From positions 1 to 62,907 of the IMG/VR virus record IMGVR_UViG_3300044638_001368: DNA of 62,907 nucleotides. One strand, written 5' to 3'. Below, piece by piece: positions 1 through 62,907 of the stretch. Within the stretch, counting starts at the first letter, position 1, and every line of letters starts with the position of its first letter. The position numbers were made by a program, and so were the translations under genes. Origin of the DNA: a virus. The notes under the pieces are model-generated. The model was not told where the DNA came from. It did no database searches and was given only the letters and a program-made list of their open reading frames with translations.

Positions 1-46
1 CCACGATGATCGGGATTACCGCTTTGAGTACGTCTGCCCAACCCAT
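1..46 (-). CDS. 5' fragment of the membrane/coiled-coil protein gene at 62625-62882 (overlap copy)
   Basis: The first 15 codons of the 85-residue protein at the right end of the window, starting at the ATG complementary to 44-46 and running off the left edge. It is the same gene read again through the terminal overlap, not a second gene. Confidence 0.9.
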   Translation of the reverse strand, partial: MGWADVLKAVIPIIV

Positions 47-71
47 GGTTCACCTACTTCTTGTTCAAGGC
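1..71. repeat. 71-bp terminal overlap, left copy
   Basis: These 71 bases are identical to the last 71 bases of the window. The repeat runs through the end of one gene and the start of another, so it is most simply the overlap left when a circular (or circularly permuted) genome is assembled as a line. A true short terminal repeat cannot be excluded from sequence alone. Confidence 0.95.
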
Positions 72-464
72 TTCAGCGATAGACGGCACGATTTTTTCGG
101 CGCTGCGCCCAATCACATACCCGCCCAAGCCAAGCTGCACGATGTCCCATAGCTTGAGATACTCAGCCTCCTGAAGGTTGGGCGCAGCAAAGCCAAACCA
201 CCGGGCTGTAATAAGGCCCACGAAAATCAGCATAGTAATAGGACGCCAGCTAGAAGCGAGAAACCCGCCAGCCGCTTCCGTCTTGATGATGTCCGCAGCG
301 CCCTTGGCAAGCTCCGTCTGGGCCGCAAGAACGGCCAAATCACCGTTTTGGTAGAGCTTCATAAGCTCCAGTTTGGCAGCATCTTTCTGGGCCGGATCAG
401 GCCACACACGGTCAATAACTTTGCCACCAATATCAAGAGCGGCTGAGACAGGATCAAAGGCCAT
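54..464 (-). CDS. Holin, three-transmembrane GTA type
   Basis: 136 residues. The middle and C-terminal parts carry the hallmark of the 3-TM holin family first described from alphaproteobacterial gene transfer agents: a Ser-Ser-Trp-Arg-Pro-Ile-Thr segment (about residues 71-77) leading into a hydrophobic helix, a short polar link, then a helix ending in Gly-Gly-Tyr-Val-Ile-Gly-Arg-Ser-Ala-Glu-Lys. The N-terminal third is amphipathic (DPVSAALDIGGKVIDRVWPDP). Holins of this kind permeabilise the inner membrane and let the endolysin out at lysis. The gene sits 7 bp downstream of the small membrane protein at 62625-62882 (across the circle junction); the M15 endolysin is about 3 kb upstream in the same strand, separated by fibre genes. 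Family assignment is by motif; role is inferred. Confidence 0.85.
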   Translation of the reverse strand: MAFDPVSAALDIGGKVIDRVWPDPAQKDAAKLELMKLYQNGDLAVLAAQTELAKGAADIIKTEAAGGFLASSWRPITMLIFVGLITARWFGFAAPNLQEAEYLKLWDIVQLGLGGYVIGRSAEKIVPSIAEALNKK

Positions 465-473
465 CTAAATCTC

Positions 474-1193
474 CTATGTGTAAGTGAACGCCACAGAACC
501 AGCCGCGCCGTCGCTACCCGGAACACCAGACCCAACGCCGCCCACACCGCCAACACTGAAGCTAGCGCCACCCTGACCACCAATGTTGTTGCCGCCGTAA
601 TCACCGGCACTGCCAGAACTGTTAGAAACATTGCCGTTAGAAGCCGAGCCACCAGCACCACCAGCAGCAGACGGATAGCCGTTATCACCTGCGTTACCAC
701 CACCAGCAGTCATTGTGGTGATAAGACCGCCGCTAACAGAGGACGCACCGCCGTTGGCAGACGTACTCCAAGACCCGGCAGCGCCAACAGAGTAGCTAAG
801 GCTTTGACCGCCGCCACTGGCGGCAACACTAGTTATGGACTTAGAACCGCCACCACCACCACCGCCGCCGTAATCTATGTCGGAATCGCGCGTACCAAAG
901 CCACCAGCACCAGCACCGCCAATAACCTCAATAACAAGGGTAGTCGTACCCGTAGGCACAGTGAAGCTGCCCGAACCGCTTGTGAAGGTTGTCGTACCGG
1001 GTACAAACGGTGCTGTAGCCGAAGTACCAGCTAGCTTGGAAAGAGGTATTGGCAGGCTACTTGGCACGGCCCCATTAACGCCGGTTGTTCCGGGCGCAAC
1101 GTAAGCACCACCAGCCAGATAAGAACTAAGCGAGCCGGGACCGCCGAATATAGTTACAACACTTGTGAGTTGTGCCGGGTTTGTAACAGGCAT
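474..1193 (-). CDS. Glycine-rich fibre/virion protein
   Basis: 239 residues. After an N-terminal segment, a Phe-Thr-Val-Pro-Thr-Gly-Thr-Thr-Thr-Leu-Val motif (about 77-87) opens a glycine-rich domain with poly-Gly runs, short Ser/Ala/Asn-Gly repeats and a final beta-like strand (SVAFTYT). The same plan (FTVPTG entry, Gly-rich core, C-terminal TVTW/TFTYT strand) occurs in the collagen-like protein at 6128-8125, so the two are probably related surface proteins. Such Gly-rich domains occur in tail-fibre tips and adhesins. It lies between the S74 tail fibre and the holin, a normal place for receptor-binding proteins. Function inferred from composition and position. Confidence 0.7.
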   Translation of the reverse strand: MPVTNPAQLTSVVTIFGGPGSLSSYLAGGAYVAPGTTGVNGAVPSSLPIPLSKLAGTSATAPFVPGTTTFTSGSGSFTVPTGTTTLVIEVIGGAGAGGFGTRDSDIDYGGGGGGGGSKSITSVAASGGGQSLSYSVGAAGSWSTSANGGASSVSGGLITTMTAGGGNAGDNGYPSAAGGAGGSASNGNVSNSSGSAGDYGGNNIGGQGGASFSVGGVGGVGSGVPGSDGAAGSVAFTYT

Positions 1194-1195
1194 GT

Positions 1196-2368
1196 CTAAC
1201 CCTTCAGCGCCTTAACTTCGGCCCGCAGTTCCTTGATTGCCTCAACCAGCAGTGGGATGACACGGTCATAGGCGACGACCAGATACTCAGGATCAACCGA
1301 CCACCGGCTAACAGCTTCCGGCAAGACATCCTGTAGGTCTTGGGCAGACAAGCCAACCTGCTGCTCTTCTTTGACCTGACCCAGCGAACGGGCTTTGTCG
1401 TTGTTGCGATAGTAGAACCCGTTCAGGGCGTCTACCTTGTCCAGCGCATCAACAATCGGGCCGTAAACGTCCTTCAGCCGCATGTCCGAGGTGGCTGTGA
1501 AATCTACGGCGGTATAGGAATTGCTAGCGTTCAAGGCGTTGGCTGTAGTAGCGGTGGTGGCCGTGGTGGCTGTAGTAGCCGTCGTAGCCGTAGTGGCTGT
1601 GGTAGCCGTAGTGGCCGTAGTAGCCGTAGTAGCCGTCGTAGCCGTCGCGGCATTACCCAAGATGCTGATATTCCAACTTGCCCCAGAAGCACCCGTACCG
1701 TCAGCCGCAGGGACACCAAGGGTAGTCCTAGCGTCAGCCGCAGTTGTAGAAGCCGTGCCGCCGTTGGCAATTGGGAGTGTACCAGAGACGCTAGTGGTAA
1801 GAGAGACACCCGTACAGTTAGTCAGGTTACCGGAAGTGGGGGTGCCGAGGATCGGGGTAACCAGCGTCGGGCTGGTGGACAGGACCACGTTGCCCGATCC
1901 AGTAGAAGTCGTAACGCCAGTACCGCCGCTAGTCACCGGAAGGGGCGCAGCAAGTGTCAACGAAGTCAGGTGGGTGACAGCGTTTGTAACATTCGTGCCG
2001 TCATTGTAGACCCACATGGTCTTACCGGCGGGGACCGCAGTGCCTGTGCCCGAGTTGTTCTTGACCGTGATGGCGTCGGCGCAACCGTTGTTGATGAGGT
2101 AGACCTTCTCAACGGCGGGAACTATCAAGTTCTGTGCGCCGCCCGAAGTGCCAACCAAATTAAGGCGTAGGTGACGCGCCGTCTGGCTTGCGTTGGTATC
2201 GGTTAAGGACAGGGTGACTGTAGCGCTAGCAAAGGTCACATCCGCCGACCCGACTACCATCTCTTCGATAGCTGTGCCTAGGTTGACGTTGGTCACGTTG
2301 CCCCACGTGGTGATGTTCTCACCCGTAGCCATCAACTGAATTTTTAAGGGACTGTAAGTACTAGCCAT
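1196..2368 (-). CDS. Tail fibre with C-terminal S74 intramolecular chaperone
   Basis: 390 residues. The last ~97 residues read as a Peptidase_S74 / endosialidase-chaperone domain: Ser-Asp-Met-Arg-Leu-Lys-Asp at about 294 (the Ser-Asp is the usual self-cleavage site), then GFYYR, VGLSAQDLQDVLPEAV and VAYDRVIPLLVEAIKEL. In this family the domain helps the fibre trimerise and then cuts itself off. Before it lies a run of about a dozen Ala-Thr-Thr repeats (roughly residues 240-280) coded by 9-bp units. The N-terminal part looks like a fibre shaft with GTLPIANGGT-type motifs typical of tail fibres. Start ATG follows a GGACC/GA-rich stretch; the next gene begins 3 bp after its stop. Confidence 0.9.
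   Translation of the reverse strand: MASTYSPLKIQLMATGENITTWGNVTNVNLGTAIEEMVVGSADVTFASATVTLSLTDTNASQTARHLRLNLVGTSGGAQNLIVPAVEKVYLINNGCADAITVKNNSGTGTAVPAGKTMWVYNDGTNVTNAVTHLTSLTLAAPLPVTSGGTGVTTSTGSGNVVLSTSPTLVTPILGTPTSGNLTNCTGVSLTTSVSGTLPIANGGTASTTAADARTTLGVPAADGTGASGASWNISILGNAATATTATTATTATTATTATTATTATTATTATTATTANALNASNSYTAVDFTATSDMRLKDVYGPIVDALDKVDALNGFYYRNNDKARSLGQVKEEQQVGLSAQDLQDVLPEAVSRWSVDPEYLVVAYDRVIPLLVEAIKELRAEVKALKG
1540..1652 (-). repeat. 9-bp tandem repeats coding Ala-Thr-Thr
   Basis: Imperfect tandem copies of a 9-bp unit (minus strand GCTACNACN-like; plus strand reads GTAGCCGTA/GTGGCTGTG variants) code the Ala-Thr-Thr run in the tail fibre. Because the unit is a multiple of three, changes in copy number would alter shaft length without a frameshift. 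Confidence 0.8.
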
Positions 2369-2377
2369 TTTCGGTCC

Positions 2378-3271
2378 TTACGTGGGGATTTCTACCCAGT
2401 TTGGTGTCTGGTTATCATTGATTATACCCCAAACAAGCACGCTAGCGATAGAACCGGTAGCCTGAACACCAGTTGGGAAGACGTTGGCCGTACCTGTAAC
2501 CGTTACTGTGCCTACCGATCCAGTGGCCGAGACCCCGGTGACTGCAACGTTCTGGCGTACACTAATCGCAACAGTACCAACATCCCCAGTGGCCGAGACC
2601 CCGGTGGGGGAGGCGCTAGCCCCGGCTGCAACGTCAACAGTCCCGACAAACCCCGTAGCAAAAACACCCGATACGTTAAAGTTTGCAGCGGCAGATATGG
2701 TTGCCGTACCTACAGACCCAGTGCCTGAGACCCCGGTGACGTTGACTCGTATCCCAAAAACAACAGTAACCGTGCCTACTGAACCAGTGGCATCGACCCC
2801 GGTGACGTTGGCATTAGCAGCGGCGGCGGGGGTAACTGTGCCTACCGAACCAGTGGCTTCCACCCCAGTGACGTTGGTATTAGCGGCAGCGGCGGGGGTA
2901 ACTGTGCCTACAGACCCAGTGGCCTCGACCCCAGTGACAACGGCGTTAGTGACCGCCTGAACGGTAACTGTGCCTACAGACCCAGTGGCATCAACCCCAG
3001 TGACGTTGGTATTAGCGGCAGCGGCGGGGGTAACTGTGCCTACCGAACCAATGGCTTCGACACCAATTAATGTAACATTTCCAATAGCTTGGACGGTAAC
3101 TGTACCTATGGAACCGGTGGCCTCGACCCCGGTGACATTAACCTGCTCGTTCTCAAATACCGTTACAGTGCCAATAGACCCAGTGGCATCGACTCCAGAT
3201 ACAACTACTGAAGCAGCGCCAGAGCCAGAACCTGCGAAGGTATCCGCCGCAAAGGGGAAAAAACCAAACAT
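2378..3271 (-). CDS. Repetitive virion protein built from ~20-residue GSVGTVTV units
   Basis: 297 residues, almost entirely tandem copies of a 17-22 residue unit of the form V-x-V-T-G-V-x-A-T-G-S-V-G-T-V-T-V plus a variable Ala-rich or Asn-rich link; I count about 13 units. The N-terminus starts FGFFPFAADTFAGSG. Each unit alternates hydrophobic and small residues as in beta-solenoid or fibre repeats. One unit of the same kind ends the protein at 60111-60488, and a degenerate one ends that at 11099-11536. It lies between the endolysin and the S74 tail fibre, so a fibre or baseplate-like role is likely. No enzymatic motif is visible. Confidence 0.7.
   Translation of the reverse strand: MFGFFPFAADTFAGSGSGAASVVVSGVDATGSIGTVTVFENEQVNVTGVEATGSIGTVTVQAIGNVTLIGVEAIGSVGTVTPAAAANTNVTGVDATGSVGTVTVQAVTNAVVTGVEATGSVGTVTPAAAANTNVTGVEATGSVGTVTPAAAANANVTGVDATGSVGTVTVVFGIRVNVTGVSGTGSVGTATISAAANFNVSGVFATGFVGTVDVAAGASASPTGVSATGDVGTVAISVRQNVAVTGVSATGSVGTVTVTGTANVFPTGVQATGSIASVLVWGIINDNQTPNWVEIPT
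2410..3200 (-). repeat. ~50-65 bp tandem coding repeats
   Basis: About 13 imperfect copies of a unit containing the plus-strand core ACNGTGCCTACNGANCCAGTGGC encode the GTVTV repeats of the virion protein. Two stretches are near-identical (around 2810-2900 and 2985-3060), pointing to recent internal duplication. Confidence 0.75.
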
Positions 3272-3286
3272 TTTAGTCCCCTCTGG

Positions 3287-3748
3287 TTAGGTGTTCAGAC
3301 CCGGGGTGTATACCATTTTCCCGCTAGAAACAGTAGCGGTTAGTGCTACTTTGCGGTTACCATAGACTTTGTAGCTGACGTGGACCCACCCGCTGTTGGG
3401 CTGACCCTTGCGGTAGCACTCTAGGATGACCTGATCGAAGTCTAGGTTGTCGGCAATCCAAGTAGCCAAGTCCCCATTAGCTACCCCGGGCACCTCGATA
3501 TCTGCCGCCTGACCCATGCAGTGCTGGGAAGTAACTGCACCCCCAACTGCCTTGTTCAGCGCCGGTCCCCGGTAGCCTGAGTTGATATGGACTGGCCCGT
3601 AGTGGGCCCGGATGGGCTCTAGTACCCGTTCACATAGCTCTTTGAGACAGTCCAGCTCGGCTGCACCGGGCACGTTGTCAATACCCCGCCGTTCCCCGGT
3701 TTGAGACTTGGTAAGCTCCTCAAGGGTGAAGTGCTGGGTTAACTGCAT
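3287..3748 (-). CDS. Endolysin: M15-family D-Ala-D-Ala peptidase
   Basis: 153 residues, a single catalytic domain of the Peptidase_M15_3 type. The zinc ligands are visible: His76 and Asp83 in SQHCMGQAADIEV and His123 in GWVHVSY; the preceding INSGYRGPALN is the family's substrate-side motif. There is no signal peptide or separate wall-binding domain, so export through the phage holin is expected. The enzyme should cleave peptide cross-links of the host peptidoglycan at lysis. It is transcribed with the oxygenase/fibre genes upstream and followed by three fibre-type genes before the holin. Confidence 0.9.
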   Translation of the reverse strand: MQLTQHFTLEELTKSQTGERRGIDNVPGAAELDCLKELCERVLEPIRAHYGPVHINSGYRGPALNKAVGGAVTSQHCMGQAADIEVPGVANGDLATWIADNLDFDQVILECYRKGQPNSGWVHVSYKVYGNRKVALTATVSSGKMVYTPGLNT

Positions 3749-3750
3749 GG

Positions 3751-3978
3751 CTATGGCTGTTCAACTGTCCCAGTGGAGGTTTCTCTGTCTATTTTTAGTA
3801 CGCCTTCGCAGCATATGCTCCAATCTTCGCCTGTTTTTTGCCCACGGCTTGGAACATTGATGCAAATGTTTTTGAACAGGTATTCTTTTTCGTCTTCAAA
3901 TACACGCCAGACATGATCCATCGTCCCACGGTTTACCTGACCACGGGCCTTGTTAAACCGTATCTGGAACTGAGCCAT
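3751..3978 (-). CDS. Small conserved-looking protein, function unknown
   Basis: 75 residues with aromatic and charged residues and two Cys in ICCEG. The stop of the oxygenase gene upstream overlaps its start (ATG/TAA-type junction at 3978), and the endolysin starts 2 bp downstream, so it is translated as part of the same coupled string. No family recognised. Confidence 0.65.
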   Translation of the reverse strand: MAQFQIRFNKARGQVNRGTMDHVWRVFEDEKEYLFKNICINVPSRGQKTGEDWSICCEGVLKIDRETSTGTVEQP

Positions 3979-4616
3979 TAGACAACCTCTGCCGTTGGCG
4001 GGTGACAGACTTGGGAAACCACCGGCCTAGTGTCGATGTTCATGTGCAAGAACGTGAAGGGCTTGCTGGAGGTATTTCGGGTAAAACTGTGCGGTAGCCA
4101 CGAATTAGCAAACATCAGAGTTCCCGGCTTTGGCGTAAAGTTAATTGCACTGGATGCTGGTGAAACTACATTTACATCAGCCTCGCGCAGAGGAGACATA
4201 ACCTTACCGGGCCTTGGGTCATGGATCACCAAGCGCGGCGGGTCTTTCGGACATTCCAAAAAGTAGAATGCAACCAGCTTGCAGTCACCGTGGAGGTGGT
4301 ATTCCATAGACGAGTATTTATCGTGCTGTTGGCACCAGAACTCGGTAAAATACGTCTCCAGCCCCTCCATCACATAGCCTTGGTCCTTGAGCAGGTTCCA
4401 GCCGGTGTTGATGGTATAGTCCCAGAACGGGGTTATGCGCGGCTCATTATCGAACCCAGCCATTGTGACCGGGTAGATTTCATCCAGTTTCACTTCTTTA
4501 CGGACCTTCCGCAGGCTGTCCTTGCTGGCGGCGAGAACGTCGCTCAGGAACTCGGGCTTTTCTATGCTGTATACCGGCGACGAAAAATACTGCCACTGGT
4601 CTAGTGTGTCTGCCAT
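3978..4616 (-). CDS. Putative 2-oxoglutarate/Fe(II) oxygenase (2OG-FeII_Oxy_5-like)
   Basis: 212 residues. The double-stranded beta-helix motifs of this family can be read: His109-Gly-Asp111 (in EYHLHGD) as the proximal Fe ligands, a PP-x-L-V-I-H-D-P-R strand (127-135), a PGTLMFANSWLPHSFTRN strand with distal His176, and Lys185 or nearby as the oxoglutarate-binding basic residue. Members of this group are common in environmental phages but their substrates are not known. It is the second oxygenase in a row (the other is at 4622-5215), downstream of the collagen-like gene. Hydroxylation of a virion or host surface protein is an inference. Confidence 0.75.
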   Translation of the reverse strand: MADTLDQWQYFSSPVYSIEKPEFLSDVLAASKDSLRKVRKEVKLDEIYPVTMAGFDNEPRITPFWDYTINTGWNLLKDQGYVMEGLETYFTEFWCQQHDKYSSMEYHLHGDCKLVAFYFLECPKDPPRLVIHDPRPGKVMSPLREADVNVVSPASSAINFTPKPGTLMFANSWLPHSFTRNTSSKPFTFLHMNIDTRPVVSQVCHPPTAEVV

Positions 4617-4621
4617 GTCGA

Positions 4622-5215
4622 TTACCTAAACTGCGGGCCGGTAGTCCACACGACGATGGACTTGCGTATACCCTTGGTGACTGGGGTAACCCTGTGAAGC
4701 CTGTAGGCTGGAAAAGCCACGACCAAGCCGCGCTCTCTATTAGCAACCGTAACGTCTTTTCCGTTCATAAATTCTAATTTCCCACCCTCATATTCGCCGG
4801 GGTCGGAAAGTTGCAGTGACAGGCTTAGTTTGCGCGGACAGGTATTATCCCCGCCAGCGTCGATGTGCCAGTCATAGTGGTCGCCGCCACTGCCGTAGAC
4901 CGTGTACTGCATATCCTCCACGAACCCGTACAGATCAAAGCGGTAAAAGATTGAATTGATCTTACGGGCTATGAAGGCCATTTTATCGTAGAACCAAGCC
5001 GTATCGTTGTTGTTAGTGATCCAGCCAGTGCGCGATTGACGCCACTCAGGGGCAGTCCCGCCACCACTTATTATGGACCCAGATAGAGGTAGGTTCTGGT
5101 CACAATACGCCGAAATCCTGTCCAACTCTTCCTTAGAAAAACCGTTCTCCCAAGTGGCAAACACGTTGTTCTCAGCTTCAGTTGGCGGCGGCGGCGCAAA
5201 CACATAGTTCGACAT
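4622..5215 (-). CDS. 2-oxoglutarate/Fe(II) oxygenase, prolyl-4-hydroxylase/PKHD type
   Basis: 197 residues from the ATG complementary to 5213-5215, which overlaps the stop of the upstream gene as ATGA; a GTG one codon earlier is less likely. The full active-site set is present with normal spacing: His117-Ile-Asp119 (HYDWHID), RKLSLSLQLSDPGEYEGGKLEF as the strand following, distal His174 in AYRLHRV, and Arg184 ten residues later for 2-oxoglutarate. This matches prolyl hydroxylases and PKHD hydroxylases. Two genes upstream is the collagen-like protein at 6128-8125, whose prolines stand directly before glycine, the position such enzymes modify. Fold call is firm; substrate is inference. Confidence 0.85.
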   Translation of the reverse strand: MSNYVFAPPPPTEAENNVFATWENGFSKEELDRISAYCDQNLPLSGSIISGGGTAPEWRQSRTGWITNNNDTAWFYDKMAFIARKINSIFYRFDLYGFVEDMQYTVYGSGGDHYDWHIDAGGDNTCPRKLSLSLQLSDPGEYEGGKLEFMNGKDVTVANRERGLVVAFPAYRLHRVTPVTKGIRKSIVVWTTGPQFR

Positions 5216-5934
5216 CACAGTTTCCTATGGATGTGGTTGCGGTACACGGACTGGTTGACGAGCGTCTTCATCTTACGCATCCAGCCAGTGTTCTTCTTGT
5301 CCTCTTCTGAAACCGGACGGCACCTATGGGTCGAAAGCAGACTGTCTTTTCGGATCGGTATTACCTGCATCAAGGGCGTCCCGGCTTCTACGACACCCCG
5401 AAAATCATTCTTCGTAAATATGAAAGGAAAGTTTACATACTCGTACTGAAAGTACGGGTGATCCACAATGCCAGAGTAACAGACAAATCGGTCCTCGACC
5501 CGGTTGAGTGGCGGCAGGAATAGCAGCGAGTATTCCGGCGGCGTCTTAATCATCCACCAGTTGAGGAACTTCATGGGTGGGCGCGGGTCCGAAGGGTTCG
5601 GACATTTCTCGGAAGAGATTTGTTTAGGGTTGTGCGTTTCCACCATATTTTTGTGGAACATCCACTTAAAATCTACGCCTGATCCATCGCTGTTGGATAC
5701 AAACTCAACGTCAGCGGCCAGTGGTATAATGTAGCCAACGGAAAGCGCGTCGAGGAAGGGAGAGCATCTTTTTATGGTTGATGTTCCCAGACCCTGATTT
5801 CCCAGCTTCATAGGCAGAGCCTTGAACCAGTCGGGGATGTTCTTTTTGGAAGGGTAGGGTGTCGGGATTATACCATAGTCCTCTTCGGCGCAGAGGAACT
5901 CAATCTCGTCGTTCTTGAACGCGGTCCTAAACAT
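5215..5934 (-). CDS. Conserved-looking phage protein of unknown function in the oxygenase cassette
   Basis: 239 residues. I place the start at the ATG complementary to 5932-5934 because it overlaps the upstream stop as ATGA; a longer frame to 5994 has no such support. The protein is rich in aromatic residues and prolines (IPTPYPSKKNIPDWF, FLNWWMIKTPPEYSLLFLPP) and ends in a basic tail. It resembles proteins found beside 2OG oxygenases in cyanophage-like genomes (possibly DUF6065-like), which is from memory and not checked. No catalytic motif seen. Its end is coupled to the prolyl-hydroxylase-like gene. Confidence 0.65.
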   Translation of the reverse strand: MFRTAFKNDEIEFLCAEEDYGIIPTPYPSKKNIPDWFKALPMKLGNQGLGTSTIKRCSPFLDALSVGYIIPLAADVEFVSNSDGSGVDFKWMFHKNMVETHNPKQISSEKCPNPSDPRPPMKFLNWWMIKTPPEYSLLFLPPLNRVEDRFVCYSGIVDHPYFQYEYVNFPFIFTKNDFRGVVEAGTPLMQVIPIRKDSLLSTHRCRPVSEEDKKNTGWMRKMKTLVNQSVYRNHIHRKL

Positions 5935-6134
5935 CAGTTCTGTCCGTTGCCCCTCTTGTAGTAAATGCTCCCCCCTTTGACGGCGAGGATGCACCTAGAA
6001 ACCTCCCGCTCGCCCATGAGTATATGGTCGTCGTGAAGGTTTAATTTCTCGTTATTATTTATCCAGTTACGTTGGTACTGCGGTAATCCGTCGAACGCGG
6101 CCATGACGGCCCTGCGCCTGCTCTCGTCTACCAC
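5934..6134 (-). CDS. Small protein, function unknown
   Basis: 66 residues, charged and Asn-rich (QRNWINNNEKLNLHDDH), ending in GSIYYKRGNGQN. Its start overlaps the end of the collagen-like gene by 7 bp and its stop overlaps the next start (ATGA), so translation is coupled on both sides. No family recognised. Confidence 0.6.
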   Translation of the reverse strand: MVDESRRRAVMAAFDGLPQYQRNWINNNEKLNLHDDHILMGEREVSRCILAVKGGSIYYKRGNGQN

Positions 6135-8125
6135 GTTACCGTAATTGTACCAGAACCACCACCCGATCCTACGGTGACGGAGATTTGTTGGAAGGGATAA
6201 ACCTGAGATGCGGTGGTGTTACTTGTGGGGGCTACAGAACCAGAATTGCCAGCGCCGCCTGAGTTAAAGGACCCTGCGTTACCAGAAGTTGCGCCTGTAC
6301 CCGCCGAGCCGGTAGTACCTGCATTACCGTTAGCCCCCGCATTGCCCGGTGTGCCTGCGCTGCCAGCAGTAGCGCCTGTACCATTCGCGCCGGTAGTACC
6401 TGCGTTACCGTTCGCTCCAGCGTTACCCGGAGAGCCTGCACTACCGCCAGTCGCACCGTTGCCGTTTGCGCCCGTAGTACCTGCGTTACCGTTTGCCCCA
6501 GCATTGCCCGGATTACCCGCGCCGCCGCCTGTCGCACCGCTACCACCGCCACCGGGATTACCCCCTGCGCCAGAACCACCAGCATTACCGGCACTGCCGC
6601 AAGCATAGCAACCACCGGCACCACCGCCGTTACCGGCACTTGTATTATTACCCGCTAATCCCGGATTGCCGCCACCGCCACCCTGTCCGCCAGCACCGCC
6701 GCCACCACCGCCACCACCGCCTGTGGAACCAGCATTGCCAGCCGCGCCCGGATTACCCGCACCGCCCGCGCCGCCGCCGTTACCGCCGTTACCATTACTA
6801 CCGGGGTTGCCCGAATTGCCTGTAGCGCCGGGATTGCCAGCATTACCCCTAGCCCCACCTGCGCCGCCATTACCATTGGTGCCGGGATTGCCCGAATTGC
6901 CTGTAGCGCCGGGATTGCCAGCATTACCCCTAGCCCCACCAGCCCCACCAGTACCGTTATTACCGGGATTGCCGGGGTTCCCGGTGCCGCCCGAATTACC
7001 AGCAGCGCCGCCCGTTCCATTGGCACCCGTTCCAGCAGTTCCGCCATTACCGCCAGCGCCGCCAGCAAAGCTCGCTATGTTACCAAAAGTTGTCGCGTTC
7101 CCCGTATTACCGGGATTGCCGACATTGCCGTTTGCAGCGCCCGTGCCTGCGTTACCATTTGCGCCAGCATTACCCGGACTACCAGCAGCGCCAGAAGTTG
7201 CGCCTGTACCATTCGCGCCGGTAGTACCCGCATTACCGTTGGCCCCGGCATTACCGGGGCTACCAGCCGCACCAGCATTTGCACCAGTGCCATTAGCGCC
7301 GGTATTACCGGCATTCCCGTTTGCTCCTGCGTTACCCGGAGAGCCCGCGCTACCGCCTGTCGCACCGCTACCACCGCCACCGGGATTACCCGGATTTCCG
7401 TTCGCGCCAGCATTACCCGGATTACCGCCGCTACCGCCTGACCCACCGCCACCGCCACCGCCGCCACCGCCGCCAATGTTGTAATTACAGCAACCTTGAG
7501 GAGAGCCAAGGCCACCACCGCCGCCCGTTCCACCAAAAGGACTACCACCGGGTCCGCCGGATCCACCCGCAGGAAACCCTGCATTCCCACCAGTACTTCC
7601 TCCCGGATTGCCAGCCGCGCCGCCACAGCCAAAATAAGAGCCGCCGCCGCCGCCGTTACCACCCGCGCCACCCGCACCGCCACTACCGCCATTACCGTTA
7701 TTACCGGGGTTGCCAGCGTTGCCCGACGCACCGGGGTTACCTGCATTGCCGCGTGCGCCACCAGCGCCACCGTTGCCATTAGTGCCGGGATTGCCCGAAT
7801 TACCTGTAGCGCCGGGATTACCTGCATTGCCGCGTGCGCCACCAGCGCCGCCATTACCATTGGTGCCGGGATTGCCAGCGTTTCCTGTCGCACCGGGGTT
7901 GCCTGCGCTCCCCCCTGCTCCACCAGCGCCACCATTGCCGTTATTGCCCGGATTACCCGGATTTCCAGCAGTACCGGGATTACCGGCACCGCCCGCATTA
8001 CCCGTTCCGCCTTTGCCAGACAAATTAACGCTGTAGACCCCAGTCGGAACCGTAAAGGTTCCCGACGTGTTGAAGGTCTGGCTGCTGGACCCGACGCTAG
8101 TCGAGCCGAGGTGGGGCAGAGGCAT
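6128..8125 (-). CDS. Long collagen-like/glycine-rich virion protein
   Basis: 665 residues. An N-terminal FNTSGTFTVPTGVYSVNL entry strand is followed by long blocks in which every third residue is Gly: triplets such as Gly-Asn-Pro, Gly-Ala-Thr, Gly-Asn-Ala, Gly-Asn-Gly. Proline almost always precedes Gly (the Y position). Blocks are separated by poly-Gly stretches and three small cysteine clusters (YFGCGG, GCCNYN, GCYACGS). The C-terminus returns to beta-like sequence (YPFQQISVTVGSGGGSGTITVTW). Such proteins could form a triple helix or a polyglycine-II sandwich as in some phage adhesins. It heads a coupled group with two 2OG oxygenases. A receptor-binding fibre is the likely role. Confidence 0.8.
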   Translation of the reverse strand: MPLPHLGSTSVGSSSQTFNTSGTFTVPTGVYSVNLSGKGGTGNAGGAGNPGTAGNPGNPGNNGNGGAGGAGGSAGNPGATGNAGNPGTNGNGGAGGARGNAGNPGATGNSGNPGTNGNGGAGGARGNAGNPGASGNAGNPGNNGNGGSGGAGGAGGNGGGGGSYFGCGGAAGNPGGSTGGNAGFPAGGSGGPGGSPFGGTGGGGGLGSPQGCCNYNIGGGGGGGGGGGSGGSGGNPGNAGANGNPGNPGGGGSGATGGSAGSPGNAGANGNAGNTGANGTGANAGAAGSPGNAGANGNAGTTGANGTGATSGAAGSPGNAGANGNAGTGAANGNVGNPGNTGNATTFGNIASFAGGAGGNGGTAGTGANGTGGAAGNSGGTGNPGNPGNNGTGGAGGARGNAGNPGATGNSGNPGTNGNGGAGGARGNAGNPGATGNSGNPGSNGNGGNGGGAGGAGNPGAAGNAGSTGGGGGGGGGAGGQGGGGGNPGLAGNNTSAGNGGGAGGCYACGSAGNAGGSGAGGNPGGGGSGATGGGAGNPGNAGANGNAGTTGANGNGATGGSAGSPGNAGANGNAGTTGANGTGATAGSAGTPGNAGANGNAGTTGSAGTGATSGNAGSFNSGGAGNSGSVAPTSNTTASQVYPFQQISVTVGSGGGSGTITVTW
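6280..8010 (-). repeat. Nested 9-, 27- and ~54-bp coding repeats of the collagen-like gene
   Basis: The coding strand is a long series of GGN-NNN-NNN triplet repeats with larger near-identical blocks, for example around 6790-6960 and 7720-7880. The plus strand therefore shows CCG/CCA-rich periodicity and long spurious proline-rich frames. Recombination among repeats is expected to vary length. Confidence 0.8.
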
Positions 8126-8127
8126 TG

Positions 8128-8553
8128 TTAAGCACCGCTCGTCGAGCCTGATGAACGCCCCATGGCGTAAAGTTCTGCAATGTTAGATGACAGTATGTTT
8201 TGCAGACCCATAATTACAGCCTTCGGCCACTGATCTAACGGCAGAACGTCATCGCATTTAGTGAAGATCAGGAATGGAAACTCGTTAAAAGTATGCAGAC
8301 CATCCTCAAAAACCCAATCATTTAGAGGGGGGAAAACTTCTGCGTGCTGCGCAGGATCAGCATAATTCAGCCAGTTATACTTGATCCCCAGACTATCTAG
8401 GTGCGCCTTGGCTTTGTAGCTGTCGCTCGTCTCGTCCTCAACCCACTTCAAGGTATCGTGTTCGACACCATCGGGGGTTGTCACCTTTGTCGGAACCTGA
8501 ACATAGGTCACGGCGGTGTTGAGATAGATAGCGTCTATTTTGGTAAATGCCAT
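8128..8553 (-). CDS. Unknown protein between fibre genes
   Basis: 141 residues, acidic and aromatic (WLNYADPAQHAEVFPPLNDWVFEDGLHTFNEFPFLIF), ending in a Ser/Gly tail (MGRSSGSTSGA). It lies 2 bp upstream of the collagen-like gene, so it is probably co-translated with it. It could be a fibre chaperone or assembly factor by position, but no motif supports that. Confidence 0.6.
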   Translation of the reverse strand: MAFTKIDAIYLNTAVTYVQVPTKVTTPDGVEHDTLKWVEDETSDSYKAKAHLDSLGIKYNWLNYADPAQHAEVFPPLNDWVFEDGLHTFNEFPFLIFTKCDDVLPLDQWPKAVIMGLQNILSSNIAELYAMGRSSGSTSGA

Positions 8554-8567
8554 GACGGCCCCCTTCC

Positions 8568-9320
8568 TTACAAGTTAGCCAAAGACAGCGAGCCGAAGTA
8601 CGTCGTGCCGCCGTCAAACGTGATGAAATTGAAAATATCAACCTTGCCAACCGTTGTTGTCAGGGAAGGAGTCGAATTATTAGGGAACTTTACAGAAGCA
8701 GGCCAAGTGGCCGTGTAGGAACCCGATCCACCCTGCTTGATAGCAATCAGGAAATTAGACGTTGTGCCGCCAGCAGCCGGGTTTGAGAACGTAAATGTCG
8801 TGCTACCGGTCAAAGTTATATTGAAAATGTTAGCCGTAGACATGTCAACGGTGAAGGTGCCGGTGACGGTTGCGTTAGTCGTGGTTGTTTCGCGGTAGGC
8901 TGCAAACGTAGGTGTGGTCAGCGCCGTTCCGTTAAAAGTTAAAGTCGCCGCATCAGTGAGTAGACCATCAGTTGTAACAAAAGGCACACGACCTGAAGTA
9001 AGCGCGGCGCTGTTAAGGTTTACAGACCGCTCTGAGGGGTAAGTTACGAAGACGTTGGAAGTACCACTAAGGGTGATCTTAGTAGTACCGCCCGCGCTGG
9101 AGGAAAGTACAGTAGTACGTGCTAGTGTAGTACCAGACGACGTGTAGGTACCGATACCAACTTCCCAGTTGTTACCGCTCGTAAGCGTGTAGTACGTCGT
9201 ATTACCATCACCTACAACCGCAAAAGACTGATAGCCAGTAAGGGCACCAGCAAGTGTTACCGTGCCAGTGCCCGTTGTGGTAGTCGTCTCTTGTACGCGG
9301 TCTGCGAGAACTAACGCCAT
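8568..9320 (-). CDS. Fibre-like structural protein
   Basis: 250 residues, Thr/Ser/Gly-rich and beta-prone throughout. The start (MALVLADRVQETTTTTGTGTVTLAGALTGYQSF) is a head motif I recognise from many phage structural proteins attached near the baseplate or tail; the rest (TFSNPAAGGTTSNFLIAIKQGGSGSYTATWP) resembles shaft or receptor-domain repeats. No enzymatic motif. Follows the adaptor genes and precedes the collagen-like gene. Confidence 0.65.
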   Translation of the reverse strand: MALVLADRVQETTTTTGTGTVTLAGALTGYQSFAVVGDGNTTYYTLTSGNNWEVGIGTYTSSGTTLARTTVLSSSAGGTTKITLSGTSNVFVTYPSERSVNLNSAALTSGRVPFVTTDGLLTDAATLTFNGTALTTPTFAAYRETTTTNATVTGTFTVDMSTANIFNITLTGSTTFTFSNPAAGGTTSNFLIAIKQGGSGSYTATWPASVKFPNNSTPSLTTTVGKVDIFNFITFDGGTTYFGSLSLANL

Positions 9321-9794
9321 TTAGGCAATCCTGATGATAGCCGTCGTGTTGGTGGCGGCAGGGAAAATGATGGTAAAGTCACCCGCAGTGGATGTCTTGT
9401 CCGAACCAAAGTCCAACGCACACACCGCAGCGTTCGTCAGCGTGGTGTTCGCCGTGCCGTTAGCCGAAGGCGTGGTGTTATAGATAAGCGCACCGCGAGC
9501 CGTGATTGTGGCCGTGCTGAACGTCAGGTCGCTGAAGTCCGTGAAACCCGTACCCGCCGAGGCATTGGTGTTGGTCGCAGTCACACCGCTATTAACCAGT
9601 GCGCCGCCGCCAGCCGAATAGTTCGTGCCGGTAACTTCGTTGGAAGACGTATATGCCGTGGTGTTGGCGTCAATCGTAGCCGACGAAGTATATAGCGCCA
9701 GCTTGAAAGAGTCGCCGGATGTAGCCCGGAAGTCGTGCACGGCCAGCATAAGTTCGGCTTTAAAGCTAGTGCACATTGTCTGCGTGATTGCCAT
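9321..9794 (-). CDS. Structural protein, probable tail/head appendage
   Basis: 157 residues with the pattern of a small beta-sandwich virion protein: a short helical start (MCTSFKAELMLAVHDF), then DSFKLALYTSSATIDANTTAYT and a YSAGGGALVNSGVT segment, ending in IFPAATNTTAIIRIA. Proteins with this layout occur next to phage fibre genes. It abuts the fibre-like gene (1 bp). Specific role unknown. Confidence 0.65.
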   Translation of the reverse strand: MAITQTMCTSFKAELMLAVHDFRATSGDSFKLALYTSSATIDANTTAYTSSNEVTGTNYSAGGGALVNSGVTATNTNASAGTGFTDFSDLTFSTATITARGALIYNTTPSANGTANTTLTNAAVCALDFGSDKTSTAGDFTIIFPAATNTTAIIRIA

Positions 9795-9804
9795 GGTATT
9801 CTCC

Positions 9805-10098
9805 TTAACTTTCTAAGATTGAAGCCAACTCTGGGTGGCCTACGTTGTTGAGTTTATTTACCAGAGTAACATGATTAGACCTAATGGCCTCGTGCATGTA
9901 GAACACCAGCACCTTGCGGATGCTGTCTTTAAAAGCTTCGGCCTGATCCCGGATAGCGGGATGGCTCTGGCTACCTACGTAGACAATCTTGTTCAGCGCA
10001 CGTTCGGCAATTTCTTCAGGCGTAAACCCACGGTTGCTGGTGGTCTGCACCATGACGCTGCCAGCTTCGACACCAAAAAGGATGGACATGTCGCTCAT
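9805..10098 (-). CDS. Small helical protein of unknown function
   Basis: 97 residues, largely alpha-helical by eye (FTPEEIAERALNKIVYVGSQSHPAIRDQAEAFKDSI). The start overlaps the stop of the adaptor gene by 4 bp, so it is coupled to it. It is probably a minor virion or assembly protein by position. Confidence 0.65.
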   Translation of the reverse strand: MSDMSILFGVEAGSVMVQTTSNRGFTPEEIAERALNKIVYVGSQSHPAIRDQAEAFKDSIRKVLVFYMHEAIRSNHVTLVNKLNNVGHPELASILES

Positions 10099-10757
10099 CG
10101 AACGGGGTACCTGATCTGGGTTGTACGGTACATGTCTTGCCGGTTCTTACCTTCACCCAGCGCCTTGAGCTGCGCCAGCGCTTCGTTATACCGCTCTTGG
10201 TACTTAGCAAGGACATCAGCCTCACCTTTCATGAAGGTGTAAGCTTCCAGCAAAGAGCCGTAGAGCAGGGCAGAACTGAAGTTGTCACCCAACCACGACG
10301 TACCAGCGGTCACGATAGACTGCGGGTAGTAGAAATAGTGCAGTTCCATTTCGTAGCTTGCATCCGGCGTAGGGCCGAGGATGTAGGAGTTCTGGTCAAA
10401 CATGGCATAGTGGGTGGGCTTGCCAGTGGTCGCCGGGTACGGGAACGCTTCGCGGATGAAGTTAACATCCTTGTTCAGTAGGTACTCGTACGCCCCGCTA
10501 GTCGGGTCGATCACAGCAAGTGAGAAGTTAGCCAGCCAGTCAGACGGTACGCTCAGATACTTGTTCGCAGCCGTAGCATTGCCCGTCACGTTCTTACGCA
10601 GTTCAAGCAGCTGCACATTATTGTATAGGCGCTGCTCAGCCTGTTCGACAAACGTAGCTACCTGCTCCGCAGACGTGAGACCACCAGACCCCGCCGTGTC
10701 CGGGAAGTCGTTCTCAGTGTAAGCCTGTATCGTTTCGACAAGCGTGGCGTAGTTCAT
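10095..10757 (-). CDS. Head-to-tail adaptor-like protein
   Basis: 220 residues. The arrangement - an N-terminal helix (YATLVETIQAYTENDFP), a helix with FVEQAEQRLYN, a YLSVPSDWLANFSLAV segment, an FMKGEADVLAKYQERYNEALAQLKALGEGKNRQDMYR C-terminal helix - is that of the SU10-type podoviral adaptor that docks below the portal. A second adaptor-like protein is encoded at 11546-12256. Family call from memory of the pattern. Confidence 0.7.
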   Translation of the reverse strand: MNYATLVETIQAYTENDFPDTAGSGGLTSAEQVATFVEQAEQRLYNNVQLLELRKNVTGNATAANKYLSVPSDWLANFSLAVIDPTSGAYEYLLNKDVNFIREAFPYPATTGKPTHYAMFDQNSYILGPTPDASYEMELHYFYYPQSIVTAGTSWLGDNFSSALLYGSLLEAYTFMKGEADVLAKYQERYNEALAQLKALGEGKNRQDMYRTTQIRYPVR

Positions 10758-10906
10758 TAGCCCATCTTTTTGCTGCTATTGGTACCCTTGGTCGCCGCGC
10801 CAGTGCCCCGAGTCTTCAGGGTCTGGGTGTTGGCAACGTTATTCGGGTAGCCACTATTGCCGTTAATTGGCACCGGCTTCGGCTGTCTGTAAGTAGTAAT
10901 AGCCAT
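10757..10906 (-). CDS. Very small basic protein
   Basis: 49 residues, starting MAITTYRQPKPVPINGNSG and ending in a Lys/Ser-rich tail. Its stop TAA overlaps the start of the adaptor gene at 10757 and its start abuts the next small gene's stop, so it fills an otherwise unexplained 150-bp gap with the same tight packing as its neighbours. Function unknown. Confidence 0.6.
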   Translation of the reverse strand: MAITTYRQPKPVPINGNSGYPNNVANTQTLKTRGTGAATKGTNSSKKMG

Positions 10907-11089
10907 CTACGTGCCCTTCTTCTGGTTTGCCACCTTGGCGAGACCGCGACCCAACGTCTTCATCTGCATGTTAGTCTTGCCGCCCTTAGCCAGCTTCGTC
11001 AGCGGCTTACCCGGGTGCATACCCTTTTCATGCTTGTGGACAGCGGCCTTAACCATGCCCTTATCCTGCTTAATATCGCTTTTAGCCAT
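10907..11089 (-). CDS. Small Lys/Gly-rich basic protein
   Basis: 60 residues with about a quarter Lys, containing LAKGGKTNMQMKTLG. It belongs to the set of tiny basic proteins spread between 10.7 and 14.3 kb. Such proteins may bind packaged DNA or be injected with it; that is inference from charge alone. Confidence 0.6.
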   Translation of the reverse strand: MAKSDIKQDKGMVKAAVHKHEKGMHPGKPLTKLAKGGKTNMQMKTLGRGLAKVANQKKGT

Positions 11090-11098
11090 CTGGTACTC

Positions 11099-11536
11099 CT
11101 ATGTAATTTGTATGGTCACTGTGCCTATTTGTCCTTGCCCTACCAAACTATCTGTAAGACCTGATAACTGCAAAGGGTTGTTTAACCCCACAGGGTTGTA
11201 GCCCCACTGTATAACACGACTACCGCCCGAAGGGTCACCAAAAGATATAGCCGCCGTGGGGTTTGGGGGGTTAACCGTCAAAATCTGCAAACCGGTCAAA
11301 CCAGCCTGTAGGTACGTGGTATCCCGCCTTGGGTTGCGCAGAGCCTGTGGGTCGTCCACGGGGTACATACCCAGCTGGAGCTGGGGCTGGTCAGGTTCCC
11401 AGCAGGTGGGGCAAACCAAGATATTCACGTTCTTAGTCTTAATGACGAGCTGCCGCAGCTCCTTCAGCATGTACTGAAAGCCGCACCTATCGCACATGGC
11501 GATGGCTTTTTTACCAGAGGCGAACCTATTGGGCAT
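11099..11536 (-). CDS. Zinc-ribbon structural protein
   Basis: 145 residues. The N-terminus has a four-cysteine zinc ribbon: CDRC (15-18) and CPTC (42-45). After it, a DDPQALRNPRRDT segment and a beta-rich C-terminal half that ends VGQGQIGTVTIQIT, a degenerate match to the GSVGTVTV unit of the repetitive protein at 2378-3271. It lies between the adaptor genes, so it is likely a head-completion or tail-attachment component. Confidence 0.65.
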   Translation of the reverse strand: MPNRFASGKKAIAMCDRCGFQYMLKELRQLVIKTKNVNILVCPTCWEPDQPQLQLGMYPVDDPQALRNPRRDTTYLQAGLTGLQILTVNPPNPTAAISFGDPSGGSRVIQWGYNPVGLNNPLQLSGLTDSLVGQGQIGTVTIQIT

Positions 11537-11545
11537 AGCCGCCCC

Positions 11546-12256
11546 CTAGAAGAACATCTGGCGCGGAGCAAGTCTCAAGGACGCCTTTTCTCGGTCCTCG
11601 TCTGCCGCCAACTGCCATGATTCGTCGTACATCGCCTTCAGCATAGGCACCCTCGGTAGGGCATCCGGTAGCTTAATCGACAGGTAATAGGCCAATCCAG
11701 CCACCAAGGCCGGGAGCAGGCGGAACGGGATGTCCTGAGTATTGACGCCGTTACCCGCGTCCTGAATACGGCGCAGCCGCCAGTAGACGAACGTGTAGAA
11801 ATTACTCTGGTCTGGGGTAGGCCAGACGTTGATATTTGGGTAGGCCACCCCCGTAGTCGGCTCGGTAGCCCCTGACTGCCTATTGATCCAGACCTGAATG
11901 GGACGGCCTTGGGTCAGCTTGTTGGGGATGGTAGCGTAAGTATCTACGCTAATACGGGTAATATTGATGTCGGTCTGGTTGGAGCCAGTACCGGTACGGA
12001 TGACGTGGTCCAGCAGATCAATGGTATCTGCCGGGAGGCTGTAGGTAACCGTGCCCTGAGTCATGGCTATGGACCCCTGTTCAATGGTCCACAGGTTTAT
12101 CCCCTTATTTGCCCACTCTATTGTCAACAGGTTAAGGCTACGCCGCGCTGTACGCATGTCGTAACCCGTGCGCATCTCAGCACCGCAACGCTCAAAGGCT
12201 TCTTCAATCAGATTATTTAGGTCAAGATTGAAGGTTGTGGTACCGGAAGTGGTCAC
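11546..12256 (-). CDS. Adaptor / tail-tube-like protein
   Basis: 236 residues. The opening (FNLDLNNLIEEAFERCGAEMRTGYDMRTARRSLNLLTIEWANKGINLWTIEQ) is a pattern common to head-tail adaptor proteins of podovirus-like phages; later segments include YPNINVWPTPDQSNFYTFVYWRLRRIQDAGN and a C-terminal helix with MYDESWQLAADEDREKAS. It probably forms part of the ring below the portal. Assigned by pattern, not by search. Confidence 0.7.
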   Translation of the reverse strand: MTTSGTTTFNLDLNNLIEEAFERCGAEMRTGYDMRTARRSLNLLTIEWANKGINLWTIEQGSIAMTQGTVTYSLPADTIDLLDHVIRTGTGSNQTDINITRISVDTYATIPNKLTQGRPIQVWINRQSGATEPTTGVAYPNINVWPTPDQSNFYTFVYWRLRRIQDAGNGVNTQDIPFRLLPALVAGLAYYLSIKLPDALPRVPMLKAMYDESWQLAADEDREKASLRLAPRQMFF

Positions 12257-12529
12257 TTACTTACCTTTCTTGAAGCCCTTCAGCATCTTGGCAAAACGGG
12301 CCCGCTGACCAAGCTTACCGGGGGCTTTAGTAGCCTTAGCCAGTTTACCAGCCGCGATAGGCTCGCCCTTCTTGGCACCAAGGCTGGCCCGCAACGCACC
12401 GGGCTTCTTGATGGCCTTGGCAATGTTGAGCCTACCGCCCTTTTTCATGTAACCCATTTTGTTACGTACATCCGTGGGCAACTTAGACAGTCCGGGATTA
12501 GCGCTGGGATCAACCGGTTTGAGTGCCAT
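12257..12529 (-). CDS. Small highly basic protein
   Basis: 90 residues, strongly basic, with repeated Lys-Pro/Lys-Ala and KKGGRLNIAKAI. Start and stop overlap or abut both neighbours. Likely a virion-associated nucleic-acid-binding protein by composition only. Confidence 0.6.
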   Translation of the reverse strand: MALKPVDPSANPGLSKLPTDVRNKMGYMKKGGRLNIAKAIKKPGALRASLGAKKGEPIAAGKLAKATKAPGKLGQRARFAKMLKGFKKGK

Positions 12530-12783
12530 TATCTGAACCCTTTCGTTTTGTTTGCGATATTCTTTGGCTGCTTAACGAATTGCTTACCCGCAGCTTTACC
12601 AGTTCGCTTGGCCTTTGTCGTCGCTGCATATTCCGCAGAAGACAAAGACTTTATCGCGTTCTCCGGTAAGTACCGTTCACCTGTCGCCTTGGGTCCCTGC
12701 GTCGATGGCTTACCGCTTTTGGTCCGCCACTTTTGCTGGGTCCAAGACTTCAGGCTCTGCTGGGATTTAGCAAGCCCGCTCAC
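12529..12783 (-). CDS. Small basic protein (DUF5872-like)
   Basis: 84 residues. The string WRTKSGKPSTQGPKATGERYLP followed by SLSSAEYAATTKAKR and KGKQFVKQP matches a short conserved family I recall from phages and giant viruses (DUF5872). Function of the family is unknown; the charge suggests DNA or RNA contact. Confidence 0.65.
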   Translation of the reverse strand: MSGLAKSQQSLKSWTQQKWRTKSGKPSTQGPKATGERYLPENAIKSLSSAEYAATTKAKRTGKAAGKQFVKQPKNIANKTKGFR

Positions 12784-13295
12784 TTATAACCGCCGCCCTT
12801 CTTCTTGTACTGCAAGGCTAGCATCTGGGCTTTGCGGGCCGACCACTGACCCGGTGCACCGCCCTTACCACCAGACTTGATGGAGCTAAACAACGACTTA
12901 CGCATACCCGGTTTGGTGTAGTTTCCAGCTGCGTTAACCTTTGACGTACCACCCTTGGCCTTACGACGACTTTCAGGGACGTACGGCTTCCCATCGGGAC
13001 CCTTGACCAGAGGCTTATTCCCAACGATATCCTCATCGCTAGGCCCCAGACGCTTCATCGGGGCTTCTTTCTTCGGTTCAGCCTTCGGACGCGGGCGGGT
13101 AACGATTTCGTTAATCCGGTCAAAGCTTTCCTTGACCGAATCACCACCAGCGTACTTCTTCACCTTGCCGCCCTTAGCGTACATCTCGACCTTATCCGGG
13201 TTGTCTTTCCGGGTGATCGTCTTTGCCTTGGGCATCTTAGAGGGGGACATAATGCCCATACCCCGGGACGGTCTCATATCAGCACTTGCCGCCAT
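12780..13295 (-). CDS. Lys/Gly-rich basic protein with YAKGG motif
   Basis: 171 residues. Carries MYAKGGKVKKYAGGDS at about 37-52 and a C-terminal block GGAPGQWSARKAQMLALQYKKKGGGY that I recall from many small phage proteins. The middle is charged and Pro-rich. Overlaps its upstream neighbour by 17 bp and its downstream neighbour by 4. Probably packaged with DNA; unproven. Confidence 0.6.
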   Translation of the reverse strand: MAASADMRPSRGMGIMSPSKMPKAKTITRKDNPDKVEMYAKGGKVKKYAGGDSVKESFDRINEIVTRPRPKAEPKKEAPMKRLGPSDEDIVGNKPLVKGPDGKPYVPESRRKAKGGTSKVNAAGNYTKPGMRKSLFSSIKSGGKGGAPGQWSARKAQMLALQYKKKGGGYK

Positions 13296-13539
13296 TCTTC
13301 ATGGTGATCTGCTTGGCCTTAGTCTTGCCCTTCGTGGCAATACCGTCAGTGGAAGAGCGGAACGAACCACCCTTGGCGTACATTCCGCCCATGTTCATCT
13401 TCTTCGCGGAGCCACCCTTCTTCATGCCCATGCCCATCGGGGCAGCAGGAGCAGCCATTGCACCACGACCAGCGCGAGCAGCCATAGCGCGACCCATCAT
13501 GTCCTTAAGCGCACCCATCTTCTTGTTAGACTTTTTCAT
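13279..13539 (-). CDS. Small basic protein with MYAKGG and DGIATKGKTK motifs
   Basis: 86 residues, with Met/Gly/Lys-rich sequence, MYAKGGSFRSSTDGIATKGKTKAKQ near the C-terminus. The DGIA-x-KGKTK-x-K tail is repeated in the next gene upstream (13539-13835), so the two are paralogous at their ends. Confidence 0.6.
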   Translation of the reverse strand: MKKSNKKMGALKDMMGRAMAARAGRGAMAAPAAPMGMGMKKGGSAKKMNMGGMYAKGGSFRSSTDGIATKGKTKAKQITMKNGGKC

Positions 13540-13835
13540 TAGCGCATCTTTCCTTTTGTCTTACCTTTTATGGCTATACCGTCACCACGACGGGAAGCTG
13601 AACTCTTAGCCGGGGCGCTCTTGGCCTTGGCCTTGACTTTACCACCCTTTTTGAACGGGGTGGGACGGCTAGCCATGGGGCCCATAGCGTTAAACGCCGG
13701 GGGGTTGGTGCCCATCGCAGGGTTCTGGTTCGGCATATTCGTGCCCATCGTCTGACCCGGCATGGGGTTCATCTGGTTAAACCCGTAGTTAGGGGTACCA
13801 GAAGCTACGTTACCACCATCTGCATACTTCTTCAT
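13539..13835 (-). CDS. Small basic protein, paralogous tail
   Basis: 98 residues from the ATG complementary to 13833-13835; an open frame continues upstream to 13961, but that part overlaps the real gene at 13840-14085 and is Leu/Arg-rich shadow sequence. Begins MKKYADGGNV, has a Met/Pro/Asn-rich middle (MNPMPGQTMGTNMPNQNP) and ends RRGDGIAIKGKTKGK, the motif shared with 13279-13539. Confidence 0.6.
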   Translation of the reverse strand: MKKYADGGNVASGTPNYGFNQMNPMPGQTMGTNMPNQNPAMGTNPPAFNAMGPMASRPTPFKKGGKVKAKAKSAPAKSSASRRGDGIAIKGKTKGKMR

Positions 13836-13839
13836 GGCC

Positions 13840-14085
13840 TTAGCCTTTTTTGTTGATTTCGTCGATTTTTGTTTCAAGCCGTAGAAAAGCCGCATCAAAG
13901 CGGTCACCCAGTTTCTCAAAATCACGGCTGTACTCCGCTCTAGTAATATGATCCCGGGCAATCTCTTCCCGGGTCTTGTTCATAAGGATACCAAGACGAG
14001 CCAGCTCGTCAAACTTGCCCTTCAGCAAAAGCCCCATGCCTGCTACAATAGCACTAAGAATAATGTTCCAGATCATCATTTCCAC
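13840..14085 (-). CDS. Small membrane protein with C-terminal coiled coil
   Basis: 81 residues. One hydrophobic helix (about 4-22) followed by a long charged helix (FDELARLGILMNKTREEIARDHITRAEY...). The GTG complementary to 14083-14085 lies just after the upstream stop; an ATG six bases later is an equally possible start. The layout (N-terminal TM, coiled coil) is similar to the protein at 62625-62882. A lysis accessory or virion anchoring role is possible. Confidence 0.6.
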   Translation of the reverse strand: MEMMIWNIILSAIVAGMGLLLKGKFDELARLGILMNKTREEIARDHITRAEYSRDFEKLGDRFDAAFLRLETKIDEINKKG

Positions 14086-14086
14086 G

Positions 14087-14341
14087 TCAGCAGTCCCACG
14101 CCCTAAGGCTTTTGTTGATCCGGCTATTGGGGTCGTTAGCGGTCTTGGCGCTGGTAAGCTTCTTCTTCATCCCGGACATCCGGGCACAAAATGACTTCTT
14201 GCGGGCACCACCTTCAGGCTGGGGGCGCTTCAGGCCGGGTTTCCCGGGGTTGGCAGCATTGTAGGAAGCACGTCCCTTGGCGTTTAGACCGCCCTTGGGG
14301 TTCTTACCTTCTTTGCGTGTCCATGCCGGGGACTTAGCCAT
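14087..14341 (-). CDS. Small basic protein (DUF6321-like)
   Basis: 84 residues: KSPAWTRKEGKNPKGGLNAKGRASYNAANPG near the start and RKKSFCARMSGMKKKLT further on are the core of a small family of phage proteins that I recall as DUF6321. Function unknown. Start overlaps the glycosyltransferase stop by 8 bp. Confidence 0.7.
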   Translation of the reverse strand: MAKSPAWTRKEGKNPKGGLNAKGRASYNAANPGKPGLKRPQPEGGARKKSFCARMSGMKKKLTSAKTANDPNSRINKSLRAWDC

Positions 14342-15074
14342 TGGACGCCTTCTGGTCAGGGACTATCATGGGGTAGAGGACATCGTTACCAAAAGCACCT
14401 TTGTACTCCTGCACGCCCATGTGACCCAGCTTGATGGTAGGGTCGATCCAGACTTCGAAGCCTTCGGCCCGGACGCGGTCACAGAAGAGGAAGTCCTCCC
14501 CCATGTAGCCCTCGGCGGTGACCTTGAAGTCGAACATGGCGTTCAGGCGGCGGTTAGACCGCTTGTCGTCGTATTCCCACTCAGGGTGCTTGGAAGACAG
14601 GACTTCGAAGACTTCGCGGCGGACCATCATGAAGGCAGTAGCCACCCGCTTCGCACGTACTAGGCCCATACCGTTCATGGTCAACTGGCCGTTCTCGTCG
14701 TAGTCTAGGTCGGTGATATAGACCTTGTCTTCGCTGCGCGTGCGGGGAACCCCGGCGACGATGCCCTTTTTGGGGTCCGAAGCCCAAGCCATAAGCCGGA
14801 AAACGTCGTCCGGTTCGAAGTTAATGTCGGAATCAATGAAGAGCAGGTCCGTGCAGTCGGACTCCAGCATGTCCTTAGCCAGCAGGTTGCGGACCCGGGA
14901 AACCACCGAGCAACCGCAGATACTGCCTATCTGGATACTGACACCGTGCTGGCCTGCGGACTGGGCAAAGCTAGCCAACGACACTGCCAACTTCAAGGAA
15001 ACCTTGAAATCGTAGGCTGGCAGAGCGATGAAGAGCCGCCTTCCCGCTAGTTCGTAACCCTTAGTTGCCGCCAC
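14334..15074 (-). CDS. GT-A-like glycosyltransferase (late arm)
   Basis: 246 residues. GT-A style Rossmann start (LFIALPAYDFKVSLKLAVSLASF), a VVSRVRNLLAKDML segment, and Asp81-Ser-Asp83 (DLLFIDSDINFE) as the metal-binding DxD. A later AEGYMGEDFLFCDRVRAEGFEVWIDPTIKLGHMG block is the acceptor-side motif of this group. A related enzyme is coded on the other strand at 39487-40269. Could glycosylate a virion protein, DNA base or host surface polymer; no substrate clue in the sequence. Confidence 0.75.
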   Translation of the reverse strand: MAATKGYELAGRRLFIALPAYDFKVSLKLAVSLASFAQSAGQHGVSIQIGSICGCSVVSRVRNLLAKDMLESDCTDLLFIDSDINFEPDDVFRLMAWASDPKKGIVAGVPRTRSEDKVYITDLDYDENGQLTMNGMGLVRAKRVATAFMMVRREVFEVLSSKHPEWEYDDKRSNRRLNAMFDFKVTAEGYMGEDFLFCDRVRAEGFEVWIDPTIKLGHMGVQEYKGAFGNDVLYPMIVPDQKASNG

Positions 15075-15078
15075 AGCA

Positions 15079-15567
15079 TCACCCGTAGAATATGGTTGTG
15101 GTTAAGTTAGCGACTAGACCTACGTAGATACCGTTCTCGGCAAGGATACCTTCACCGGGGATAAAAGCGGTGAAAGAAGTGGAGTTGTAGCTATCCACTT
15201 CCATAAGGATCGTCGCGTACATCGTCACGTTGCCGTTTGTGGTCAGGCTTGCCGTGGTAACCGTGAAGGCGTTGGGGGAGGTGACGGTGACGGCGTAGAC
15301 GTTGTTTGTCGCACCGCTTCCCGTGGTGAAGTTCAGCCAAACCCTATCACCAGTAGTCAGACCATGAGCGGTAATCGTTACCGTACACACAGTAGAACCG
15401 GGAATATCGTAGGTACCCGTCTGGGTGCTGTTATCCGCGAAAACAGCGTTTCTAGCCGCTGCCGCAGCGTTAGCAGAGACAATAGCTCCCTTTAGGCGAG
15501 TACGGTAGTTAACCGCAACACCCGAAGCAGACATGTGCTTAGACTTGACATCATATTGCATTGCCAT
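15079..15567 (-). CDS. Virion protein, beta-rich
   Basis: 162 residues from the ATG complementary to 15565-15567, which has a good AAGGAG seven bases upstream; a TTG one codon earlier is unlikely. Begins MAMQYDVKSKHMSASGVAVNYRTRLKGAIV, then a ubiquitin/Ig-like beta region (TVTITAHGLTTGDRVWLNFTTGSG) seen in phage head or fibre proteins, ending VGLVANLTTTIFYG. Overlaps the next small gene by 17 bp. Confidence 0.65.
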   Translation of the reverse strand: MAMQYDVKSKHMSASGVAVNYRTRLKGAIVSANAAAAARNAVFADNSTQTGTYDIPGSTVCTVTITAHGLTTGDRVWLNFTTGSGATNNVYAVTVTSPNAFTVTTASLTTNGNVTMYATILMEVDSYNSTSFTAFIPGEGILAENGIYVGLVANLTTTIFYG

Positions 15568-15727
15568 CAACGAGCTCCTTGGCTTCTTCCGGCGTATTAA
15601 GACGCTGAATAAGCATTTTATAAGCAGTTACAGTGGCTTGGGCCCTAGCGGTAAAGGTTTGTGCCTTTTCCATTTCGCGCTCCAAGTCACTGATTTCCGA
15701 AAGCAAAAAGTCTTCGGTTATCTGCAC
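15551..15727 (-). CDS. 58-residue coiled-coil protein with GTG start
   Basis: 58 residues: MQITEDFLLSEISDLEREME followed by a helix to the end. The GTG complementary to 15725-15727 is the only reasonable start; it begins one base after the stop of the upstream gene, and its 3' end overlaps the next gene's ATG. I recall near-identical short proteins in many environmental phages at this place. Role unknown; a head-assembly helper is possible. Confidence 0.7.
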   Translation of the reverse strand: MQITEDFLLSEISDLEREMEKAQTFTARAQATVTAYKMLIQRLNTPEEAKELVDGNAI

Positions 15728-15728
15728 G

Positions 15729-16325
15729 TTAAGCTACCGTCGAGACCATGATGTAGTAGGTCGTCCCGTTGGCGCTCAACACCGGCATGGTGTGGGTGAC
15801 CGAGGGGCTGCCAACCGCCGCACGGAACACACCAGCAGCAGCAGGGGTCGGGACGCTCATCATGTTGGCGAGAACCTTGCTGCCCGAGTTGGTCACGCGA
15901 ATGAACGCAGCCGACGCCGGGACCGTGCAGTTAGACGCCAGATCACTATCGAGCTGGAGGGCCGACAGGGTGCCGCCCGGGTTAGCCAGAGCGCCCATGC
16001 CCAGAGTAGCACGCAGGGCGTTGCCCGCACCGGAGATGGTACCGGGGCTGTTGATCGACATCGAGATATGGGCACCATTGATCGTGCCACCAGTCGCCGC
16101 GCCAACGCCAGTCACAACCGAGAACGCACGAAGGGTTTCGCCCGAACCGGTGGAGGTGAAGGTCAGCTTTTCGTACACAAGGCGGGTGTCGCCCGAGGTG
16201 GCCGAAGTCGTGCCGAAAGAACTGGAAATGTTAGTAGCAGTAGTAACGGTAACGGGGTCGGAAGAAGTACCGCCGATAAAGCCGTTCTGGGACGCAACGG
16301 GTCCGCTAAAGGTAGTCTGGGCCAT
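15729..16325 (-). CDS. Structural protein, probable head decoration
   Basis: 198 residues, Ala/Gly/Ser/Thr-rich and beta-prone throughout (MAQTTFSGPVASQNGFIGG at the start). Comes directly after the major capsid protein and its terminator, and has a clear GGAGAA ribosome site. A capsid decoration or fibre protein is likely. Confidence 0.65.
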   Translation of the reverse strand: MAQTTFSGPVASQNGFIGGTSSDPVTVTTATNISSSFGTTSATSGDTRLVYEKLTFTSTGSGETLRAFSVVTGVGAATGGTINGAHISMSINSPGTISGAGNALRATLGMGALANPGGTLSALQLDSDLASNCTVPASAAFIRVTNSGSKVLANMMSVPTPAAAGVFRAAVGSPSVTHTMPVLSANGTTYYIMVSTVA

Positions 16326-16433
16326 GGAAATTCTCCGTGTTGTAGCACATCCCCGTACCGTCTCTACAACGTCTGCTAGGACAGTCGGTACAGGTAAAGG
16401 AACCTAGATTGGGAAAAACATACAGTCTATTAG
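16326..16433 (-). other. Leader of the decoration-protein gene
   Basis: Non-coding. On the minus strand a GTTGTAG...CTACAAC inverted repeat (complement of 16339-16345 and 16364-16370, 18-nt loop) sits just before the GGAGAA ribosome site of the downstream gene. It could hold a promoter to restart transcription past the capsid terminator, but I see no clear -35/-10 pair. Confidence 0.45.
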
Positions 16434-16463
16434 AAAAAAGGGAAGGGGTTTTATCCCCTTCCC
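16434..16463 (-). terminator. Rho-independent terminator after the major capsid gene
   Basis: Read on the minus strand: GGGAAGGGG, a six-base loop, CCCCTTCCC, then six T. A perfect 9-bp stem 10 bp after the capsid stop codon. It would set a high capsid message level and limit read-through into the downstream genes. Confidence 0.9.
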
Positions 16464-16473
16464 CCTAGTCTTC

Positions 16474-17385
16474 TTACGGAGCGCCAGCCGAGGCGAACAT
16501 GCCCAGCGGGTCGGACCAACCGAACGAATAACGCTCGCGGCTCTTGTAACGAACGTTGCCGGTATCGAAGTCTCCGTCCATCGACTGCGTCATCGGTGCG
16601 CGGATAAAGTGCTTCAAACCATTCGGAACGTCCGTGGTCAGGAACCAAGCGTCGGTGTCGGTCAGGTAGTGGTTAACAGTGTAACCCTCCGGGATCGAAC
16701 CGTTGCTCTTCAGAGCGTTGATGTCGTTGTCGGCGGTGCTTACACGGAGTTCAGTCTCCAGCAAGCGGGTCGAAACGAACATCAGGCTCGGCGGGACAAC
16801 CAACTTACGGGGCTTAGCTGCGATGAGCAGGCCGCGTTCATCCGTCCAAGCCGCGATCTGAATTACGGCAGCTTCGAGGCTGGTTTCATTCAGGTCGGCA
16901 GGGGTGGGCGGAATGTTGGAGTTGGTACCACCGGAAACCAGCGGATGCGAAGCGCTGAACAGAGGCTGACCGTCGCCGCCCAGATAGGACGAGCTAAAGC
17001 CGTTGTTCAGAATCGCAGCCGCCTTGGTCTGCTTGGTATACGCCATGGCACGAGCCAGAGCCTTGGTGTAACGCGAAGACAGAGAGTCATAGAGGTTGTC
17101 CTCGATGGCTTCTTCCGTCAGCGAAAACCCAAGAGCAATCGTCTCGTGGTTGTAGCGGGCAGTGAAGACTTCCTGCGCATTGTCATAAGCAATGGCAGAG
17201 CCTTCGTTCTTAACCGGAGCAGCCGAAAAACCGGACAGCTTGGTTTCTTCTTCGAACGAGCGTTCCGAAGTTTCGGTCTCAAAGATTTCCTTATGCTCTT
17301 CGCCGTAACGAGCATATTCCAGACCGAACAGAGCGTTCAGGCCGGGAAGGAGTTCCTTAAGAAGTTGTGCGCGTGAAATAGCCAT
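16474..17385 (-). CDS. Major capsid protein (Mu gpT-like)
   Basis: 303 residues with the features of the HK97-fold Mu major-head-subunit family: N-terminal MAISRAQLLKELLPGLNALFGLEYARY, RYNHETIALGFSLTEEAIEDNLYDSLSSRYTKALARAM (spine helix region), GDGQPLFSASHPLVSGGTNSN (E-loop-like and conserved), LLIAAKPRKLVVPP, and C-terminal AMT..SMDGDFDTGNVRYKSRERYSFGWSDPLGMFAS. Preceded by scaffold and followed by a strong terminator, as expected for the most abundant head protein. Confidence 0.9.
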   Translation of the reverse strand: MAISRAQLLKELLPGLNALFGLEYARYGEEHKEIFETETSERSFEEETKLSGFSAAPVKNEGSAIAYDNAQEVFTARYNHETIALGFSLTEEAIEDNLYDSLSSRYTKALARAMAYTKQTKAAAILNNGFSSSYLGGDGQPLFSASHPLVSGGTNSNIPPTPADLNETSLEAAVIQIAAWTDERGLLIAAKPRKLVVPPSLMFVSTRLLETELRVSTADNDINALKSNGSIPEGYTVNHYLTDTDAWFLTTDVPNGLKHFIRAPMTQSMDGDFDTGNVRYKSRERYSFGWSDPLGMFASAGAP

Positions 17386-17399
17386 TTGTCATGTTCTCC

Positions 17400-18017
17400 T
17401 TAAACGCCGGTAGGCTGGGTATACTGGTGCCCGCCAACAGCGCCGGTTGTCGGCGCATTCCACTTCACAATCACTTCGGTGTAAGAACCGGGATAGCCCG
17501 CGATGGCGGTTTCCGGGACCACGTCGATGATGCGAATGGGGTACGTGTTGGTGGTAGCCGTGGTAGCCAGAATAGCCACCGCAGAGTTACCAGTGATCGT
17601 GGAGCCAACGTTCTGAACCAGCAGGGCGTTGTTGCCAACGTTACTGCGATTGACATAGCCAATCGTGGTGGTGGCAGACACTACCGCAACCTTGAACAAC
17701 TGATCCGGGTCATCCGCCACGAAGGCAACGATGTCCGAAGCATAAACAGCGCCGGGATAGTACTGACGGAACGTCTTTCCGAAGACTGGGTCCGTATAGG
17801 AGCAGCCGAGAAGAACGCCAACAGGGGTAGCAGCGTCAGTGCCGGTGTCCTGAACCAGAAGTCCGGTGTTCGCCAGCTTCACAACGTCACCATAAAAGAT
17901 GGCCGTCGCGGAGTTGGAAGCAATCGGAATCTGGCGCGTCGCGCCTGCAAAAACCTGCCCGCCAATCAGATTGATCGGAAGAAGCCCATACGGGGCTGTG
18001 ACAGAAGGGTATGCCAT
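17400..18017 (-). CDS. Capsid-associated structural protein
   Basis: 205 residues. MAYPSVTAPYGLLPINLIGGQVFAGATRQIPIASN at the start, then GDVVKL, PVGVLLGCSYTDPVFGK and YPGAVYASDIVAFVADDPDQLFKV: the pattern of a small-barrel head protein encoded just before the capsid gene in many environmental phages. Probably a decoration or minor capsid protein. Confidence 0.75.
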   Translation of the reverse strand: MAYPSVTAPYGLLPINLIGGQVFAGATRQIPIASNSATAIFYGDVVKLANTGLLVQDTGTDAATPVGVLLGCSYTDPVFGKTFRQYYPGAVYASDIVAFVADDPDQLFKVAVVSATTTIGYVNRSNVGNNALLVQNVGSTITGNSAVAILATTATTNTYPIRIIDVVPETAIAGYPGSYTEVIVKWNAPTTGAVGGHQYTQPTGV

Positions 18018-18030
18018 TAGTTTCTCCTAG

Positions 18031-18480
18031 TTATTTGCCTTTGCCAAACGAGGACGAAGACTTCCTTTCACTAAAAAGGGGCATCTTCGGATTGTTCTCG
18101 CGCATAAAGTTATTGTCTACCGACTCGATTTGGTCTCGGTTCTTCTTAGCGAAGTATTCGCTGCGTTGAGCCATGAACTCCTCGGGAATCTTGCAGAGCA
18201 ACAACCCACCGACCTCAATGTTGTTCTTAAAACGACTATTGGGGTCCACCATCATGTGGAACTTGGGCTGTTCTTCGGACTTTACTGGTTCCCAACCTTC
18301 GCGCATCTTCGCAGACACATTGCTCGGGTCGGCTACATTCAAGTTCGAAACACGAATCCACCGGTACGAATATCCGGGCTGTTTGTCCGGTTCAGGCAGG
18401 GCCGAAGCTGGCTGCCATGATTTGGGACGCTCGGACTGGGTACGGTTTTCAAGTTCGCGTGCAAGTCTAGTCTCAGCCAT
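18031..18480 (-). CDS. Head-associated protein of unknown function
   Basis: 149 residues, charged, with PGYSYRWIRVSNLNVADPSNVSAKMREGWEPVKSEEQPKF, a motif I recall from phage head clusters, and a Ser/Lys tail (KSSSSFGKGK). Located between scaffold and capsid protein, so it takes part in head assembly. Confidence 0.7.
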   Translation of the reverse strand: MAETRLARELENRTQSERPKSWQPASALPEPDKQPGYSYRWIRVSNLNVADPSNVSAKMREGWEPVKSEEQPKFHMMVDPNSRFKNNIEVGGLLLCKIPEEFMAQRSEYFAKKNRDQIESVDNNFMRENNPKMPLFSERKSSSSFGKGK

Positions 18481-18481
18481 T

Positions 18482-19432
18482 TTAGTTCTCCAACTTTCTC
18501 AGTTCCCGGGCGTACTGCTCGGGGGTTAAACCTAACTTCTTCGCAAGTAGAACTTGCGATTGTTTCAGTACGATCTTTTTGGAGGACGTACTGCGAGAGG
18601 CCGAAGCAACTACTGTGGCTGGCTTGGTTTCGGTGCGCGTAACGGGCTTGCCGCCCCCGTTAGCCGGTTGTTCCTGCTCCCCAAAATACTCTGGAAAGCG
18701 GCGGCGCATCGTGTCATCGACGTTGCGCCAATACTCGTCAGTACCAACATATTCTTTGCCGTACTGTTTTTCGAGTTTCTGATGGTATCCCAAAGCAAGG
18801 GATGTCATCTCCACGTCTGTTCCCCACCACGTATTGCGCTCTTGCCACGCAGTAGTCTTAGGGTCGAGACGCGGAGCTTGGGCCACGTCCTGAGCAATTT
18901 CTACCTCAGGTTCTGGAGCTTGTAAAGTAGACCTATAGTTTTTTAGCTGATGCAGGCGGTAGTTAGCGTCTGTCATCTTTTCCTGAGCTTCGACAACCTT
19001 GTCCGAGTCCCCGGCTTCGTAGGCTTCCTTGTAGGCTTTCCGTGCCGCAGTCATCTCCATTTCCGCAGAGTTCTTGGAGGTATCGACCAGCATCTGCTCA
19101 CCCTGAGACAGGCTGTTCTTTAGGCGGCGGTTCTCATCAACGACGCGGCGGGCTAAGTTAATGGCCTCCTGCTGTTCGCGGACAGCAGCTTCCTTTTCCC
19201 GACGCTCATCGTGCCAGACCTTCTTCATCTGCTTGAGTCGGGTCTTGACCTTGTCGGAGTATTCCTCCAGCTCGTCGGCTTCCAGCTCATCAACCAGAGC
19301 CTTGGGCATCGGGGTCTTACCCCGGTCTTCTACTGGAGTGTCATCCTCAACTTCGATTTCAGGCTTCTCCGCGCCTTCGATCTCTATTTCTAGGTCTTGG
19401 ATATCGTCCTTTTTCTTAGTATTATCAGCCAC
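18482..19432 (-). CDS. Scaffold-like protein
   Basis: 316 residues. A very acidic N-terminus (about residues 9-60), a long coiled-coil helix (around 65-180), then a mixed segment and a basic, Ser/Lys-rich C-terminus (RSTSSKKIVLKQSQVLLAKKLGLTPEQYARELRKLEN). Acidic/helical body with a basic C-terminal capsid-contact helix is the usual design of phage scaffolds; position immediately upstream of the head genes agrees. Confidence 0.75.
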   Translation of the reverse strand: MADNTKKKDDIQDLEIEIEGAEKPEIEVEDDTPVEDRGKTPMPKALVDELEADELEEYSDKVKTRLKQMKKVWHDERREKEAAVREQQEAINLARRVVDENRRLKNSLSQGEQMLVDTSKNSAEMEMTAARKAYKEAYEAGDSDKVVEAQEKMTDANYRLHQLKNYRSTLQAPEPEVEIAQDVAQAPRLDPKTTAWQERNTWWGTDVEMTSLALGYHQKLEKQYGKEYVGTDEYWRNVDDTMRRRFPEYFGEQEQPANGGGKPVTRTETKPATVVASASRSTSSKKIVLKQSQVLLAKKLGLTPEQYARELRKLEN

Positions 19433-19441
19433 TTGTGCCTC

Positions 19442-19852
19442 CTAGGCTCTGCTGATGCCGCGAGGGTCTTCAACAATGCCCTCCACGGAATCGTCGTTAA
19501 TGATCCTGAACTCACGCCCGTGGATTTTCACCCGGGTGCCGGAATGGGGGCGCACAAGGATAAAGTCGCCCTCCTTGCACCAAGGGCCACTGGGGAAACG
19601 TGTTGCATCTTTGTAACAGTCAGGGCCCATTTTCAGGACAAACAGGACTGTGGTGAGGAGCTCTTCATGGTGAACGGTGATATCGGCCTTAAGGATGCCG
19701 CTATCGAACTTCTTGTCCACTTCGGGGATAGCGCACAGAATACGGTACCCAGACGGGTCTGGTAGCTGCTTGGCCTTAAGTTCAGGAGTATCGGGTAGTA
19801 CGGTAGTGTCTTCCAAATTGTCGGGGTTTGAGCCGACGAGAAGTTCAGTCAT
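19442..19852 (-). CDS. GroES-like (Cpn10) co-chaperonin
   Basis: 136 residues. The C-terminal ~100 residues follow the GroES order: an RILCAIPEV strand, a mobile-loop-like stretch with Ser-Gly-Ile-Leu (51-54), VLFVLKMGPD, KEGDFILVRPHSG, KIHGREFRIINDDSVEGIVEDP. The Gly-Ile-Leu is comparable to the hydrophobic tip by which GroES and T4 gp31 touch GroEL. About 30 extra N-terminal residues are acidic and probably disordered. It is encoded between portal and scaffold, as capsid-folding co-chaperonins are. Function is inferred from fold pattern. Confidence 0.7.
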   Translation of the reverse strand: MTELLVGSNPDNLEDTTVLPDTPELKAKQLPDPSGYRILCAIPEVDKKFDSGILKADITVHHEELLTTVLFVLKMGPDCYKDATRFPSGPWCKEGDFILVRPHSGTRVKIHGREFRIINDDSVEGIVEDPRGISRA

Positions 19853-20039
19853 CTGAATTTTCCAACCTTTCTGCGGTTTCGATTAGCATGTTGTTTGCAA
19901 GGAGCAGCCCACGGATAATCCCGCAGGCGTACTTGTAGTCTCCGAAGTCCTTGGCTTTACCCATGGACATGTCTTCGGACAGCACTAGGCGTTCGTCTCT
20001 TAGTTTGTCTGAAAGATATTTCAGTATGTCGTCCCTCAT
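19845..20039 (-). CDS. Small conserved-looking protein
   Basis: 64 residues, helical, MRDDILKYLSDKLRDERLVL then YKYACGIIRGLLLANNML. It overlaps the portal stop by 4 bp and the co-chaperonin start by 8. I recall similar short proteins next to phage portals. Function unknown. Confidence 0.65.
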   Translation of the reverse strand: MRDDILKYLSDKLRDERLVLSEDMSMGKAKDFGDYKYACGIIRGLLLANNMLIETAERLENSDD

Positions 20040-22513
20040 TCAGTCTCCTCTGGTTTACTTCCTTGCGCTGTGGTTCGGGCTTCCTGAGCCATCTCCCTAG
20101 CGATATCGACGCCTATACGGAGTTTGGCTTCCTGCTGTTTGGCAGACAGGTTGGCCTTATCCGTGGCGATCTTTGCACCGACATTCATGCCAGCGATTCG
20201 TTCCTGAACGGCGAGACGTTCGCGTTCGAGGTCCAGTTTGTCCTTGGCGGTTGCGCCATCAACAAGCAGCTTCTGGCGCTTGATCTCGGTTTCGTGTCCC
20301 TTGATCTCAAGTTCCTTCTGCTGCATCTGGACAAGCGGGTCCTGCTGTAGCTGCTGTGCTTTTTGCTGCGCGGCTTCAGCTTGGTTCTTCTGGAGCAGTT
20401 GCTGTGCGGCGGCAGCAGCCAGACGAGAAATCTGGACCTCTGTCTGCTCATCCATCTCAGCGTCAGGTGCCGGGTACGGGACACCAGCCTGCTCTTCGAT
20501 CTGCTGACGGTACTCGAACGCCATATGTTCCGAAATATGCGCCTGAAGAGCCGCCATCATCGCCTGCGCCTGCGGGTTCTGCCCAATAATCTGTGCGATC
20601 TTGGGGTCCTGCATCATGGTCTGGTGGACGGTAATATGGGCCTTGTGGTCCTGATAAATGAACGCCTTCATGGGTTTGCCCTTCAGGACCGACATATTCT
20701 CACTGACTGGGTCCACAGGCTTCTGGTCGTCGTCCAGTTTGACAAGCTTATTAGCGTTCTGAATGCCCAAGACTTCGAGCATCTCCCGGTGCAGGTAGGG
20801 CATGTCGTACAGCTGCGGCGCACCCTGCGCCAACTGCATCACTGCCTGATACTGGACAACCTTCTGCGCCATGGTGGCAGCGTTGGGGTCGGACACCGGG
20901 ATTACAGTGACGAGATCGTAGTCGCCCCTTTTGGCACGCGGCGTGCCATCTTCGGGTTCGTAGTCGTAGGACTCGGGGGTGTAGTCGCGGATGATGTCCC
21001 GCAGCAGGATGAACTCCTGCTTCATGGAGTAGTGAATGCGGGCCTGCACAGCCGACATCACCTTCAAGGTTCGTTCAAGAATAGCCAACGTCGTACCCAC
21101 CGGGCTGTTGGCGGACATGTCGCTAACCTGCAAATCAGCAGCGCCAGCGAAGCGGCGACCTTCATCAACGATGGTACCAAGTAGCGTGTAGAGGACCTGA
21201 GACGGCTCCTTGTACGGGAGCGTCATGATGTTGTCTTTGATCGTACCAGACGAAACGTCTACGTCCCGGAACTCAGCCGGTGCAATAGGCGTGTCGTCTC
21301 CTTTGACACGAAGTCCGCGAGTCTTGAAACCACCCGGTAGGTTTGACAGGGTACCAGCATCAACAAGCTGACGAATGATACTAGTGCCAGACTTAGCAAA
21401 AGCGCCAATGAGATGAATAAGGCCAAAAGCGTAGAAGCCAAAACCCGGAATATAAGAGTAGTGAACAAAATGATTGCGCTTGCGCTTGCTTTTATCATCT
21501 GAATGCCAATTCCTTCTGATAGCTAAAACGGTTTCTGTGCCCTTCTCAATCGTAATGACGTAGGGCAGGGCGATGCCTGTCTCTTTGCCGTCGTCGTCCT
21601 TGTCTTCAAACCCGGGCAGGTCAACGTCAACGTGCATCTCAAGAATCTTGAAGCGCTCATCGTACGAAGCCCGGAAGCCCATCTTCTCCGCGATCTTCTT
21701 CTCGACTTCGTCAAACGTGCTGTTCGGCTCACCAAGGTCCTCATCCCGATAGAAGCCAGCAGCCTGTAGCTTCTTGATCTCGTTGGGTGTCTTGCGCATG
21801 ACGTGCGTGACACGTTCAGCAGACTGGAGATTACTGGCACCATACGGAACGACGACATCCTCGGCGGGCACGTACATCGACACCTGCCTAGAAAGGCTCG
21901 GATCGTAGTAGACCTTCTTGAAGGCGTTACCCGACAGACCCAAGCCCCACAGCATCCGCTCGTGTTCGGGGCGGTACTCAGCCATCACGTCGGTCAACTG
22001 GTAGTTCATGTCAGCAGCGACACGAACCGAAGCTTCTTTCTTCTCCGTGGTCTCCTTACCAATAATCTGCGTCTTGACCGGACCAGCGGCGGGGAACGTA
22101 CTCATCATGGTCTCGGCTTGGAACTTGACCAGTGCTTCGGATAGCAGAGGGTGGTAGACACCACACGCTCCCGGCCACGGCTCGGTGCGGTCTTCGACCT
22201 TCAAACCAAGCAACTCAAGGCCGTCCACGTAGGTCTGAATCCAGTCCTTACGGGCGCTAATATCTTCGTCAAACTCGCTCAGTAGATCACCTACTAGGCT
22301 AGTCAGTTCCTTCTCGTTCATTTCTTCGGCAAGGTTAGCGTTGAACTCGTCGTCTTCCGCATCACCGGGTTCAAGTTCGATCTCCATGTCCCCGGTCTTG
22401 ATCTTGACACTCTCCGGGTCTTCGATCTCGATTTCGATATCGGGTCCAAGGTCTTCTTCGTTTAGACCGGTGAGACCCAGCGGGGCTTGGTTCACTGCTT
22501 TGTCGATAGCCAT
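20036..22513 (-). CDS. Portal protein
   Basis: 825 residues, long for a portal but normal for the podovirus-like group. Signature stretches: DWIQTYVDGLELLGLKVEDRTEPWPGACGVYHPLLSEALVKFQAE, GLGLSGNAFKKVYYDP, YVPAEDVVVPYGASNLQSAERV, IHLIGAFAKSGTSIIRQLVDAGTLSNLPGGFKTRG (clip/stem) and a C-terminal Gln/Ala/Lys-rich coiled-coil (about 690-810), the barrel. It forms the dodecameric gate at the head vertex and docks the terminase. ATG overlaps the stop of the upstream gene. Confidence 0.9.
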   Translation of the reverse strand: MAIDKAVNQAPLGLTGLNEEDLGPDIEIEIEDPESVKIKTGDMEIELEPGDAEDDEFNANLAEEMNEKELTSLVGDLLSEFDEDISARKDWIQTYVDGLELLGLKVEDRTEPWPGACGVYHPLLSEALVKFQAETMMSTFPAAGPVKTQIIGKETTEKKEASVRVAADMNYQLTDVMAEYRPEHERMLWGLGLSGNAFKKVYYDPSLSRQVSMYVPAEDVVVPYGASNLQSAERVTHVMRKTPNEIKKLQAAGFYRDEDLGEPNSTFDEVEKKIAEKMGFRASYDERFKILEMHVDVDLPGFEDKDDDGKETGIALPYVITIEKGTETVLAIRRNWHSDDKSKRKRNHFVHYSYIPGFGFYAFGLIHLIGAFAKSGTSIIRQLVDAGTLSNLPGGFKTRGLRVKGDDTPIAPAEFRDVDVSSGTIKDNIMTLPYKEPSQVLYTLLGTIVDEGRRFAGAADLQVSDMSANSPVGTTLAILERTLKVMSAVQARIHYSMKQEFILLRDIIRDYTPESYDYEPEDGTPRAKRGDYDLVTVIPVSDPNAATMAQKVVQYQAVMQLAQGAPQLYDMPYLHREMLEVLGIQNANKLVKLDDDQKPVDPVSENMSVLKGKPMKAFIYQDHKAHITVHQTMMQDPKIAQIIGQNPQAQAMMAALQAHISEHMAFEYRQQIEEQAGVPYPAPDAEMDEQTEVQISRLAAAAAQQLLQKNQAEAAQQKAQQLQQDPLVQMQQKELEIKGHETEIKRQKLLVDGATAKDKLDLERERLAVQERIAGMNVGAKIATDKANLSAKQQEAKLRIGVDIAREMAQEARTTAQGSKPEETE

Positions 22514-23541
22514 TATATTAACTTTCTTCTTTTCGCCGGATTACCGTCGTCGATGGTTATTGCGCCGCCTTTGGCGTTCCCAAGAAGCGGGTCTGTGTAA
22601 TCAAACTTAGTGGCAAATTGTGATTTAAATTGACCCGGATCGAACACAGCGATACCTGTGGGAGGATTCTTTAGCGCGTTGCTTTCATAATCCAGATAGG
22701 AGTCAAACCCGGCGTTCTTTATATTACTAGTGTTATATTCTATGTCGTGCCAATCCCATGGGTATTCATCTAAATGACTACGCAAACCACCAACGTTTTT
22801 TAATTCTTTTACTTTAGATGGATTTTTTTTAACTTTAACTAGTTTGCGGTGCTTTGGGTTGGCAATATCAAACAAACTAGTAGCACGAACACGTAGAGGG
22901 TATATATTTTGACCCTCCCCGACCCCCATATCAGCAAATATTTTCGCAAAAGATGGATCGAAAGCCGCAAACCCAGCTACAGGCGCATCAGGGTTCCCGC
23001 GAGTACCTGTAAATTTATCTATAGTCACACTACCACGCTCTTGTTCTGGAATAGGACGCCACATACCACTATCAGGTACTACGGCTTTTTGGTCTGCTAC
23101 TTTTAATTGATTTGTCCCATGATACATTACGGGCGGCGCAGCACTTCCTTTGTAGAAGTTCTGTAGGTTAGGATCATCCGGAAGTGGTGCGGTGTTTTTA
23201 TATTTTTGCAAAAACTCTTCTATTTCTGGACGGTGTAAAAAACGTTGTGCTTCCCTTACTGCCTGCATCTCGCCTACTCTGCGGGGTATAACAGAACCTA
23301 CGCCCACCATGTTCATGGCGGCGTTCAAAGTATTTTCGGGGGTTGCTTCGCGCTCCCCAGAGTAGACATCCCCGGGCAAGGTGATGGCGTCATAGATAGA
23401 ATTAACCGCACCAGACAAAAGGCTGGGAACCGCTAACTCTTTAGCGCCGGTTTTTTTGTTTATCCGAACAGGCAGAATGTTAAGGTAGTCGTACTTGTTG
23501 TCCTGCGGAATAATCTCAGCCAACCCCTTCTTCCCAGCCAT
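22513..23541 (-). CDS. Virion ADP-ribosyltransferase-like protein (ART-PolyVal type)
   Basis: 342 residues. The C-terminal two thirds read as an ADP-ribosyltransferase: PPVMYHGTN with His141-Gly-Thr143 (the NAD-binding H), a downstream FAAFDPSFAKIFADM strand-helix, LDYESNALKNPPTGIAVFDPGQFKS near the end, which is where the catalytic acid and closing strand normally lie in ART domains of polyvalent proteins. The N-terminus (AVPSLLSGAVNSIYDAITLPGDVYSG) looks like a carrier segment. Its coding sequence is visibly more AT-rich than the flanking terminase and portal, especially 22,700-23,250. Likely injected to modify host proteins. Catalytic Glu not fixed by eye. Confidence 0.7.
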   Translation of the reverse strand: MAGKKGLAEIIPQDNKYDYLNILPVRINKKTGAKELAVPSLLSGAVNSIYDAITLPGDVYSGEREATPENTLNAAMNMVGVGSVIPRRVGEMQAVREAQRFLHRPEIEEFLQKYKNTAPLPDDPNLQNFYKGSAAPPVMYHGTNQLKVADQKAVVPDSGMWRPIPEQERGSVTIDKFTGTRGNPDAPVAGFAAFDPSFAKIFADMGVGEGQNIYPLRVRATSLFDIANPKHRKLVKVKKNPSKVKELKNVGGLRSHLDEYPWDWHDIEYNTSNIKNAGFDSYLDYESNALKNPPTGIAVFDPGQFKSQFATKFDYTDPLLGNAKGGAITIDDGNPAKRRKLI

Positions 23542-25070
23542 CAGTAGTATCCCTTACCCCGGTTTGACTTAAACATCTTGGGCTCTTCTTTCTCGTCCAA
23601 ATCGGAACCCACGTAGCCACCCCTGCGGAACCGCATCAGGGCCAAAGAAACCGAGTCAACATAGTCGTCGTGCTCACCCGCAGGGAACTCAGCGACTTCG
23701 TTAACCACCTCTTCAGCCCAGTGGGTGTTGGGACACCATACTCTACCACTAGCAAATAAGTCACTAACTGCGTTCAGTCGGCTGATCTTATCATTACCCT
23801 TGCTTGGTGTGAACTCCTGCACCGGGATGCCCATGGCCCGCATCTCATATATAAGTGGGGCACCGCTGGCCTTCTTCTCGATGATGATACTGTCGGGCTT
23901 CCACGACTTGTACTGGTCCACCGCCACCTGTTTTAGCTGGGGAAACTCCATTCTTTCCCGGAAGGCATTAAGAAGTATGATGTTTGCCTGCTCCTTACCC
24001 GTCGCATCGGCTTGGTAGAACACCCCCCACGTGGTTAGGGCCGAATAGTCGGCACGCTGGCTCTTCTCAAACGCCGTATCCCACGCCATTAGGGTAAAAG
24101 TGCACTTGGGGGGCACTTCGGACTCCCAAATCATCCACCAGTCCCGCTTAACGATGGCCGAAGTCTCACTAGTGGGGTTCTGCTGGTACTGAGCCATCCA
24201 TTTTGGGTTCGGAAGCTCTTCTTTTAGGGCCGTAAGCTCCTCAAGTGACCAAAATTCAGGCCAGAGGGGGTTACCGGAGGGCAAAAGCGCCGGAAATTCA
24301 ATGACTTCCCACTCTTCACCGCCCCGTTGGAGCGCCGCCTTGACTACTTGCCCCGTCAAGTCACGTTTAGACCACCGCGTCATCACTATGACGATGGCAC
24401 CACCGGGCTGGAGTCGCTGCCGGGGTCCCGAAGTGTACCATTCGTAGACCTTATCGTAGACTTCCGGGCTGGTTTCCGCGATTGCCGCTTCCTGTTCACT
24501 GTGCGGGTCGTCGATAATGAGCAGGTCGGCACCTTTACCAGTCACCGCACCCCCAACACCGATGGCGAAGTAGTCACCACCCTTGCTGGTGTTCCACCGG
24601 CCAGCCGCCTTGGAGTCTGCCTGCAAGACTAAGTCCGGGAAAATCTTATGGTATGCCTCTGTATCTACTAAGTTACGCACTTTGCGCCCGAAGCCCACGG
24701 CCAACTCAGCCGTATGGGAGGTCTGGATGACCTTCTTGCCCGGTTCCTTGCCTAGGAACCAAGCTGGCAGCAGATAACTGGCGAACTCGGACTTAGTATG
24801 CCGGGGTGGCATATTGATAATGAGCCGCTTGCACTCACCCTTGGCTACCCGTTCAAAGGCATCGGCCATGCGGGCATGGTGCCTACCCCCGATGAATGAC
24901 GGCCACATCTGGGCCACGAAGGCCAAGAATTTGTTCTTGGCTAGCTTCTGTTTCTTCAGGGACTCTAGGTGATCCAGCTCAGCTAGGAGCTTCTCCTGCT
25001 CTGGTATGGACAGGGCTGAGAGTATGGTCGGGATGTCTTTAAGTGAGATGTTGTCGAGCAGGTCGGTCAG
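23541..25070 (-). CDS. Terminase large subunit
   Basis: ATPase and nuclease motor for DNA packaging. Walker A PPRHTKSE (about residues 88-95), Walker B LLIIDDPH (about 182-189), coupling-type MTRWSKRDLTG, and C-terminal nuclease acids in LMAWDTAFEKSQRADYSALT, EKKASGAPL and EHDDYVDS. The frame stays open upstream of the first TTG (24,926) and codes LLDNISLKDIPTILSALSIPEQEKLLAELDHLESLKKQ, which matches the N-terminal helix homologues normally have. In that extension there is no ATG, GTG or TTG; a CTG at 25,070 overlaps the TGA of the small subunit (CTGA) and has AAGGGG upstream, so I propose a CTG start, 509 residues. Confidence 0.85.
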   Translation of the reverse strand: MTDLLDNISLKDIPTILSALSIPEQEKLLAELDHLESLKKQKLAKNKFLAFVAQMWPSFIGGRHHARMADAFERVAKGECKRLIINMPPRHTKSEFASYLLPAWFLGKEPGKKVIQTSHTAELAVGFGRKVRNLVDTEAYHKIFPDLVLQADSKAAGRWNTSKGGDYFAIGVGGAVTGKGADLLIIDDPHSEQEAAIAETSPEVYDKVYEWYTSGPRQRLQPGGAIVIVMTRWSKRDLTGQVVKAALQRGGEEWEVIEFPALLPSGNPLWPEFWSLEELTALKEELPNPKWMAQYQQNPTSETSAIVKRDWWMIWESEVPPKCTFTLMAWDTAFEKSQRADYSALTTWGVFYQADATGKEQANIILLNAFRERMEFPQLKQVAVDQYKSWKPDSIIIEKKASGAPLIYEMRAMGIPVQEFTPSKGNDKISRLNAVSDLFASGRVWCPNTHWAEEVVNEVAEFPAGEHDDYVDSVSLALMRFRRGGYVGSDLDEKEEPKMFKSNRGKGYY

Positions 25071-25672
25071 GGGGTTTCCCCTTCTTCGTCTTCCTCAGTA
25101 CCCGTCTCGTTCGCGCTAGCTACCCCAAGCTCATCGTCGAGGTCATTGTTCAGCGGGGTGATATCTATAATGTCAGCGTTAAGCAGGCGCTTGACCCGTT
25201 CCTTGATGGCATTCTCAAGGTCCTCGGGGTTCTTGTAGTTGATGGTGATTTCGCTGCGCTCGGTAAAGATTCCAATATCCGAGTGCTTACCCAGCAGTTC
25301 CAGAGCCTTAAGTTCAAACTTAGGGTCACCGCAGTTGGCGATCTCCATGAGCTTGTTTGTAATAGCAGCACGTGCGCTGGCTGCGTCTAGTGCCAGCTGT
25401 TGGCCGTAGGTTTTGAGGAATGCAGCGGCTGCGAATGCCGTGTTCACATTAGTAAGGTTCTTGGATTTTTGCTTGCTTATAACGGCCTTTAGCAGGCTTT
25501 CCTGCCGTGCCGCGTCAGCCGGGTCCAGCTCTAGTGAAGCACCAAGATCAACCTGAAGTTCCGCAGTTGCTCCTGCTACCGCCATTTCCTCAAGGAAAGT
25601 CGGGGATACCTCTGGCGAAGTATCGTAGGGAACCGGGTGTTCGTCGGTAGGCTCTACGTGGACTATAGGCAT
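25067..25672 (-). CDS. Terminase small subunit (probable)
   Basis: 201 residues directly before the large subunit. Helical middle (AAFLKTYGQQLALDAASARAAITNKLMEIANCGDPKFELKALELLGKHSDIG) and an ITINYKNPEDLENAIKERVKRLLNAD segment I recall from environmental phage small terminases, with an acidic tail. It would recognise the packaging site. No clear Shine-Dalgarno precedes the ATG; the next in-frame ATG is at codon 30. It is the first gene of the minus arm. Confidence 0.75.
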   Translation of the reverse strand: MPIVHVEPTDEHPVPYDTSPEVSPTFLEEMAVAGATAELQVDLGASLELDPADAARQESLLKAVISKQKSKNLTNVNTAFAAAAFLKTYGQQLALDAASARAAITNKLMEIANCGDPKFELKALELLGKHSDIGIFTERSEITINYKNPEDLENAIKERVKRLLNADIIDITPLNNDLDDELGVASANETGTEEDEEGETP

Positions 25673-25771
25673 AAATATGGTGTCTGCACGCCGTTTGGGG
25701 CCTCAGTTAATGAAGTAGTAGGAGAAACAAGTTGCGAAGTAAACCCAAGCAAAAACTTTTTGAAAAAATAT

Positions 25772-25785
25772 ACCCCCCGGGGGGT
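25772..25785. repeat. Perfect ACCCCCC/GGGGGGT palindrome
   Basis: A 14-bp perfect inverted repeat with no spacer. In the minus-strand transcript it stands about 100 bases upstream of the terminase start and is followed by a U-rich stretch, so it could be a protein site or an attenuator hairpin. Confidence 0.6.
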
Positions 25786-25970
25786 GTTGAAATAAAATTA
25801 CATAGGGGGGGTCTGCTGTGAAAACGCGGTATTGGTTGAGCATATTAATATGTATAGGGAGTCCCGCCGTCACATATATAAAGTGAGGGATAGGGGGCCG
25901 GTAGGGTCTGACTGGGGCGAAAACGTGCTTCCATGCCCCATGCGGTTCGCACGACAAAGCGGCCCAAATA

Positions 25971-25982
25971 GTGACACGTCAC
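25971..25982. promoter_or_regulatory. GTGAC-AC-GTCAC palindrome (variant of early-arm box)
   Basis: TAGTGAC-AC-GTCACTA, the divergent-region member of the palindrome family; half-sites are intact but the centre is AC instead of AA/TT. It lies about 60 bp upstream of the promoter at 26,042. Confidence 0.6.
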
Positions 25983-26041
25983 TAAATCCACCCCGGAAAA
26001 AACCCAGCTAACCCCAGTCAATTCCCAGTTTCGTAAGGCCC

Positions 26042-26069
26042 TTGCATCTTGCGTGTACTTCGCTACACT
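26042..26069 (+). promoter_or_regulatory. Sigma-70-like promoter for the orphan gene
   Basis: TTGCAT, 16-bp spacer, TACACT. A short open frame starting ATG at 26,080 (MGIFPTVFKGN) lies only about 4 bases past the expected start of transcription. Confidence 0.5.
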
Positions 26070-26074
26070 CAACG

Positions 26075-26103
26075 AACCGATGGGGATTTTCCCAACGGTT
26101 TTT
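26075..26103 (+). terminator. Possible attenuator hairpin in the leader
   Basis: AACCG-A-TGGG, six-base loop, CCCA-A-CGGTT followed by TTT: an interrupted stem with a short U run, ahead of the start codon at 26,119. It overlaps the 11-codon leader frame, so translation of that frame would disturb the hairpin. Attenuation is inference. Confidence 0.4.
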
Positions 26104-26118
26104 AAAGGGAACTAGAAA

Positions 26119-26964
26119 ATGAATAAGACCAGCAAGACCAGCAAGACCAGCAAGACCAGCAAGGCCAGCAAGGCCAGCAAGACCAGCAAGACCAGCAAGA
26201 CCGAAACCAATACCGCCAACACCCTCACCGACCTGTCATCCTTCACGGGCCGCGCCGCTGACGGCACGTGGAACGAACTGGATTTTAAGGCGGTTTCCGC
26301 CTTGTCCAACCCCGCTTTTGCTTCGCTCTTGTCCATTGGGTCCGCTGATTTCAAGGTCGCCAGTGATGCTGACAAGGAATTGGGCGAAAAGAAGAAGCCC
26401 TATCAGAAGAAAATGGGAACCATCCAACATAACATGGCGGTTGCCTTGTTGAAGCGTCACCCCATCAAGGCTGGAGACTGGCTTTCGATCCCCGTCGGCC
26501 AATCGCGTTGGACGTTGCAGAGTAAGTTTAAGGAGGTCGGCGCGGATATCGCGGCATTCAATACCGCTTTCACTGGTGCCGGGTTCAAGGAAAACAATGT
26601 TAAGAAAATCCGTCAGCGCATTTTGGACAAGGCGCGGGCACTGGCTTTCGAGAAGGATTACGATGCTGAAATGCATTCCGCCATTGTCGCGTGCTTCAAC
26701 AAACTGGCGACCCTTTCGACGGAAATCACTGGGCGCGTTTCGGAAACTATTTGGGAAAAGGCCGAGGAAGTATTCGCCACCGGCGCGGGATTGATCCCCA
26801 GTGAAACCCGGACGGCTATCTATGCCGACACGCTCAACCGCATGGAAGCCAAAGCGGACGAAAAGGCAGAACGGGAAGCGGCGAAACGCGCTAAGGAAAT
26901 CGCCAAATCCGCCAAAGCCAACAGCAACACCTCGCCCAAAGTGAACGGCGCGATGGTCGGTTGA
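26119..26964 (+). CDS. Orphan early protein with Ser-Lys-Thr repeat tail
   Basis: 281 residues. Residues 4-28 are eight or so Ser-Lys-Thr/Ser-Lys-Ala repeats, a strongly basic, flexible tail coded by 9-bp units. The remainder is helical with no recognised domain (for example RHPIKAGDWLSIPVGQSRWTLQSKFKEVGADIAAFNTAF); the C-terminus is a charged Ala/Glu/Lys helix then SNTSPKVNGAMVG. It has its own promoter, RBS (AAAGGGA, 8 bases) and strong terminator and lies next to the origin-like region. Codon choice (TTG/CTT, AAG-rich) differs somewhat from its neighbours. A DNA-binding or takeover role fits the tail and position but is a guess. Confidence 0.7.
   Translation: MNKTSKTSKTSKTSKASKASKTSKTSKTETNTANTLTDLSSFTGRAADGTWNELDFKAVSALSNPAFASLLSIGSADFKVASDADKELGEKKKPYQKKMGTIQHNMAVALLKRHPIKAGDWLSIPVGQSRWTLQSKFKEVGADIAAFNTAFTGAGFKENNVKKIRQRILDKARALAFEKDYDAEMHSAIVACFNKLATLSTEITGRVSETIWEKAEEVFATGAGLIPSETRTAIYADTLNRMEAKADEKAEREAAKRAKEIAKSAKANSNTSPKVNGAMVG
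26128..26202 (+). repeat. 9-bp AGCAAGACC tandem repeats
   Basis: Eight or so copies of AGCAAGACC or AGCAAGGCC code the Ser-Lys-Thr/Ala tail. Copy changes would lengthen or shorten the tail in frame. Confidence 0.85.
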
Positions 26965-26971
26965 TCCTACT

Positions 26972-26993
26972 GGGGCTGGCTTGCGCCAGCCCC
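26972..26993 (+). terminator. GGGGCTGGC hairpin after the orphan gene
   Basis: Perfect 9-bp stem GGGGCTGGC-TTGC-GCCAGCCCC 8 bp past the stop codon, not followed by a T run. Probably works with the terminator at 27,017. Confidence 0.6.
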
Positions 26994-27016
26994 TCCCTTC
27001 CACCCAGTGACTTTGA

Positions 27017-27046
27017 CCCTGTGCCGAAAGGCACGGGGTTTTTTTT
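27017..27046 (+). terminator. Strong rho-independent terminator
   Basis: CCCTGTGCC-GAAA-GGCACGGGG followed by eight T: a 9-bp stem with a stable GNRA-type loop. Separates the orphan gene from the origin-like region. Confidence 0.9.
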
Positions 27047-27154
27047 GCCAAAAAAACGGTCATTGGGAACTGTCATTTTTTTAAGAACGGTCATAGGGGG
27101 TAGCCTTAGGAGCAACAGCGGCTTTTTAGGGCTAGGAGCAACGGCGGCTTTTCA

Positions 27155-27166
27155 GTGACAAGTCAC
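27155..27166. promoter_or_regulatory. GTGACAAGTCAC palindrome, left edge of origin-like region
   Basis: Abuts the first ATGTTAGAATGTT repeat; member of the box family. Confidence 0.7.
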
Positions 27167-27167
27167 A

Positions 27168-27180
27168 ATGTTAGAATGTT
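27168..27180 (+). repeat. ATGTTAGAATGTT iteron 1
   Basis: Direct copy of the origin-region repeat, followed by CAAA; adjacent to the GTGAC palindrome. Confidence 0.7.
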
Positions 27181-27237
27181 CAAAAGCCACTTGGACAATG
27201 TTCAAACTAAGTGCTTGATATTGCTGCACTGTTCACC

Positions 27238-27250
27238 ATGTTAGAATGTT
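27238..27250 (+). repeat. ATGTTAGAATGTT iteron 2
   Basis: Second direct copy, extended as ATGTTAGAATGTTAGA. Confidence 0.7.
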
Positions 27251-27454
27251 AGAGAGCCAAATGGTCATTTGGGGATTTGGGGGTCCGGGCTAATCCGCAA
27301 GTGCGCAGCGCCCCCATTTTTTCAAAAAAACCCCCCAACCAATAAAATCAATAAAAATCTATAACATTATAACTTTGTCCAAAAACTCGACTTTTTTTCC
27401 TTTACTTACAGGGCCATAGGTTGTTCAAACGATTGTTCAAAACCGTTTTTCGTT

Positions 27455-27471
27455 TCTAACATTCTAACATT
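27455..27471 (-). repeat. TCTAACATTCTAACATT iteron 3 (inverted)
   Basis: Reverse-complement copy on the right side of the AT-rich core. Confidence 0.7.
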
Positions 27472-27518
27472 AGGCCCCCTACTTTTTCACCCCGACCTCC
27501 CAAAACGCCCCACCGCTC

Positions 27519-27544
27519 TTCTAACATTCTAACATTTGAACATT
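27519..27544 (-). repeat. Inverted iteron 4 with extra TGTTCAAA half
   Basis: TTCTAACATTCTAACAT then TTGAACATT: two overlapping copies of the repeat core in reverse, close to the palindrome at 27,560, mirroring the left side. Confidence 0.7.
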
Positions 27545-27559
27545 GGGCCACCGGGTTTT

Positions 27560-27571
27560 GTGACTTGTCAC
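27560..27571. promoter_or_regulatory. GTGACTTGTCAC palindrome upstream of the early promoter
   Basis: Twenty-one bp upstream of the -35 element at 27,593; with the copy at 27,663 it brackets the promoter. Confidence 0.75.
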
Positions 27572-27592
27572 TAATCCTTCCCCAGAAACCCC

Positions 27593-27621
27593 TTGACATT
27601 TACTACATACTCTGCTATACT
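27593..27621 (+). promoter_or_regulatory. Strong sigma-70 promoter, head of the early operon
   Basis: TTGACA, 17-bp spacer, TATACT: consensus -35 and near-consensus -10. An ATG at 27,629 lies at about +2, in frame with the first small gene. Confidence 0.85.
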
Positions 27622-27659
27622 TAGCATAATGGGAAAAACCCCCAGACAACCCAGCCAAC

Positions 27660-27700
27660 TTAGTGACAAGTCACTAAACAAGAGAAAGACCAAACCAATG
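27660..27700 (+). repeat. 41-bp leader cassette, copy 1
   Basis: From TTAGTGACAAGTCACTAA through AGAGAAAGACC to the ATG; identical over 41 bp to 28,227-28,267. It contains the palindrome, the purine-rich ribosome site and the start codon, so the two genes share a transplanted leader. Confidence 0.9.
27663..27674. promoter_or_regulatory. GTGACAAGTCAC box in front of 27698 gene
   Basis: Full form TTAGTGAC-AA-GTCACTAA, ends 23 bases before the start codon; about 35 bases into the transcript. Confidence 0.8.
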
Positions 27701-27859
27701 ACCCAGTTCGTAGACGCCATGTTGTTCACCGCCTTCGCCGTGTTCTGCTTTGTTATGGCGCTGCTGTTCATGGACCTTCAGCAGTCCACCGAAGCCGTCA
27801 TCCTCTTGTTCCTGTCCGTTGCATCCTTTGGTGCAGCTGGCTACCGCGCAACCCACTAA
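27698..27859 (+). CDS. Small two-helix membrane protein
   Basis: 53 residues, two hydrophobic helices (about 4-24 and 31-48) joined by MDLQQSTEAV. I take the ATG at 27,698 that follows AGAGAAAG, because the same leader precedes a different gene at 28,265. The frame is also open back to an ATG at 27,629 next to the transcription start, which would add 23 basic residues. Function unknown. Confidence 0.65.
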   Translation: MTQFVDAMLFTAFAVFCFVMALLFMDLQQSTEAVILLFLSVASFGAAGYRATH

Positions 27860-27884
27860 CCCCTACCAGAAAAGGATCAACACC

Positions 27885-28208
27885 ATGAGCCTAGACATCT
27901 ACCTGACCGCCAGAGTTATCACGGACGTATTCAGTGCCAACATCACGCACAACCTGAACAAGATGGCTGATGCTGCGGGCCTGTACCAAGTCATCTGGCG
28001 CCCTGAAGAACTGGATTTCATCGAGGCCAAGCAGTTAATCGAGCCGCTGAAGGCGGGACTGGAGCTGCTCAAGTCTGACCCGGACAAGTTCCGTGCGTTC
28101 GATGCGCCTAATGGCGGGGGTGACTACGTGACCCTAGTTGATTTCGTCGAGAAGTACCTTGCCGCCTGTATCGCATGGCCCAAGGCATCCATAAGCGCCC
28201 ACTGCTAA
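27885..28208 (+). CDS. Conserved-looking phage protein, function unknown
   Basis: 107 residues: MSLDIYLTARVITDVFSANITHNLNKMADAAGLYQVIWRPEEL then FVEKYLAACIAWPKASI. I recall this arrangement (MSLDIYL, NITHNL, WRPEE) from a small family shared by phages and bacteria with no known role. GGATCAACACC gives a fair ribosome site. Part of the early operon. Confidence 0.7.
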   Translation: MSLDIYLTARVITDVFSANITHNLNKMADAAGLYQVIWRPEELDFIEAKQLIEPLKAGLELLKSDPDKFRAFDAPNGGGDYVTLVDFVEKYLAACIAWPKASISAHC

Positions 28209-28226
28209 CCCAACCCACAAACCCCA

Positions 28227-28267
28227 TTAGTGACAAGTCACTAAACAAGAGAAAGACCAAACCAATG
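28227..28267 (+). repeat. 41-bp leader cassette, copy 2
   Basis: Identical to 27,660-27,700; see that entry. Confidence 0.9.
28230..28241. promoter_or_regulatory. GTGACAAGTCAC box in front of 28265 gene
   Basis: Full form TTAGTGAC-AA-GTCACTAA, 23 bases before the start codon. No separate promoter seen upstream. Confidence 0.8.
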
Positions 28268-28474
28268 TCGAACCACGCTCACGAACTCTACACCTACATG
28301 TACTACACACCGTACAAGGCCAAGACCATCTACAACCCCCAACCACTCCTTTTCACCTGCCACTACGGAAGCCGCACCAAACGGGTCCGTGCCGATGGTC
28401 GCTTCGCTGCCCGCGAGAAGGCCGCTAGGTATTTCGGCGTAGGCGCAGACAAGATCATCGCGGTGAGGGTGTGA
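28265..28474 (+). CDS. Small basic early protein
   Basis: 69 residues, Tyr-rich start (HAHELYTYMYYTPYKAKTIYNPQ) and basic end. Starts with the duplicated leader. The stop overlaps the next start (TGATG). Function unknown. Confidence 0.6.
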   Translation: MSNHAHELYTYMYYTPYKAKTIYNPQPLLFTCHYGSRTKRVRADGRFAAREKAARYFGVGADKIIAVRV

Positions 28475-28671
28475 TGGCGGTTCACTTCGTTGGGTTCAAG
28501 GACGAGCGGTTCAACAATGCCCGCAAGGTCTGGCGACCTGATTTTATCCATAGGTTCTGGGACTACCGGGCTGTAGCTGAAGTAGCAGAAGGCGACATGG
28601 TTATCTTCGCTGATGCAACCGAGACGCAGCCCGTCAACCCCTACACCTACGACGACAGCGCATACTTCTAA
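28474..28671 (+). CDS. Small early protein
   Basis: 65 residues; ATG overlaps the stop of the previous gene. Aromatic-rich (WRPDFIHRFWDYRAVAEVAEGDMVIFADA), possibly a small globular domain. Function unknown. Confidence 0.6.
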   Translation: MAVHFVGFKDERFNNARKVWRPDFIHRFWDYRAVAEVAEGDMVIFADATETQPVNPYTYDDSAYF

Positions 28672-28696
28672 CCAACCCAACACTGGAGAACGACAA

Positions 28697-28918
28697 ATGA
28701 CCAAGAAACCGACGAAGCAGGAATGGCAGGACTGGGTGATGCAGGACGAGTACACCACGCCCGTATCTGACAAGATCAAGGCCACCCTGCATAGGTTGCT
28801 CGAAAGCAACCCCGAACTGACGCAGAAGGACCAAGACTTCATCATCCGGCACGAAAAGACGCACGAAACCTATGCCGCCATGCGCAAGATACTGAAGGGA
28901 ACCAACGATGAGACATGA
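28697..28918 (+). CDS. Small charged early protein
   Basis: 73 residues, helical and charged (KPTKQEWQDWVMQDEY, IIRHEKTHETYAAMRKIL). GGAGAA ribosome site. Overlaps the next gene by 11 bp. Function unknown. Confidence 0.6.
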   Translation: MTKKPTKQEWQDWVMQDEYTTPVSDKIKATLHRLLESNPELTQKDQDFIIRHEKTHETYAAMRKILKGTNDET

Positions 28919-29105
28919 ATGCAAGTGCGGCGGGACCATCCCGGCTGGCCGATGGGACATAGGCTTCGAACTATGCCTTGAGTGCGGGGACTGGACTGCT
29001 AGGCAGAGGGTCTTCACCGTGGCCCCCGGACACAAGTCTAACTACCACCTAGTAACGAACCTGCAAGAACTGAAGCAGCTCAACCCCAAGAGGAGCGAGA
29101 TATGA
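28908..29105 (+). CDS. Small zinc-ribbon protein
   Basis: 65 residues with CKCG (5-8) and CLECG (23-27) as a likely zinc-binding set, then a helical end. Such ribbons occur in small phage regulators and RNA-polymerase contacts; no specific role seen. Confidence 0.65.
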   Translation: MRHECKCGGTIPAGRWDIGFELCLECGDWTARQRVFTVAPGHKSNYHLVTNLQELKQLNPKRSEI

Positions 29106-29278
29106 ATATGTTTTTAGTGTTTGCGGGTGAGGAGTACTACCCCGGTGGTGGATGGAGCGACCTTTTGGGGTCTTACCCTACCCTGCATGAAGCCAAGGAA
29201 GCAGCTGCCAAACAACGCCGTGGCTGGTGGCACATCGTGGACCTGAATGTGATGGAAGAAGTGGAGAGTGATTTCTAA
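29102..29278 (+). CDS. Small early protein (58 residues)
   Basis: 58 residues; overlaps both neighbours by a few bases (ATGA-type at 29,102 and TAATG at 29,276). GGW and RRGWWHIVDLNVMEEVES motifs suggest a compact beta-alpha fold often seen in small phage proteins. Function unknown. Confidence 0.6.
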   Translation: MNMFLVFAGEEYYPGGGWSDLLGSYPTLHEAKEAAAKQRRGWWHIVDLNVMEEVESDF

Positions 29279-29457
29279 TGGCATGGCTTAAGCACCCGCA
29301 TACCAAACAGGAGATGGCTGCGTGGTTCATGGCACCCGAGGTGAAGAGGCGTAGTAAACGCTCCCCCCGCCAGCTTCCTACCTTGTGGGACGACAAGGCA
29401 CGCACCGATGTGAACGCCAAGTCTTGGAAGAAGCACCGCCGTACCAAGTGGAAGTAA
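29278..29457 (+). CDS. Small basic early protein (59 residues)
   Basis: 59 residues, basic, with several Trp and an RRSKRSPRQLP segment and KKHRRTKWK end. Coupled to the gene upstream. Nucleic-acid binding is plausible from charge. Confidence 0.6.
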   Translation: MAWLKHPHTKQEMAAWFMAPEVKRRSKRSPRQLPTLWDDKARTDVNAKSWKKHRRTKWK

Positions 29458-29470
29458 CCCGACCAACTTA

Positions 29471-29482
29471 GTGACAAGTCAC
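29471..29482. promoter_or_regulatory. GTGACAAGTCAC box in front of 29518 gene
   Basis: CTTAGTGAC-AA-GTCACAAA, 35 bases before the start codon, after ACCAAC. Confidence 0.75.
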
Positions 29483-29517
29483 AAAGCAAACACCTAGCAA
29501 AGAAGGAGTACCACACA

Positions 29518-30381
29518 ATGTCTTTCAGTTTAGACACACGCAACACCAAGTATCTGCACAACTACGCAGGTGCCTTGGCCCACCACGACAGCATCACCCC
29601 GATACGCAACTCCAACTGCCGACCCATGGCCGAGCGCCGCAAGCAGCACTTCAATATAAGAAAAAACCACGAAGGATCGGTCATAGTGAGGCTGCACAGG
29701 ACCGACATCATCACATACCATCAAGACAACAAGATCACCCTCGACATGGGCATATGGTTTTCGCAGTCCACCCGTGGTGCGATCCGTGCGGTTACTGGCG
29801 TGGACACACACAAACAGCACAGCCGCACATGGGTGAAGGACCATGATGCGAAATGGTATCGGTTCAAGAACGGGATGCAGCTACAAGCCGGGGACTATTA
29901 CTGCAACCCCAAGATCATCGACCCCGTGTATCCTGAGACGCACACACTAAAGAGAAAGGAACTAAACGCGAAACTCAAACAATTCAAAAACTACTACAAC
30001 TACCTGCTTGGCCTAGCCAAGGTAGACGCTTGGCGCGGGCAGAGCATGGAGCAACGGCACGCGCTGGACGCGCTGACTAACCCGGACAACTACAAGGGCG
30101 GTGTGTTCGCACCTGAACCGGAGGCTGCGTTCGAATTGTCCAAGGTGCTTATGTATAACTACTCCCTCACTACCAGAGATACATACTGGCGGTTCTTTGT
30201 TAATCACCATAACCCTAACTACAGCCCCATCGCCGGTCTTGACCTAGAGAATGTCATGTCCACCGCGCTGAAGCGAACGATCATCAAGACCCACAAGGAC
30301 GAGCTGCTTACAAAAACCACGGTGACCAGCGGCGAGATCGTCAAAGACCCGTATGCGTGGGTATGGAAGGCGTATCAGTAA
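29518..30381 (+). CDS. Early protein of unknown function
   Basis: 287 residues, basic. N-terminal part rich in His/Asn/Arg (DSITPIRNSNCRPMAERRKQHFNIRKNHEGSVIVRLHRTDIITY), then GIWFSQSTRGAIRAVTGVDTHKQHSRTWVKDHDAKWYRFKNG, a beta-rich core, and a helical C-terminal half. I recall similar proteins in environmental phages near MoxR-like genes but without known role. AGGAGT ribosome site and an upstream GTGAC box. Followed by the next early promoter. Confidence 0.65.
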   Translation: MSFSLDTRNTKYLHNYAGALAHHDSITPIRNSNCRPMAERRKQHFNIRKNHEGSVIVRLHRTDIITYHQDNKITLDMGIWFSQSTRGAIRAVTGVDTHKQHSRTWVKDHDAKWYRFKNGMQLQAGDYYCNPKIIDPVYPETHTLKRKELNAKLKQFKNYYNYLLGLAKVDAWRGQSMEQRHALDALTNPDNYKGGVFAPEPEAAFELSKVLMYNYSLTTRDTYWRFFVNHHNPNYSPIAGLDLENVMSTALKRTIIKTHKDELLTKTTVTSGEIVKDPYAWVWKAYQ

Positions 30382-30385
30382 CCTC

Positions 30386-30414
30386 TTGACAATGTAAAGT
30401 AAGTGTGCTACAGT
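30386..30414 (+). promoter_or_regulatory. Sigma-70 promoter for the MoxR/VWA genes
   Basis: TTGACA, 17-bp spacer, TACAGT, 5 bp after the stop of the previous gene. A 21-codon frame starting ATG at 30,422 (about +2) ends with the TAA inside the palindrome at 30,473. Confidence 0.75.
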
Positions 30415-30472
30415 ACGTACAATGAAAAGACTACCCCGGCAAACAGGGGTGATAACCACAACCAACCAATTA

Positions 30473-30484
30473 GTGACTTGTCAC
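30473..30484. promoter_or_regulatory. GTGACTTGTCAC box in front of MoxR gene
   Basis: Full form TTAGTGAC-TT-GTCACTAA, 22 bases before the start codon and about 50 bases into the transcript. Confidence 0.8.
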
Positions 30485-30506
30485 TAAACAGAAAGAGAGC
30501 AACACC

Positions 30507-31586
30507 ATGAGCACGACAACCCTTAACTATGACCTTTGCGTATCGCTCGAAGAAGCCGAGCAGCTTATCCTTAACAACCGCGACCTGTGCTTCTTCCTTG
30601 AAGGCGAGCCGGGTATGGGCAAGACCAGCCTGAAGAAGCGGATGAAAGCCATACTGGGTGACACGTATGAGTACTGCTACCTAGACTGTGCGGCCACCGA
30701 CTTCAGCGGCGTGGGTTATCCCGGCGTGGACCGTGACAAGGGCATCGCGCAGTTCTTTCCGATGGAAGTGCTGAAGCTGCACACCGGCAAGCCCGTGTTC
30801 TACATGCTTGACGAGTTCACCAAGGCACCCGGTCCCGTGCAGACCATGCTGCACACCATGCTGGAGAGTAGTGACAGGCGCGTGGGTGATCGGTTCCTGC
30901 CCAAGGGTAGCATCTTGACGCTTACAGGCAACCTGTCGGGCAACGGTCTGGGTGACGTGATGAAGGCGCACACTGGCAACCGTGTGATCCGTGTCCGTGT
31001 CCGTAAGTCTACCGCTGATGAGTGGATCAAGAACTTTGCAATCCCAGCGGGTATCGAACCGGTGCTGATGGCTTGGGTCAAAGAGAACTCTCACTGCATG
31101 GCATCCTATCTGGACGGCGACCAAGACAGCAACCCGTACATCTTCAACCCCAAGTTCCAGCAGCGTGCCTTCGTGTCTGGTCGTTCTCTGGAACGGGCGA
31201 GCGGTATCGTTAGGAACCGCGAGGGTTACTCTACCAACGCGCTGACTGTGGCACTGGCCGGGTGTGTTGGTGAAGCTGCGGGCAAGTCTATCGAAGCGTT
31301 CGTTGCCTATCAGGACGAACTGCCGCCGCGCGAAGTAATCCTGCGTGATCCCAAAGGTGCGCCGTTGCCCACAACGCCCGGTGCGTGTGCCGTAATGGTA
31401 TTCAGCGCTATCGCTGCGCTGGATAAGAACAACGCAACGCCGCTGATGACATACATCCAACGACTGAGCCTAGTGTGGCAAGCTTGCTTTACCATCAACG
31501 CCGCACGTGACCCGATCAAGCGGCCCATCGTGTGTTCCAACGCGACCTTCGCCAACTGGCTGCGTGAAAATCAGGACCTGCTGTGA
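30507..31586 (+). CDS. MoxR/CobS-type AAA+ ATPase
   Basis: 359 residues. Walker A GEPGMGKT (33-40), Walker B VFYMLDEF (97-104), sensor-1 LTGN (about 139-142), and the MoxR-type insert with GVGYPGV before Walker B and RSLERASG near the lid. MoxR ATPases act as substrate-specific chaperones or remodellers together with VWA proteins; here the VWA partner is the next large gene (31,703). The pair recalls RavA-ViaA and cobaltochelatase CobS-CobT. Starts behind its own promoter and GTGAC box. Target in phage infection unknown. Confidence 0.85.
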   Translation: MSTTTLNYDLCVSLEEAEQLILNNRDLCFFLEGEPGMGKTSLKKRMKAILGDTYEYCYLDCAATDFSGVGYPGVDRDKGIAQFFPMEVLKLHTGKPVFYMLDEFTKAPGPVQTMLHTMLESSDRRVGDRFLPKGSILTLTGNLSGNGLGDVMKAHTGNRVIRVRVRKSTADEWIKNFAIPAGIEPVLMAWVKENSHCMASYLDGDQDSNPYIFNPKFQQRAFVSGRSLERASGIVRNREGYSTNALTVALAGCVGEAAGKSIEAFVAYQDELPPREVILRDPKGAPLPTTPGACAVMVFSAIAALDKNNATPLMTYIQRLSLVWQACFTINAARDPIKRPIVCSNATFANWLRENQDLL

Positions 31587-31657
31587 TGCAGGGCTACATC
31601 ATACTAGCCGTAGTTTTCTTCGCCCTAGTCCTGTTCTGGGGTTTCCCAAGAGACTGA
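31586..31657 (+). CDS. 23-residue single-helix membrane microprotein
   Basis: 23 residues, starting MQGYIILAVVF and ending in WGFPRD: one transmembrane helix with a charged end. The ATG overlaps the stop of the ATPase gene (TGATG), which argues for real translation. Function unknown; could anchor the ATPase or be a chance frame. Confidence 0.45.
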   Translation: MQGYIILAVVFFALVLFWGFPRD

Positions 31658-31669
31658 CCAACTAAAATA

Positions 31670-31681
31670 GTGACAAGTCAC
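31670..31681. promoter_or_regulatory. GTGACAAGTCAC box in front of the VWA gene
   Basis: ATAGTGAC-AA-GTCACAAA, 21 bases before the start codon, followed by a strong AAGGAG site. Confidence 0.75.
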
Positions 31682-31702
31682 AAATCAACAAGGAGCAACG
31701 TA

Positions 31703-32905
31703 ATGCAACCGATACTCAGACAAGAAGAACAGACAGCGGAACGCAAACTACAAGCCGCTAGCGTCGCTATCATGCGTGACCCCAAGTTCCGTGCGCTTGG
31801 TGGTGTGATGATGATGGGCAAGATACAGGTTAGCGACACCTGCCCAACTGCCTATACCAACGGGCGGGACGAAATGTATGGCCGGGGCTTCGTTGCCAAG
31901 CTTCAGCGCAAGGAGGTGGCGTTCGTTCGCTTGCATGAGACTATGCACAAGGCGCTCAGGCATCTGACGACCTACCGCAGACTGTGGGACATAGACAAGC
32001 AGGTGTGCAACCAAGCTTGTGACTACGTCATCAACGGTATCCTCGTGAAGATGGACCCCAATGAAACGGTCATAGCCATGCCGCGCGATGAGAACGGCCA
32101 GCTGATCGGTCTGTACGACCCGCGCTTCGACGGTATGAGCGAGAAGCAGGTGTTCGACATTCTCATGAAGGAGAAAGAAGAGGACGGCGGCGGGGGTGGT
32201 GACGAAGAAGGCTTCGACGACCACGACTGGGAAGGCGCTTCTGACATCCCCGAGGAGGAGCAGAAGAAACTAGGTGAGGAGATCGAACGCACGCTGCGTC
32301 AAGGTCTGATGGCTGGTAACGCTGCGGGTGATTTGGAGCGCCTGTTCGGTGAACTGCTGGCACCCAAGGTGGACTGGCGCGAGGTGCTGCGTGAGTTCAT
32401 TCAGTCTGTCTGCACGGGGATGGACGACTCATCGTGGAACAGGGTGAACAAGCGGTTCGTCGGTGACGATATCTACTTCCCTTCCATGATTAGCGAGAGC
32501 GTTGGTGAGATCGTAGTAGGCGCTGATATGTCCGGTTCTATTAGCGGTGCTGTGGTTACTAAGTTTTTATCCGAGGTGAAGGCCATTGCTGACGAGGTGC
32601 ACCCTGAGAAGCTGCACCTAATGTACTGGGACACCGCTGTTGCGGGGCATGAAGAGTATGACGCGAGTAACATGGACAGTCTGGTACAGAGCACCAAGCC
32701 GCGCGGTGGTGGTGGGACTGATCCTAGGTGTGTGATGAACTACATCAACAACCACAGCATCAAGCCTCAGTGCATCATCATTCTAACTGACGGAGAAGTA
32801 GGCAATGCGTGGGGTAACGATTGGAACGCACCCGTCCTGTGGGTGGTTGTTGGTAACCGCAAGATCGTGGCCCCGGTGGGTACGACAATTCATATGGAGG
32901 AGTAA
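31703..32905 (+). CDS. HExxH metallopeptidase-like plus VWA (DUF2201-like) protein
   Basis: 400 residues. His78-Glu-Thr-Met-His82 is an HExxH zinc-peptidase motif followed by KALRH; this N-terminal domain resembles the putative metallopeptidase paired with DUF2201. A linker rich in Glu/Gly/Asp (155-190) leads to a C-terminal VWA domain with MIDAS DMSGS (Asp275, Ser277, Ser279), a GGGGTDP motif (about 345) and LTDGEV (about 370). It should bind Mg through the MIDAS and be remodelled by the MoxR ATPase upstream. ATG follows AAGGAGCAACGTA. A peptidase whose activity is controlled by an AAA+ partner is a plausible role. Confidence 0.8.
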   Translation: MQPILRQEEQTAERKLQAASVAIMRDPKFRALGGVMMMGKIQVSDTCPTAYTNGRDEMYGRGFVAKLQRKEVAFVRLHETMHKALRHLTTYRRLWDIDKQVCNQACDYVINGILVKMDPNETVIAMPRDENGQLIGLYDPRFDGMSEKQVFDILMKEKEEDGGGGGDEEGFDDHDWEGASDIPEEEQKKLGEEIERTLRQGLMAGNAAGDLERLFGELLAPKVDWREVLREFIQSVCTGMDDSSWNRVNKRFVGDDIYFPSMISESVGEIVVGADMSGSISGAVVTKFLSEVKAIADEVHPEKLHLMYWDTAVAGHEEYDASNMDSLVQSTKPRGGGGTDPRCVMNYINNHSIKPQCIIILTDGEVGNAWGNDWNAPVLWVVVGNRKIVAPVGTTIHMEE

Positions 32906-32909
32906 CCCA

Positions 32910-33158
32910 ATGACCAAAGCAATCGTTCGGTTTGGGTACAAGGAATACGTCATGGAGCCAGCACAGGCTCTGCAATTTGCCGAGCTGCTTAACAGCATGG
33001 AGCGTTACGAAAGCAAGTACAACAAAGGGAGTGACGACAAGACAAGCAGCTACACATACCACGTTTATGAAGAGGAGGCTGAATCAATAACAGAGATCAA
33101 GCTCGTCACAGACCATCACTACCGGGTAGCAAAAGCTGCCGGGAAACCCGCGAAGTAA
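32910..33158 (+). CDS. Small protein of the MoxR/VWA cluster
   Basis: 82 residues; Lys/Glu-rich. FGYKEYVMEPAQALQFAELLNSMERYESKY then SYTYHVYEEEAESITEIKLV. GGAGGAG site overlapping the end of the VWA gene. Family not recognised; probably an accessory of the cluster. Confidence 0.6.
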   Translation: MTKAIVRFGYKEYVMEPAQALQFAELLNSMERYESKYNKGSDDKTSSYTYHVYEEEAESITEIKLVTDHHYRVAKAAGKPAK

Positions 33159-33179
33159 CAAAACAAAAGGACCAACACC

Positions 33180-34034
33180 ATGAGCATTACATCATCTTCT
33201 ATGCTGGTTGAACTGAACATCTCTGTCTGGACTGCTAACAAGCTGGACAAAGGTGCTACCGACAGCGTGACTAACAACGCCCACGCCGTGAAGAACGCAG
33301 CGCAAGTCCGTAAGAACCTGATGGCTGGTACTCACCAGCGAAAGGAGATTGCCGACCATGCTGCGGCTTGCCGGTTGTGGCACAACATCAAGACCTTGCC
33401 GTGGGCTGATAAGGGACCGCGTCTGCTCCCGACCAGCTTGTTCCTAGACTACAAGCAGGAAGCCAACACGCGCCGGGACGCCTTCCACAGGATGGTTGAC
33501 CAGTTCGTTCAGGACTACCCTGCACTTGTTCAAACTTCGCACAACTACTTGGGCGACTTGTTCGATGCGGCTGACTACCCATCTGCCAACGAAGTGCATA
33601 GCAAGTTCGGGTTCCGCATGGTATTTGCCCCGGTGCCTGAGAGCGGTGACTTCCGCTTGGACCTGCCAGCGCAGGAGCTGGACGAGGTGAAGCGTGGCTA
33701 TGAGGACAGCTTCAAGGACCGCTTGGCCGAGGCCATGAAGGATCCGTGGGATCGACTGCACAAGACGCTGCTGGGTATAAGCGAGAAGCTTACTGATGTG
33801 GACAACATTGATGTCAAGAGGCGCTACCACGACAGCTTGATCGACAATGCAGTGGAGCTGTGCGGTGTTCTTACACATCTCAACATAACAGGTGACCCCG
33901 AGCTGGAGCAGGCACGGCGTAGCTTGGAGCGTGTCATCGCCAGTGCGGATATCGAAGTAATCCGTGAGAACCCCGACAGCCGTGCTGACGTTAAGCAGCA
34001 GGTTGATGACATCCTGAAACAGTATCGCTGGTAG
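33180..34034 (+). CDS. DUF3150-like protein of the MoxR/VWA cluster
   Basis: 284 residues, helical. The opening (SSMLVELNISVWTANKLDKGATDSVTNN) and long helical body resemble DUF3150 proteins that are coded beside CobS-like ATPases and CobT-like VWA proteins in integrative elements and large plasmids. FGFRMVFAPVPESGDFRLDLPAQELDEVKRGYEDSF is a conserved-looking core. It completes an ATPase/VWA/DUF3150-like triad. The family call is tentative; no function is known for the family. Confidence 0.6.
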   Translation: MSITSSSMLVELNISVWTANKLDKGATDSVTNNAHAVKNAAQVRKNLMAGTHQRKEIADHAAACRLWHNIKTLPWADKGPRLLPTSLFLDYKQEANTRRDAFHRMVDQFVQDYPALVQTSHNYLGDLFDAADYPSANEVHSKFGFRMVFAPVPESGDFRLDLPAQELDEVKRGYEDSFKDRLAEAMKDPWDRLHKTLLGISEKLTDVDNIDVKRRYHDSLIDNAVELCGVLTHLNITGDPELEQARRSLERVIASADIEVIRENPDSRADVKQQVDDILKQYRW

Positions 34035-34078
34035 GAGCAACCATGACCAAATCGCTGGTAGGAGCAACCATGACCAAA
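34025..34078 (+). repeat. 27-bp tandem duplication of ribosome site and start codon
   Basis: Two exact adjacent copies of a 27-bp unit (TCGCTGGTAGGAGCAACCAT then GACCAAA), each with GGAGCAACC and ATG, in the same frame. The following gene can therefore start at 34,043 or 34,070. Confidence 0.95.
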
Positions 34079-34897
34079 GTATTCGACCACACCCACTACA
34101 AGTACACCCCTGACCCCGAGAACCCCCGGCTTATATCGGAGAACTACCTAAAGGACGAGAAAGCCCATCACTGGTGGCTTAGCGGGCCAAAACGTAGTTT
34201 TGCCGAGCGGCTGTTGTCCAAGTTCCCTAAGTGGCAGTGCGTTCAACCGTACCATGGCGGCTTCTTTCGTATCCTTAACGGGACGGAGTATCTTGGCACG
34301 GTTCGTATGTACGACGGTAAGTTTGAAATAAAGAACCACCGTATCGACAAGGCACGTACCCGAAAAGGCGGCATGGTAACCAAAGACCCTGACAAGGCGT
34401 TCAAGCTTGTGTGCAAGTACTTCAGTACCAAGACCAAGAAGGAGCGTGTGTCTGCTGTGCTTCTGGAAACAGGGGTCTGGATAAAAGGTGAGCAGTACAA
34501 CACCAGTACCAACTTCCGTATGCAGCTTACCAACTTGGCCTACGCTGCTAAGGACTACATCATGCAAGACCTTGAACCTTATCGTGCAGCGGCAAAAGCC
34601 GGGGGCTATGACATGACGAAGTGCTCTCAGGTAGAGAACCTGTACGCACGGAGTAGTGTGTCTACTGTAATGCAAGCCATGTTCGATAAGAACTTAGGGT
34701 CCGTCATTACGCGCGAAGGTGACGGGTACTTGCTGAGTGACCCCAATGGTACAGAAGTACTGAGCATAGAAGACACGTTGCTGCCCGGACCTGTTCGGGA
34801 GGCGTTAGGCAAACTCAAGCTAATGGAACCCCGCACCATGCTTGAAGGTGTAGGTGTCCGTGTAGATACGGATACTTTCTTTGTTGTAGTGAAGTAG
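34043..34897 (+). CDS. Early protein of unknown function with duplicated start
   Basis: 284 residues from the first ATG, 275 from the second. Basic N-terminal half with HTHYKYTPDPENPRLISENYLKDEKAHHWWLSGPKRSFAERLL and YHGGFFRILNGTEYLGTVRMYDGKFEI, a beta-rich segment; helical C-terminal half ending in a beta strand (VRVDTDTFFVVVK). Nothing recognised. It ends the MoxR/VWA transcription unit, 25 bp before a strong terminator. Confidence 0.65.
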   Translation: MTKSLVGATMTKVFDHTHYKYTPDPENPRLISENYLKDEKAHHWWLSGPKRSFAERLLSKFPKWQCVQPYHGGFFRILNGTEYLGTVRMYDGKFEIKNHRIDKARTRKGGMVTKDPDKAFKLVCKYFSTKTKKERVSAVLLETGVWIKGEQYNTSTNFRMQLTNLAYAAKDYIMQDLEPYRAAAKAGGYDMTKCSQVENLYARSSVSTVMQAMFDKNLGSVITREGDGYLLSDPNGTEVLSIEDTLLPGPVREALGKLKLMEPRTMLEGVGVRVDTDTFFVVVK

Positions 34898-34901
34898 TTT
34901 T

Positions 34902-34913
34902 GTGACTTGTCAC
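34902..34913. promoter_or_regulatory. GTGACTTGTCAC box before terminator
   Basis: TTTTGTGAC-TT-GTCACTAA just after the stop codon and 45 bp upstream of the next promoter; the only box not followed directly by a start codon besides the origin-region copies. Confidence 0.7.
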
Positions 34914-34922
34914 TAAATCTCT

Positions 34923-34954
34923 GGGGTTGCCTTAGCGGGCGACCCCTTTTTTTT
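34923..34954 (+). terminator. Rho-independent terminator of the MoxR/VWA unit
   Basis: GGGGTTGCC, six-base loop, GGCGACCCC and eight T: a 9-bp stem with one G-U pair. Confidence 0.9.
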
Positions 34955-34958
34955 GTCT

Positions 34959-34986
34959 TTGACTTTGTCTAGACGTAGTGTATGGT
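34959..34986 (+). promoter_or_regulatory. Sigma-70-like promoter for the replication genes
   Basis: TTGACT, 16-bp spacer, TATGGT. Shares TTGACTTTGTC and a downstream GTAG with the promoter at 44,077. Confidence 0.6.
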
Positions 34987-35011
34987 GGTAAACCAACAAA
35001 CGAGAGAGCAC

Positions 35012-35320
35012 ATGGCCGCTACACCCGAGAAGAAGGTAAAAAATAAGGTAGTCGAGATACTTAAGTCGCACGGCGTCTATTACTTCTTCCCTGCTACCTA
35101 CGGCATGGGGCGCAGCGGCGTCCCTGATATCATCTGCTGTTACCACGGTAAGTTCCTAGCCATTGAGTGCAAGGCGGGCGCGGGTAAGACCACGGCGCTA
35201 CAGGAGCGCGAGCTTGCGGCCATCAAGGCTGCGGGCGGTGTTCAGCTGGTAGTCAACGAGAAGAACGTGGGCGAGGTGGCGGTGCTGCTGAACGTGCTGC
35301 GGAAGATGGAACGGTCATAA
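35012..35320 (+). CDS. VRR-NUC domain nuclease
   Basis: 102 residues from the ATG at 35,012, which follows GAGAGAG; an ATG at 34,982 lies inside the promoter and is rejected. PD-(D/E)XK-fold VRR-NUC signature: GRSGVPDIICC with the catalytic Asp, FLAIECKAG with the ExK pair, then TALQERELAAIKAAGG and VQLVV. Stand-alone VRR-NUC enzymes in phages are thought to resolve branched DNA. Stop and the next ATG are adjacent, so it is coupled to the polymerase gene. Confidence 0.85.
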   Translation: MAATPEKKVKNKVVEILKSHGVYYFFPATYGMGRSGVPDIICCYHGKFLAIECKAGAGKTTALQERELAAIKAAGGVQLVVNEKNVGEVAVLLNVLRKMERS

Positions 35321-37137
35321 TGAATATTATCACCCTAGACTTCGAAACCTACTACTCCCAGAGCTTCTCGTTATCCAAGATAACGACGGAGGAGTACGTC
35401 CGTTCGCCTGAGTTCGAGACGATAGGGGTATCCGTAAAGGTGGACGACGCACCTGCCGTTTGGTTCAGCGGGTCATGGGCCGATACCAAGAACTTCCTTA
35501 ACCGGTTCGACTGGGACAATGCGATAGCGGTAGCCCACAACGCTGTGTTCGACATGGCTATACTTAACTGGGTGTACGACATCAGGCCCAAGCGCATTGC
35601 GGATACGCTGTCCATGGCACGTGCGCTAGGTGCGGGTAGTGTCAGCCTTGCTAACCTAGTCAAGCAGTACAAGCTTGGCGAGAAGGGCGACGAGGTTATC
35701 AACGCGCTAGGCAAAGGGCGGCTGGACTTCGACGAAGCATCCCTGCGTAGGTACGGTGCGTACTGCAAGAACGACACCGAGCTTACCTACAAGCTGTTCC
35801 AGACCCTTGGCCCTGACTTCCCTGTGTCCGAGTTCAAGCTTATTGACCTGACCATACGGATGTTTACGGAGCCAACCCTAGAACTAGATGCGGCGAAGCT
35901 GGAGGGCCATCTATTCAGCGTTCAGCAACGTAAGGGGCAGTTACTTCTTTCCGTCGCCGCTAACCAAGAAGTCCTTATGTCTAACCCAAAGTTTGCTTTG
36001 GCGTTGCAGAATATGAACGTTGAGCCGCCCGTGAAGATCAGCCCAACCACGGGCAAGGAGACTTGGGCCTTTGGTAAGACCGACGAGGACTTCAAGGCAC
36101 TGCTGGAGCACGAAGATGTACGGGTGCAAACGCTGGTGGCGGCGCGTCTGGGTATTAAGTCTACGCTGGAGGAGACAAGGACCGAGCGGTTTATAGGCAT
36201 AGCCAAGCGGGGCAAGCTGCCCATCCCCCTGCGTTACTACGCAGCGCACACCGGACGGTGGGGAGGCGACGACAAGGTGAACATGCAGAACCTGCCGCGT
36301 GCGTCAGCGCTTAAGTTCGCAATGCTAGCCCCTAAGGGTCACGTTATGATCGACAGCGACAGCAGCCAGATCGAAGCACGTACTTTGGCGTGGCTAGCAG
36401 GGCAGAATGACTTGGTCGAAGCCTTTGATAAGGGCATGGACGTGTACAAGATCATGGCGGCTGCAATTTACGACAAGAAGGAAGAGGACGTTACAAAGGA
36501 CGAACGGTTCGTCGGCAAGACCACGATCCTTGGGTGCGGCTACGGTATGGGCGCTGCCAAGTTCAAGAAGCAGCTGAAGACCTTTGGCGTTGAGATCAGC
36601 GAAGACGACGCGCGTATTATTATCGACGTGTACCGTAAGTCTTACCCGGCTATTACTAAGCTGTGGCGCGAAGCTGGTGTCGCGTTGGATGCGGTTCTAG
36701 GTGACAAGACGACCCCATTAGGGCAGTACGGTGTACTGGTAGTTGAAGGTGAGAAAGGTATACGTCTGCCTAACGGGCTGTACCTGCGTTACCCAAACCT
36801 GCGTAAGCAGAACAACGACGACGGTAAGTCCGAGTACGTCTACGATACCAAGAAGGGCAAGACGACTGTGCCTAACCGTATCTACGGCGGCAAGGTTATC
36901 GAAAACGTCTGCCAAGCTCTAGCCCGCATCATCATTGGCGAACAGATGCTGTTGATAGCCAAGAAGTACAAGGTGGTCATGACGGTGCACGATGCTATCG
37001 GGTGCGTAGTTCCCGAAAGTGATGTTGATGTTGCACTGGAGAATATCCAGATGTTCATGCGCGTGCGCCCCGACTGGGCGCTGGAGTTACCGCTTAACTG
37101 CGAAGCAGGTGCGGGTAAGAGCTACGGAGACTGCTGA
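35320..37137 (+). CDS. Family A DNA polymerase with DnaQ-like exonuclease
   Basis: 605 residues. Exonuclease domain first: DFET (7-10), AHNAVFDMAILNW (about 79-91) and YCKNDTELTYKL. Polymerase domain: AAHTGRWGGDDKVNMQNLPR, motif A DSDSSQIEAR (from about 345), motif B KTTILGCGYG (about 400-409), motif C VHDAI (about 555-559), where the usual HDE reads HDA so the second acid is replaced by Ala while the catalytic Asp is kept. It lacks a 5' nuclease domain. It should be the replicative polymerase, acting with the primase-helicase at 45,758. GGTCATA provides little ribosome site; coupling to the upstream gene is likely. Confidence 0.9.
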   Translation: MNIITLDFETYYSQSFSLSKITTEEYVRSPEFETIGVSVKVDDAPAVWFSGSWADTKNFLNRFDWDNAIAVAHNAVFDMAILNWVYDIRPKRIADTLSMARALGAGSVSLANLVKQYKLGEKGDEVINALGKGRLDFDEASLRRYGAYCKNDTELTYKLFQTLGPDFPVSEFKLIDLTIRMFTEPTLELDAAKLEGHLFSVQQRKGQLLLSVAANQEVLMSNPKFALALQNMNVEPPVKISPTTGKETWAFGKTDEDFKALLEHEDVRVQTLVAARLGIKSTLEETRTERFIGIAKRGKLPIPLRYYAAHTGRWGGDDKVNMQNLPRASALKFAMLAPKGHVMIDSDSSQIEARTLAWLAGQNDLVEAFDKGMDVYKIMAAAIYDKKEEDVTKDERFVGKTTILGCGYGMGAAKFKKQLKTFGVEISEDDARIIIDVYRKSYPAITKLWREAGVALDAVLGDKTTPLGQYGVLVVEGEKGIRLPNGLYLRYPNLRKQNNDDGKSEYVYDTKKGKTTVPNRIYGGKVIENVCQALARIIIGEQMLLIAKKYKVVMTVHDAIGCVVPESDVDVALENIQMFMRVRPDWALELPLNCEAGAGKSYGDC

Positions 37138-37316
37138 TGAACATTAAAAGCGGACTGAAGTTTCTAGCTACTATGTGGGGGGGAGTGGCCGCCGTGTTTC
37201 TTGTGGGTTGGGCGGTGGTCCAGTTGGGCATTCTGCTCGCAGGTTTCGTGGGGGCTATGGCGGCGGGGGTTATTGTTCTCTCGGTGCTTATATTTTTGCT
37301 CGGGGCTTTGGTATGA
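37137..37316 (+). CDS. Small two-helix membrane protein
   Basis: 59 residues, two long hydrophobic helices rich in Gly/Ala/Val (about 14-35 and 37-58), ATG overlapping the polymerase stop (TGATG) and ending in an ATGA overlap with the next gene. Holin-like size but it sits in the early arm; function unknown. Confidence 0.65.
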   Translation: MNIKSGLKFLATMWGGVAAVFLVGWAVVQLGILLAGFVGAMAAGVIVLSVLIFLLGALV

Positions 37317-37564
37317 CCGACATGATCGAACGGGTAGCGAAGGCTATTGATGCGGATAGGCGTGGTTGGGCATTGGTGCCGCCCGAAGGCGCGACTGATG
37401 AAAACCGTTGGAAGACCTACACACCTATAGCCCGCGCCGCCATTGCCGCCATGCGGGAGCCTAGTGGGGAGATGTTAACAGCAGCAGACCTGCGGGACGG
37501 CATATGCACATCATACGACGAACTGTGGAAGACCATGATCGACGCCGCGCTGGAGGATGAATGA
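37313..37564 (+). CDS. Small early protein
   Basis: 83 residues starting at an ATGA overlap; a longer frame from 37,175 is only a shadow of the membrane-protein gene. MIERVAKAIDADRRGWALVPPEGATDENRWKTYTPIARAAIAAMR is a pattern of small phage proteins annotated as hypothetical. Overlaps the next gene by 4 bp. Confidence 0.65.
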   Translation: MTDMIERVAKAIDADRRGWALVPPEGATDENRWKTYTPIARAAIAAMREPSGEMLTAADLRDGICTSYDELWKTMIDAALEDE

Positions 37565-38190
37565 GCTACCTAATAACCAACCTACCCGCCCAGCACGTTT
37601 GGGTCCGCAAAGAATACCTGCGCGACCTAGAGGACGGGCATGGCGAGTTTGTCAAAGGGGTTTGGGTCTGCGCCAAGAGCATACCCGGACGGGCTTTGTA
37701 TTTTGAGACGTACCTGCCGCATTACGGAGCTATGTTCGACAAGCTGCCGCTGTCTGCCTTCGTGGCAGAACCGAAAACGCCTGACCCAGATTTGCCGCTG
37801 ACCGACCTGCAATTCTGGAACTGCATGGATTATGGGGTAGTGTCTGTAATCAAACAGTTTACCGCCTCGATGTCATACGAGGCTAGGCTGAAGTCTGGCG
37901 GGTCTATGCGCGGCACCTACGTCTGCACACTGGACAACTACCACCCCGCGCCGGATACCATTGACTACTCGACCAGCGAGACGCCCAGCGAACACAAAAG
38001 CAATAACATCGTTGAACTGGAGAATGGGCAATACTGCGCCTACCCGAACAATAGGCTGCGGATCATAGACACATCGCTATCACCCAAGACGTTACTGGTG
38101 CCTGATTTTAAATGCTCGACCCAGTTCTTTGCGGTGGAAAATGAAACCGATGCAAAGACATACGGGGACAGCGATGCGTATCATTATTAA
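37561..38190 (+). CDS. Conserved-looking early protein, function unknown
   Basis: 209 residues. AQHVWVRKEYLRDLEDGHGEFVKGVWVCAKSIPGRALYFETYLPHYGAMFDKLPLSAFV, and a C-terminal YCAYPNNRLRIIDTSLSP and VPDFKCSTQFFAVENE. Likely an all-beta globular protein. I recall related proteins in phages, no role known. Confidence 0.65.
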   Translation: MSYLITNLPAQHVWVRKEYLRDLEDGHGEFVKGVWVCAKSIPGRALYFETYLPHYGAMFDKLPLSAFVAEPKTPDPDLPLTDLQFWNCMDYGVVSVIKQFTASMSYEARLKSGGSMRGTYVCTLDNYHPAPDTIDYSTSETPSEHKSNNIVELENGQYCAYPNNRLRIIDTSLSPKTLLVPDFKCSTQFFAVENETDAKTYGDSDAYHY

Positions 38191-38202
38191 AGGAACCAAC
38201 AC

Positions 38203-38469
38203 ATGAACACTGAAGAACTACACCCCGCTATCGAACTACTTATCGCCCGTATGCAGAGCAACCCTGAGGAGTTTATCAGGGGTGAATGGGACATGGAGGA
38301 GAAGAATTGTATAGCCCATGCGAACGAGGAGGAACTTACCGCGCTAAAGACCACCCGCCGTAATATAACACTCGATGGGATACACAAACAGATAATGAAG
38401 CACCTACTTAATCCAGAGCAGACGGATTTGTTTACAGGAATGACGAACCAGAAAGCCCCTAAACCATGA
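38203..38469 (+). CDS. Small early protein
   Basis: 88 residues, acidic and helical (IELLIARMQSNPEEFIRGEWDMEEKNCIAHANEEEL). Good AAGGAAC site; stop overlaps the methyltransferase start. Function unknown. Confidence 0.6.
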   Translation: MNTEELHPAIELLIARMQSNPEEFIRGEWDMEEKNCIAHANEEELTALKTTRRNITLDGIHKQIMKHLLNPEQTDLFTGMTNQKAPKP

Positions 38470-39056
38470 CCGACTTCAAGTTCACCCAAGACTGGTTCCA
38501 CTGGTCACCCGCTATATGGGAACAACTGGTCCCTTCTCTACCGGGACGTAAACGCTTATTGGAACTGGGCGCGTTCGAAGGGCGTAGCACTGCATGGATC
38601 GTGGAGAACATGCTCGAAGACGACGGCACACTTATCTCTGTTGATACGTGGGGAGGTGCAGAGGAGCACCTTATAATGGGACTGGCGATGTCAGACGCCG
38701 AAGATAACTACGACCACAACCTGCGCCTGTTAGGTGAGCAGTACCCTGAACGGGCGGTGCTCAAGTTCAAGATGACTTCCTACGAAGCGATTACCAAGCT
38801 GGCCGGTGGGCCGCAGTTTGACTTCATCTATGTAGATGCTTCGCATACCGCGCCTGACGTGCTTACCGATGCTTGCGTAGCTTGGCCGATGCTCAAGGAC
38901 AACGGCGTCATGGTATTCGATGACTACCTGTGGGGCGACAACCGCGACGTGCTGCACAGACCCAAGCTGGCTGTTGATGCCTTTACCAACATATTCGCGG
39001 AGCAACTGAAGCCCGTGCACATGGGTTACCAGTACATAGTAAGGAAAGAAAAGTGA
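38466..39056 (+). CDS. SAM-dependent methyltransferase (Methyltransf_24-like)
   Basis: 196 residues, class I methyltransferase: motif I LLELGAFEGRST (31-42), SVDTWGG after the second strand, FDFIYVDASHTAPDVLTDACVAWPMLKDNGVMVFDDYLWGD for motifs IV-VI. No DNA-methylase DPPY/NPPY motif, so it is not a typical DNA methylase; this family usually acts on sugars or small molecules. It is two genes before a glycosyltransferase, which suggests they decorate the same product. Confidence 0.8.
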   Translation: MTDFKFTQDWFHWSPAIWEQLVPSLPGRKRLLELGAFEGRSTAWIVENMLEDDGTLISVDTWGGAEEHLIMGLAMSDAEDNYDHNLRLLGEQYPERAVLKFKMTSYEAITKLAGGPQFDFIYVDASHTAPDVLTDACVAWPMLKDNGVMVFDDYLWGDNRDVLHRPKLAVDAFTNIFAEQLKPVHMGYQYIVRKEK

Positions 39057-39487
39057 CCACAACGAGCCCTCGTCCTTTCTACCAAACCGGACAAGACATA
39101 CTCAACGCGCAGGTAGCGGTGGACAAGCTGTGCAAACATATTAAGTGCGAAGCAGTTAGGCTTCCTCTCGACGCTCATGCGGACTTCATGTTGGCGCGTA
39201 ATAAGCGGGGTAGGGCGATTGTCCGCGTAAAGACGCGCAATAACAAACGTAAAGCGTACAGCACCTACATGCTCAGTCTGGATAAATATACTTCGCTGGG
39301 TGAGTGGGCCGGTAAAGGCTTTACTCCCATCCTGCTAGTTCAGTGGTCGGATTTTCTAGGGTGCGTGACCCTGCCTGTTGAACACACGGTGTCTACGGGC
39401 GGCAGGTATGATCGCGGTGATCCGAAAGACGTAGAGACTGTAGTTTTAATAAACGTAGATAAATTTGAAAACGTGGAAAAAATATAA
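39053..39487 (+). CDS. Possible PD-(D/E)XK-fold nuclease-like protein
   Basis: 144 residues: LDAHADFMLARNKRGRAIVRVKTRNNKRKAYSTYMLSLDKYTSL and TPILLVQWSD follow the strand order of small restriction-fold proteins (D-x(n)-V/E-x-K). The usual Glu before x-K is a Val here (VRVK), so activity is doubtful. Overlaps the methyltransferase by 4 bp and abuts the glycosyltransferase. Confidence 0.5.
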   Translation: MTTTSPRPFYQTGQDILNAQVAVDKLCKHIKCEAVRLPLDAHADFMLARNKRGRAIVRVKTRNNKRKAYSTYMLSLDKYTSLGEWAGKGFTPILLVQWSDFLGCVTLPVEHTVSTGGRYDRGDPKDVETVVLINVDKFENVEKI

Positions 39488-40269
39488 TGACCGACGAAAT
39501 CAAAGTAGCCGTCAAAGACCCCGAGAAGAAGCCTAGCATTATGATCGCCACGCCGATGTACGGCGGTATGTGTACTGGGCACTACGTAAGCGGCCTACTC
39601 GCCGCCGTGTCCAAGCTGCGTGACATGGGTGTGCAGGTGTTCTGGGCGCAGCTGATGAACGAAAGCCTGATTACCCGGGCGCGTAACGACCTGACCAATG
39701 CGTTTCTGGAGCGCGGCCACGACTACCTTATGTTTATCGACGCAGACGTTGGTTTTACCGCCGAGGCTGTACTTACTCTACTTGCCGCTGACAGGGACGT
39801 TGCCTGCGGTATCTACCCCAAGAAGGAAGTGGACTGGGCGCGGATAGAAAAGGCCGCGAAGGATGGCAAAGAAGGCTTGCACGACTACGCTGGGTCTTTC
39901 GTGTTCAACATGATCGGCACAGGCCACGCAGAGACTGACCCTGAAGGCATGATCGAAGTGCGCCACGCCGGTACTGGCTTCATGCTAATCAAGCGGGGGG
40001 TATTCGAACACCTGAAGCCCCACGTGCCTACGTACCGCGTAGCATCCTTCAAGGACGAGAACGGTGAGTACGCCAAGCCGCTGATCCATGAGTACTTCGC
40101 TACCAGTATCGACGCTGGCGGCGCTCTGCTGTCTGAGGACTACCACTTCTGCGAACTGTTCAGGAAGCACGGCGGCAAGATTTACGCCAACCCGTTCCTC
40201 CGGTTGCAGCACGTGGGTACGTACGTGTACGGCGGGGACATCGTGAAGTCGGGAGGCAACCTGAAATGA
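39487..40269 (+). CDS. GT-A-like glycosyltransferase (early arm)
   Basis: 260 residues. PSIMIATPMYGGMCTGHYVSGLLAAVSKL, LITRARNDLTNAFLERG, DxD at Asp85-Ala-Asp87 (LMFIDADVGF), an HAGTGFMLIKRGVFEHL acceptor loop and LLSEDYHFCELFRKHGGKIYANPFLRLQHVG. Same architecture as the late-arm enzyme at 14334-15074. Together with the methyltransferase at 38,466 this suggests early modification of a host or phage glycan, or of DNA. Substrate unknown. Confidence 0.8.
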   Translation: MTDEIKVAVKDPEKKPSIMIATPMYGGMCTGHYVSGLLAAVSKLRDMGVQVFWAQLMNESLITRARNDLTNAFLERGHDYLMFIDADVGFTAEAVLTLLAADRDVACGIYPKKEVDWARIEKAAKDGKEGLHDYAGSFVFNMIGTGHAETDPEGMIEVRHAGTGFMLIKRGVFEHLKPHVPTYRVASFKDENGEYAKPLIHEYFATSIDAGGALLSEDYHFCELFRKHGGKIYANPFLRLQHVGTYVYGGDIVKSGGNLK

Positions 40270-40754
40270 CCCCGTTCTGGACCCCGGCGAAGATCGCCCT
40301 GCTTGAACGGTATTGGGCCGAAGGGCGAACCGCGCAGCGTATTGGCGACAAGCTTGGAGCGACTAGGAACGCAGTTATTGGTAAGGCCCACAGGCTGAAG
40401 CTAACGCCCCGGGGGGAACCAGCGCGGGCACCGGTTAAGCAGAAGATACAAAAGGTTAAGGCTGTTCGACCTGCTGCGGAACCGAAGCTAAAGGGTTCAC
40501 GCAAAACCACGACGAGGTCTAAGCCAGTGCCGCCTAGACCTATTGTGCACGAGACTGTCCCTATGGGTGATGTGTGCACCGCCACTATGGCGCTTAAGGC
40601 TAACGACTGCCGATGGCCTTTGGGTGATCCCTACACGGATAGGTTTATGTACTGTGACAAGAAGAAAACAGAGAAGTACCCGTACTGCGAAGAGCACTGC
40701 CGTATGGCGTACAACGAGGCTGGTTCGCTAAAGTACCGGGGGAAGGTGAAATGA
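40266..40754 (+). CDS. gcrA: GcrA-like cell-cycle regulator
   Basis: 162 residues. N-terminal helix-turn-helix WTPAKIALLERYWAEGRTAQRIGDKLGATRNAVIGKAHRL is almost textbook GcrA; a basic Lys/Pro linker (50-95); and a C-terminal block with C115RWPLGDP and FMYCDKKK...YPYCEEHCRMAY, the GcrA zinc/C-terminal domain that contacts RNA polymerase. GcrA is specific to alphaproteobacteria, where it activates promoters carrying methylated GANTC sites with sigma-70. A phage copy could divert S-phase gene expression or activate its own late genes. Overlaps both neighbours by 4 bp. Confidence 0.9.
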   Translation: MTPFWTPAKIALLERYWAEGRTAQRIGDKLGATRNAVIGKAHRLKLTPRGEPARAPVKQKIQKVKAVRPAAEPKLKGSRKTTTRSKPVPPRPIVHETVPMGDVCTATMALKANDCRWPLGDPYTDRFMYCDKKKTEKYPYCEEHCRMAYNEAGSLKYRGKVK

Positions 40755-41032
40755 CAATCGGATCGGACATGCTGCTCAAAGCTAGCCAAGTCATCAAGGA
40801 ACGGGGGCTGACGTATGGCCCCATGAGCCAGAACATGGACAGGATTGCGGCCCTTTGGGCCGTTTGTCTCGGGATGCCTATCACCCCGGTACAGGTTGCG
40901 TGCTGTATGGTAGCCGTTAAACTGGCTAGACTTGTTCAAACACCGGGTCACGAGGATTCAGCAGTTGATATCGCGGGCTACGCTGCGGTGATACGCGAAT
41001 GTCAGGAGGATAGTGATGTTAGAAACAGCTAG
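40751..41032 (+). CDS. Small DUF6378-like protein
   Basis: 93 residues: LLKASQVIKERGLTYGPMSQNMDRIAALWAVCLGMPITPVQVACCMVAVKLARLVQTPGHEDSAVDIAGYAAV matches the short DUF6378 family common in phages (related in layout to MazG-like nucleotide hydrolases, without the full acid set). Likely nucleotide-related, unproven. Confidence 0.75.
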   Translation: MTIGSDMLLKASQVIKERGLTYGPMSQNMDRIAALWAVCLGMPITPVQVACCMVAVKLARLVQTPGHEDSAVDIAGYAAVIRECQEDSDVRNS

Positions 41033-41204
41033 GGACGTACTAAGCAACCTGCGGAGTATGGCGGGTTCGGATACACAATATGTGGAAAACGTATGGGCTC
41101 TGCGGTATCCTGATCCCTCACCTAAAGCATCTCACGGTTGGCCTTACCACCCCGCCGGGGAACGAATTGAAACACCAAGCAAAGTAAGAGCAATACGCCC
41201 ATGA
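41016..41204 (+). CDS. Small early protein
   Basis: 62 residues from the ATG at 41,016, five bases after AGGAGGA; a GTG at 41,013 is too close to the ribosome site. TQYVENVWALRYPDPSPKASHGWPYHPAGERIE. Overlaps both neighbours. Function unknown. Confidence 0.6.
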   Translation: MLETARDVLSNLRSMAGSDTQYVENVWALRYPDPSPKASHGWPYHPAGERIETPSKVRAIRP

Positions 41205-41467
41205 ACTACTTGAAAGACCTGAGAGAGCGGAGATACAAAAAGGCGAGCAGAGATCGTGACGTAAAGGATACGCAGTCCATGCAGGACTGGGCTCGCCGCC
41301 TAGACGAAGAGCGCTATATAGCACACCATAAGGACAGCATTGAACTCATGCAGTACAGCGCACAGCGTGGGATGTCCCGGTCTTCTATGGTCCGTATATG
41401 GGGAACCCGGCTCGTGGATGCTGTTTTAGGGTACAGACAAGATGAACAAAAACCCAAGACAGCGTGA
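41201..41467 (+). CDS. Small charged early protein
   Basis: 88 residues, very charged helix (MNYLKDLRERRYKKASRDRD) followed by MQDWARRLDEERYIAHHKDSIELMQYSAQRGMS; possibly a DNA- or protein-binding helix pair. Overlaps the next gene by 26 bp. Confidence 0.6.
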   Translation: MNYLKDLRERRYKKASRDRDVKDTQSMQDWARRLDEERYIAHHKDSIELMQYSAQRGMSRSSMVRIWGTRLVDAVLGYRQDEQKPKTA

Positions 41468-41576
41468 CGAGCTTGGGCAACCGCTAGGTATTAGTGGCTG
41501 CTTGATATTGATATTATTCGGTTCCGGCTTCTGGGCCGCGATTATTATTGTTGGGAATTGGTTGTTAGACACATGA
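41442..41576 (+). CDS. 44-residue membrane protein
   Basis: 44 residues: basic start (MNKNPRQRDELGQPLGI), then one hydrophobic helix (about 19-42). Stop forms an ATGA overlap with the nuclease gene, supporting real expression. Function unknown. Confidence 0.5.
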   Translation: MNKNPRQRDELGQPLGISGCLILILFGSGFWAAIIIVGNWLLDT

Positions 41577-42241
41577 TTACGTGGTCCTACAGTAGCATCA
41601 AGACCTTCGACCAGTGCCCGAAGAAGTACTACCACCTTAAGGTAGCCAAGGACGTTAAGGACTCGGGCAGCGATGCCACGGTCTACGGACAGGAAGTACA
41701 TAAGGCCGCTGAAGACTATATCAAGTTTGGTACGCCGATCCCTGCCAAGTTCAAGTTCATTGAACCTACTGTAGCTTCCCTTAACAACATCCCCGGCGAA
41801 AAGCACACGGAGATTAGGTTGGGTATCAAGAAGACAGACGCTGGCTACGAGCCCTGCGGGTTCTTCGACAAGGACGTGTGGTGGCGCGGCATTGCCGACC
41901 TGCTTATCGTAGACCGTGGTAGAGGGTGGCTGGTGGACTACAAGACCAGCAAGAGCGCCAAGTACGCAGACACTATGCAGTTGGACTTGCTAGCGGGCGC
42001 TGCGTTCCTGCACTTCCCGCAGCTTAAGCGTATTAAGTCGGCGCTGGCGTATGTAGTCTGCGAAGCGTTTCCCAAGAAGACCCACGATGCCGCGAAGCGC
42101 GATGCTTATATTGAAGTCTTTAGCGATGAACTGGAGCGCCTAGCTGGTGCCCATGAGTCGGGGGTTTGGAACGCCAAGACCGGGCCGTTATGCGGCTGGT
42201 GCCCCGTAACTAGTTGTGAACATTATAATAGGAGACGTTGA
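41573..42241 (+). CDS. Cas4/RecB-like PD-(D/E)XK exonuclease
   Basis: 222 residues. Cys15 in FDQCPKKYYHLKV at the start, GQEVHKAAEDYI helix, catalytic GIADLLIVDRGRGWLVDYKTSKS (Asp and D-x-K) and C-terminal CGWCPVTSC cysteines. One N-terminal and three C-terminal cysteines are the 4Fe-4S clamp of Cas4/AddB-type nucleases. It probably makes single-stranded ends for recombination or replication with the SNF2-like helicase two genes on. Start at the ATGA overlap. Confidence 0.85.
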   Translation: MITWSYSSIKTFDQCPKKYYHLKVAKDVKDSGSDATVYGQEVHKAAEDYIKFGTPIPAKFKFIEPTVASLNNIPGEKHTEIRLGIKKTDAGYEPCGFFDKDVWWRGIADLLIVDRGRGWLVDYKTSKSAKYADTMQLDLLAGAAFLHFPQLKRIKSALAYVVCEAFPKKTHDAAKRDAYIEVFSDELERLAGAHESGVWNAKTGPLCGWCPVTSCEHYNRRR

Positions 42242-42531
42242 TGCCATACGTAAACAAACCCCGTCCGTACAAGAAAGAATACGAACAGTACGACGGCACC
42301 GAAAAAGTTAAGAAAAAACGGGCTGTCCGTAACGCCGCCCGCCGTGAGATGATGAAGAAGGGCAAAGTGCACAAAGGTGACGGTAAGGACATTGACCACG
42401 CCAAGCCGCTGTCCAAGGGCGGCACCAACGCGACCAGTAACCTGCGGGTCAAGAGCGCCAGCGCCAACCGTTCGTTCAGCCGCAACTCAGACCACACTGT
42501 GAAGACTAACAAGCCTAAGAGGAAGAAGTAA
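42241..42531 (+). CDS. Small HNH-like protein
   Basis: 96 residues, very basic. KDIDHAKPLSKGGTNATSNLRVKSASANRSF is a reduced HNH motif (D-H...S-x-G-G-x-N...N-L-R...N-R) known in phages. Flanks are Lys/Arg-rich. Might nick DNA, or be a structural derivative of HNH. Confidence 0.65.
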   Translation: MPYVNKPRPYKKEYEQYDGTEKVKKKRAVRNAARREMMKKGKVHKGDGKDIDHAKPLSKGGTNATSNLRVKSASANRSFSRNSDHTVKTNKPKRKK

Positions 42532-42701
42532 TGAACTCGGTTGGAATACCAAGACTAGTAGCAAGTCTCGAAACAGGCGAGGGCGATGTTAGGTTTCCTA
42601 AAGATTGGGAAAATTGGTCTTCGCTTCTACGGGCTGACCTACTTAAAGACTGGATTGGCGTGCTAACCAACGAATACGAAAAGTCGTTCCCGCTCAAATG
42701 A
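42531..42701 (+). CDS. 56-residue protein between HNH-like and helicase genes
   Basis: 56 residues starting MNSVGIPRLVASLETGEGDV and containing two WENW/DWIG aromatic segments. ATG directly follows the HNH-like stop, and its TGA overlaps the helicase ATG. Function unknown. Confidence 0.55.
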   Translation: MNSVGIPRLVASLETGEGDVRFPKDWENWSSLLRADLLKDWIGVLTNEYEKSFPLK

Positions 42702-44080
42702 CCATCCTAACTGACTACGACTGGCCGGGTAAGTTCAGACCGTTTGCCCACCAGAAGGAAACTGCTGACTTCTTGACCCGCCGCCGCAAGGCGTTTTGCT
42801 TCAACGAGCAGGGTACGGGTAAGACTGCGTCCGTTATCTGGGCCGCTGACCATCTGATGAAACAGGGCAAGGTGAACCGTGTGCTGGTGATCTGCCCCCT
42901 GTCCATCATGAAGTCGGCGTGGCAGCAGGACCTGTTCAAGTTCGCCATGCACCGCAGTTGTTCGGTAGCCCACGGGGATGCCAAGCAGCGCAAGAAGATC
43001 ATCGCAGCTGGCTCTGAGTTCGTCGTCATTAACTTCGACGGGCTTGCCGTGGTCAAGGACGAGATCATCAAGGGTGGTTTCGACCTGATCGTGGTGGACG
43101 AAGCCAACGCCTACAAGAACCCTATGACCACCCGCTGGAAGGTGCTGCGCGACGTAGCCGCCGCAGCTAAGGGGTTATGGATGCTTACTGGTACGCCAGC
43201 AGCGCAGTCTCCACTGGATGCCTACGGCCTAGCCAAACTGGTTAACCCAGACAATACGCCCAAGTACTACGGCGCTTTCCGCGACCAAGTTATGTACAAG
43301 GTCACCCAGTTCAAGTGGGTAGCCAAGCCGGGATCACAAGATACGGTGCATCAGGTACTCCAGCCCGCTATCCGGTTCGAACGCAGTCAGTGCCTAGACC
43401 TGCCGCCCGTCACCCACGTAGAGCGCGAAGCGCCGCTTACCCCGCAGCAAGTCAAGTACTACAGCCTGCTTAAGGAGAAGATGACTATGCAGGCGGGTGG
43501 AGAGTCCATTACCGCTGTTAACGCAGCCACTAACATTAACAAACTACTCCAGATCAGCGGGGGTGCGGTCTATACGGATACTGGCGAAGTCGTTGAGTTC
43601 GACGTTAGCAACCGCCTGAATGCTGTTCTTGAAGTGATCGAGGAGTCCAGCCACAAGGTGTTGGTGTTCGTACCCTTCACACACACTATAGAGCTGCTCA
43701 AGGCTACGCTCGACAAGCACGGTATCAGCAACGACATTATCAACGGCAAGGTCTCGGTAAACAAGCGTAGTGATATAGTTACGCGGTTCCAGAACAACCC
43801 AGACCCCTACGTGCTCATCATCCAGCCACAGGCTGCATCCCACGGATTGACGTTAACGGCAGCGAACACCATCATCTGGTATGCCCCGGTGACTTCCGTT
43901 GAGACTTACTTGCAGGCAAACGCCCGCATCAACCGTCCGGGCCAACACAACCCAATGACTATTGTGCACATCAAGGGTAGTGAGATAGAAGACAAGCTGT
44001 ACCGGATGCTCCGGGCCAACATCAACAACCATGAAAAGATAATTGACTTGTACCACCAAGAACTCTCCGGTACCGCTTGA
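42698..44080 (+). CDS. SNF2-like superfamily 2 helicase
   Basis: 460 residues. RPFAHQKETADFL Q-region, Walker A NEQGTGKT (36-43), motif II VVDEANAYKNP (DEAN variant of DEAH, about 129-139), motif III LTGTPAAQSPLDAYGL, C-terminal domain with VFVPFTHTIELL, IIQPQAASHGLTLTAANTIIWY and motif VI QANARINRPGQ. Phage SNF2-like helicases remodel replication or recombination intermediates. It follows nucleases in the same operon. Confidence 0.85.
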   Translation: MTILTDYDWPGKFRPFAHQKETADFLTRRRKAFCFNEQGTGKTASVIWAADHLMKQGKVNRVLVICPLSIMKSAWQQDLFKFAMHRSCSVAHGDAKQRKKIIAAGSEFVVINFDGLAVVKDEIIKGGFDLIVVDEANAYKNPMTTRWKVLRDVAAAAKGLWMLTGTPAAQSPLDAYGLAKLVNPDNTPKYYGAFRDQVMYKVTQFKWVAKPGSQDTVHQVLQPAIRFERSQCLDLPPVTHVEREAPLTPQQVKYYSLLKEKMTMQAGGESITAVNAATNINKLLQISGGAVYTDTGEVVEFDVSNRLNAVLEVIEESSHKVLVFVPFTHTIELLKATLDKHGISNDIINGKVSVNKRSDIVTRFQNNPDPYVLIIQPQAASHGLTLTAANTIIWYAPVTSVETYLQANARINRPGQHNPMTIVHIKGSEIEDKLYRMLRANINNHEKIIDLYHQELSGTA

Positions 44081-44104
44081 CTTTGTCAAATACAGGCGTA
44101 GATT
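44077..44104 (+). promoter_or_regulatory. Sigma-70-like promoter for the SSB/primase genes
   Basis: TTGACT, 16-bp spacer, TAGATT, overlapping the helicase stop. The -35 lies in a TTGAC-TTT-GTCAA inverted repeat, which may be an operator. Confidence 0.6.
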
Positions 44105-44125
44105 GTCGGGCCACAAGGAGCAACC

Positions 44126-44542
44126 ATGACAGACACCATTGAGAAACCCCAGACCATCGAAGAGATGGTTGATATCTACATCAAAATCCGTAACCGGATC
44201 GAAGAGACTGAGGAGCGCCACAAGTCGGAGCTCGAAAAGATCAAGGAAGAATACGACATCGTCAGCCAGCACCTGCTGGGTATCTGCAACGAACAGAACT
44301 TGGATAGCATCAAGACCCCGGCGGGCACTGTCTCCCGTACTGTCTCTACCCGCTACTGGGCCAGTGACTGGGAACAGATGTACTCCTTCATCAAGGACCA
44401 TGACGCCCCGCAGCTGTTAGAGCGCCGTATCCACAATGGGAACATGAAGCAGTTCCTAGAAGAGAACCCTGACACACTGCCTATTGGACTTCAGGCAGAC
44501 AGTCGGTACACAATCAGAGTCCGCAAACCTACGGCTAAGTAA
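44126..44542 (+). CDS. Coiled-coil replication-module protein
   Basis: 138 residues. N-terminal coiled coil (IEEMVDIYIKIRNRIEETEERHKSELEKIKEEY), then YWASDWEQMYSFIKDHDAPQLLERRIHNGNMKQFLEENPD, a compact domain seen in small phage DNA-metabolism proteins. Probably a partner of the SSB-like protein downstream. Good AAGGAGCAACC site. Confidence 0.65.
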   Translation: MTDTIEKPQTIEEMVDIYIKIRNRIEETEERHKSELEKIKEEYDIVSQHLLGICNEQNLDSIKTPAGTVSRTVSTRYWASDWEQMYSFIKDHDAPQLLERRIHNGNMKQFLEENPDTLPIGLQADSRYTIRVRKPTAK

Positions 44543-44551
44543 GGAACTACT

Positions 44552-45460
44552 ATGACCACGACTAATCTAGCAATCTTCAAAGACCAAACTAGCGTTTCGG
44601 TAGTAGAGCGCGAGCTTAGCGAATTTGCTAAGGCCACCATGGGTAGCAACAACTACCGGCGCATTCAGACCAACACCAACGGCACCTTCAAGCGCATCGT
44701 CAACGGTGAGCAGGTTGGTAACGCCGTGCGCGGTGAGATCAAGGTCATCATCATCGCGTGGCTGAACGGGATTTCCCGTACTTTCTACAAGGAAAAGTAC
44801 GACCCCAACAAGGAAGCGACCCTACCTGACTGCTGGTCCAATCTGGGTGACGCACCCGAAACCGCTGCTAAGAACAAGCAGGGTACAAGCTGTATGACCT
44901 GCCCCCAGAACGTTAAGGGTTCTGGCGATAACGGTGGTAAGGCTTGCCGGTTCCAGCGCCGCATTGCAGTCCTGCTGGCCGACGACCCGTCTGGCGAAGT
45001 CTACCAGTTTAACATCCCGGCTAAGTCGCTGTTTGGTGTGGGGTCTGGTAACACGCATGGGTTTGTAGGGTACAAGAAGTATCTCGACGCCAACAACGCG
45101 CTTCTGGATAACGTGGTTACCACTATTAGCTTTAATATCAATGCTAATACTATGGAACTTCAGTTCTCACCCCACCGGCTTACTACCGACGCCGAGTACC
45201 ATATGGTCCGAGAAGCGCAGAAGCGCCCGGAAACCAAGGCGTACATCATGCTAACGGTGGCGCAGGCGGATGGTGTAAGTAAGCAGCCCCCTGCTGTGGA
45301 AGCTAAGGCCAAGGCTACACGCGTTGTGGAACTTGAAGACGAAACCGAACTGGACGCTCCGATTGAACCCACGAAGCGTGCTAGCAAGAAGCAGGAAGCT
45401 ACACCAACACCCAAGAAGAGCATTGCTGACGCGGTAAGTGCTTGGGGCGAAGACGATTAA
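44552..45460 (+). CDS. Probable single-stranded-DNA-binding protein
   Basis: 302 residues. Central OB-like beta region with a cysteine set (CMTCPQNVKGSGDNGGKAC), VYQFNIPAKSLFGVGSGNTHGFVGYKKYL, then a disordered Lys/Pro/Glu tail ending DAVSAWGEDD, the acidic tip typical of SSBs that recruits partners. Position between coiled-coil and primase genes fits. No homologous SSB sequence was checked. Confidence 0.65.
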   Translation: MTTTNLAIFKDQTSVSVVERELSEFAKATMGSNNYRRIQTNTNGTFKRIVNGEQVGNAVRGEIKVIIIAWLNGISRTFYKEKYDPNKEATLPDCWSNLGDAPETAAKNKQGTSCMTCPQNVKGSGDNGGKACRFQRRIAVLLADDPSGEVYQFNIPAKSLFGVGSGNTHGFVGYKKYLDANNALLDNVVTTISFNINANTMELQFSPHRLTTDAEYHMVREAQKRPETKAYIMLTVAQADGVSKQPPAVEAKAKATRVVELEDETELDAPIEPTKRASKKQEATPTPKKSIADAVSAWGEDD

Positions 45461-45462
45461 CC

Positions 45463-45702
45463 ATGATTTATGGCTATAGTGCGCGGCTGATAGGGTTGAA
45501 TAAGAAGGCAGACGCACGGATGCTTGGCGTACGACTGGGGAGGGTTTGTATGAAAAACAATATTCCTGTGTCCCTAGTCGCCGCCAAGCTGAGCGTCAGT
45601 AGACAGACGGTTTACAACTGGTTTTGCGGGACGCATAGTCCCAAGCCTGCGGTAAGCCGACAAGTTACGGCCTACTATAACAATATCACTGCCCCCAAAT
45701 AA
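45463..45702 (+). CDS. HTH (XRE-like) regulator
   Basis: 79 residues; VCMKNNIPVSLVAAKLSVSRQTVYNWFCGTHSPKPAVSRQV is a helix-turn-helix of the Cro/XRE kind. It is the only classical small repressor-like protein seen in the window besides GcrA, so it is a candidate binder of the GTGAC palindromes. The link is inference. Confidence 0.75.
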   Translation: MIYGYSARLIGLNKKADARMLGVRLGRVCMKNNIPVSLVAAKLSVSRQTVYNWFCGTHSPKPAVSRQVTAYYNNITAPK

Positions 45703-45728
45703 CAACGCCTAACAAACCCCTTAGTGGC

Positions 45729-45746
45729 CGGAAGTGCAAACTTCCG
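45729..45746 (+). promoter_or_regulatory. CGGAAGT-GCAA-ACTTCCG hairpin before the primase gene
   Basis: A perfect 7-bp stem with a GNRA tetraloop 11 bases upstream of the primase ATG, in a leader without a clear ribosome site. It could be a translational operator or RNase processing site. Confidence 0.6.
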
Positions 45747-45757
45747 AACGAGCACCC

Positions 45758-48598
45758 ATGTCCGAATTTGATCTCCTTACTGCCGTGCAGCCCCCCGAGG
45801 GGTGGTTTGCTGTTATAGGGATCAAGGATAAGGCTGTAGTTCAGAAGTTTACGCAGGATAGGGAAGAAGTAGACGCAATAGCTGCCGAGTTTATGGCGCA
45901 GGAGCGTAACGTATTCTTCGGTGTTGCCAAGTATACTGAAGCTGGTAGCCGCAAGAAGGACAACGTCAAGGCGCTTAAAGCCTTCTGGCTGGACATAGAT
46001 TGTGGGGAGACCAAGGCCCGAGTTGACGAGAAGACTGGCAAACCAGATGGGTACATCGACCAACCTACAGCACTAGAGGAACTAAAGCGGTTCTGTAAGC
46101 TGGTCGGTTTGCCCAAGCCTATTCTCGTCAATTCGGGCCGAGGGGTACACGTATACTGGCCGCTTACTGAGGAGATCACCCGGGAACAATGGGAGCCTGT
46201 GGCTGACCGGCTACGTGAGCTTTGCAATACCCATGAACTCTACGTTGACCCAGCAGTCTTCGAAGTGGCTCGCGTGCTGCGTATACCCGGCACGTTGAAC
46301 TTCAAGGACAACCCACCGGCAGAAGTAACGGTGTTGAGCGAAGGTGCCCCCGTAGAGTTCGGGAAGTTCAAGGCTCTCCTAGGTATAAAGGACAAAGAAC
46401 GGTCACTGGTCACCCCACCAGAACGCGAGATTAGTGAGTTCGCTAAGGCTTCGCAGGAGAACATTAACAAAAGTTTTACCAAGATTATGCGCCGTAGCGC
46501 CAAGGGCGAAGGTTGCCAGCAGCTATGGGACTGCTACGAGAACCGCGCCACGCTGCCAGAATCGCGCTGGTTCAACGCCCTGTCCGTAGCCAAGTTCTGC
46601 ACTGACAAAGACACCGCTATACATACGTTGTCTGAGGGTTACCCCGACTACGCCCCAGATAAGACTGAGCGGAAGATACAGCACATCGGTGGCCCGCAAG
46701 GGTGCAAGGAGTTTGAGAAGAATAACGCGGGTGGCTGCAAGGGCTGTCAGTTCAAGGGCAAGATTACCGGCCCGATCATGCTGGGTAAGGAACTGGCAGA
46801 GGCCACAGACGCCGATAACACCGTTGTCGAGGAGACCGAGGACGGTACGCAAGGTAAGACCTACAGTATACCCAAGTATCCCAAGCCGTATGCACGTGGG
46901 GTAAAGGGCGGCATTTATCTTGTTAAGAAAGACGAGGAAGCCGAGCCTATCCTTGTCTACCACAACGACCTGTATGTCGTGAAGCGTATGGTGGACCCAC
47001 AAGAAGGCGACGTAGTGGTCATGCGACTGCACACGCCCTGCGACGGGATAAGAGAATTTACAGTCTCAAATAAGATCGTAATGAAGAGAGACGAACTAGG
47101 CGGCGTACTGGCCGCACGGGGTGTGGTGTGCCCGTCTAAGCAGTTCACCATGGTTATAGACTACGTAATAGCGTCAATTAACAGTATGCAAAACAGAGGA
47201 AAGGCAGAACAAATGAGACTTCAATTTGGTTGGGCTGACAACGACAGCAAGTTCATCATCGGAGACAGAGAAATCAGCGCGGACGGGACGTACCATAGCC
47301 CACCGTCGTCTGTTACCAAGAAGCTAGCCGAATGGATGGTACCTACGGGCAGCTTAGATAAGTGGAAGGAAGTCTTCAACCTGTACGGTAGGCCGGGTCT
47401 GGAACCCAACGCCTTCGCCGCCCTGTCTGCCTTCGGTTCTCCGCTGCTTAAGTTCTTGGGGCAGAGCGGTGTTATCATCAACTTGATTAACTCCCGTTCG
47501 GGTACGGGCAAGACTACTGCCCTACACATGAGTAACAGCGTCTACGGCCACCCCAGACTACTGTGCGCGGTCAAGGCGGATACTTTGAACGCCAAGATCC
47601 TGCGTCTGGGTCTTATGAATAACCTACCATTTGCCGTGGACGAACTAACCAACATGAGCGCCGCAGACTTCTCTGAACTGGCCTACTGCATGTCCCAAGG
47701 GCGCGGTAAGGACCGGCTCAAGCAGTCTACGAACGAAATGCGCCTCAACCTGACTTCGTGGGCTTGCATATCGCCGTGCAGTTCTAATGCGTCGTTCTAC
47801 GAAAAGATGTCGTTAGGTAAGCGCAACCCAGACGGCGAGATGATGCGCCTTATAGAGTACAAGGTTGATTACAGCGATGCGGTTGACCCGGCGATAGCCA
47901 AGCAGATGTTCGACCACCAGCTTATGGAGAACTACGGCCACGCTGGTCTTATCTACGTAGACTGGTTGGTGAAGAACCTAGAGGAAGCCAAGGGCATCCT
48001 GCTGGCTACCCAAGCCAAGATTGACCGGGAACTTAAGCTGACACAGCGCGAACGTATCTGGTCTGCTGCCTTGGCCGCTAACATTACAGGGGGCAGGATC
48101 GCCAAGCGCCTTGGTCTGATCGACTGGGATATGAAGGCTATCTACCTGTGGGCCACCAACATGCTTACAGATATGCGAGATGACGTAGCGCCGCCTATAA
48201 GCAACGTGTCTGCGGTTATTGCAGAGTTCTTGAACCGACATATGCAGAACTATGTCGTTGTGAAAAGCGAGCTAGATGGAAGGACTGGGTTTGAACCGCT
48301 GCCCACGTTGGAGCCCAAGGGCGAGCTTATGATCCGGCAGGAACCTGATACCAATAAGATGTTTATCTCTATCAAGCCGTTCAAAGAAGACTGCGTGAAG
48401 TACCAGATCAACTACAAAGAAACGATCAAGGAACTTAAGGCCAAGGGCATTATGCTCAAAATGGAAAACAAGCGGCTGTCCAAGGGCATGCAGATTGTTA
48501 CACCTTCTGTGTATTGCATGACGTTGGATATGCTGCACCCAGAGTTCTTGTCTAGGCCCCCTTTTACGGAAGCTGAAAATGCAGCTGGAGAAGGTTAA
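45758..48598 (+). CDS. Archaeo-eukaryotic primase fused to helicase
   Basis: 946 residues. N-terminal AEP primase: FWLDIDCGE with Asp79/Asp81, VNSGRGVHVYWPL with the S-x-H motif (His131), VARVLRIPGTLNFK. A cysteine cluster (CKEFEKNNAGGCKGC) around 325-340. C-terminal DUF927-like helicase: Walker A NSRSGTGKTT (about 577-586), DELTNMSAADFSELAY Walker B region, and a YKVDYSDAVD sensor region. A single protein that both primes and unwinds at the fork, as in many phages and plasmids; it could recognise the origin-like region at 27 kb. Confidence 0.85.
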   Translation: MSEFDLLTAVQPPEGWFAVIGIKDKAVVQKFTQDREEVDAIAAEFMAQERNVFFGVAKYTEAGSRKKDNVKALKAFWLDIDCGETKARVDEKTGKPDGYIDQPTALEELKRFCKLVGLPKPILVNSGRGVHVYWPLTEEITREQWEPVADRLRELCNTHELYVDPAVFEVARVLRIPGTLNFKDNPPAEVTVLSEGAPVEFGKFKALLGIKDKERSLVTPPEREISEFAKASQENINKSFTKIMRRSAKGEGCQQLWDCYENRATLPESRWFNALSVAKFCTDKDTAIHTLSEGYPDYAPDKTERKIQHIGGPQGCKEFEKNNAGGCKGCQFKGKITGPIMLGKELAEATDADNTVVEETEDGTQGKTYSIPKYPKPYARGVKGGIYLVKKDEEAEPILVYHNDLYVVKRMVDPQEGDVVVMRLHTPCDGIREFTVSNKIVMKRDELGGVLAARGVVCPSKQFTMVIDYVIASINSMQNRGKAEQMRLQFGWADNDSKFIIGDREISADGTYHSPPSSVTKKLAEWMVPTGSLDKWKEVFNLYGRPGLEPNAFAALSAFGSPLLKFLGQSGVIINLINSRSGTGKTTALHMSNSVYGHPRLLCAVKADTLNAKILRLGLMNNLPFAVDELTNMSAADFSELAYCMSQGRGKDRLKQSTNEMRLNLTSWACISPCSSNASFYEKMSLGKRNPDGEMMRLIEYKVDYSDAVDPAIAKQMFDHQLMENYGHAGLIYVDWLVKNLEEAKGILLATQAKIDRELKLTQRERIWSAALAANITGGRIAKRLGLIDWDMKAIYLWATNMLTDMRDDVAPPISNVSAVIAEFLNRHMQNYVVVKSELDGRTGFEPLPTLEPKGELMIRQEPDTNKMFISIKPFKEDCVKYQINYKETIKELKAKGIMLKMENKRLSKGMQIVTPSVYCMTLDMLHPEFLSRPPFTEAENAAGEG

Positions 48599-48773
48599 CT
48601 ACGACATTAACTGGAAGACATTTAAGCGGGGTTGGTCTTTTTTCCTACCGTGCTTGGACCCAGTGCGAGCCAAACGGGAACTACTTTGCACTACGAACCG
48701 CCTACGAATAAAGGTTCTTACCAAAGTGGTTATCGTAGAAGGTATAAGGGGCTTGCGCGTCTGGCGCATGTAA
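48579..48773 (+). CDS. Small basic protein at the end of the early arm
   Basis: 64 residues overlapping the primase end by 20 bp. Basic, with WKRGWSFFLPCLDPVRAKRELLCTTNRLRIKVLTKVV. AGCTGAAA gives only a weak ribosome site. Real but uncertain; function unknown. Confidence 0.5.
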   Translation: MQLEKVNYDINWKTFKRGWSFFLPCLDPVRAKRELLCTTNRLRIKVLTKVVIVEGIRGLRVWRM

Positions 48774-48825
48774 GGTAGTTTTACCGCGAGAGTTGCTCCT
48801 CTCGTTGGTTGTTGTTGGTCAAACT

Positions 48826-48858
48826 GGCCCTCGTCGGGAAACTGGCGGGGGTCTTTTT
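48826..48858 (+). terminator. Rho-independent terminator of the early arm
   Basis: GGCCCTCGTC, 8-base loop, GGCGGGGGTC and five T: a 10-bp stem with G-U pairs between the two convergent arms; the T run overlaps the stop codon of the minus-strand gene. Confidence 0.75.
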
Positions 48859-51800
48859 ATCGCCCTTCTTCCACGGCGTCGTAAACGTAATTGAAGGCGC
48901 TTTGCAGTTTGTTCATTTCAGCGCGGTAGTATTCAAGCAGGGCTTTCTTGTCGTCGGCGCTTAAGTTTTCAGTGCGCAAGTCTTCCCGACGTTGCTTATA
49001 GAGCTGTTGAATCGTCCTGTTCGTATCTTCGTAAGCGGAGATCACACGGGGGTCGAGCGCAACAGGGTTGCGTCTTACTTCCAACTGAAGCTGGGCATCA
49101 CTAAGTTTGTCTATACGGGAGACAATCTTTTCCAGTGCAGCGGTGTTCTTCTGGTACTTGTTCTGCGGTATGTAATCAAAACCGTCCCCAAGGAAGCCAC
49201 GCACGATAGGCACTTTGCCCGCTGACGGTTCTTCTGAAAAATCTAGAACCTGTTTGCCCAACCGCGACCAGCCGCCAAGGTAGGTCTGCAAGATGTATTT
49301 ATACACTTCAGGTTGGAAGTTAACGTAGCCGCCTGTAGCAGGTGATCCACCTGTCATCTGGTTGATACCACGCGCAATAGACTTCCACATTTCGCCGGTT
49401 GTGGCGCGGCCTAGTTCGGCTGCGGGGCCAGTATCATCACGCTCTGGTTGATATATGGGTACACCAAAATAGTTCTGGTTTATTGCAAGGTCAGTAATCG
49501 GCCTACCCCAGAGCGGGGTTAACGAAACAAGGGTCCGTTCAAGGTCTCCCCCCATAACACGCGCAGGAGAAAGCAACCCAACAAGCCCCCCAACTACGTC
49601 AGCGCCCGCCGATAGAATAGCAGCGCCAGCCTCTTCCCCTGACTGCGTTCCCAGCCATGTATCGGTGATTTTGCTGCCGACATACTTAAAGTACCCCAGC
49701 ATCTGCCCTATCGGGATGCTCACGTAATCGTCGCCGCCGCCACCGTAATAAAGGGTAAGGTGAGTCATTTTCTTACCCGGGTTAATATCAAGATAGTCAG
49801 GGGTACCGTCGTCGTCTTCGTCGCCCCCCATGGTGGCGTTTGCAAGGGATTCCATCATACCGATTGCGATCATACCCCCCACAACCTGCACCATGGTTTT
49901 AGGGTTCGTAACAATACGCTTCACCTTGCGGCTACCTTCAACGCTGGCGCTAAAGAACGGGAATATGTTATCCATCAGCATAGACATCTCACCGCGCCGT
50001 GTAAGATTTAACGACGAGTCCAAGGCGAGTGACGCCGCTTGGGGCCCGGTAAGCCCTTCCTCTATAGCAGCGCGATAAGTTGCGAAGCGCGGCACCAGAT
50101 CGTTGATCTCAGCCCAATGGTCAAAGAAGCGCCCTAACTTCTTCGCGCCTTCGCGGGCAACCGCTAACGAGTTACCTTCTTGCCGTCTACGGAACCAATC
50201 AAGGTCCTTTATAGCAGCGGAAGCGCGATCTTGTGCGGTACGGAACGCAATACCCATAGGTGCGCCGCCGTCTGTCAGCATTTGTTCCAGCATGACAGTA
50301 AGGTTTTCTTGCCCGGGCACGGGTTCACGATTTAACAGATAGCGAGTAACAGTACGCCACGTAGCGACCTGCGTAGAATACGCCACTACTTTGCGGACCA
50401 GTTTTTTCTTGTACGCTGGAGAACCTTTAATGTTCCTGTTCAGCATAGCCGTTGCCACAGCATCAAGCGTATCGCGCAGCGGAGCCACAATAGAGAGATA
50501 GATCGGGTTACGGTAGGTGAGCATAGCCTTGAGCACATTGTTAATGCCGGTAATAGCCCCCAACACCTGCCCCACCTGCTCTGGCTGCAAGTTAGTAAAC
50601 AGACGCTGCGCCGCCAACCCTGCTTCGCTATCGCTAAACTCTATATACTTGGTAACACCTTTGTCCTTAACCACATGGTAGCGGTTGCGATCCCGCATTA
50701 CTTCTTCCGCCATATTAACGTTGATTGTACGGCCCGCAGGGTTATCTTTGTCTACTATCGTGGTCTTTTTAGGCTGCGTATCCGTGTAGATACCTTGTAT
50801 AAAACCTTTCATCCCTTCGGGGTTTGCTTCCACCATACGAAGAAAAGTAGTGTAAACATCGTTCATAGCCGTGCGCCGCACTAGCGTTTCGGCGTCGTAA
50901 AATAAGTTGTAGAGCGGATGGAACGGCAAAGAGTCACGTCCCTTCGCTTTAATAAACTCTCGCATCCCAAGACCGCGTTTATCGCGCAGAAGTTTCTGAC
51001 GGCTTTCTTCTGCGTGGGGGTCTTCTTGTAGGTCCGAAGTAAGCATATCTCCCGCAACGGCGAACCCTTTAAAGGGTGTGTAGAACGGCTGTTCTTTACG
51101 TAGCGCATCCTGCGCTTTACGGGATAGAATGCCGGAACGCACGCGCATTTCGCCCATGAAATCCACCAAGGCATCGTGCATCTTGGCTGCACGTTCCAGT
51201 TTTGGCAGGAGACCCCGGGCTTTGAAGTCCGCCATATAGGAAGCGGCTTCAGCGTCGTCCATACCCGATCCCCCTTCAGGGAAGGCAGCGTTTACTTCGC
51301 GCACCATACGGTTGCGGTCTGGCGCAGCGCGGGCCAAAAGATACAGACCAAAATCTCCAAGGTCTACACGATCACGCTTTAGCGCGGCAGCAATAGGGTC
51401 AAAGAACTTACGCTCCAACATACGTTGAGCCGCGTTCTTTTTAGTTTGAAAAAGTTCAAACGCCCGATCAAGGTTCATATTTTCCGGGAGAACATCAACG
51501 CCCATAAACTTCTTAAGGAAGTTACTGATCTCCGTAGCAGTAGCGAACCGGTTATTAAAGTTCCGCGTGAATAGATTAACTAGCCCCTTGATCGTGTTCA
51601 GCTTGGGTATAGCCATTTCTATGGCTGGCGCGGCTGGTGCTGCTGCGGTGGAGCCGGGTGGTGGGGGCGGGGGCGGGGGCGGGGGCGCGGCTGCTGCTGC
51701 GGTGGAGCCGGGTGGTGGGGGCGGGGGCGGTGCTGCTGGCGGCTGGATGGCTTCTTCTACCGGTGAGGTGGCTTCGGCTACTACTTCAGGAGCAGCGGCT

Positions 51801-54349
51801 TTGGTTACTACTTCAGGAGCAGCCGCTGTGGGCGCGGTATTAGTGTCTTCAGCCTTACGCTGATCTTTTCCAAACTGATAACCAGCTTTGTACGCGGCCT
51901 GCCACCCCGGCTGCTTCTTGTTTATTTCGGCTTGGTCAGAAAGTTCTTTACCCGCAGAGGCTTCCAACATTCCACGCTGGAAGGCAGGGCGGTAGCGCGG
52001 AGAGAAGTCCATAACAGATACTGCGGGCGCAACGGGGTCGGTTACAGGCTCGGCGGTGTCGGTAAACCCCTTAAGGGCGTCTACCTTACTGGTTGCTATG
52101 GTTAACCCACCAGTAAACCCCTTGGTGTAGGCTTTCTTCTCCGCCGCAGAAAGTTCAGCAGGCACCGTGGGTTTTATGTCTGTGGAGTCTACCCCAGCCA
52201 ACGCACCAGCGTGGAACGCATCAAACAGCGCGGGGTCCATGCCCTTGAGAAGCTCTGTCAGTGGGTAGTTTTCGGGAATGGCGGCGGGCGCAGCGGGGGG
52301 TACTTTCGGAAACTCACGCGCCAAGGCTTCCCCGGCAGCGCTAGGTTGTTCCGCTACAGTCTTAGCCGTAGTCCGGGCCGCGTTTAGACGAGCAAGAACA
52401 TTGTCAATGTTGCTGCGCAATGCAGTTGGGGCGTTGGGTACACCGTTTTCTGTAGGCGTCAACCCAGCATTAAGGGCATCCCAGTGGGGACCTGTAGCAC
52501 CTACACGGGGGGTAGTGTTGTCTTGGCGGATATCCCCAACGGTGCTGTCAAGGTGCTCAGCAGCTTCACGCAGCTCTTGGCTACCATAGTAGTTGTTTAT
52601 CTCTGCGTCGTTGGTTTTGTTTATCCAACCATCCGCACCGACACCGAAGAAAGGATACCATTTACCTGCCGCTACGCCCTTCTTGCCGCCAAGCCCCGTG
52701 CTTAAGTAAAACGGCACTCTGACACCGCCGATATTAAGGATCGTCATTTTACGACCCGAATAATCTACAACGCTGTTTTCGCCTGTAGACCGCACAGCTT
52801 GGTTAGTCGCGGGGTCCCACGTACTTGTTCCGTACGGCACCGGTTCTGGTGCAAACGAAAGCCCAGTAGAAGTAGTGCCGCCCTTTAGTGTACCCGGCTT
52901 ACCATCTTTTCCACTTCCAACCTGCTCAGCAGATTCACCAAGAACTCCCAGTCCTGCTCCCGCAGTTCCTGTAGCTGGGTCGGTAACTCCTGCATCGACA
53001 CTTTCCCCGCCAGCAGGAGGAACGCCACGCTTACGTCCTCTAACTCTAGGTTTCCTAGTTTCCCCAAGGATATCTTGTTCAGGTCCACTTGGTGTCTCCG
53101 TCGTGGTTTTAGGGGTAGCGGTGGTAGCAACTCCTTGAAATTCGTTAAGGATCGTACTTGCTTCGGCCAACGTACGCCGAAGCGGCTCAATCTCCACTTC
53201 CGGTATTTGTCCAGCTTCGATCTGGTCCTGAAGACTTTTAATGTAGGCAGCGCTCTCCGCCAGTTTTTCTGGGGTACCAAGCGCGATATCGTTGTTAAGT
53301 TTTCTAGAGACGGCTAGAGCCTGCCCCTGACCCTTCGGGGTATCTTCACCCGCTGCCGTGCGCAGGCGCTGTTCAACTTCTTCACGCCCAAACCCCGGAA
53401 GAGTAGTTGACTCCGTACTAGTGGTCTGTTGGGTCTCGCCCTCTTCCTCTCCAGTCTTTTGTTTCGCCGCCCCACGGCGTCCGCTTATACCGCCGCTAAC
53501 ACCACCGATACCACCGCCGATAAGGCCCGCGCCCACAGCAGCATCCGTATACTCCTGCATGGCTTCGTCGTCATCAAGCGGCAACCCCGCCTGAGCCCGC
53601 TCCAAAACCTGCTGGCCGATCTCCGTGGGTACCTCAGTTACAACACCAGCACCAGCGCCTTTAGCCAACCCAGTGAACAATCCGCTCCCGGGCTTAACCA
53701 GAAGCCTACCGGTACCTATCAGCAGTCTATCGGCAATACCTTCGAGCGCCGCTTGCGGAATAGCCGTTAAGAAAGCAGCAGACTCAGATACTTCCGGGAT
53801 GATACCTTGCTGTACAGCTTCCTTCTGGCGTTCGCGGTTCCAACCATAGAACAATGGTATCTGGGATAAGGCCGCGCCCGCCGCGCCTATAGCCGCCCCC
53901 GCTACAGTACCAATTCCGGGAACAACTGATCCTGCTAATGCACCGGCACCTATACCAGCACCAATACCGATACCCATAGGCACGGCGGATTCAGCCAAGG
54001 TTTCACCGGCATAGCTAAGCCCGGTACCTACGCCTTCGACATCTTGGCGGCGGGTGGCATATTGTTCGGCTTCTTCCAGTTCCTTGGTGTTTCTGGCGGC
54101 TACGTCCGCGCCGTACTGTTCCAGACCACCAAAGCCCGTAGAGCGGCCAATACCCTCTAGCGCAGAACCAAGACCTTGCTGGGTAATGTCAACGCTACGA
54201 CTTAGGCCACGCCCAAACGCACTACCGGGTTTGTCTTCTGCCCCTAACTGAGACGAAAGGAACGCAATCACATCTTCGGGTCTGGCATCATCTGGGGCTT
54301 CGATACGATGAATATTCCCATCAGGCCCCTGAATCCGGTGGATAGGCAT
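48857..54349 (-). CDS. Giant polyvalent virion/ejection protein
   Basis: 1,830 residues. A small N-terminal domain (MPIHRIQGPDGNIHRIEAPDDARPEDVIAFL), Gly/Ala-rich hydrophobic stretches around 120-300 that may insert in a membrane, a Gly/Ser-rich region, poly-Pro tracts (PPPPPPPGS) at about 880-920, then a long helical C-terminal region of about 900 residues: RVRSGILSRKAQDALRKEQPFYTPFKGF, MLTYRNPIYLSIVAPLRDTLDAVATAML and SLALDSSLNLTRRGEMSMLMDNIFPFFSASVEGSRK, the pattern of large polyvalent-protein-associated domains (LPD38-like). Such proteins are packed in the head and injected first. It ends the late arm. Confidence 0.8.
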   Translation of the reverse strand: MPIHRIQGPDGNIHRIEAPDDARPEDVIAFLSSQLGAEDKPGSAFGRGLSRSVDITQQGLGSALEGIGRSTGFGGLEQYGADVAARNTKELEEAEQYATRRQDVEGVGTGLSYAGETLAESAVPMGIGIGAGIGAGALAGSVVPGIGTVAGAAIGAAGAALSQIPLFYGWNRERQKEAVQQGIIPEVSESAAFLTAIPQAALEGIADRLLIGTGRLLVKPGSGLFTGLAKGAGAGVVTEVPTEIGQQVLERAQAGLPLDDDEAMQEYTDAAVGAGLIGGGIGGVSGGISGRRGAAKQKTGEEEGETQQTTSTESTTLPGFGREEVEQRLRTAAGEDTPKGQGQALAVSRKLNNDIALGTPEKLAESAAYIKSLQDQIEAGQIPEVEIEPLRRTLAEASTILNEFQGVATTATPKTTTETPSGPEQDILGETRKPRVRGRKRGVPPAGGESVDAGVTDPATGTAGAGLGVLGESAEQVGSGKDGKPGTLKGGTTSTGLSFAPEPVPYGTSTWDPATNQAVRSTGENSVVDYSGRKMTILNIGGVRVPFYLSTGLGGKKGVAAGKWYPFFGVGADGWINKTNDAEINNYYGSQELREAAEHLDSTVGDIRQDNTTPRVGATGPHWDALNAGLTPTENGVPNAPTALRSNIDNVLARLNAARTTAKTVAEQPSAAGEALAREFPKVPPAAPAAIPENYPLTELLKGMDPALFDAFHAGALAGVDSTDIKPTVPAELSAAEKKAYTKGFTGGLTIATSKVDALKGFTDTAEPVTDPVAPAVSVMDFSPRYRPAFQRGMLEASAGKELSDQAEINKKQPGWQAAYKAGYQFGKDQRKAEDTNTAPTAAAPEVVTKAAAPEVVAEATSPVEEAIQPPAAPPPPPPPGSTAAAAAPPPPPPPPPPGSTAAAPAAPAIEMAIPKLNTIKGLVNLFTRNFNNRFATATEISNFLKKFMGVDVLPENMNLDRAFELFQTKKNAAQRMLERKFFDPIAAALKRDRVDLGDFGLYLLARAAPDRNRMVREVNAAFPEGGSGMDDAEAASYMADFKARGLLPKLERAAKMHDALVDFMGEMRVRSGILSRKAQDALRKEQPFYTPFKGFAVAGDMLTSDLQEDPHAEESRQKLLRDKRGLGMREFIKAKGRDSLPFHPLYNLFYDAETLVRRTAMNDVYTTFLRMVEANPEGMKGFIQGIYTDTQPKKTTIVDKDNPAGRTINVNMAEEVMRDRNRYHVVKDKGVTKYIEFSDSEAGLAAQRLFTNLQPEQVGQVLGAITGINNVLKAMLTYRNPIYLSIVAPLRDTLDAVATAMLNRNIKGSPAYKKKLVRKVVAYSTQVATWRTVTRYLLNREPVPGQENLTVMLEQMLTDGGAPMGIAFRTAQDRASAAIKDLDWFRRRQEGNSLAVAREGAKKLGRFFDHWAEINDLVPRFATYRAAIEEGLTGPQAASLALDSSLNLTRRGEMSMLMDNIFPFFSASVEGSRKVKRIVTNPKTMVQVVGGMIAIGMMESLANATMGGDEDDDGTPDYLDINPGKKMTHLTLYYGGGGDDYVSIPIGQMLGYFKYVGSKITDTWLGTQSGEEAGAAILSAGADVVGGLVGLLSPARVMGGDLERTLVSLTPLWGRPITDLAINQNYFGVPIYQPERDDTGPAAELGRATTGEMWKSIARGINQMTGGSPATGGYVNFQPEVYKYILQTYLGGWSRLGKQVLDFSEEPSAGKVPIVRGFLGDGFDYIPQNKYQKNTAALEKIVSRIDKLSDAQLQLEVRRNPVALDPRVISAYEDTNRTIQQLYKQRREDLRTENLSADDKKALLEYYRAEMNKLQSAFNYVYDAVEEGR

Positions 54350-54354
54350 ACTCT

Positions 54355-56505
54355 CTAGTCCCCTTCCGGCTCCGTACCGAGATGTTTAAAGCCCGGAAAA
54401 CTATCGCCGTTGCCCCCTAACTTCTTCACCCGCTCTGCGGTATCTTCGGCATTATTGGTGCTACCCGTACGACGCGCGAGCTCCATTTGCAGAAGTTTAT
54501 TGCGGGCTTTCACCATAGATATACCCTCTGCGTCCGCAATTACTTTAGCCTTGAAGTCAAAAATTTGCCGTTCCTTATTTGACATATTATTGTAGTGGTC
54601 CGCAGTAATTCTCTGACCCGCAGCCGTAATAGCCTGCCCTTCCCGTTGAACTTCACGGTTAAGTCTGTTCTCTTTTTCCTGCGCTTTGATACGCAGTTTT
54701 TCAAGGTAAGCCCGCTGTTCCCGGTCTTCCATACTGCTAAAGATAGTATACGCAGACTTAAAGTTATCGCCCCTGATACCTGCCGCCTTAGCTAAGTAGT
54801 CAAATTCGCGGTTACGTTCCTCTTTAGTGTCAGCACGACGTTCCTTAGCCGCAGCCTGCATAGCGGGCATCGCCGCAGCGGCAGCTTTACCTATGTTAGT
54901 AAGAGCGTTGGGGCTCTCGCCCGCAGCCATACCGAACCCGATCTGGGCCAGAATAGAGTACAAATCCTCGTTCTTTCTTGCAGCTAGTTCTTCAGCAGAA
55001 GTTCTCTGAAACTCAGGAAGTTTTCCGGCTTCATCAATCCTAGCTTGAATTTCTCGCAACGTCATAGCGTTAGGAGTATCAGTACCGGCAGCGGGAGTGG
55101 TTTCTTTTTCAGTGGTAGCAGGCGCACGGGTTGCACGGGGTGCACCAACAACACCGCGTTCACCACGGGGAGCGGGGGTACGGACGGGGGCGGAAGGAAC
55201 TTTTTTGGAGGTAGGCACAGCGGAAGACGCAGGGCGCACATTGGGGTTATTTGACGCTATAAGTGCGTTAAGTCCTGTGGGGTCACTGGGCGGAGGCGAA
55301 AACTGCGATGCAATAGTTCTAGTAAGTTCACCCAAGTTGTCTATGGAACCCATAGCGCGGGGACCACGCTGAGCAGCTTCTCTATTACCGTATGTGTTAA
55401 TCTCAGCGTCACCAAGGATAGCAGCCATACGATCAGCAGTGTCACCAAACCCACGGAAAGGGCCACGCTGAGCAGCTTCTGCGTTACGGAACAGATTAGC
55501 TGGCGGTTCTTTATAACCTGAAGGGTCCATACGGGTGCCGCCCACTGGGGCTCCAGTGGCTTCATCTAGCTGGTTCAGTAAGTCCATAATGCCGGGACCA
55601 CGGAAAGGAACCTGCCCTGCGGCTTCGTTCCTAGCTCTGGACCTAGCGTCAATAGCAGCCAACTCAGGACTCCTCAGGCTCATACCACCAGAAGCATCAG
55701 TCCCACGAGCAGCGTCCGTTTCTCTAAGGTTAGCAGCCATAATAGCGTCACCAAACCCAGAGAAGTTGGGCATCTGCGGACCACGCTGAGCAGCTTCTGC
55801 GTTACGGAACAAGTTGGAAGGCGACGGGTTCCTATTAAACTCCGCAGGGTCGAGACGAGTGCCACCCACTGGGGCTCCAGTGGCAGCGTCTAGGTCAGCC
55901 AAAGCGTCAGCAAGCCCGGGGCCGGGGGTCCTTCCGGGACCCATACCATCCATAGCATTCAGTTCCATACGCGCAGCCATGCGCTGGTCGGAAGTTTCCG
56001 CCGTCCGTATAATATTCATCAGAGCCTTACGGCGTTTAGTCCGCACATCGCCCGCGTCAGCAAAAGCCACGATACCGCCGCCAGCGAAGGACTGCTCGTC
56101 ATACATATCGTCAGGAATAGGGAGCGTCGTTAGACCACCGCCAGCCATGCGAACGGGACCCTGCGGGGCAGGGGGGACCATCTGGGGAGGAGGAGGAGCA
56201 CTAGCCATCTGCATCGGCGGCGCACCGGGAGGAGGACCACCCTGAGGACCACCCTGAGGACCACCCGGGGGAGCGGGAGGAGCCTGCGGTCCAAGGACCC
56301 GCTGGGCTACAGTCTGGTTGGGTGCCTGCTCCTGTGCCTGTGCGGAACGCATCCGGTCAATAAACATACCAGCCATAAGACCCGTCGTAGGATCAATGAC
56401 GCCCATCTGAATGGCCCGAGCAATTTTCTGCTTGTTGCCACCGTACGTTTCGGCAACACGTTCAGGGGACTGCATACTAAGGGTATTGGAATTAGCTTGA
56501 GCCAT
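54355..56505 (-). CDS. Large virion protein with internal duplication
   Basis: 716 residues. N-terminal helical start (MAQANSNTLSMQSPERVAETYGGNKQKIARAIQMGVIDPTTGLMAGMFIDRMR), Pro/Gly/Gln-rich region, MAGGGL and QSFAGGGIVAFADAGDV motifs (about 120-150). A segment around 205-370 is duplicated: ATGAPVGGTR-(L/M)-DP ... NLFRNAEAAQRGP occurs twice. The C-terminal 190 residues are a coiled coil (AAKERRADTKEERNREFDYLAKAAGI). Probably ejected with DNA or part of the internal core. Confidence 0.7.
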   Translation of the reverse strand: MAQANSNTLSMQSPERVAETYGGNKQKIARAIQMGVIDPTTGLMAGMFIDRMRSAQAQEQAPNQTVAQRVLGPQAPPAPPGGPQGGPQGGPPPGAPPMQMASAPPPPQMVPPAPQGPVRMAGGGLTTLPIPDDMYDEQSFAGGGIVAFADAGDVRTKRRKALMNIIRTAETSDQRMAARMELNAMDGMGPGRTPGPGLADALADLDAATGAPVGGTRLDPAEFNRNPSPSNLFRNAEAAQRGPQMPNFSGFGDAIMAANLRETDAARGTDASGGMSLRSPELAAIDARSRARNEAAGQVPFRGPGIMDLLNQLDEATGAPVGGTRMDPSGYKEPPANLFRNAEAAQRGPFRGFGDTADRMAAILGDAEINTYGNREAAQRGPRAMGSIDNLGELTRTIASQFSPPPSDPTGLNALIASNNPNVRPASSAVPTSKKVPSAPVRTPAPRGERGVVGAPRATRAPATTEKETTPAAGTDTPNAMTLREIQARIDEAGKLPEFQRTSAEELAARKNEDLYSILAQIGFGMAAGESPNALTNIGKAAAAAMPAMQAAAKERRADTKEERNREFDYLAKAAGIRGDNFKSAYTIFSSMEDREQRAYLEKLRIKAQEKENRLNREVQREGQAITAAGQRITADHYNNMSNKERQIFDFKAKVIADAEGISMVKARNKLLQMELARRTGSTNNAEDTAERVKKLGGNGDSFPGFKHLGTEPEGD

Positions 56506-56514
56506 CGTCGTTCC

Positions 56515-57627
56515 TTAGGAATTATACAGTTTAGACAGGCCAAGCGCACCAAGACCCAGACCGGTAGCTTGGCTAAACATAGACGGCGGGGGTGCGTACG
56601 TAGTCGCCGTGGAGCCCATGGTCATCGGTAGACCACGGATCAGGCTGTTATAGTAGCTAAGCTGTTCCATCGGGTAGTCGCGCTGGCGCAGGAAGTCAGC
56701 GTACCGCGTATCCAAGTACCGCTGATCCAAAGCCTGCTGTTCCGAACCCGCCGCTGCCTGAGCCTGAATACGAGCAAGGTCCGTCTGCTGCTGCGTCTGG
56801 CCGAGAGTACCAAGGGTCTGGGCGCTTTGGAGAGCCTGAGCAAGACCCTGAAGACCACTAGAAGTACCAAATTGACGTGAAGCTTCAGAAGCCTTCTGGG
56901 CATCCATATCGTACTGCTGGTTAGCCCTCTGGGCCTCCATCTGCTGACCCGAACCAAGCTGCTGTGTGTTGAGCATGGCTTCAAGGTTAGTGCGGCCAAC
57001 ACCCATCTGGGCTGCACGATCCCGTTCAAACTGCTGCTGCGCGTTCTCATACGCGGACTGGAGACCCTTAGCTTGGATATCCCCCATCTGCATACCAAGA
57101 TTGCGCTCGCGCTCCGTGCCAGCTAGCAACTGCCTTGCACCACCGTAAGTACCCTGACGCGCCGCGCCAAGGTTGGTCATCAACTGGCTCTTCTGGGCAT
57201 CCGTAACGGCTTCGCGCTTCTGCACATCCAGCACATTCTGGAAGTACGGCGACATATACTGCTGGGCTTGGGCCTGACCGAACTGATCCGGCGTAGCCAT
57301 CTGGTACTGCTGAAGCTGGGGAGCAGTGACGTTCTGGGCAGTAAAGGAAGCCGGGGTGTACTGGCCCGCAGCCAAAGAACCAAGACCCGCAGCGCCCGCT
57401 AGATCGGTAGCCTGACCAAACTGATCCGGCCTCTGCAAGTCATAAGCCTGCTGCTGGGCATAGGTCTGACCGGGGGTGAAACCAGCGATGCGCTCCCCAT
57501 CGTAAGGAATATAAGGCTGGTAAGAAACATCGCGTGCGCGATCCAGCATCTCCGTAACATATGGCTCTGCATACGTGGGTAGGTTAGTGCTTGTAATCGT
57601 TTGGTTTTGGACGGGCATATTAGCCAT
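56515..57627 (-). CDS. Gln-rich helical virion protein
   Basis: 370 residues with very high Gln/Ala content, long helices, YDGERIAGFTPGQTYAQQQAYDL and NLGAARQGTYGGARQLLAGTERERNLG, a motif of internal virion proteins in environmental phages. Its start overlaps the stop of the upstream gene. Role in core or ejection is likely. Confidence 0.7.
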   Translation of the reverse strand: MANMPVQNQTITSTNLPTYAEPYVTEMLDRARDVSYQPYIPYDGERIAGFTPGQTYAQQQAYDLQRPDQFGQATDLAGAAGLGSLAAGQYTPASFTAQNVTAPQLQQYQMATPDQFGQAQAQQYMSPYFQNVLDVQKREAVTDAQKSQLMTNLGAARQGTYGGARQLLAGTERERNLGMQMGDIQAKGLQSAYENAQQQFERDRAAQMGVGRTNLEAMLNTQQLGSGQQMEAQRANQQYDMDAQKASEASRQFGTSSGLQGLAQALQSAQTLGTLGQTQQQTDLARIQAQAAAGSEQQALDQRYLDTRYADFLRQRDYPMEQLSYYNSLIRGLPMTMGSTATTYAPPPSMFSQATGLGLGALGLSKLYNS

Positions 57628-60032
57628 TATCTTGCTCCTGCAAGGGCACGCAGCCCCGTGTCTTTACCACGAGAAGCCGACTTTCTGGCCTTCTCAGCTT
57701 TTTTCATCATGTCGTAGAGCCTGTCGGCACCCTTCTTGGGGTTACCGCGACCCAAACGTTTAACCGCTTCGGGGCTGAACTTAACCTCGTCACGGGCGAC
57801 CCGGGCTTCCTGCGTACCACCGATATTAGCACGGATAGAGTCACTTACGCCATCGCCGGGACCGTGGATAGGACGACCACCAAGGCGGGCTAGGACTTCC
57901 TGACCAGCGCCAGACGACCCGTTACCCAGCTCAGCCACCGTGCGGGCATCGACCACAAAGGACCCGTCTTCAAGGTTTACGCCGCCAGCTGCGTTCTTGT
58001 TGGTGCCACCGAGCAAACGGTTAAACTTAGCACCTAGCTGGGCCCCTATGCCGGGGCTAGTAGCAGTATTACCCACAATCCCTAAAGTATTAGTGCCGGG
58101 GGCAGAAGCCAAACCACCACCGTATGTATTCCTAAGAAAGTCTATGAAGGTACCGGGTAACCCTGCATACCCAGTGGCGGCATTTAGCACCTGCCCAAGA
58201 CCAAGACCAACTTCTGGTGCGTTAGGGTCGGGCTGAGAGGAAAAGCCAGTAAAACTACCAAGAGTGCGATTACCGCTGTAAAGGTCTGACAAACCCGGCC
58301 CCGAAGGCGCAGCACGGGGAGCAGCGCGAGGAGCAGCACTGGACCCAGACAGACTAGGTATAATGCTGTTCAAAGCGCCCAAGAACGTGGAGCTACCGGA
58401 GGACGCGGGGGGAGAAGACGGCACCGGGGAGATATACCTGCCTGTATCTTCAGGAGCGTCTGGACCACCATAGAGGGCGTAGTTCTCTGCTGTGTTATCC
58501 GCAGCGTTTTGGGCCATAGCAGCCTGACGCTGGGACTCTACATTCTTATTTGCTTGGTATGTACCGTAAGTATTAGCGTAATTCTGCCCGTCAGAACCCG
58601 AACCCGTGTACCCAGTGGCACGGTTAAACATAGGGTCTTTAAGCATAGGGGGTGCGCCGGGGAGCGTTTGCACGTTCGTGCCCCAAGAGGGGTCGCCGTA
58701 ATCTCCAAACATCGGGCTAACCATGCCCCGGAAACCCGCGAGGAAGTCGGAGTCTGGCTCAGTAATGCCTTCCATAGACATCCTAGCGCGGCCCATCGCG
58801 TTATCGGCGCTAGCTTGCTCTTCCGCAGTCGGGGTCCAACCAATCGGGTTACCAAAAGCATCTACGGGGCGGGAGTCGCGGTATCTGTCGCCCTTATAGT
58901 CTGGGGACCCCGGCTGGAGTGTTGTAATACCGGACGTGGGGCCGTATGCCTGCATTAAGGACCGGGTTGCCCTAGGGTCGCCGCCGCCTTCTATTGCGCG
59001 TTCGTACTCACTTAGCTGAGCCTTAGTAGCCGTAGGGTACTGTGTCTGAAGCGCAGCGTTTTTTGCAGTGGGCTTGACCAACTTCGGTACATTGGTAGCC
59101 CGGGGGAAATTATAGAGCTGTTCGACGTAAGACCGGGCAGGGGCTTGTGCGGTGTACCCGGGAGGTAGGGCAACAGTGGGAGCATTACGGGGCTTTGCCT
59201 GTACGTCGCCGCCATCGGCGTATGCCGGGTAGTATGGAACCTCCGGGGGGAAGAACATAAACTCCGAAGAGTCCCTAGGGTCCCGGTTAACGGGGTAAGT
59301 GGGCCTACGGTTGTACATCCTAGGCGGGGGAAGTTTCTTAGGTTCCGTGGGCTTAATCGCCCCAAGACCAGAACTGCTAGAGCCAAGGAACGGCATCGCC
59401 AGACCAAGTCCAGCCGCGTAGGGGGCTAAGTTTTGCAGGGTGGGGTTAGTAATACCCGCGCTAGCAGCCGTACCAAACTTATCAAACATACCCTGCGGTG
59501 CCGGGGGAGTGGGGGGCGTTAGTGGGATAGTGGGTGCAACACCGGACGCAGAATTAGCACTCTGGTAGATAGGGTCTGGTGAGGGAGTAGCACCCGCTAT
59601 ATCACTGGGGGGCAGTGGGGTGGTGGCTAGTGTAGCGGGGGCTGCGGGGGCTGCGGGGGTGTTGAAACCAAACCCGCCAATAGTACCTTCCGGGTTCAGA
59701 GTGCGACCCAATGACGCACCACCATAAGCACTAAGGCCAGCCGTCAGACCCTTCTCAAGGTTGCCAGTAATTGCACCTTGGGCCAACCCAGCCCCAGCCG
59801 CTACCAGATACGGGTCTATATTTAGAGCACCGCCCACCGCACCGGCAAGCATAGGCAGGATAGAGTCCAAGAACCCAGCTTCTGGTAGGCCCGTGGTAGG
59901 GTTACGGGTCAGCGTACCACCATAAGACTGGGCAAGAGCCTGCAAACCTCCGACTTCCCGGGGCGTCATATGCACCAGAACCGAGTCATTACCCCGGCCT
60001 TGGGCTTGCATCTGCTGTGAGAAGGGGTTCAT
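57627..60032 (-). CDS. Large virion protein with Gly-rich N-terminus and VxEDGSFVV motif
   Basis: 801 residues. N-terminal MTPREVGGLQALAQSYGGTLTRNPTTGLPEAGFL and Ala/Gly-rich helices, AYADGGDVQAKP (about 274-285), long Pro/Ser-rich disordered region, and a C-terminal GSFVVDARTVAELGNGSSGAGQEVLARLGGRPIHGPGDGVSDSIRANIGG, followed by DEVKFSPEAVKRLG and a basic tail. The last block recurs widely in environmental phage virion proteins (GPGDGVSDSI). Ejection or core protein likely; no enzymatic motif seen. Confidence 0.7.
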   Translation of the reverse strand: MNPFSQQMQAQGRGNDSVLVHMTPREVGGLQALAQSYGGTLTRNPTTGLPEAGFLDSILPMLAGAVGGALNIDPYLVAAGAGLAQGAITGNLEKGLTAGLSAYGGASLGRTLNPEGTIGGFGFNTPAAPAAPATLATTPLPPSDIAGATPSPDPIYQSANSASGVAPTIPLTPPTPPAPQGMFDKFGTAASAGITNPTLQNLAPYAAGLGLAMPFLGSSSSGLGAIKPTEPKKLPPPRMYNRRPTYPVNRDPRDSSEFMFFPPEVPYYPAYADGGDVQAKPRNAPTVALPPGYTAQAPARSYVEQLYNFPRATNVPKLVKPTAKNAALQTQYPTATKAQLSEYERAIEGGGDPRATRSLMQAYGPTSGITTLQPGSPDYKGDRYRDSRPVDAFGNPIGWTPTAEEQASADNAMGRARMSMEGITEPDSDFLAGFRGMVSPMFGDYGDPSWGTNVQTLPGAPPMLKDPMFNRATGYTGSGSDGQNYANTYGTYQANKNVESQRQAAMAQNAADNTAENYALYGGPDAPEDTGRYISPVPSSPPASSGSSTFLGALNSIIPSLSGSSAAPRAAPRAAPSGPGLSDLYSGNRTLGSFTGFSSQPDPNAPEVGLGLGQVLNAATGYAGLPGTFIDFLRNTYGGGLASAPGTNTLGIVGNTATSPGIGAQLGAKFNRLLGGTNKNAAGGVNLEDGSFVVDARTVAELGNGSSGAGQEVLARLGGRPIHGPGDGVSDSIRANIGGTQEARVARDEVKFSPEAVKRLGRGNPKKGADRLYDMMKKAEKARKSASRGKDTGLRALAGAR

Positions 60033-60110
60033 CGGGAAGTCCTTAAACTCAAGGAGTACTTAGGGTTATATTACCAACTACGCTAAAACTAAAGCCTAGA
60101 AACGAACCCC

Positions 60111-60488
60111 CTACGGGGTGGAAACTGTAACTGTACCTATAGACCCGGTGGCCGAGACTGCCGTAGGAACTACCGTTGTACTGGGGACCGTGCTTATGAC
60201 CCGCCAACCACCACTGTAGTACACGCTAATCTGGTTCAGGGTCGTATCAAACACCATCATCCCGGTAGCCGGGGTAAGGAGTAGCTTCTCTGCGTTGGTG
60301 TAATTCCCAAGGGTAATAGTCCCCCCGATAAACGCAGACGCCGTGTAGGACTGGGCTTGGTTGGGCGTCTGGGAGTCCAGCTGGCTAAAGTACAGCTCAA
60401 TCACCCGGATAAGTTGCCGCATATTCTGGGCATCATAGTCCTGCGTCGGGTTCGGCAGGGGGGAGTGCTTGAAGCCAACCAGAGCCAT
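60111..60488 (-). CDS. Small structural protein ending in a GTVTV unit
   Basis: 125 residues: coiled-coil region (DYDAQNMRQLIRVIELYFSQLDSQT), a NAEKLLLTPATGMMVFDTTLNQISVYYSGGW beta region typical of phage fibre or needle proteins, and a C-terminal VSATGSIGTVTVSTP identical in design to the repeat unit at 2378-3271. Its start overlaps the stop of the upstream gene. Confidence 0.7.
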   Translation of the reverse strand: MALVGFKHSPLPNPTQDYDAQNMRQLIRVIELYFSQLDSQTPNQAQSYTASAFIGGTITLGNYTNAEKLLLTPATGMMVFDTTLNQISVYYSGGWRVISTVPSTTVVPTAVSATGSIGTVTVSTP

Positions 60489-62620
60489 TAACGCTTACCA
60501 TCGGGGCGGACTTCAAGGCGCGGAACACCAAGTTGCCACTGGACCCCCAGAGCAGTCGAACTGACCTTCAGAGCCATCTGACGACCCCGGGCACGGATAA
60601 AGACCTGTCCCGTATACACATCAACCGAAGTCTCAATCACTGACTGGGAGTCCGACGCATTGCCAGAGAACGCCGAACCCGGGAAACTACGGGGGCGTAT
60701 AGTAAGTATAGCCGCTGGCGCAGCCGCCGTGGAACCCGCGAAGTCGATGTCAGGTATAATACGTCTGGTGAGCATGAACTGCTCCCCGTCTTCGATGTCA
60801 AAGTCGTTGGACTGGATGTAACTTTCCATCGCTACATCGTCGTCGTTAACGCCGTTCTCGTGGTTATACAGGTAACCGGAAGCACCGATAGACCCTGTGA
60901 TTGCAGTAGTGATAACCGTCTGAGACGGGCTGATCTCGTAGGTACCAGTGCTGCCCGTGGTGCCAGTCTTCTGCCCAACGACGTAGGTATCAGCACTCAC
61001 GCCGTCCCCGGTAAGGATCATGCCGACCTGTATTGTCCCAGTCACAGCTGTGACAGTTAGCGTGGTGGTAGTAATGGACCCAGTGATCGCCGCCGTGACG
61101 GGGTCTTCAGCTGTGTTCAGTGCCTGCGGAAAGAGCCGAAGCGGTGTGTCCAACCAAGCGGTACGCTGGATTGTTCCGTAGTACCAAATCTTGTCTAAGT
61201 AGTTATAGATTATGTACTTATCGTTCCAGTTGGAACTCGCGCTGGGGTACATCCACCAGACTTCGTTCCACTGCTCATTCGTGCCGCAGACAATCTGCGC
61301 GGTTTGGTTGTAGTTCAGGTCCTCGAATACGTGGTTACGCAGGGTGCAGGGCAGCGTCTCGATACGACCCGAATACGCATAGAACTTATCTTGGCCCATC
61401 CAGTACGTGACACTCGCGGCGCTTATGGTAGCGCGGGGTGAGATAATAGAGATGTTGTCTGCGTATTCCTGCAAACTGAACACGTCCGTGGTACCGGTAA
61501 ACTGCAAGGTATAGAGGTGGGTGTCTGTCCAAACCAAGATTTCCTGCCGTGTTGGCAGAGCAACGGTAATACGGGAACCACGAGATATACGCAGGAAGCC
61601 AGCCGAGTTTGTAACCGCAGGAGTCCACTGACCGGGTTCGTCTTGGCTAGCCCACCGGATAAGAAGTGGGTCAAAGTCGTCGGGGTCAGTGCTGCCGTAA
61701 GGCACCGCACCAAAAGCAAGAACGTGCTTGTCCTGCTGAGACACGAGGGTCTGCATAACTTTGACTGGGACAGCGTTGGGGTCAAAACCATCAGCCGTAG
61801 CAACAGCCTGCAAGGTAATAGCCCGGGTAGCCAGCGCCGTGGACGGGTCCGTATTGGTACCGCGAGCCCAGTAGTAGGGCGCACCGTCGCGGATGTTCAT
61901 GACAAGGTCGTTGTCGATATTGTTAAACCACCAATCCTGTTGCGGCAGAAACACCGCGCCAGTGGTAGAACCCAGACCCCAAGCGTCACGACTCCAAGCA
62001 CCCGCGCCCCAACCATAACCGGCTGTGACTACCGCGTTACCGGGGGCGATTTCAAAACTGACAGTGATACCCGTTCCGCCACCCGCAGCTACAGTGGAAG
62101 AAGCAGCCGTAGTAACTGGGAAATAAAACGCGGTTGAGGAGGTAACTACGATCTCGTGGTTAGCGTTAATCTCAGAGTCGGGCACACCGCCAACGGTGCC
62201 GGTAACTCCAGCAATGGTTACGTAAGACCCTGTATCCGCACCGTGCGCGACACCTAGATTGATAATTACTTTGAAAGACCCAGACACTGTAGCCACGCTA
62301 TTATTTGTGTCAGGATTAGACAGCGTAGGAGTAGTCGTACGCAGTGGGGTGATGTCAAAGAAAGCACCGCCAGCTTCAATATAGACCTTCTTCTCAGTCC
62401 CTAGAGAAAGTAGATCATCCGAGTAAGTAGTGATCCAGTTCCACATCTGGCGGCTTACGCCGACGAAAGAGTTGGTAGTAGCCTTGACCCAGCCACCAAG
62501 CTTCTGCGGATAGCCCGAGCGGAAGCGTATCTTCTCGCTCTCATACCAACCACCCTCACCGGAGTAGTCAGTCTGGTCCCGGTTAATACCGGGTTTGAAC
62601 TGGAGTTTGATAAGGGCCAT
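60488..62620 (-). CDS. Large structural protein, tail hub / stabilisation type
   Basis: 710 residues. N-terminal [44 protein letters not shown], a signature of P22 gp10-type hub or stabilisation proteins, then a beta-propeller-like body (repeated WxxD and YG/LG motifs), a [30 protein letters not shown] insert, and a C-terminal [21 protein letters not shown]. Probably part of the short tail. Assigned from the N-terminal pattern. Confidence 0.75.
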
Positions 62621-62624
62621 GAGT

Positions 62625-62882
62625 TTACTTCTTCAGTTGTTCGAGCAGCATAACGCGAACGTGCAAATCGCTGATTTCGCGCTTCAATTCTTCTTTCATA
62701 GCAGCCCGACGTTCAGCCGATAGCGGGGAGTCTGTGGGGGTGCCTTCCTTGGTGATTAGGGCGGGCATAGCCGCTTCAACCTTAACCAGCCGCTCATTGG
62801 CAGACGACACTTGCCCCAACACCCAAGCCAGCGCCGCCACGATGATCGGGATTACCGCTTTGAGTACGTCTGCCCAACCCAT
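62625..62882 (-). CDS. Small membrane protein with coiled coil
   Basis: 85 residues. One hydrophobic helix near the N-terminus ([17 protein letters not shown]), then a helical, charged C-terminus ([28 protein letters not shown]). It is next to the 3-TM holin across the circle junction and could be a lysis accessory such as a spanin-like or antiholin protein, but no lipobox or export signal supports spanin. The beginning of the gene is repeated at 1-46. Confidence 0.65.
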
Positions 62883-62907
62883 GGTTCACCTACTTCTTGT
62901 TCAAGGC
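62837..62907. repeat. 71-bp terminal overlap, right copy
   Basis: Identical to bases 1-71; closes the map into a circle. Confidence 0.95.

Follow-up and report, generated by a model that had tools for sequence, protein, structure and literature searches.

A phage gene cassette encoding a putative prolyl hydroxylase beside its proposed substrate, a glycine-rich Gly-X-Y protein

Introduction

Whether a phage hydroxylates its own fibre is the question raised by a locus in the IMG/VR virus record IMGVR_UViG_3300044638_001368, in which a collagen-like protein is encoded close to genes of 2OG/Fe(II) oxygenase families. Published viral and phage collagens contain little proline at the Y position and are described as hydroxylase-free (PMC3368898), and the prolyl 4-hydroxylase (P4H) of Bacillus anthracis acts on collagen-like (PPG)n peptides (PMC8968730). 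No description of phage fibre hydroxylation was found in a search of mostly open-access literature. The locus is read here as a fibre-modification cassette in which one oxygenase, OXY3, is the putative prolyl hydroxylase of the Gly-X-Y fibre, an assignment that is considered likely from sequence comparisons.

Gene organization of the cassette

The source record is a linear virus of 62.9 kb with genes for portal, terminase, major head protein, DNA polymerase and helicase, among others. The closest isolates by portal protein (approximately 44% identity) include Pelagibacter phage HTVC027P and Planktothrix phage Pag-Yong1. In the window, which is the whole stretch of 62,907 nucleotides analysed, the cassette and the genes flanking it are arranged as follows:

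8568-9320, minus strand: tail-fibre gene with a phrog_9017 C-terminal domain, upstream of the cassette; the domain also precedes the cassette at loci L004, L085, L087 and L088
8128-8553, minus strand: T141, a conserved 141-aa cassette protein of putative role, found in most complete cassettes
6128-8125, minus strand: glycine-rich Gly-X-Y protein of 665 aa, the proposed substrate, with beta-strand caps at both ends, 29 GxPG, 27-residue repeats and 5 Cys
5934-6134, minus strand: S66, a conserved 66-aa cassette protein that recurs in the cassettes of relatives
5215-5934, minus strand: phrog_7084 protein of 239 aa (phrog_7084, 1.3e-53), with a predicted dUTPase-like fold and a weak DUF6065 match
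4622-5218, minus strand: OXY3, a 2OG-FeII_Oxy_3 / P4H-PKHD-like oxygenase (PF13640, 1.2e-13) with H117-x-D119 ... H174 ... R184
3978-4616, minus strand: OXY5, of the 2OG-FeII_Oxy_5 family (PF13759, 3.6e-8), with H107-x-H109 ... H176
3751-3978, minus strand: 75-aa protein after OXY5, kept in near relatives

Neighbouring cassette genes share 1-7 nt or are at most 5 nt apart, in keeping with the overlapping or abutting genes of a preliminary description of this DNA, whose coordinates were correct. That description placed the first oxygenase two genes away from the Gly-X-Y protein; more exactly, the genes of the 66-aa and 239-aa proteins (the latter starting at 5934) both lie between them.

Searches with T141 against Pfam and PHROG profiles gave no match. 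The phrog_7084 protein was modelled by AlphaFold2 with a pLDDT of 84, and its best PDB folds were dUTPases, albeit weak matches (E 7.7e-4, query TM about 0.3-0.4); its candidacy as a third oxygenase was dropped after this fold search. The phrog_7084, 66-aa and 141-aa proteins probably serve fibre assembly, which for phrog_7084 is a guess.

Other minus-strand genes of the window encode a 297-aa protein of TGV.ATGSVGTVTV repeats (2378-3271), to which a gene after the cassette in L376 is similar; a 390-aa tail-type protein (1196-2368) with a long ATTATTATT stretch followed by an intramolecular-chaperone-like C-terminus (SDMRLKDVYGPI); and a second glycine-rich, fibre-tip-like protein (474-1193) with a weak PF21722 match and without GNPG repeats.

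Distribution of the cassette and linkage of its genes

Relatives were gathered by searches with OXY3, phrog_7084, S66 and T141 and then dereplicated, which gave 52 cassettes, one halovirus match being left out. This survey of other genomes for the same neighbours, proposed in the preliminary description, found a conserved cassette in very different phages. The carriers include podovirus-like and T4-like phages and contigs of 140-360 kb; L011, L087 and L088 carry sheath and neck genes judged T4-like from their sequences. The recurring order is tail fibre, 141-aa protein, Gly-rich protein, 66-aa protein, phrog_7084, OXY3 and sometimes OXY5, with slight variation (in L121, OXY3 lies ahead of the 141-aa gene). 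These genes evidently travel together as a unit.

A Gly-rich open reading frame was found nearby at all 49 dereplicated cassette loci with enough flank, 44 of which carry OXY3. The three cassettes lacking one (L111, L132 and L133) have only 3-731 bp of upstream sequence before the end of the contig. Distant (outgroup) OXY3 homologs had such a neighbour at none of 37 loci with comparable flanks, and the link to the Gly protein is therefore a property of this OXY3 subfamily and not of phage oxygenases generally. The preliminary description had raised, against its own proposal, the possibility of oxygenases being equally frequent where no collagen-like neighbour is present; this fails for the cassette subfamily and holds for distant relatives only.

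Among cultured phages, no isolate with the cassette was found, the best OXY3 homologs having at most 42% identity. In bacterial genomes, OXY3 gave no match and phrog_7084 gave two, one being a phage fragment inside a metagenome-assembled genome (MAG). In the Dehalococcoidia MAG CP070693.1 (L376:9789-13375), genes for the 66-aa protein, phrog_7084 (65% identity) and OXY3 are followed by tail genes like those at 2378-3271 and 1196-2368 of the source record. This piece has bacterial genes on both sides in the MAG chromosome and is either an assembly chimera or an integrated fragment. The cassette-bearing contig L225 contains on its opposite strand (17357-19420, minus strand) a second, divergent phrog_7084 with its own OXY3, next to which no Gly-X-Y open reading frame was called.

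The presence of phrog_7084 is not enough to define the cassette, since haloviruses have it but lack OXY3 and the 66-aa gene. In HSTV-2 (L096:6893-10158) and HF2 (L097:6896-9753), phrog_7084 relatives of approximately 40% identity face a tail cluster on the opposite strand; this cluster contains a different protein of 345-346 aa with 26-27% Gly, and no OXY3.

The Gly-X-Y protein

The 665-aa protein contains 270 Gly, 101 Asn, 100 Ala, 38 Pro and 6 charged residues (His counted). Its description as a Gly-x-x protein with proline before glycine was confirmed by 29 GxPG against 0 GPxG, although the triplet repeat is interrupted: runs of at least five triplets cover 432 of the 665 residues, with phase breaks between them. 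The longest stretches without a break count 42 and 37 triplets, with shorter ones connecting them, and poly-Gly runs reach 11 residues. Beta strands are found at the start (TFNTSGTFTVPTGVYSVNLSG) and at the end (VYPFQQISVTVGSGG..TITVTW) and recur in most relatives.

Between these strands lie arrays with a single main period in each Gly protein, commonly 27 residues and otherwise 30, 33 or 36, with proline at fixed registers. In C-terminal arrays, every repeat has one triplet without Gly (ATA/ATS), always in the same register. The X and Y positions are mostly occupied by Asn, Ala, Gly, Thr and Ser; proline is rare at X and charge is almost nil. The 665-aa protein scores 22.3 bits with the Pfam collagen profile (PF01391), below the cut-off of 27.2, whereas some relatives exceed it (L087, 61.7; L178, 54.9; L188, 35.1 bits). 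Animal collagens and the 'spindle fibril' 8zxl came up as PDB matches of the Gly protein but were set aside as compositional.

OXY3 and the position of proline

OXY3 scores above the PF13640 cut-off and has the HxD...H iron triad together with a basic residue for 2OG. The residues named in the preliminary description, His117, Asp119, His174 and Arg184 (with the ATG at codon 2 as residue 1), were borne out, all four being invariant in nine relatives. Profile searches against the PDB matched PKHD-type hydroxylases (PiuC/PKHD) at 1.5e-11 and prolyl 4-hydroxylases (3itq/5hv0) at 0.004, and PiuC/PKHD enzymes are thus the closest solved relatives, which weighs against the reading of OXY3 as a prolyl hydroxylase. 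By its active-site residues, OXY3 is assigned to the P4H superfamily, with a putative prolyl hydroxylase activity.

The Gly proteins of OXY3-bearing cassettes contain 1262 GxPG and 50 GPxG, and the bias towards Y is present in 40 of 40; the residue preceding Pro is Asn in approximately 60%. Other collagen-like fibres on the same contigs mostly have the reverse pattern or little proline (265 Pro at X and 11 at Y), for example 65 X and 3 Y in L083 and 121 X and 0 Y in L208. Further collagen-like fibres in the L188 and L197 records have no comparable Y bias. The scarcity of Y-position proline in these ordinary fibres matches the published statement on viral and phage collagens (PMC3368898).

Five cassettes (L244, L250, L251, L254 and L316) lack OXY3 and have kept phrog_7084 and OXY5; OXY3 is absent from their whole records of 38-87 kb. 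Their Gly proteins contain 0.5-1.53 Pro-Gly per 100 aa, compared with 2.17-9.6 in the 40 with OXY3. Among the 20 residues, Pro is the one most tied to OXY3 before and after phylogenetic contrasts (Pagel, p=0.002; independent contrasts, p=0.004), and background Pro does not differ between loci with and without OXY3. The Gly proteins of the five are compact (about 430-460 aa), but size as the cause of low Pro-Gly is argued against by L245, a member of the same clade that has OXY3 and a 446-aa protein of the same architecture with 15 Pro-Gly (3.4 per 100). OXY3 loss represents one or two evolutionary events, all five losers falling in one clade with L245, and the comparison is therefore suggestive rather than strong.

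The linkage of the genes, the Y-position bias and the loss of sites with the loss of the enzyme are all observed. They support the proposal of the preliminary description that a P4H-like enzyme has the phage's own fibre as substrate. Since the Gly protein always adjoins the oxygenases and its Pro count tracks OXY3, phages probably hydroxylate their own fibres, and for the present phage and its putative fibre this reading is well supported by comparison of the loci.

OXY5 and cysteine

The second oxygenase of the preliminary description is present as a PF13759 enzyme at 3978-4616, and all 16 OXY5 members match this profile; it departs from the first in having HxH...H rather than HxD...H. The HxH and distal His are those of the Pfam family. 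Phe187 is invariant in the 16 members, whereas generic phage PF13759 homologs have Arg at this position (...LRVSIAFN), 11 residues past the distal His; a role of this Arg in 2OG binding is inferred by analogy with OXY3. The HxH...H motif could form a three-His iron site like that of thiol dioxygenases.

At least three cysteines, a threshold chosen after inspection of the data, are present in the Gly protein in 15 of 15 cases with OXY5 and in 1 of 30 without it, the latter from L011, a 10.8-kb fragment. OXY5 was absent from 23 of 24 whole OXY5-negative records, the other one containing a remote match (26% identity). OXY5 and Cys arise jointly at about five places on the phrog_7084 tree, each time against a sister lacking both (Pagel, p=1.7e-6; contrasts, p=0.003, with Cys at the top of 20 residues). 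Both the OXY3-Pro and the OXY5-Cys link survive phylogenetic correction. The Cys content of other open reading frames is 0.92% with OXY5 and 0.62% without (p=0.019), which is a partial confounder.

A recurrent loop of the Gly protein, APxxWxGK.G, contains Cys in the presence of OXY5 (APCTWPGKCGTAG or APTCWSGK) and mostly Ser, Thr or Asn in its absence (mostly APTNWTGKAG or APNSWTGQAG). An example of a Cys-loop peptide is AAPCTWPGKCGTAG. OXY5 probably acts on these Cys-bearing loops.

Alternative explanations

The preliminary description suggested that hydroxylation stabilises a triple helix and named a polyglycine-II fold as the alternative. A true collagen triple helix of three Gly-X-Y chains is unlikely. 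The long unbroken runs of triplets, the collagen scores of L087, L178 and L188 and the Y-position proline, which is the animal-collagen pattern (PMC3368898), speak for it, but the source-record protein falls below the collagen cut-off, Pro is rare at X, and charge is near zero. The equal-length repeats of 27, 30, 33 or 36 residues, the Gly-less triplet in each repeat of the C-terminal array, the poly-Gly runs and the near lack of charge are the reasons for preferring polyglycine II, and by this repeat pattern a polyglycine-II fibre tip would fit better than the triple helix, which was not borne out. AlphaFold2 modelled the L245 Gly protein with a pLDDT of only 36, too low to discriminate between the two folds, and predicted beta strands at both ends alone.

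It is quite improbable that the targets of the oxygenases lie elsewhere, in the host or in the phage (auxiliary metabolism or further tail proteins, for example), and that nothing more than a common operon or mobile module joins these enzymes to the fibre gene. Phage 2OG oxygenases are common and are frequently classed as auxiliary metabolic genes (phrog_61, phrog_81), and the cassette evidently travels as a block; linkage alone, however, would not tie the content and position of Pro or the content of Cys to each enzyme, background Pro is equal and background Cys only slightly different, and the outgroup OXY3 never adjoins such a gene. Lineage or host composition, in place of enzyme-substrate pairing, is also held to be quite unlikely as the source of the two links. 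The higher Cys content of other genes beside OXY5, the post hoc Cys threshold and the few OXY3 losses are in its favour, whereas the repeated co-occurrence of OXY5 and Cys against sisters without both, the first place that the matching residue takes among all 20 for each enzyme once independent contrasts are applied, and the exchange of Cys in a single loop argue against it.

Proposed mechanism and comparison with known systems

In the preferred reading, the Gly-X-Y protein would be a glycine-rich tail-fibre or fibre-tip protein, and OXY3 would hydroxylate the prolines of its Gly-x-Pro-Gly sites (mostly Gly-Asn-Pro-Gly) during assembly in the infected cell; we infer the 4-position chemistry, its timing and its advantage. 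In the likeliest fold, passes of equal length would be stacked in the manner of polyglycine II, with a beta-strand cap at either end, and the hydroxyprolines would line up in regular rows on this stack. A more tentative proposal, possible but doubtful, is a two-enzyme, two-residue system in which OXY3 hydroxylates Gly-x-Pro-Gly and OXY5, three-His-like and without the Arg, oxidises loop cysteines of the polyglycine-II fibre in the manner of thiol dioxygenases.

The cassette would work like a collagen and prolyl-hydroxylase pair, although the source-record protein fails collagen-family membership by score. It shares with animal collagen and its P4H, and with the B. anthracis P4H, the x-Pro-Gly sites, a P4H-like 2OG oxygenase and a Gly-X-Y partner. 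It differs in being one phage cassette with mainly Gly-Asn-Pro, little X-position Pro, almost no charge and fixed repeats, and in the PKHD/PiuC enzymes being the nearest fold relatives of OXY3. Ordinary phage collagen-like tail fibres likewise have Gly-X-Y repeats near tail genes, and both kinds are present in L083 and L208, but the ordinary ones have Pro at X and no hydroxylase (PMC3368898), whereas the cassette has Pro at Y and a hydroxylase-type gene alongside. The polyglycine-II adhesins of fibre tips, S16 gp38 (PMC6851490) and Pam3 gp24 (PMC9608196), resemble the cassette proteins in their Gly-rich motifs, GGGG runs, Gly domain off a beta scaffold and loops between motifs. Their domains have approximately 73-125 residues and 10-12 motifs, whereas in the cassette proteins regular Asn/Ala/Pro repeats span 400-1500 residues and dedicated oxygenases are present.

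Significance

The cassette is a ready recombinant pair of substrate and enzyme, for which the natural variants lacking one enzyme are controls. If the two-enzyme reading is true, phages would adapt the surface that meets the host by chemical modification of proteins already translated. Should one phage code for both a fibre and the hydroxylase that acts on it, phages would join the carriers of collagen-type modification. If true, this would provide a concrete substrate for many phage '2OG oxygenases' filed as auxiliary metabolic genes and would tie a post-translational modification to a part of the virion that is likely to touch the host.
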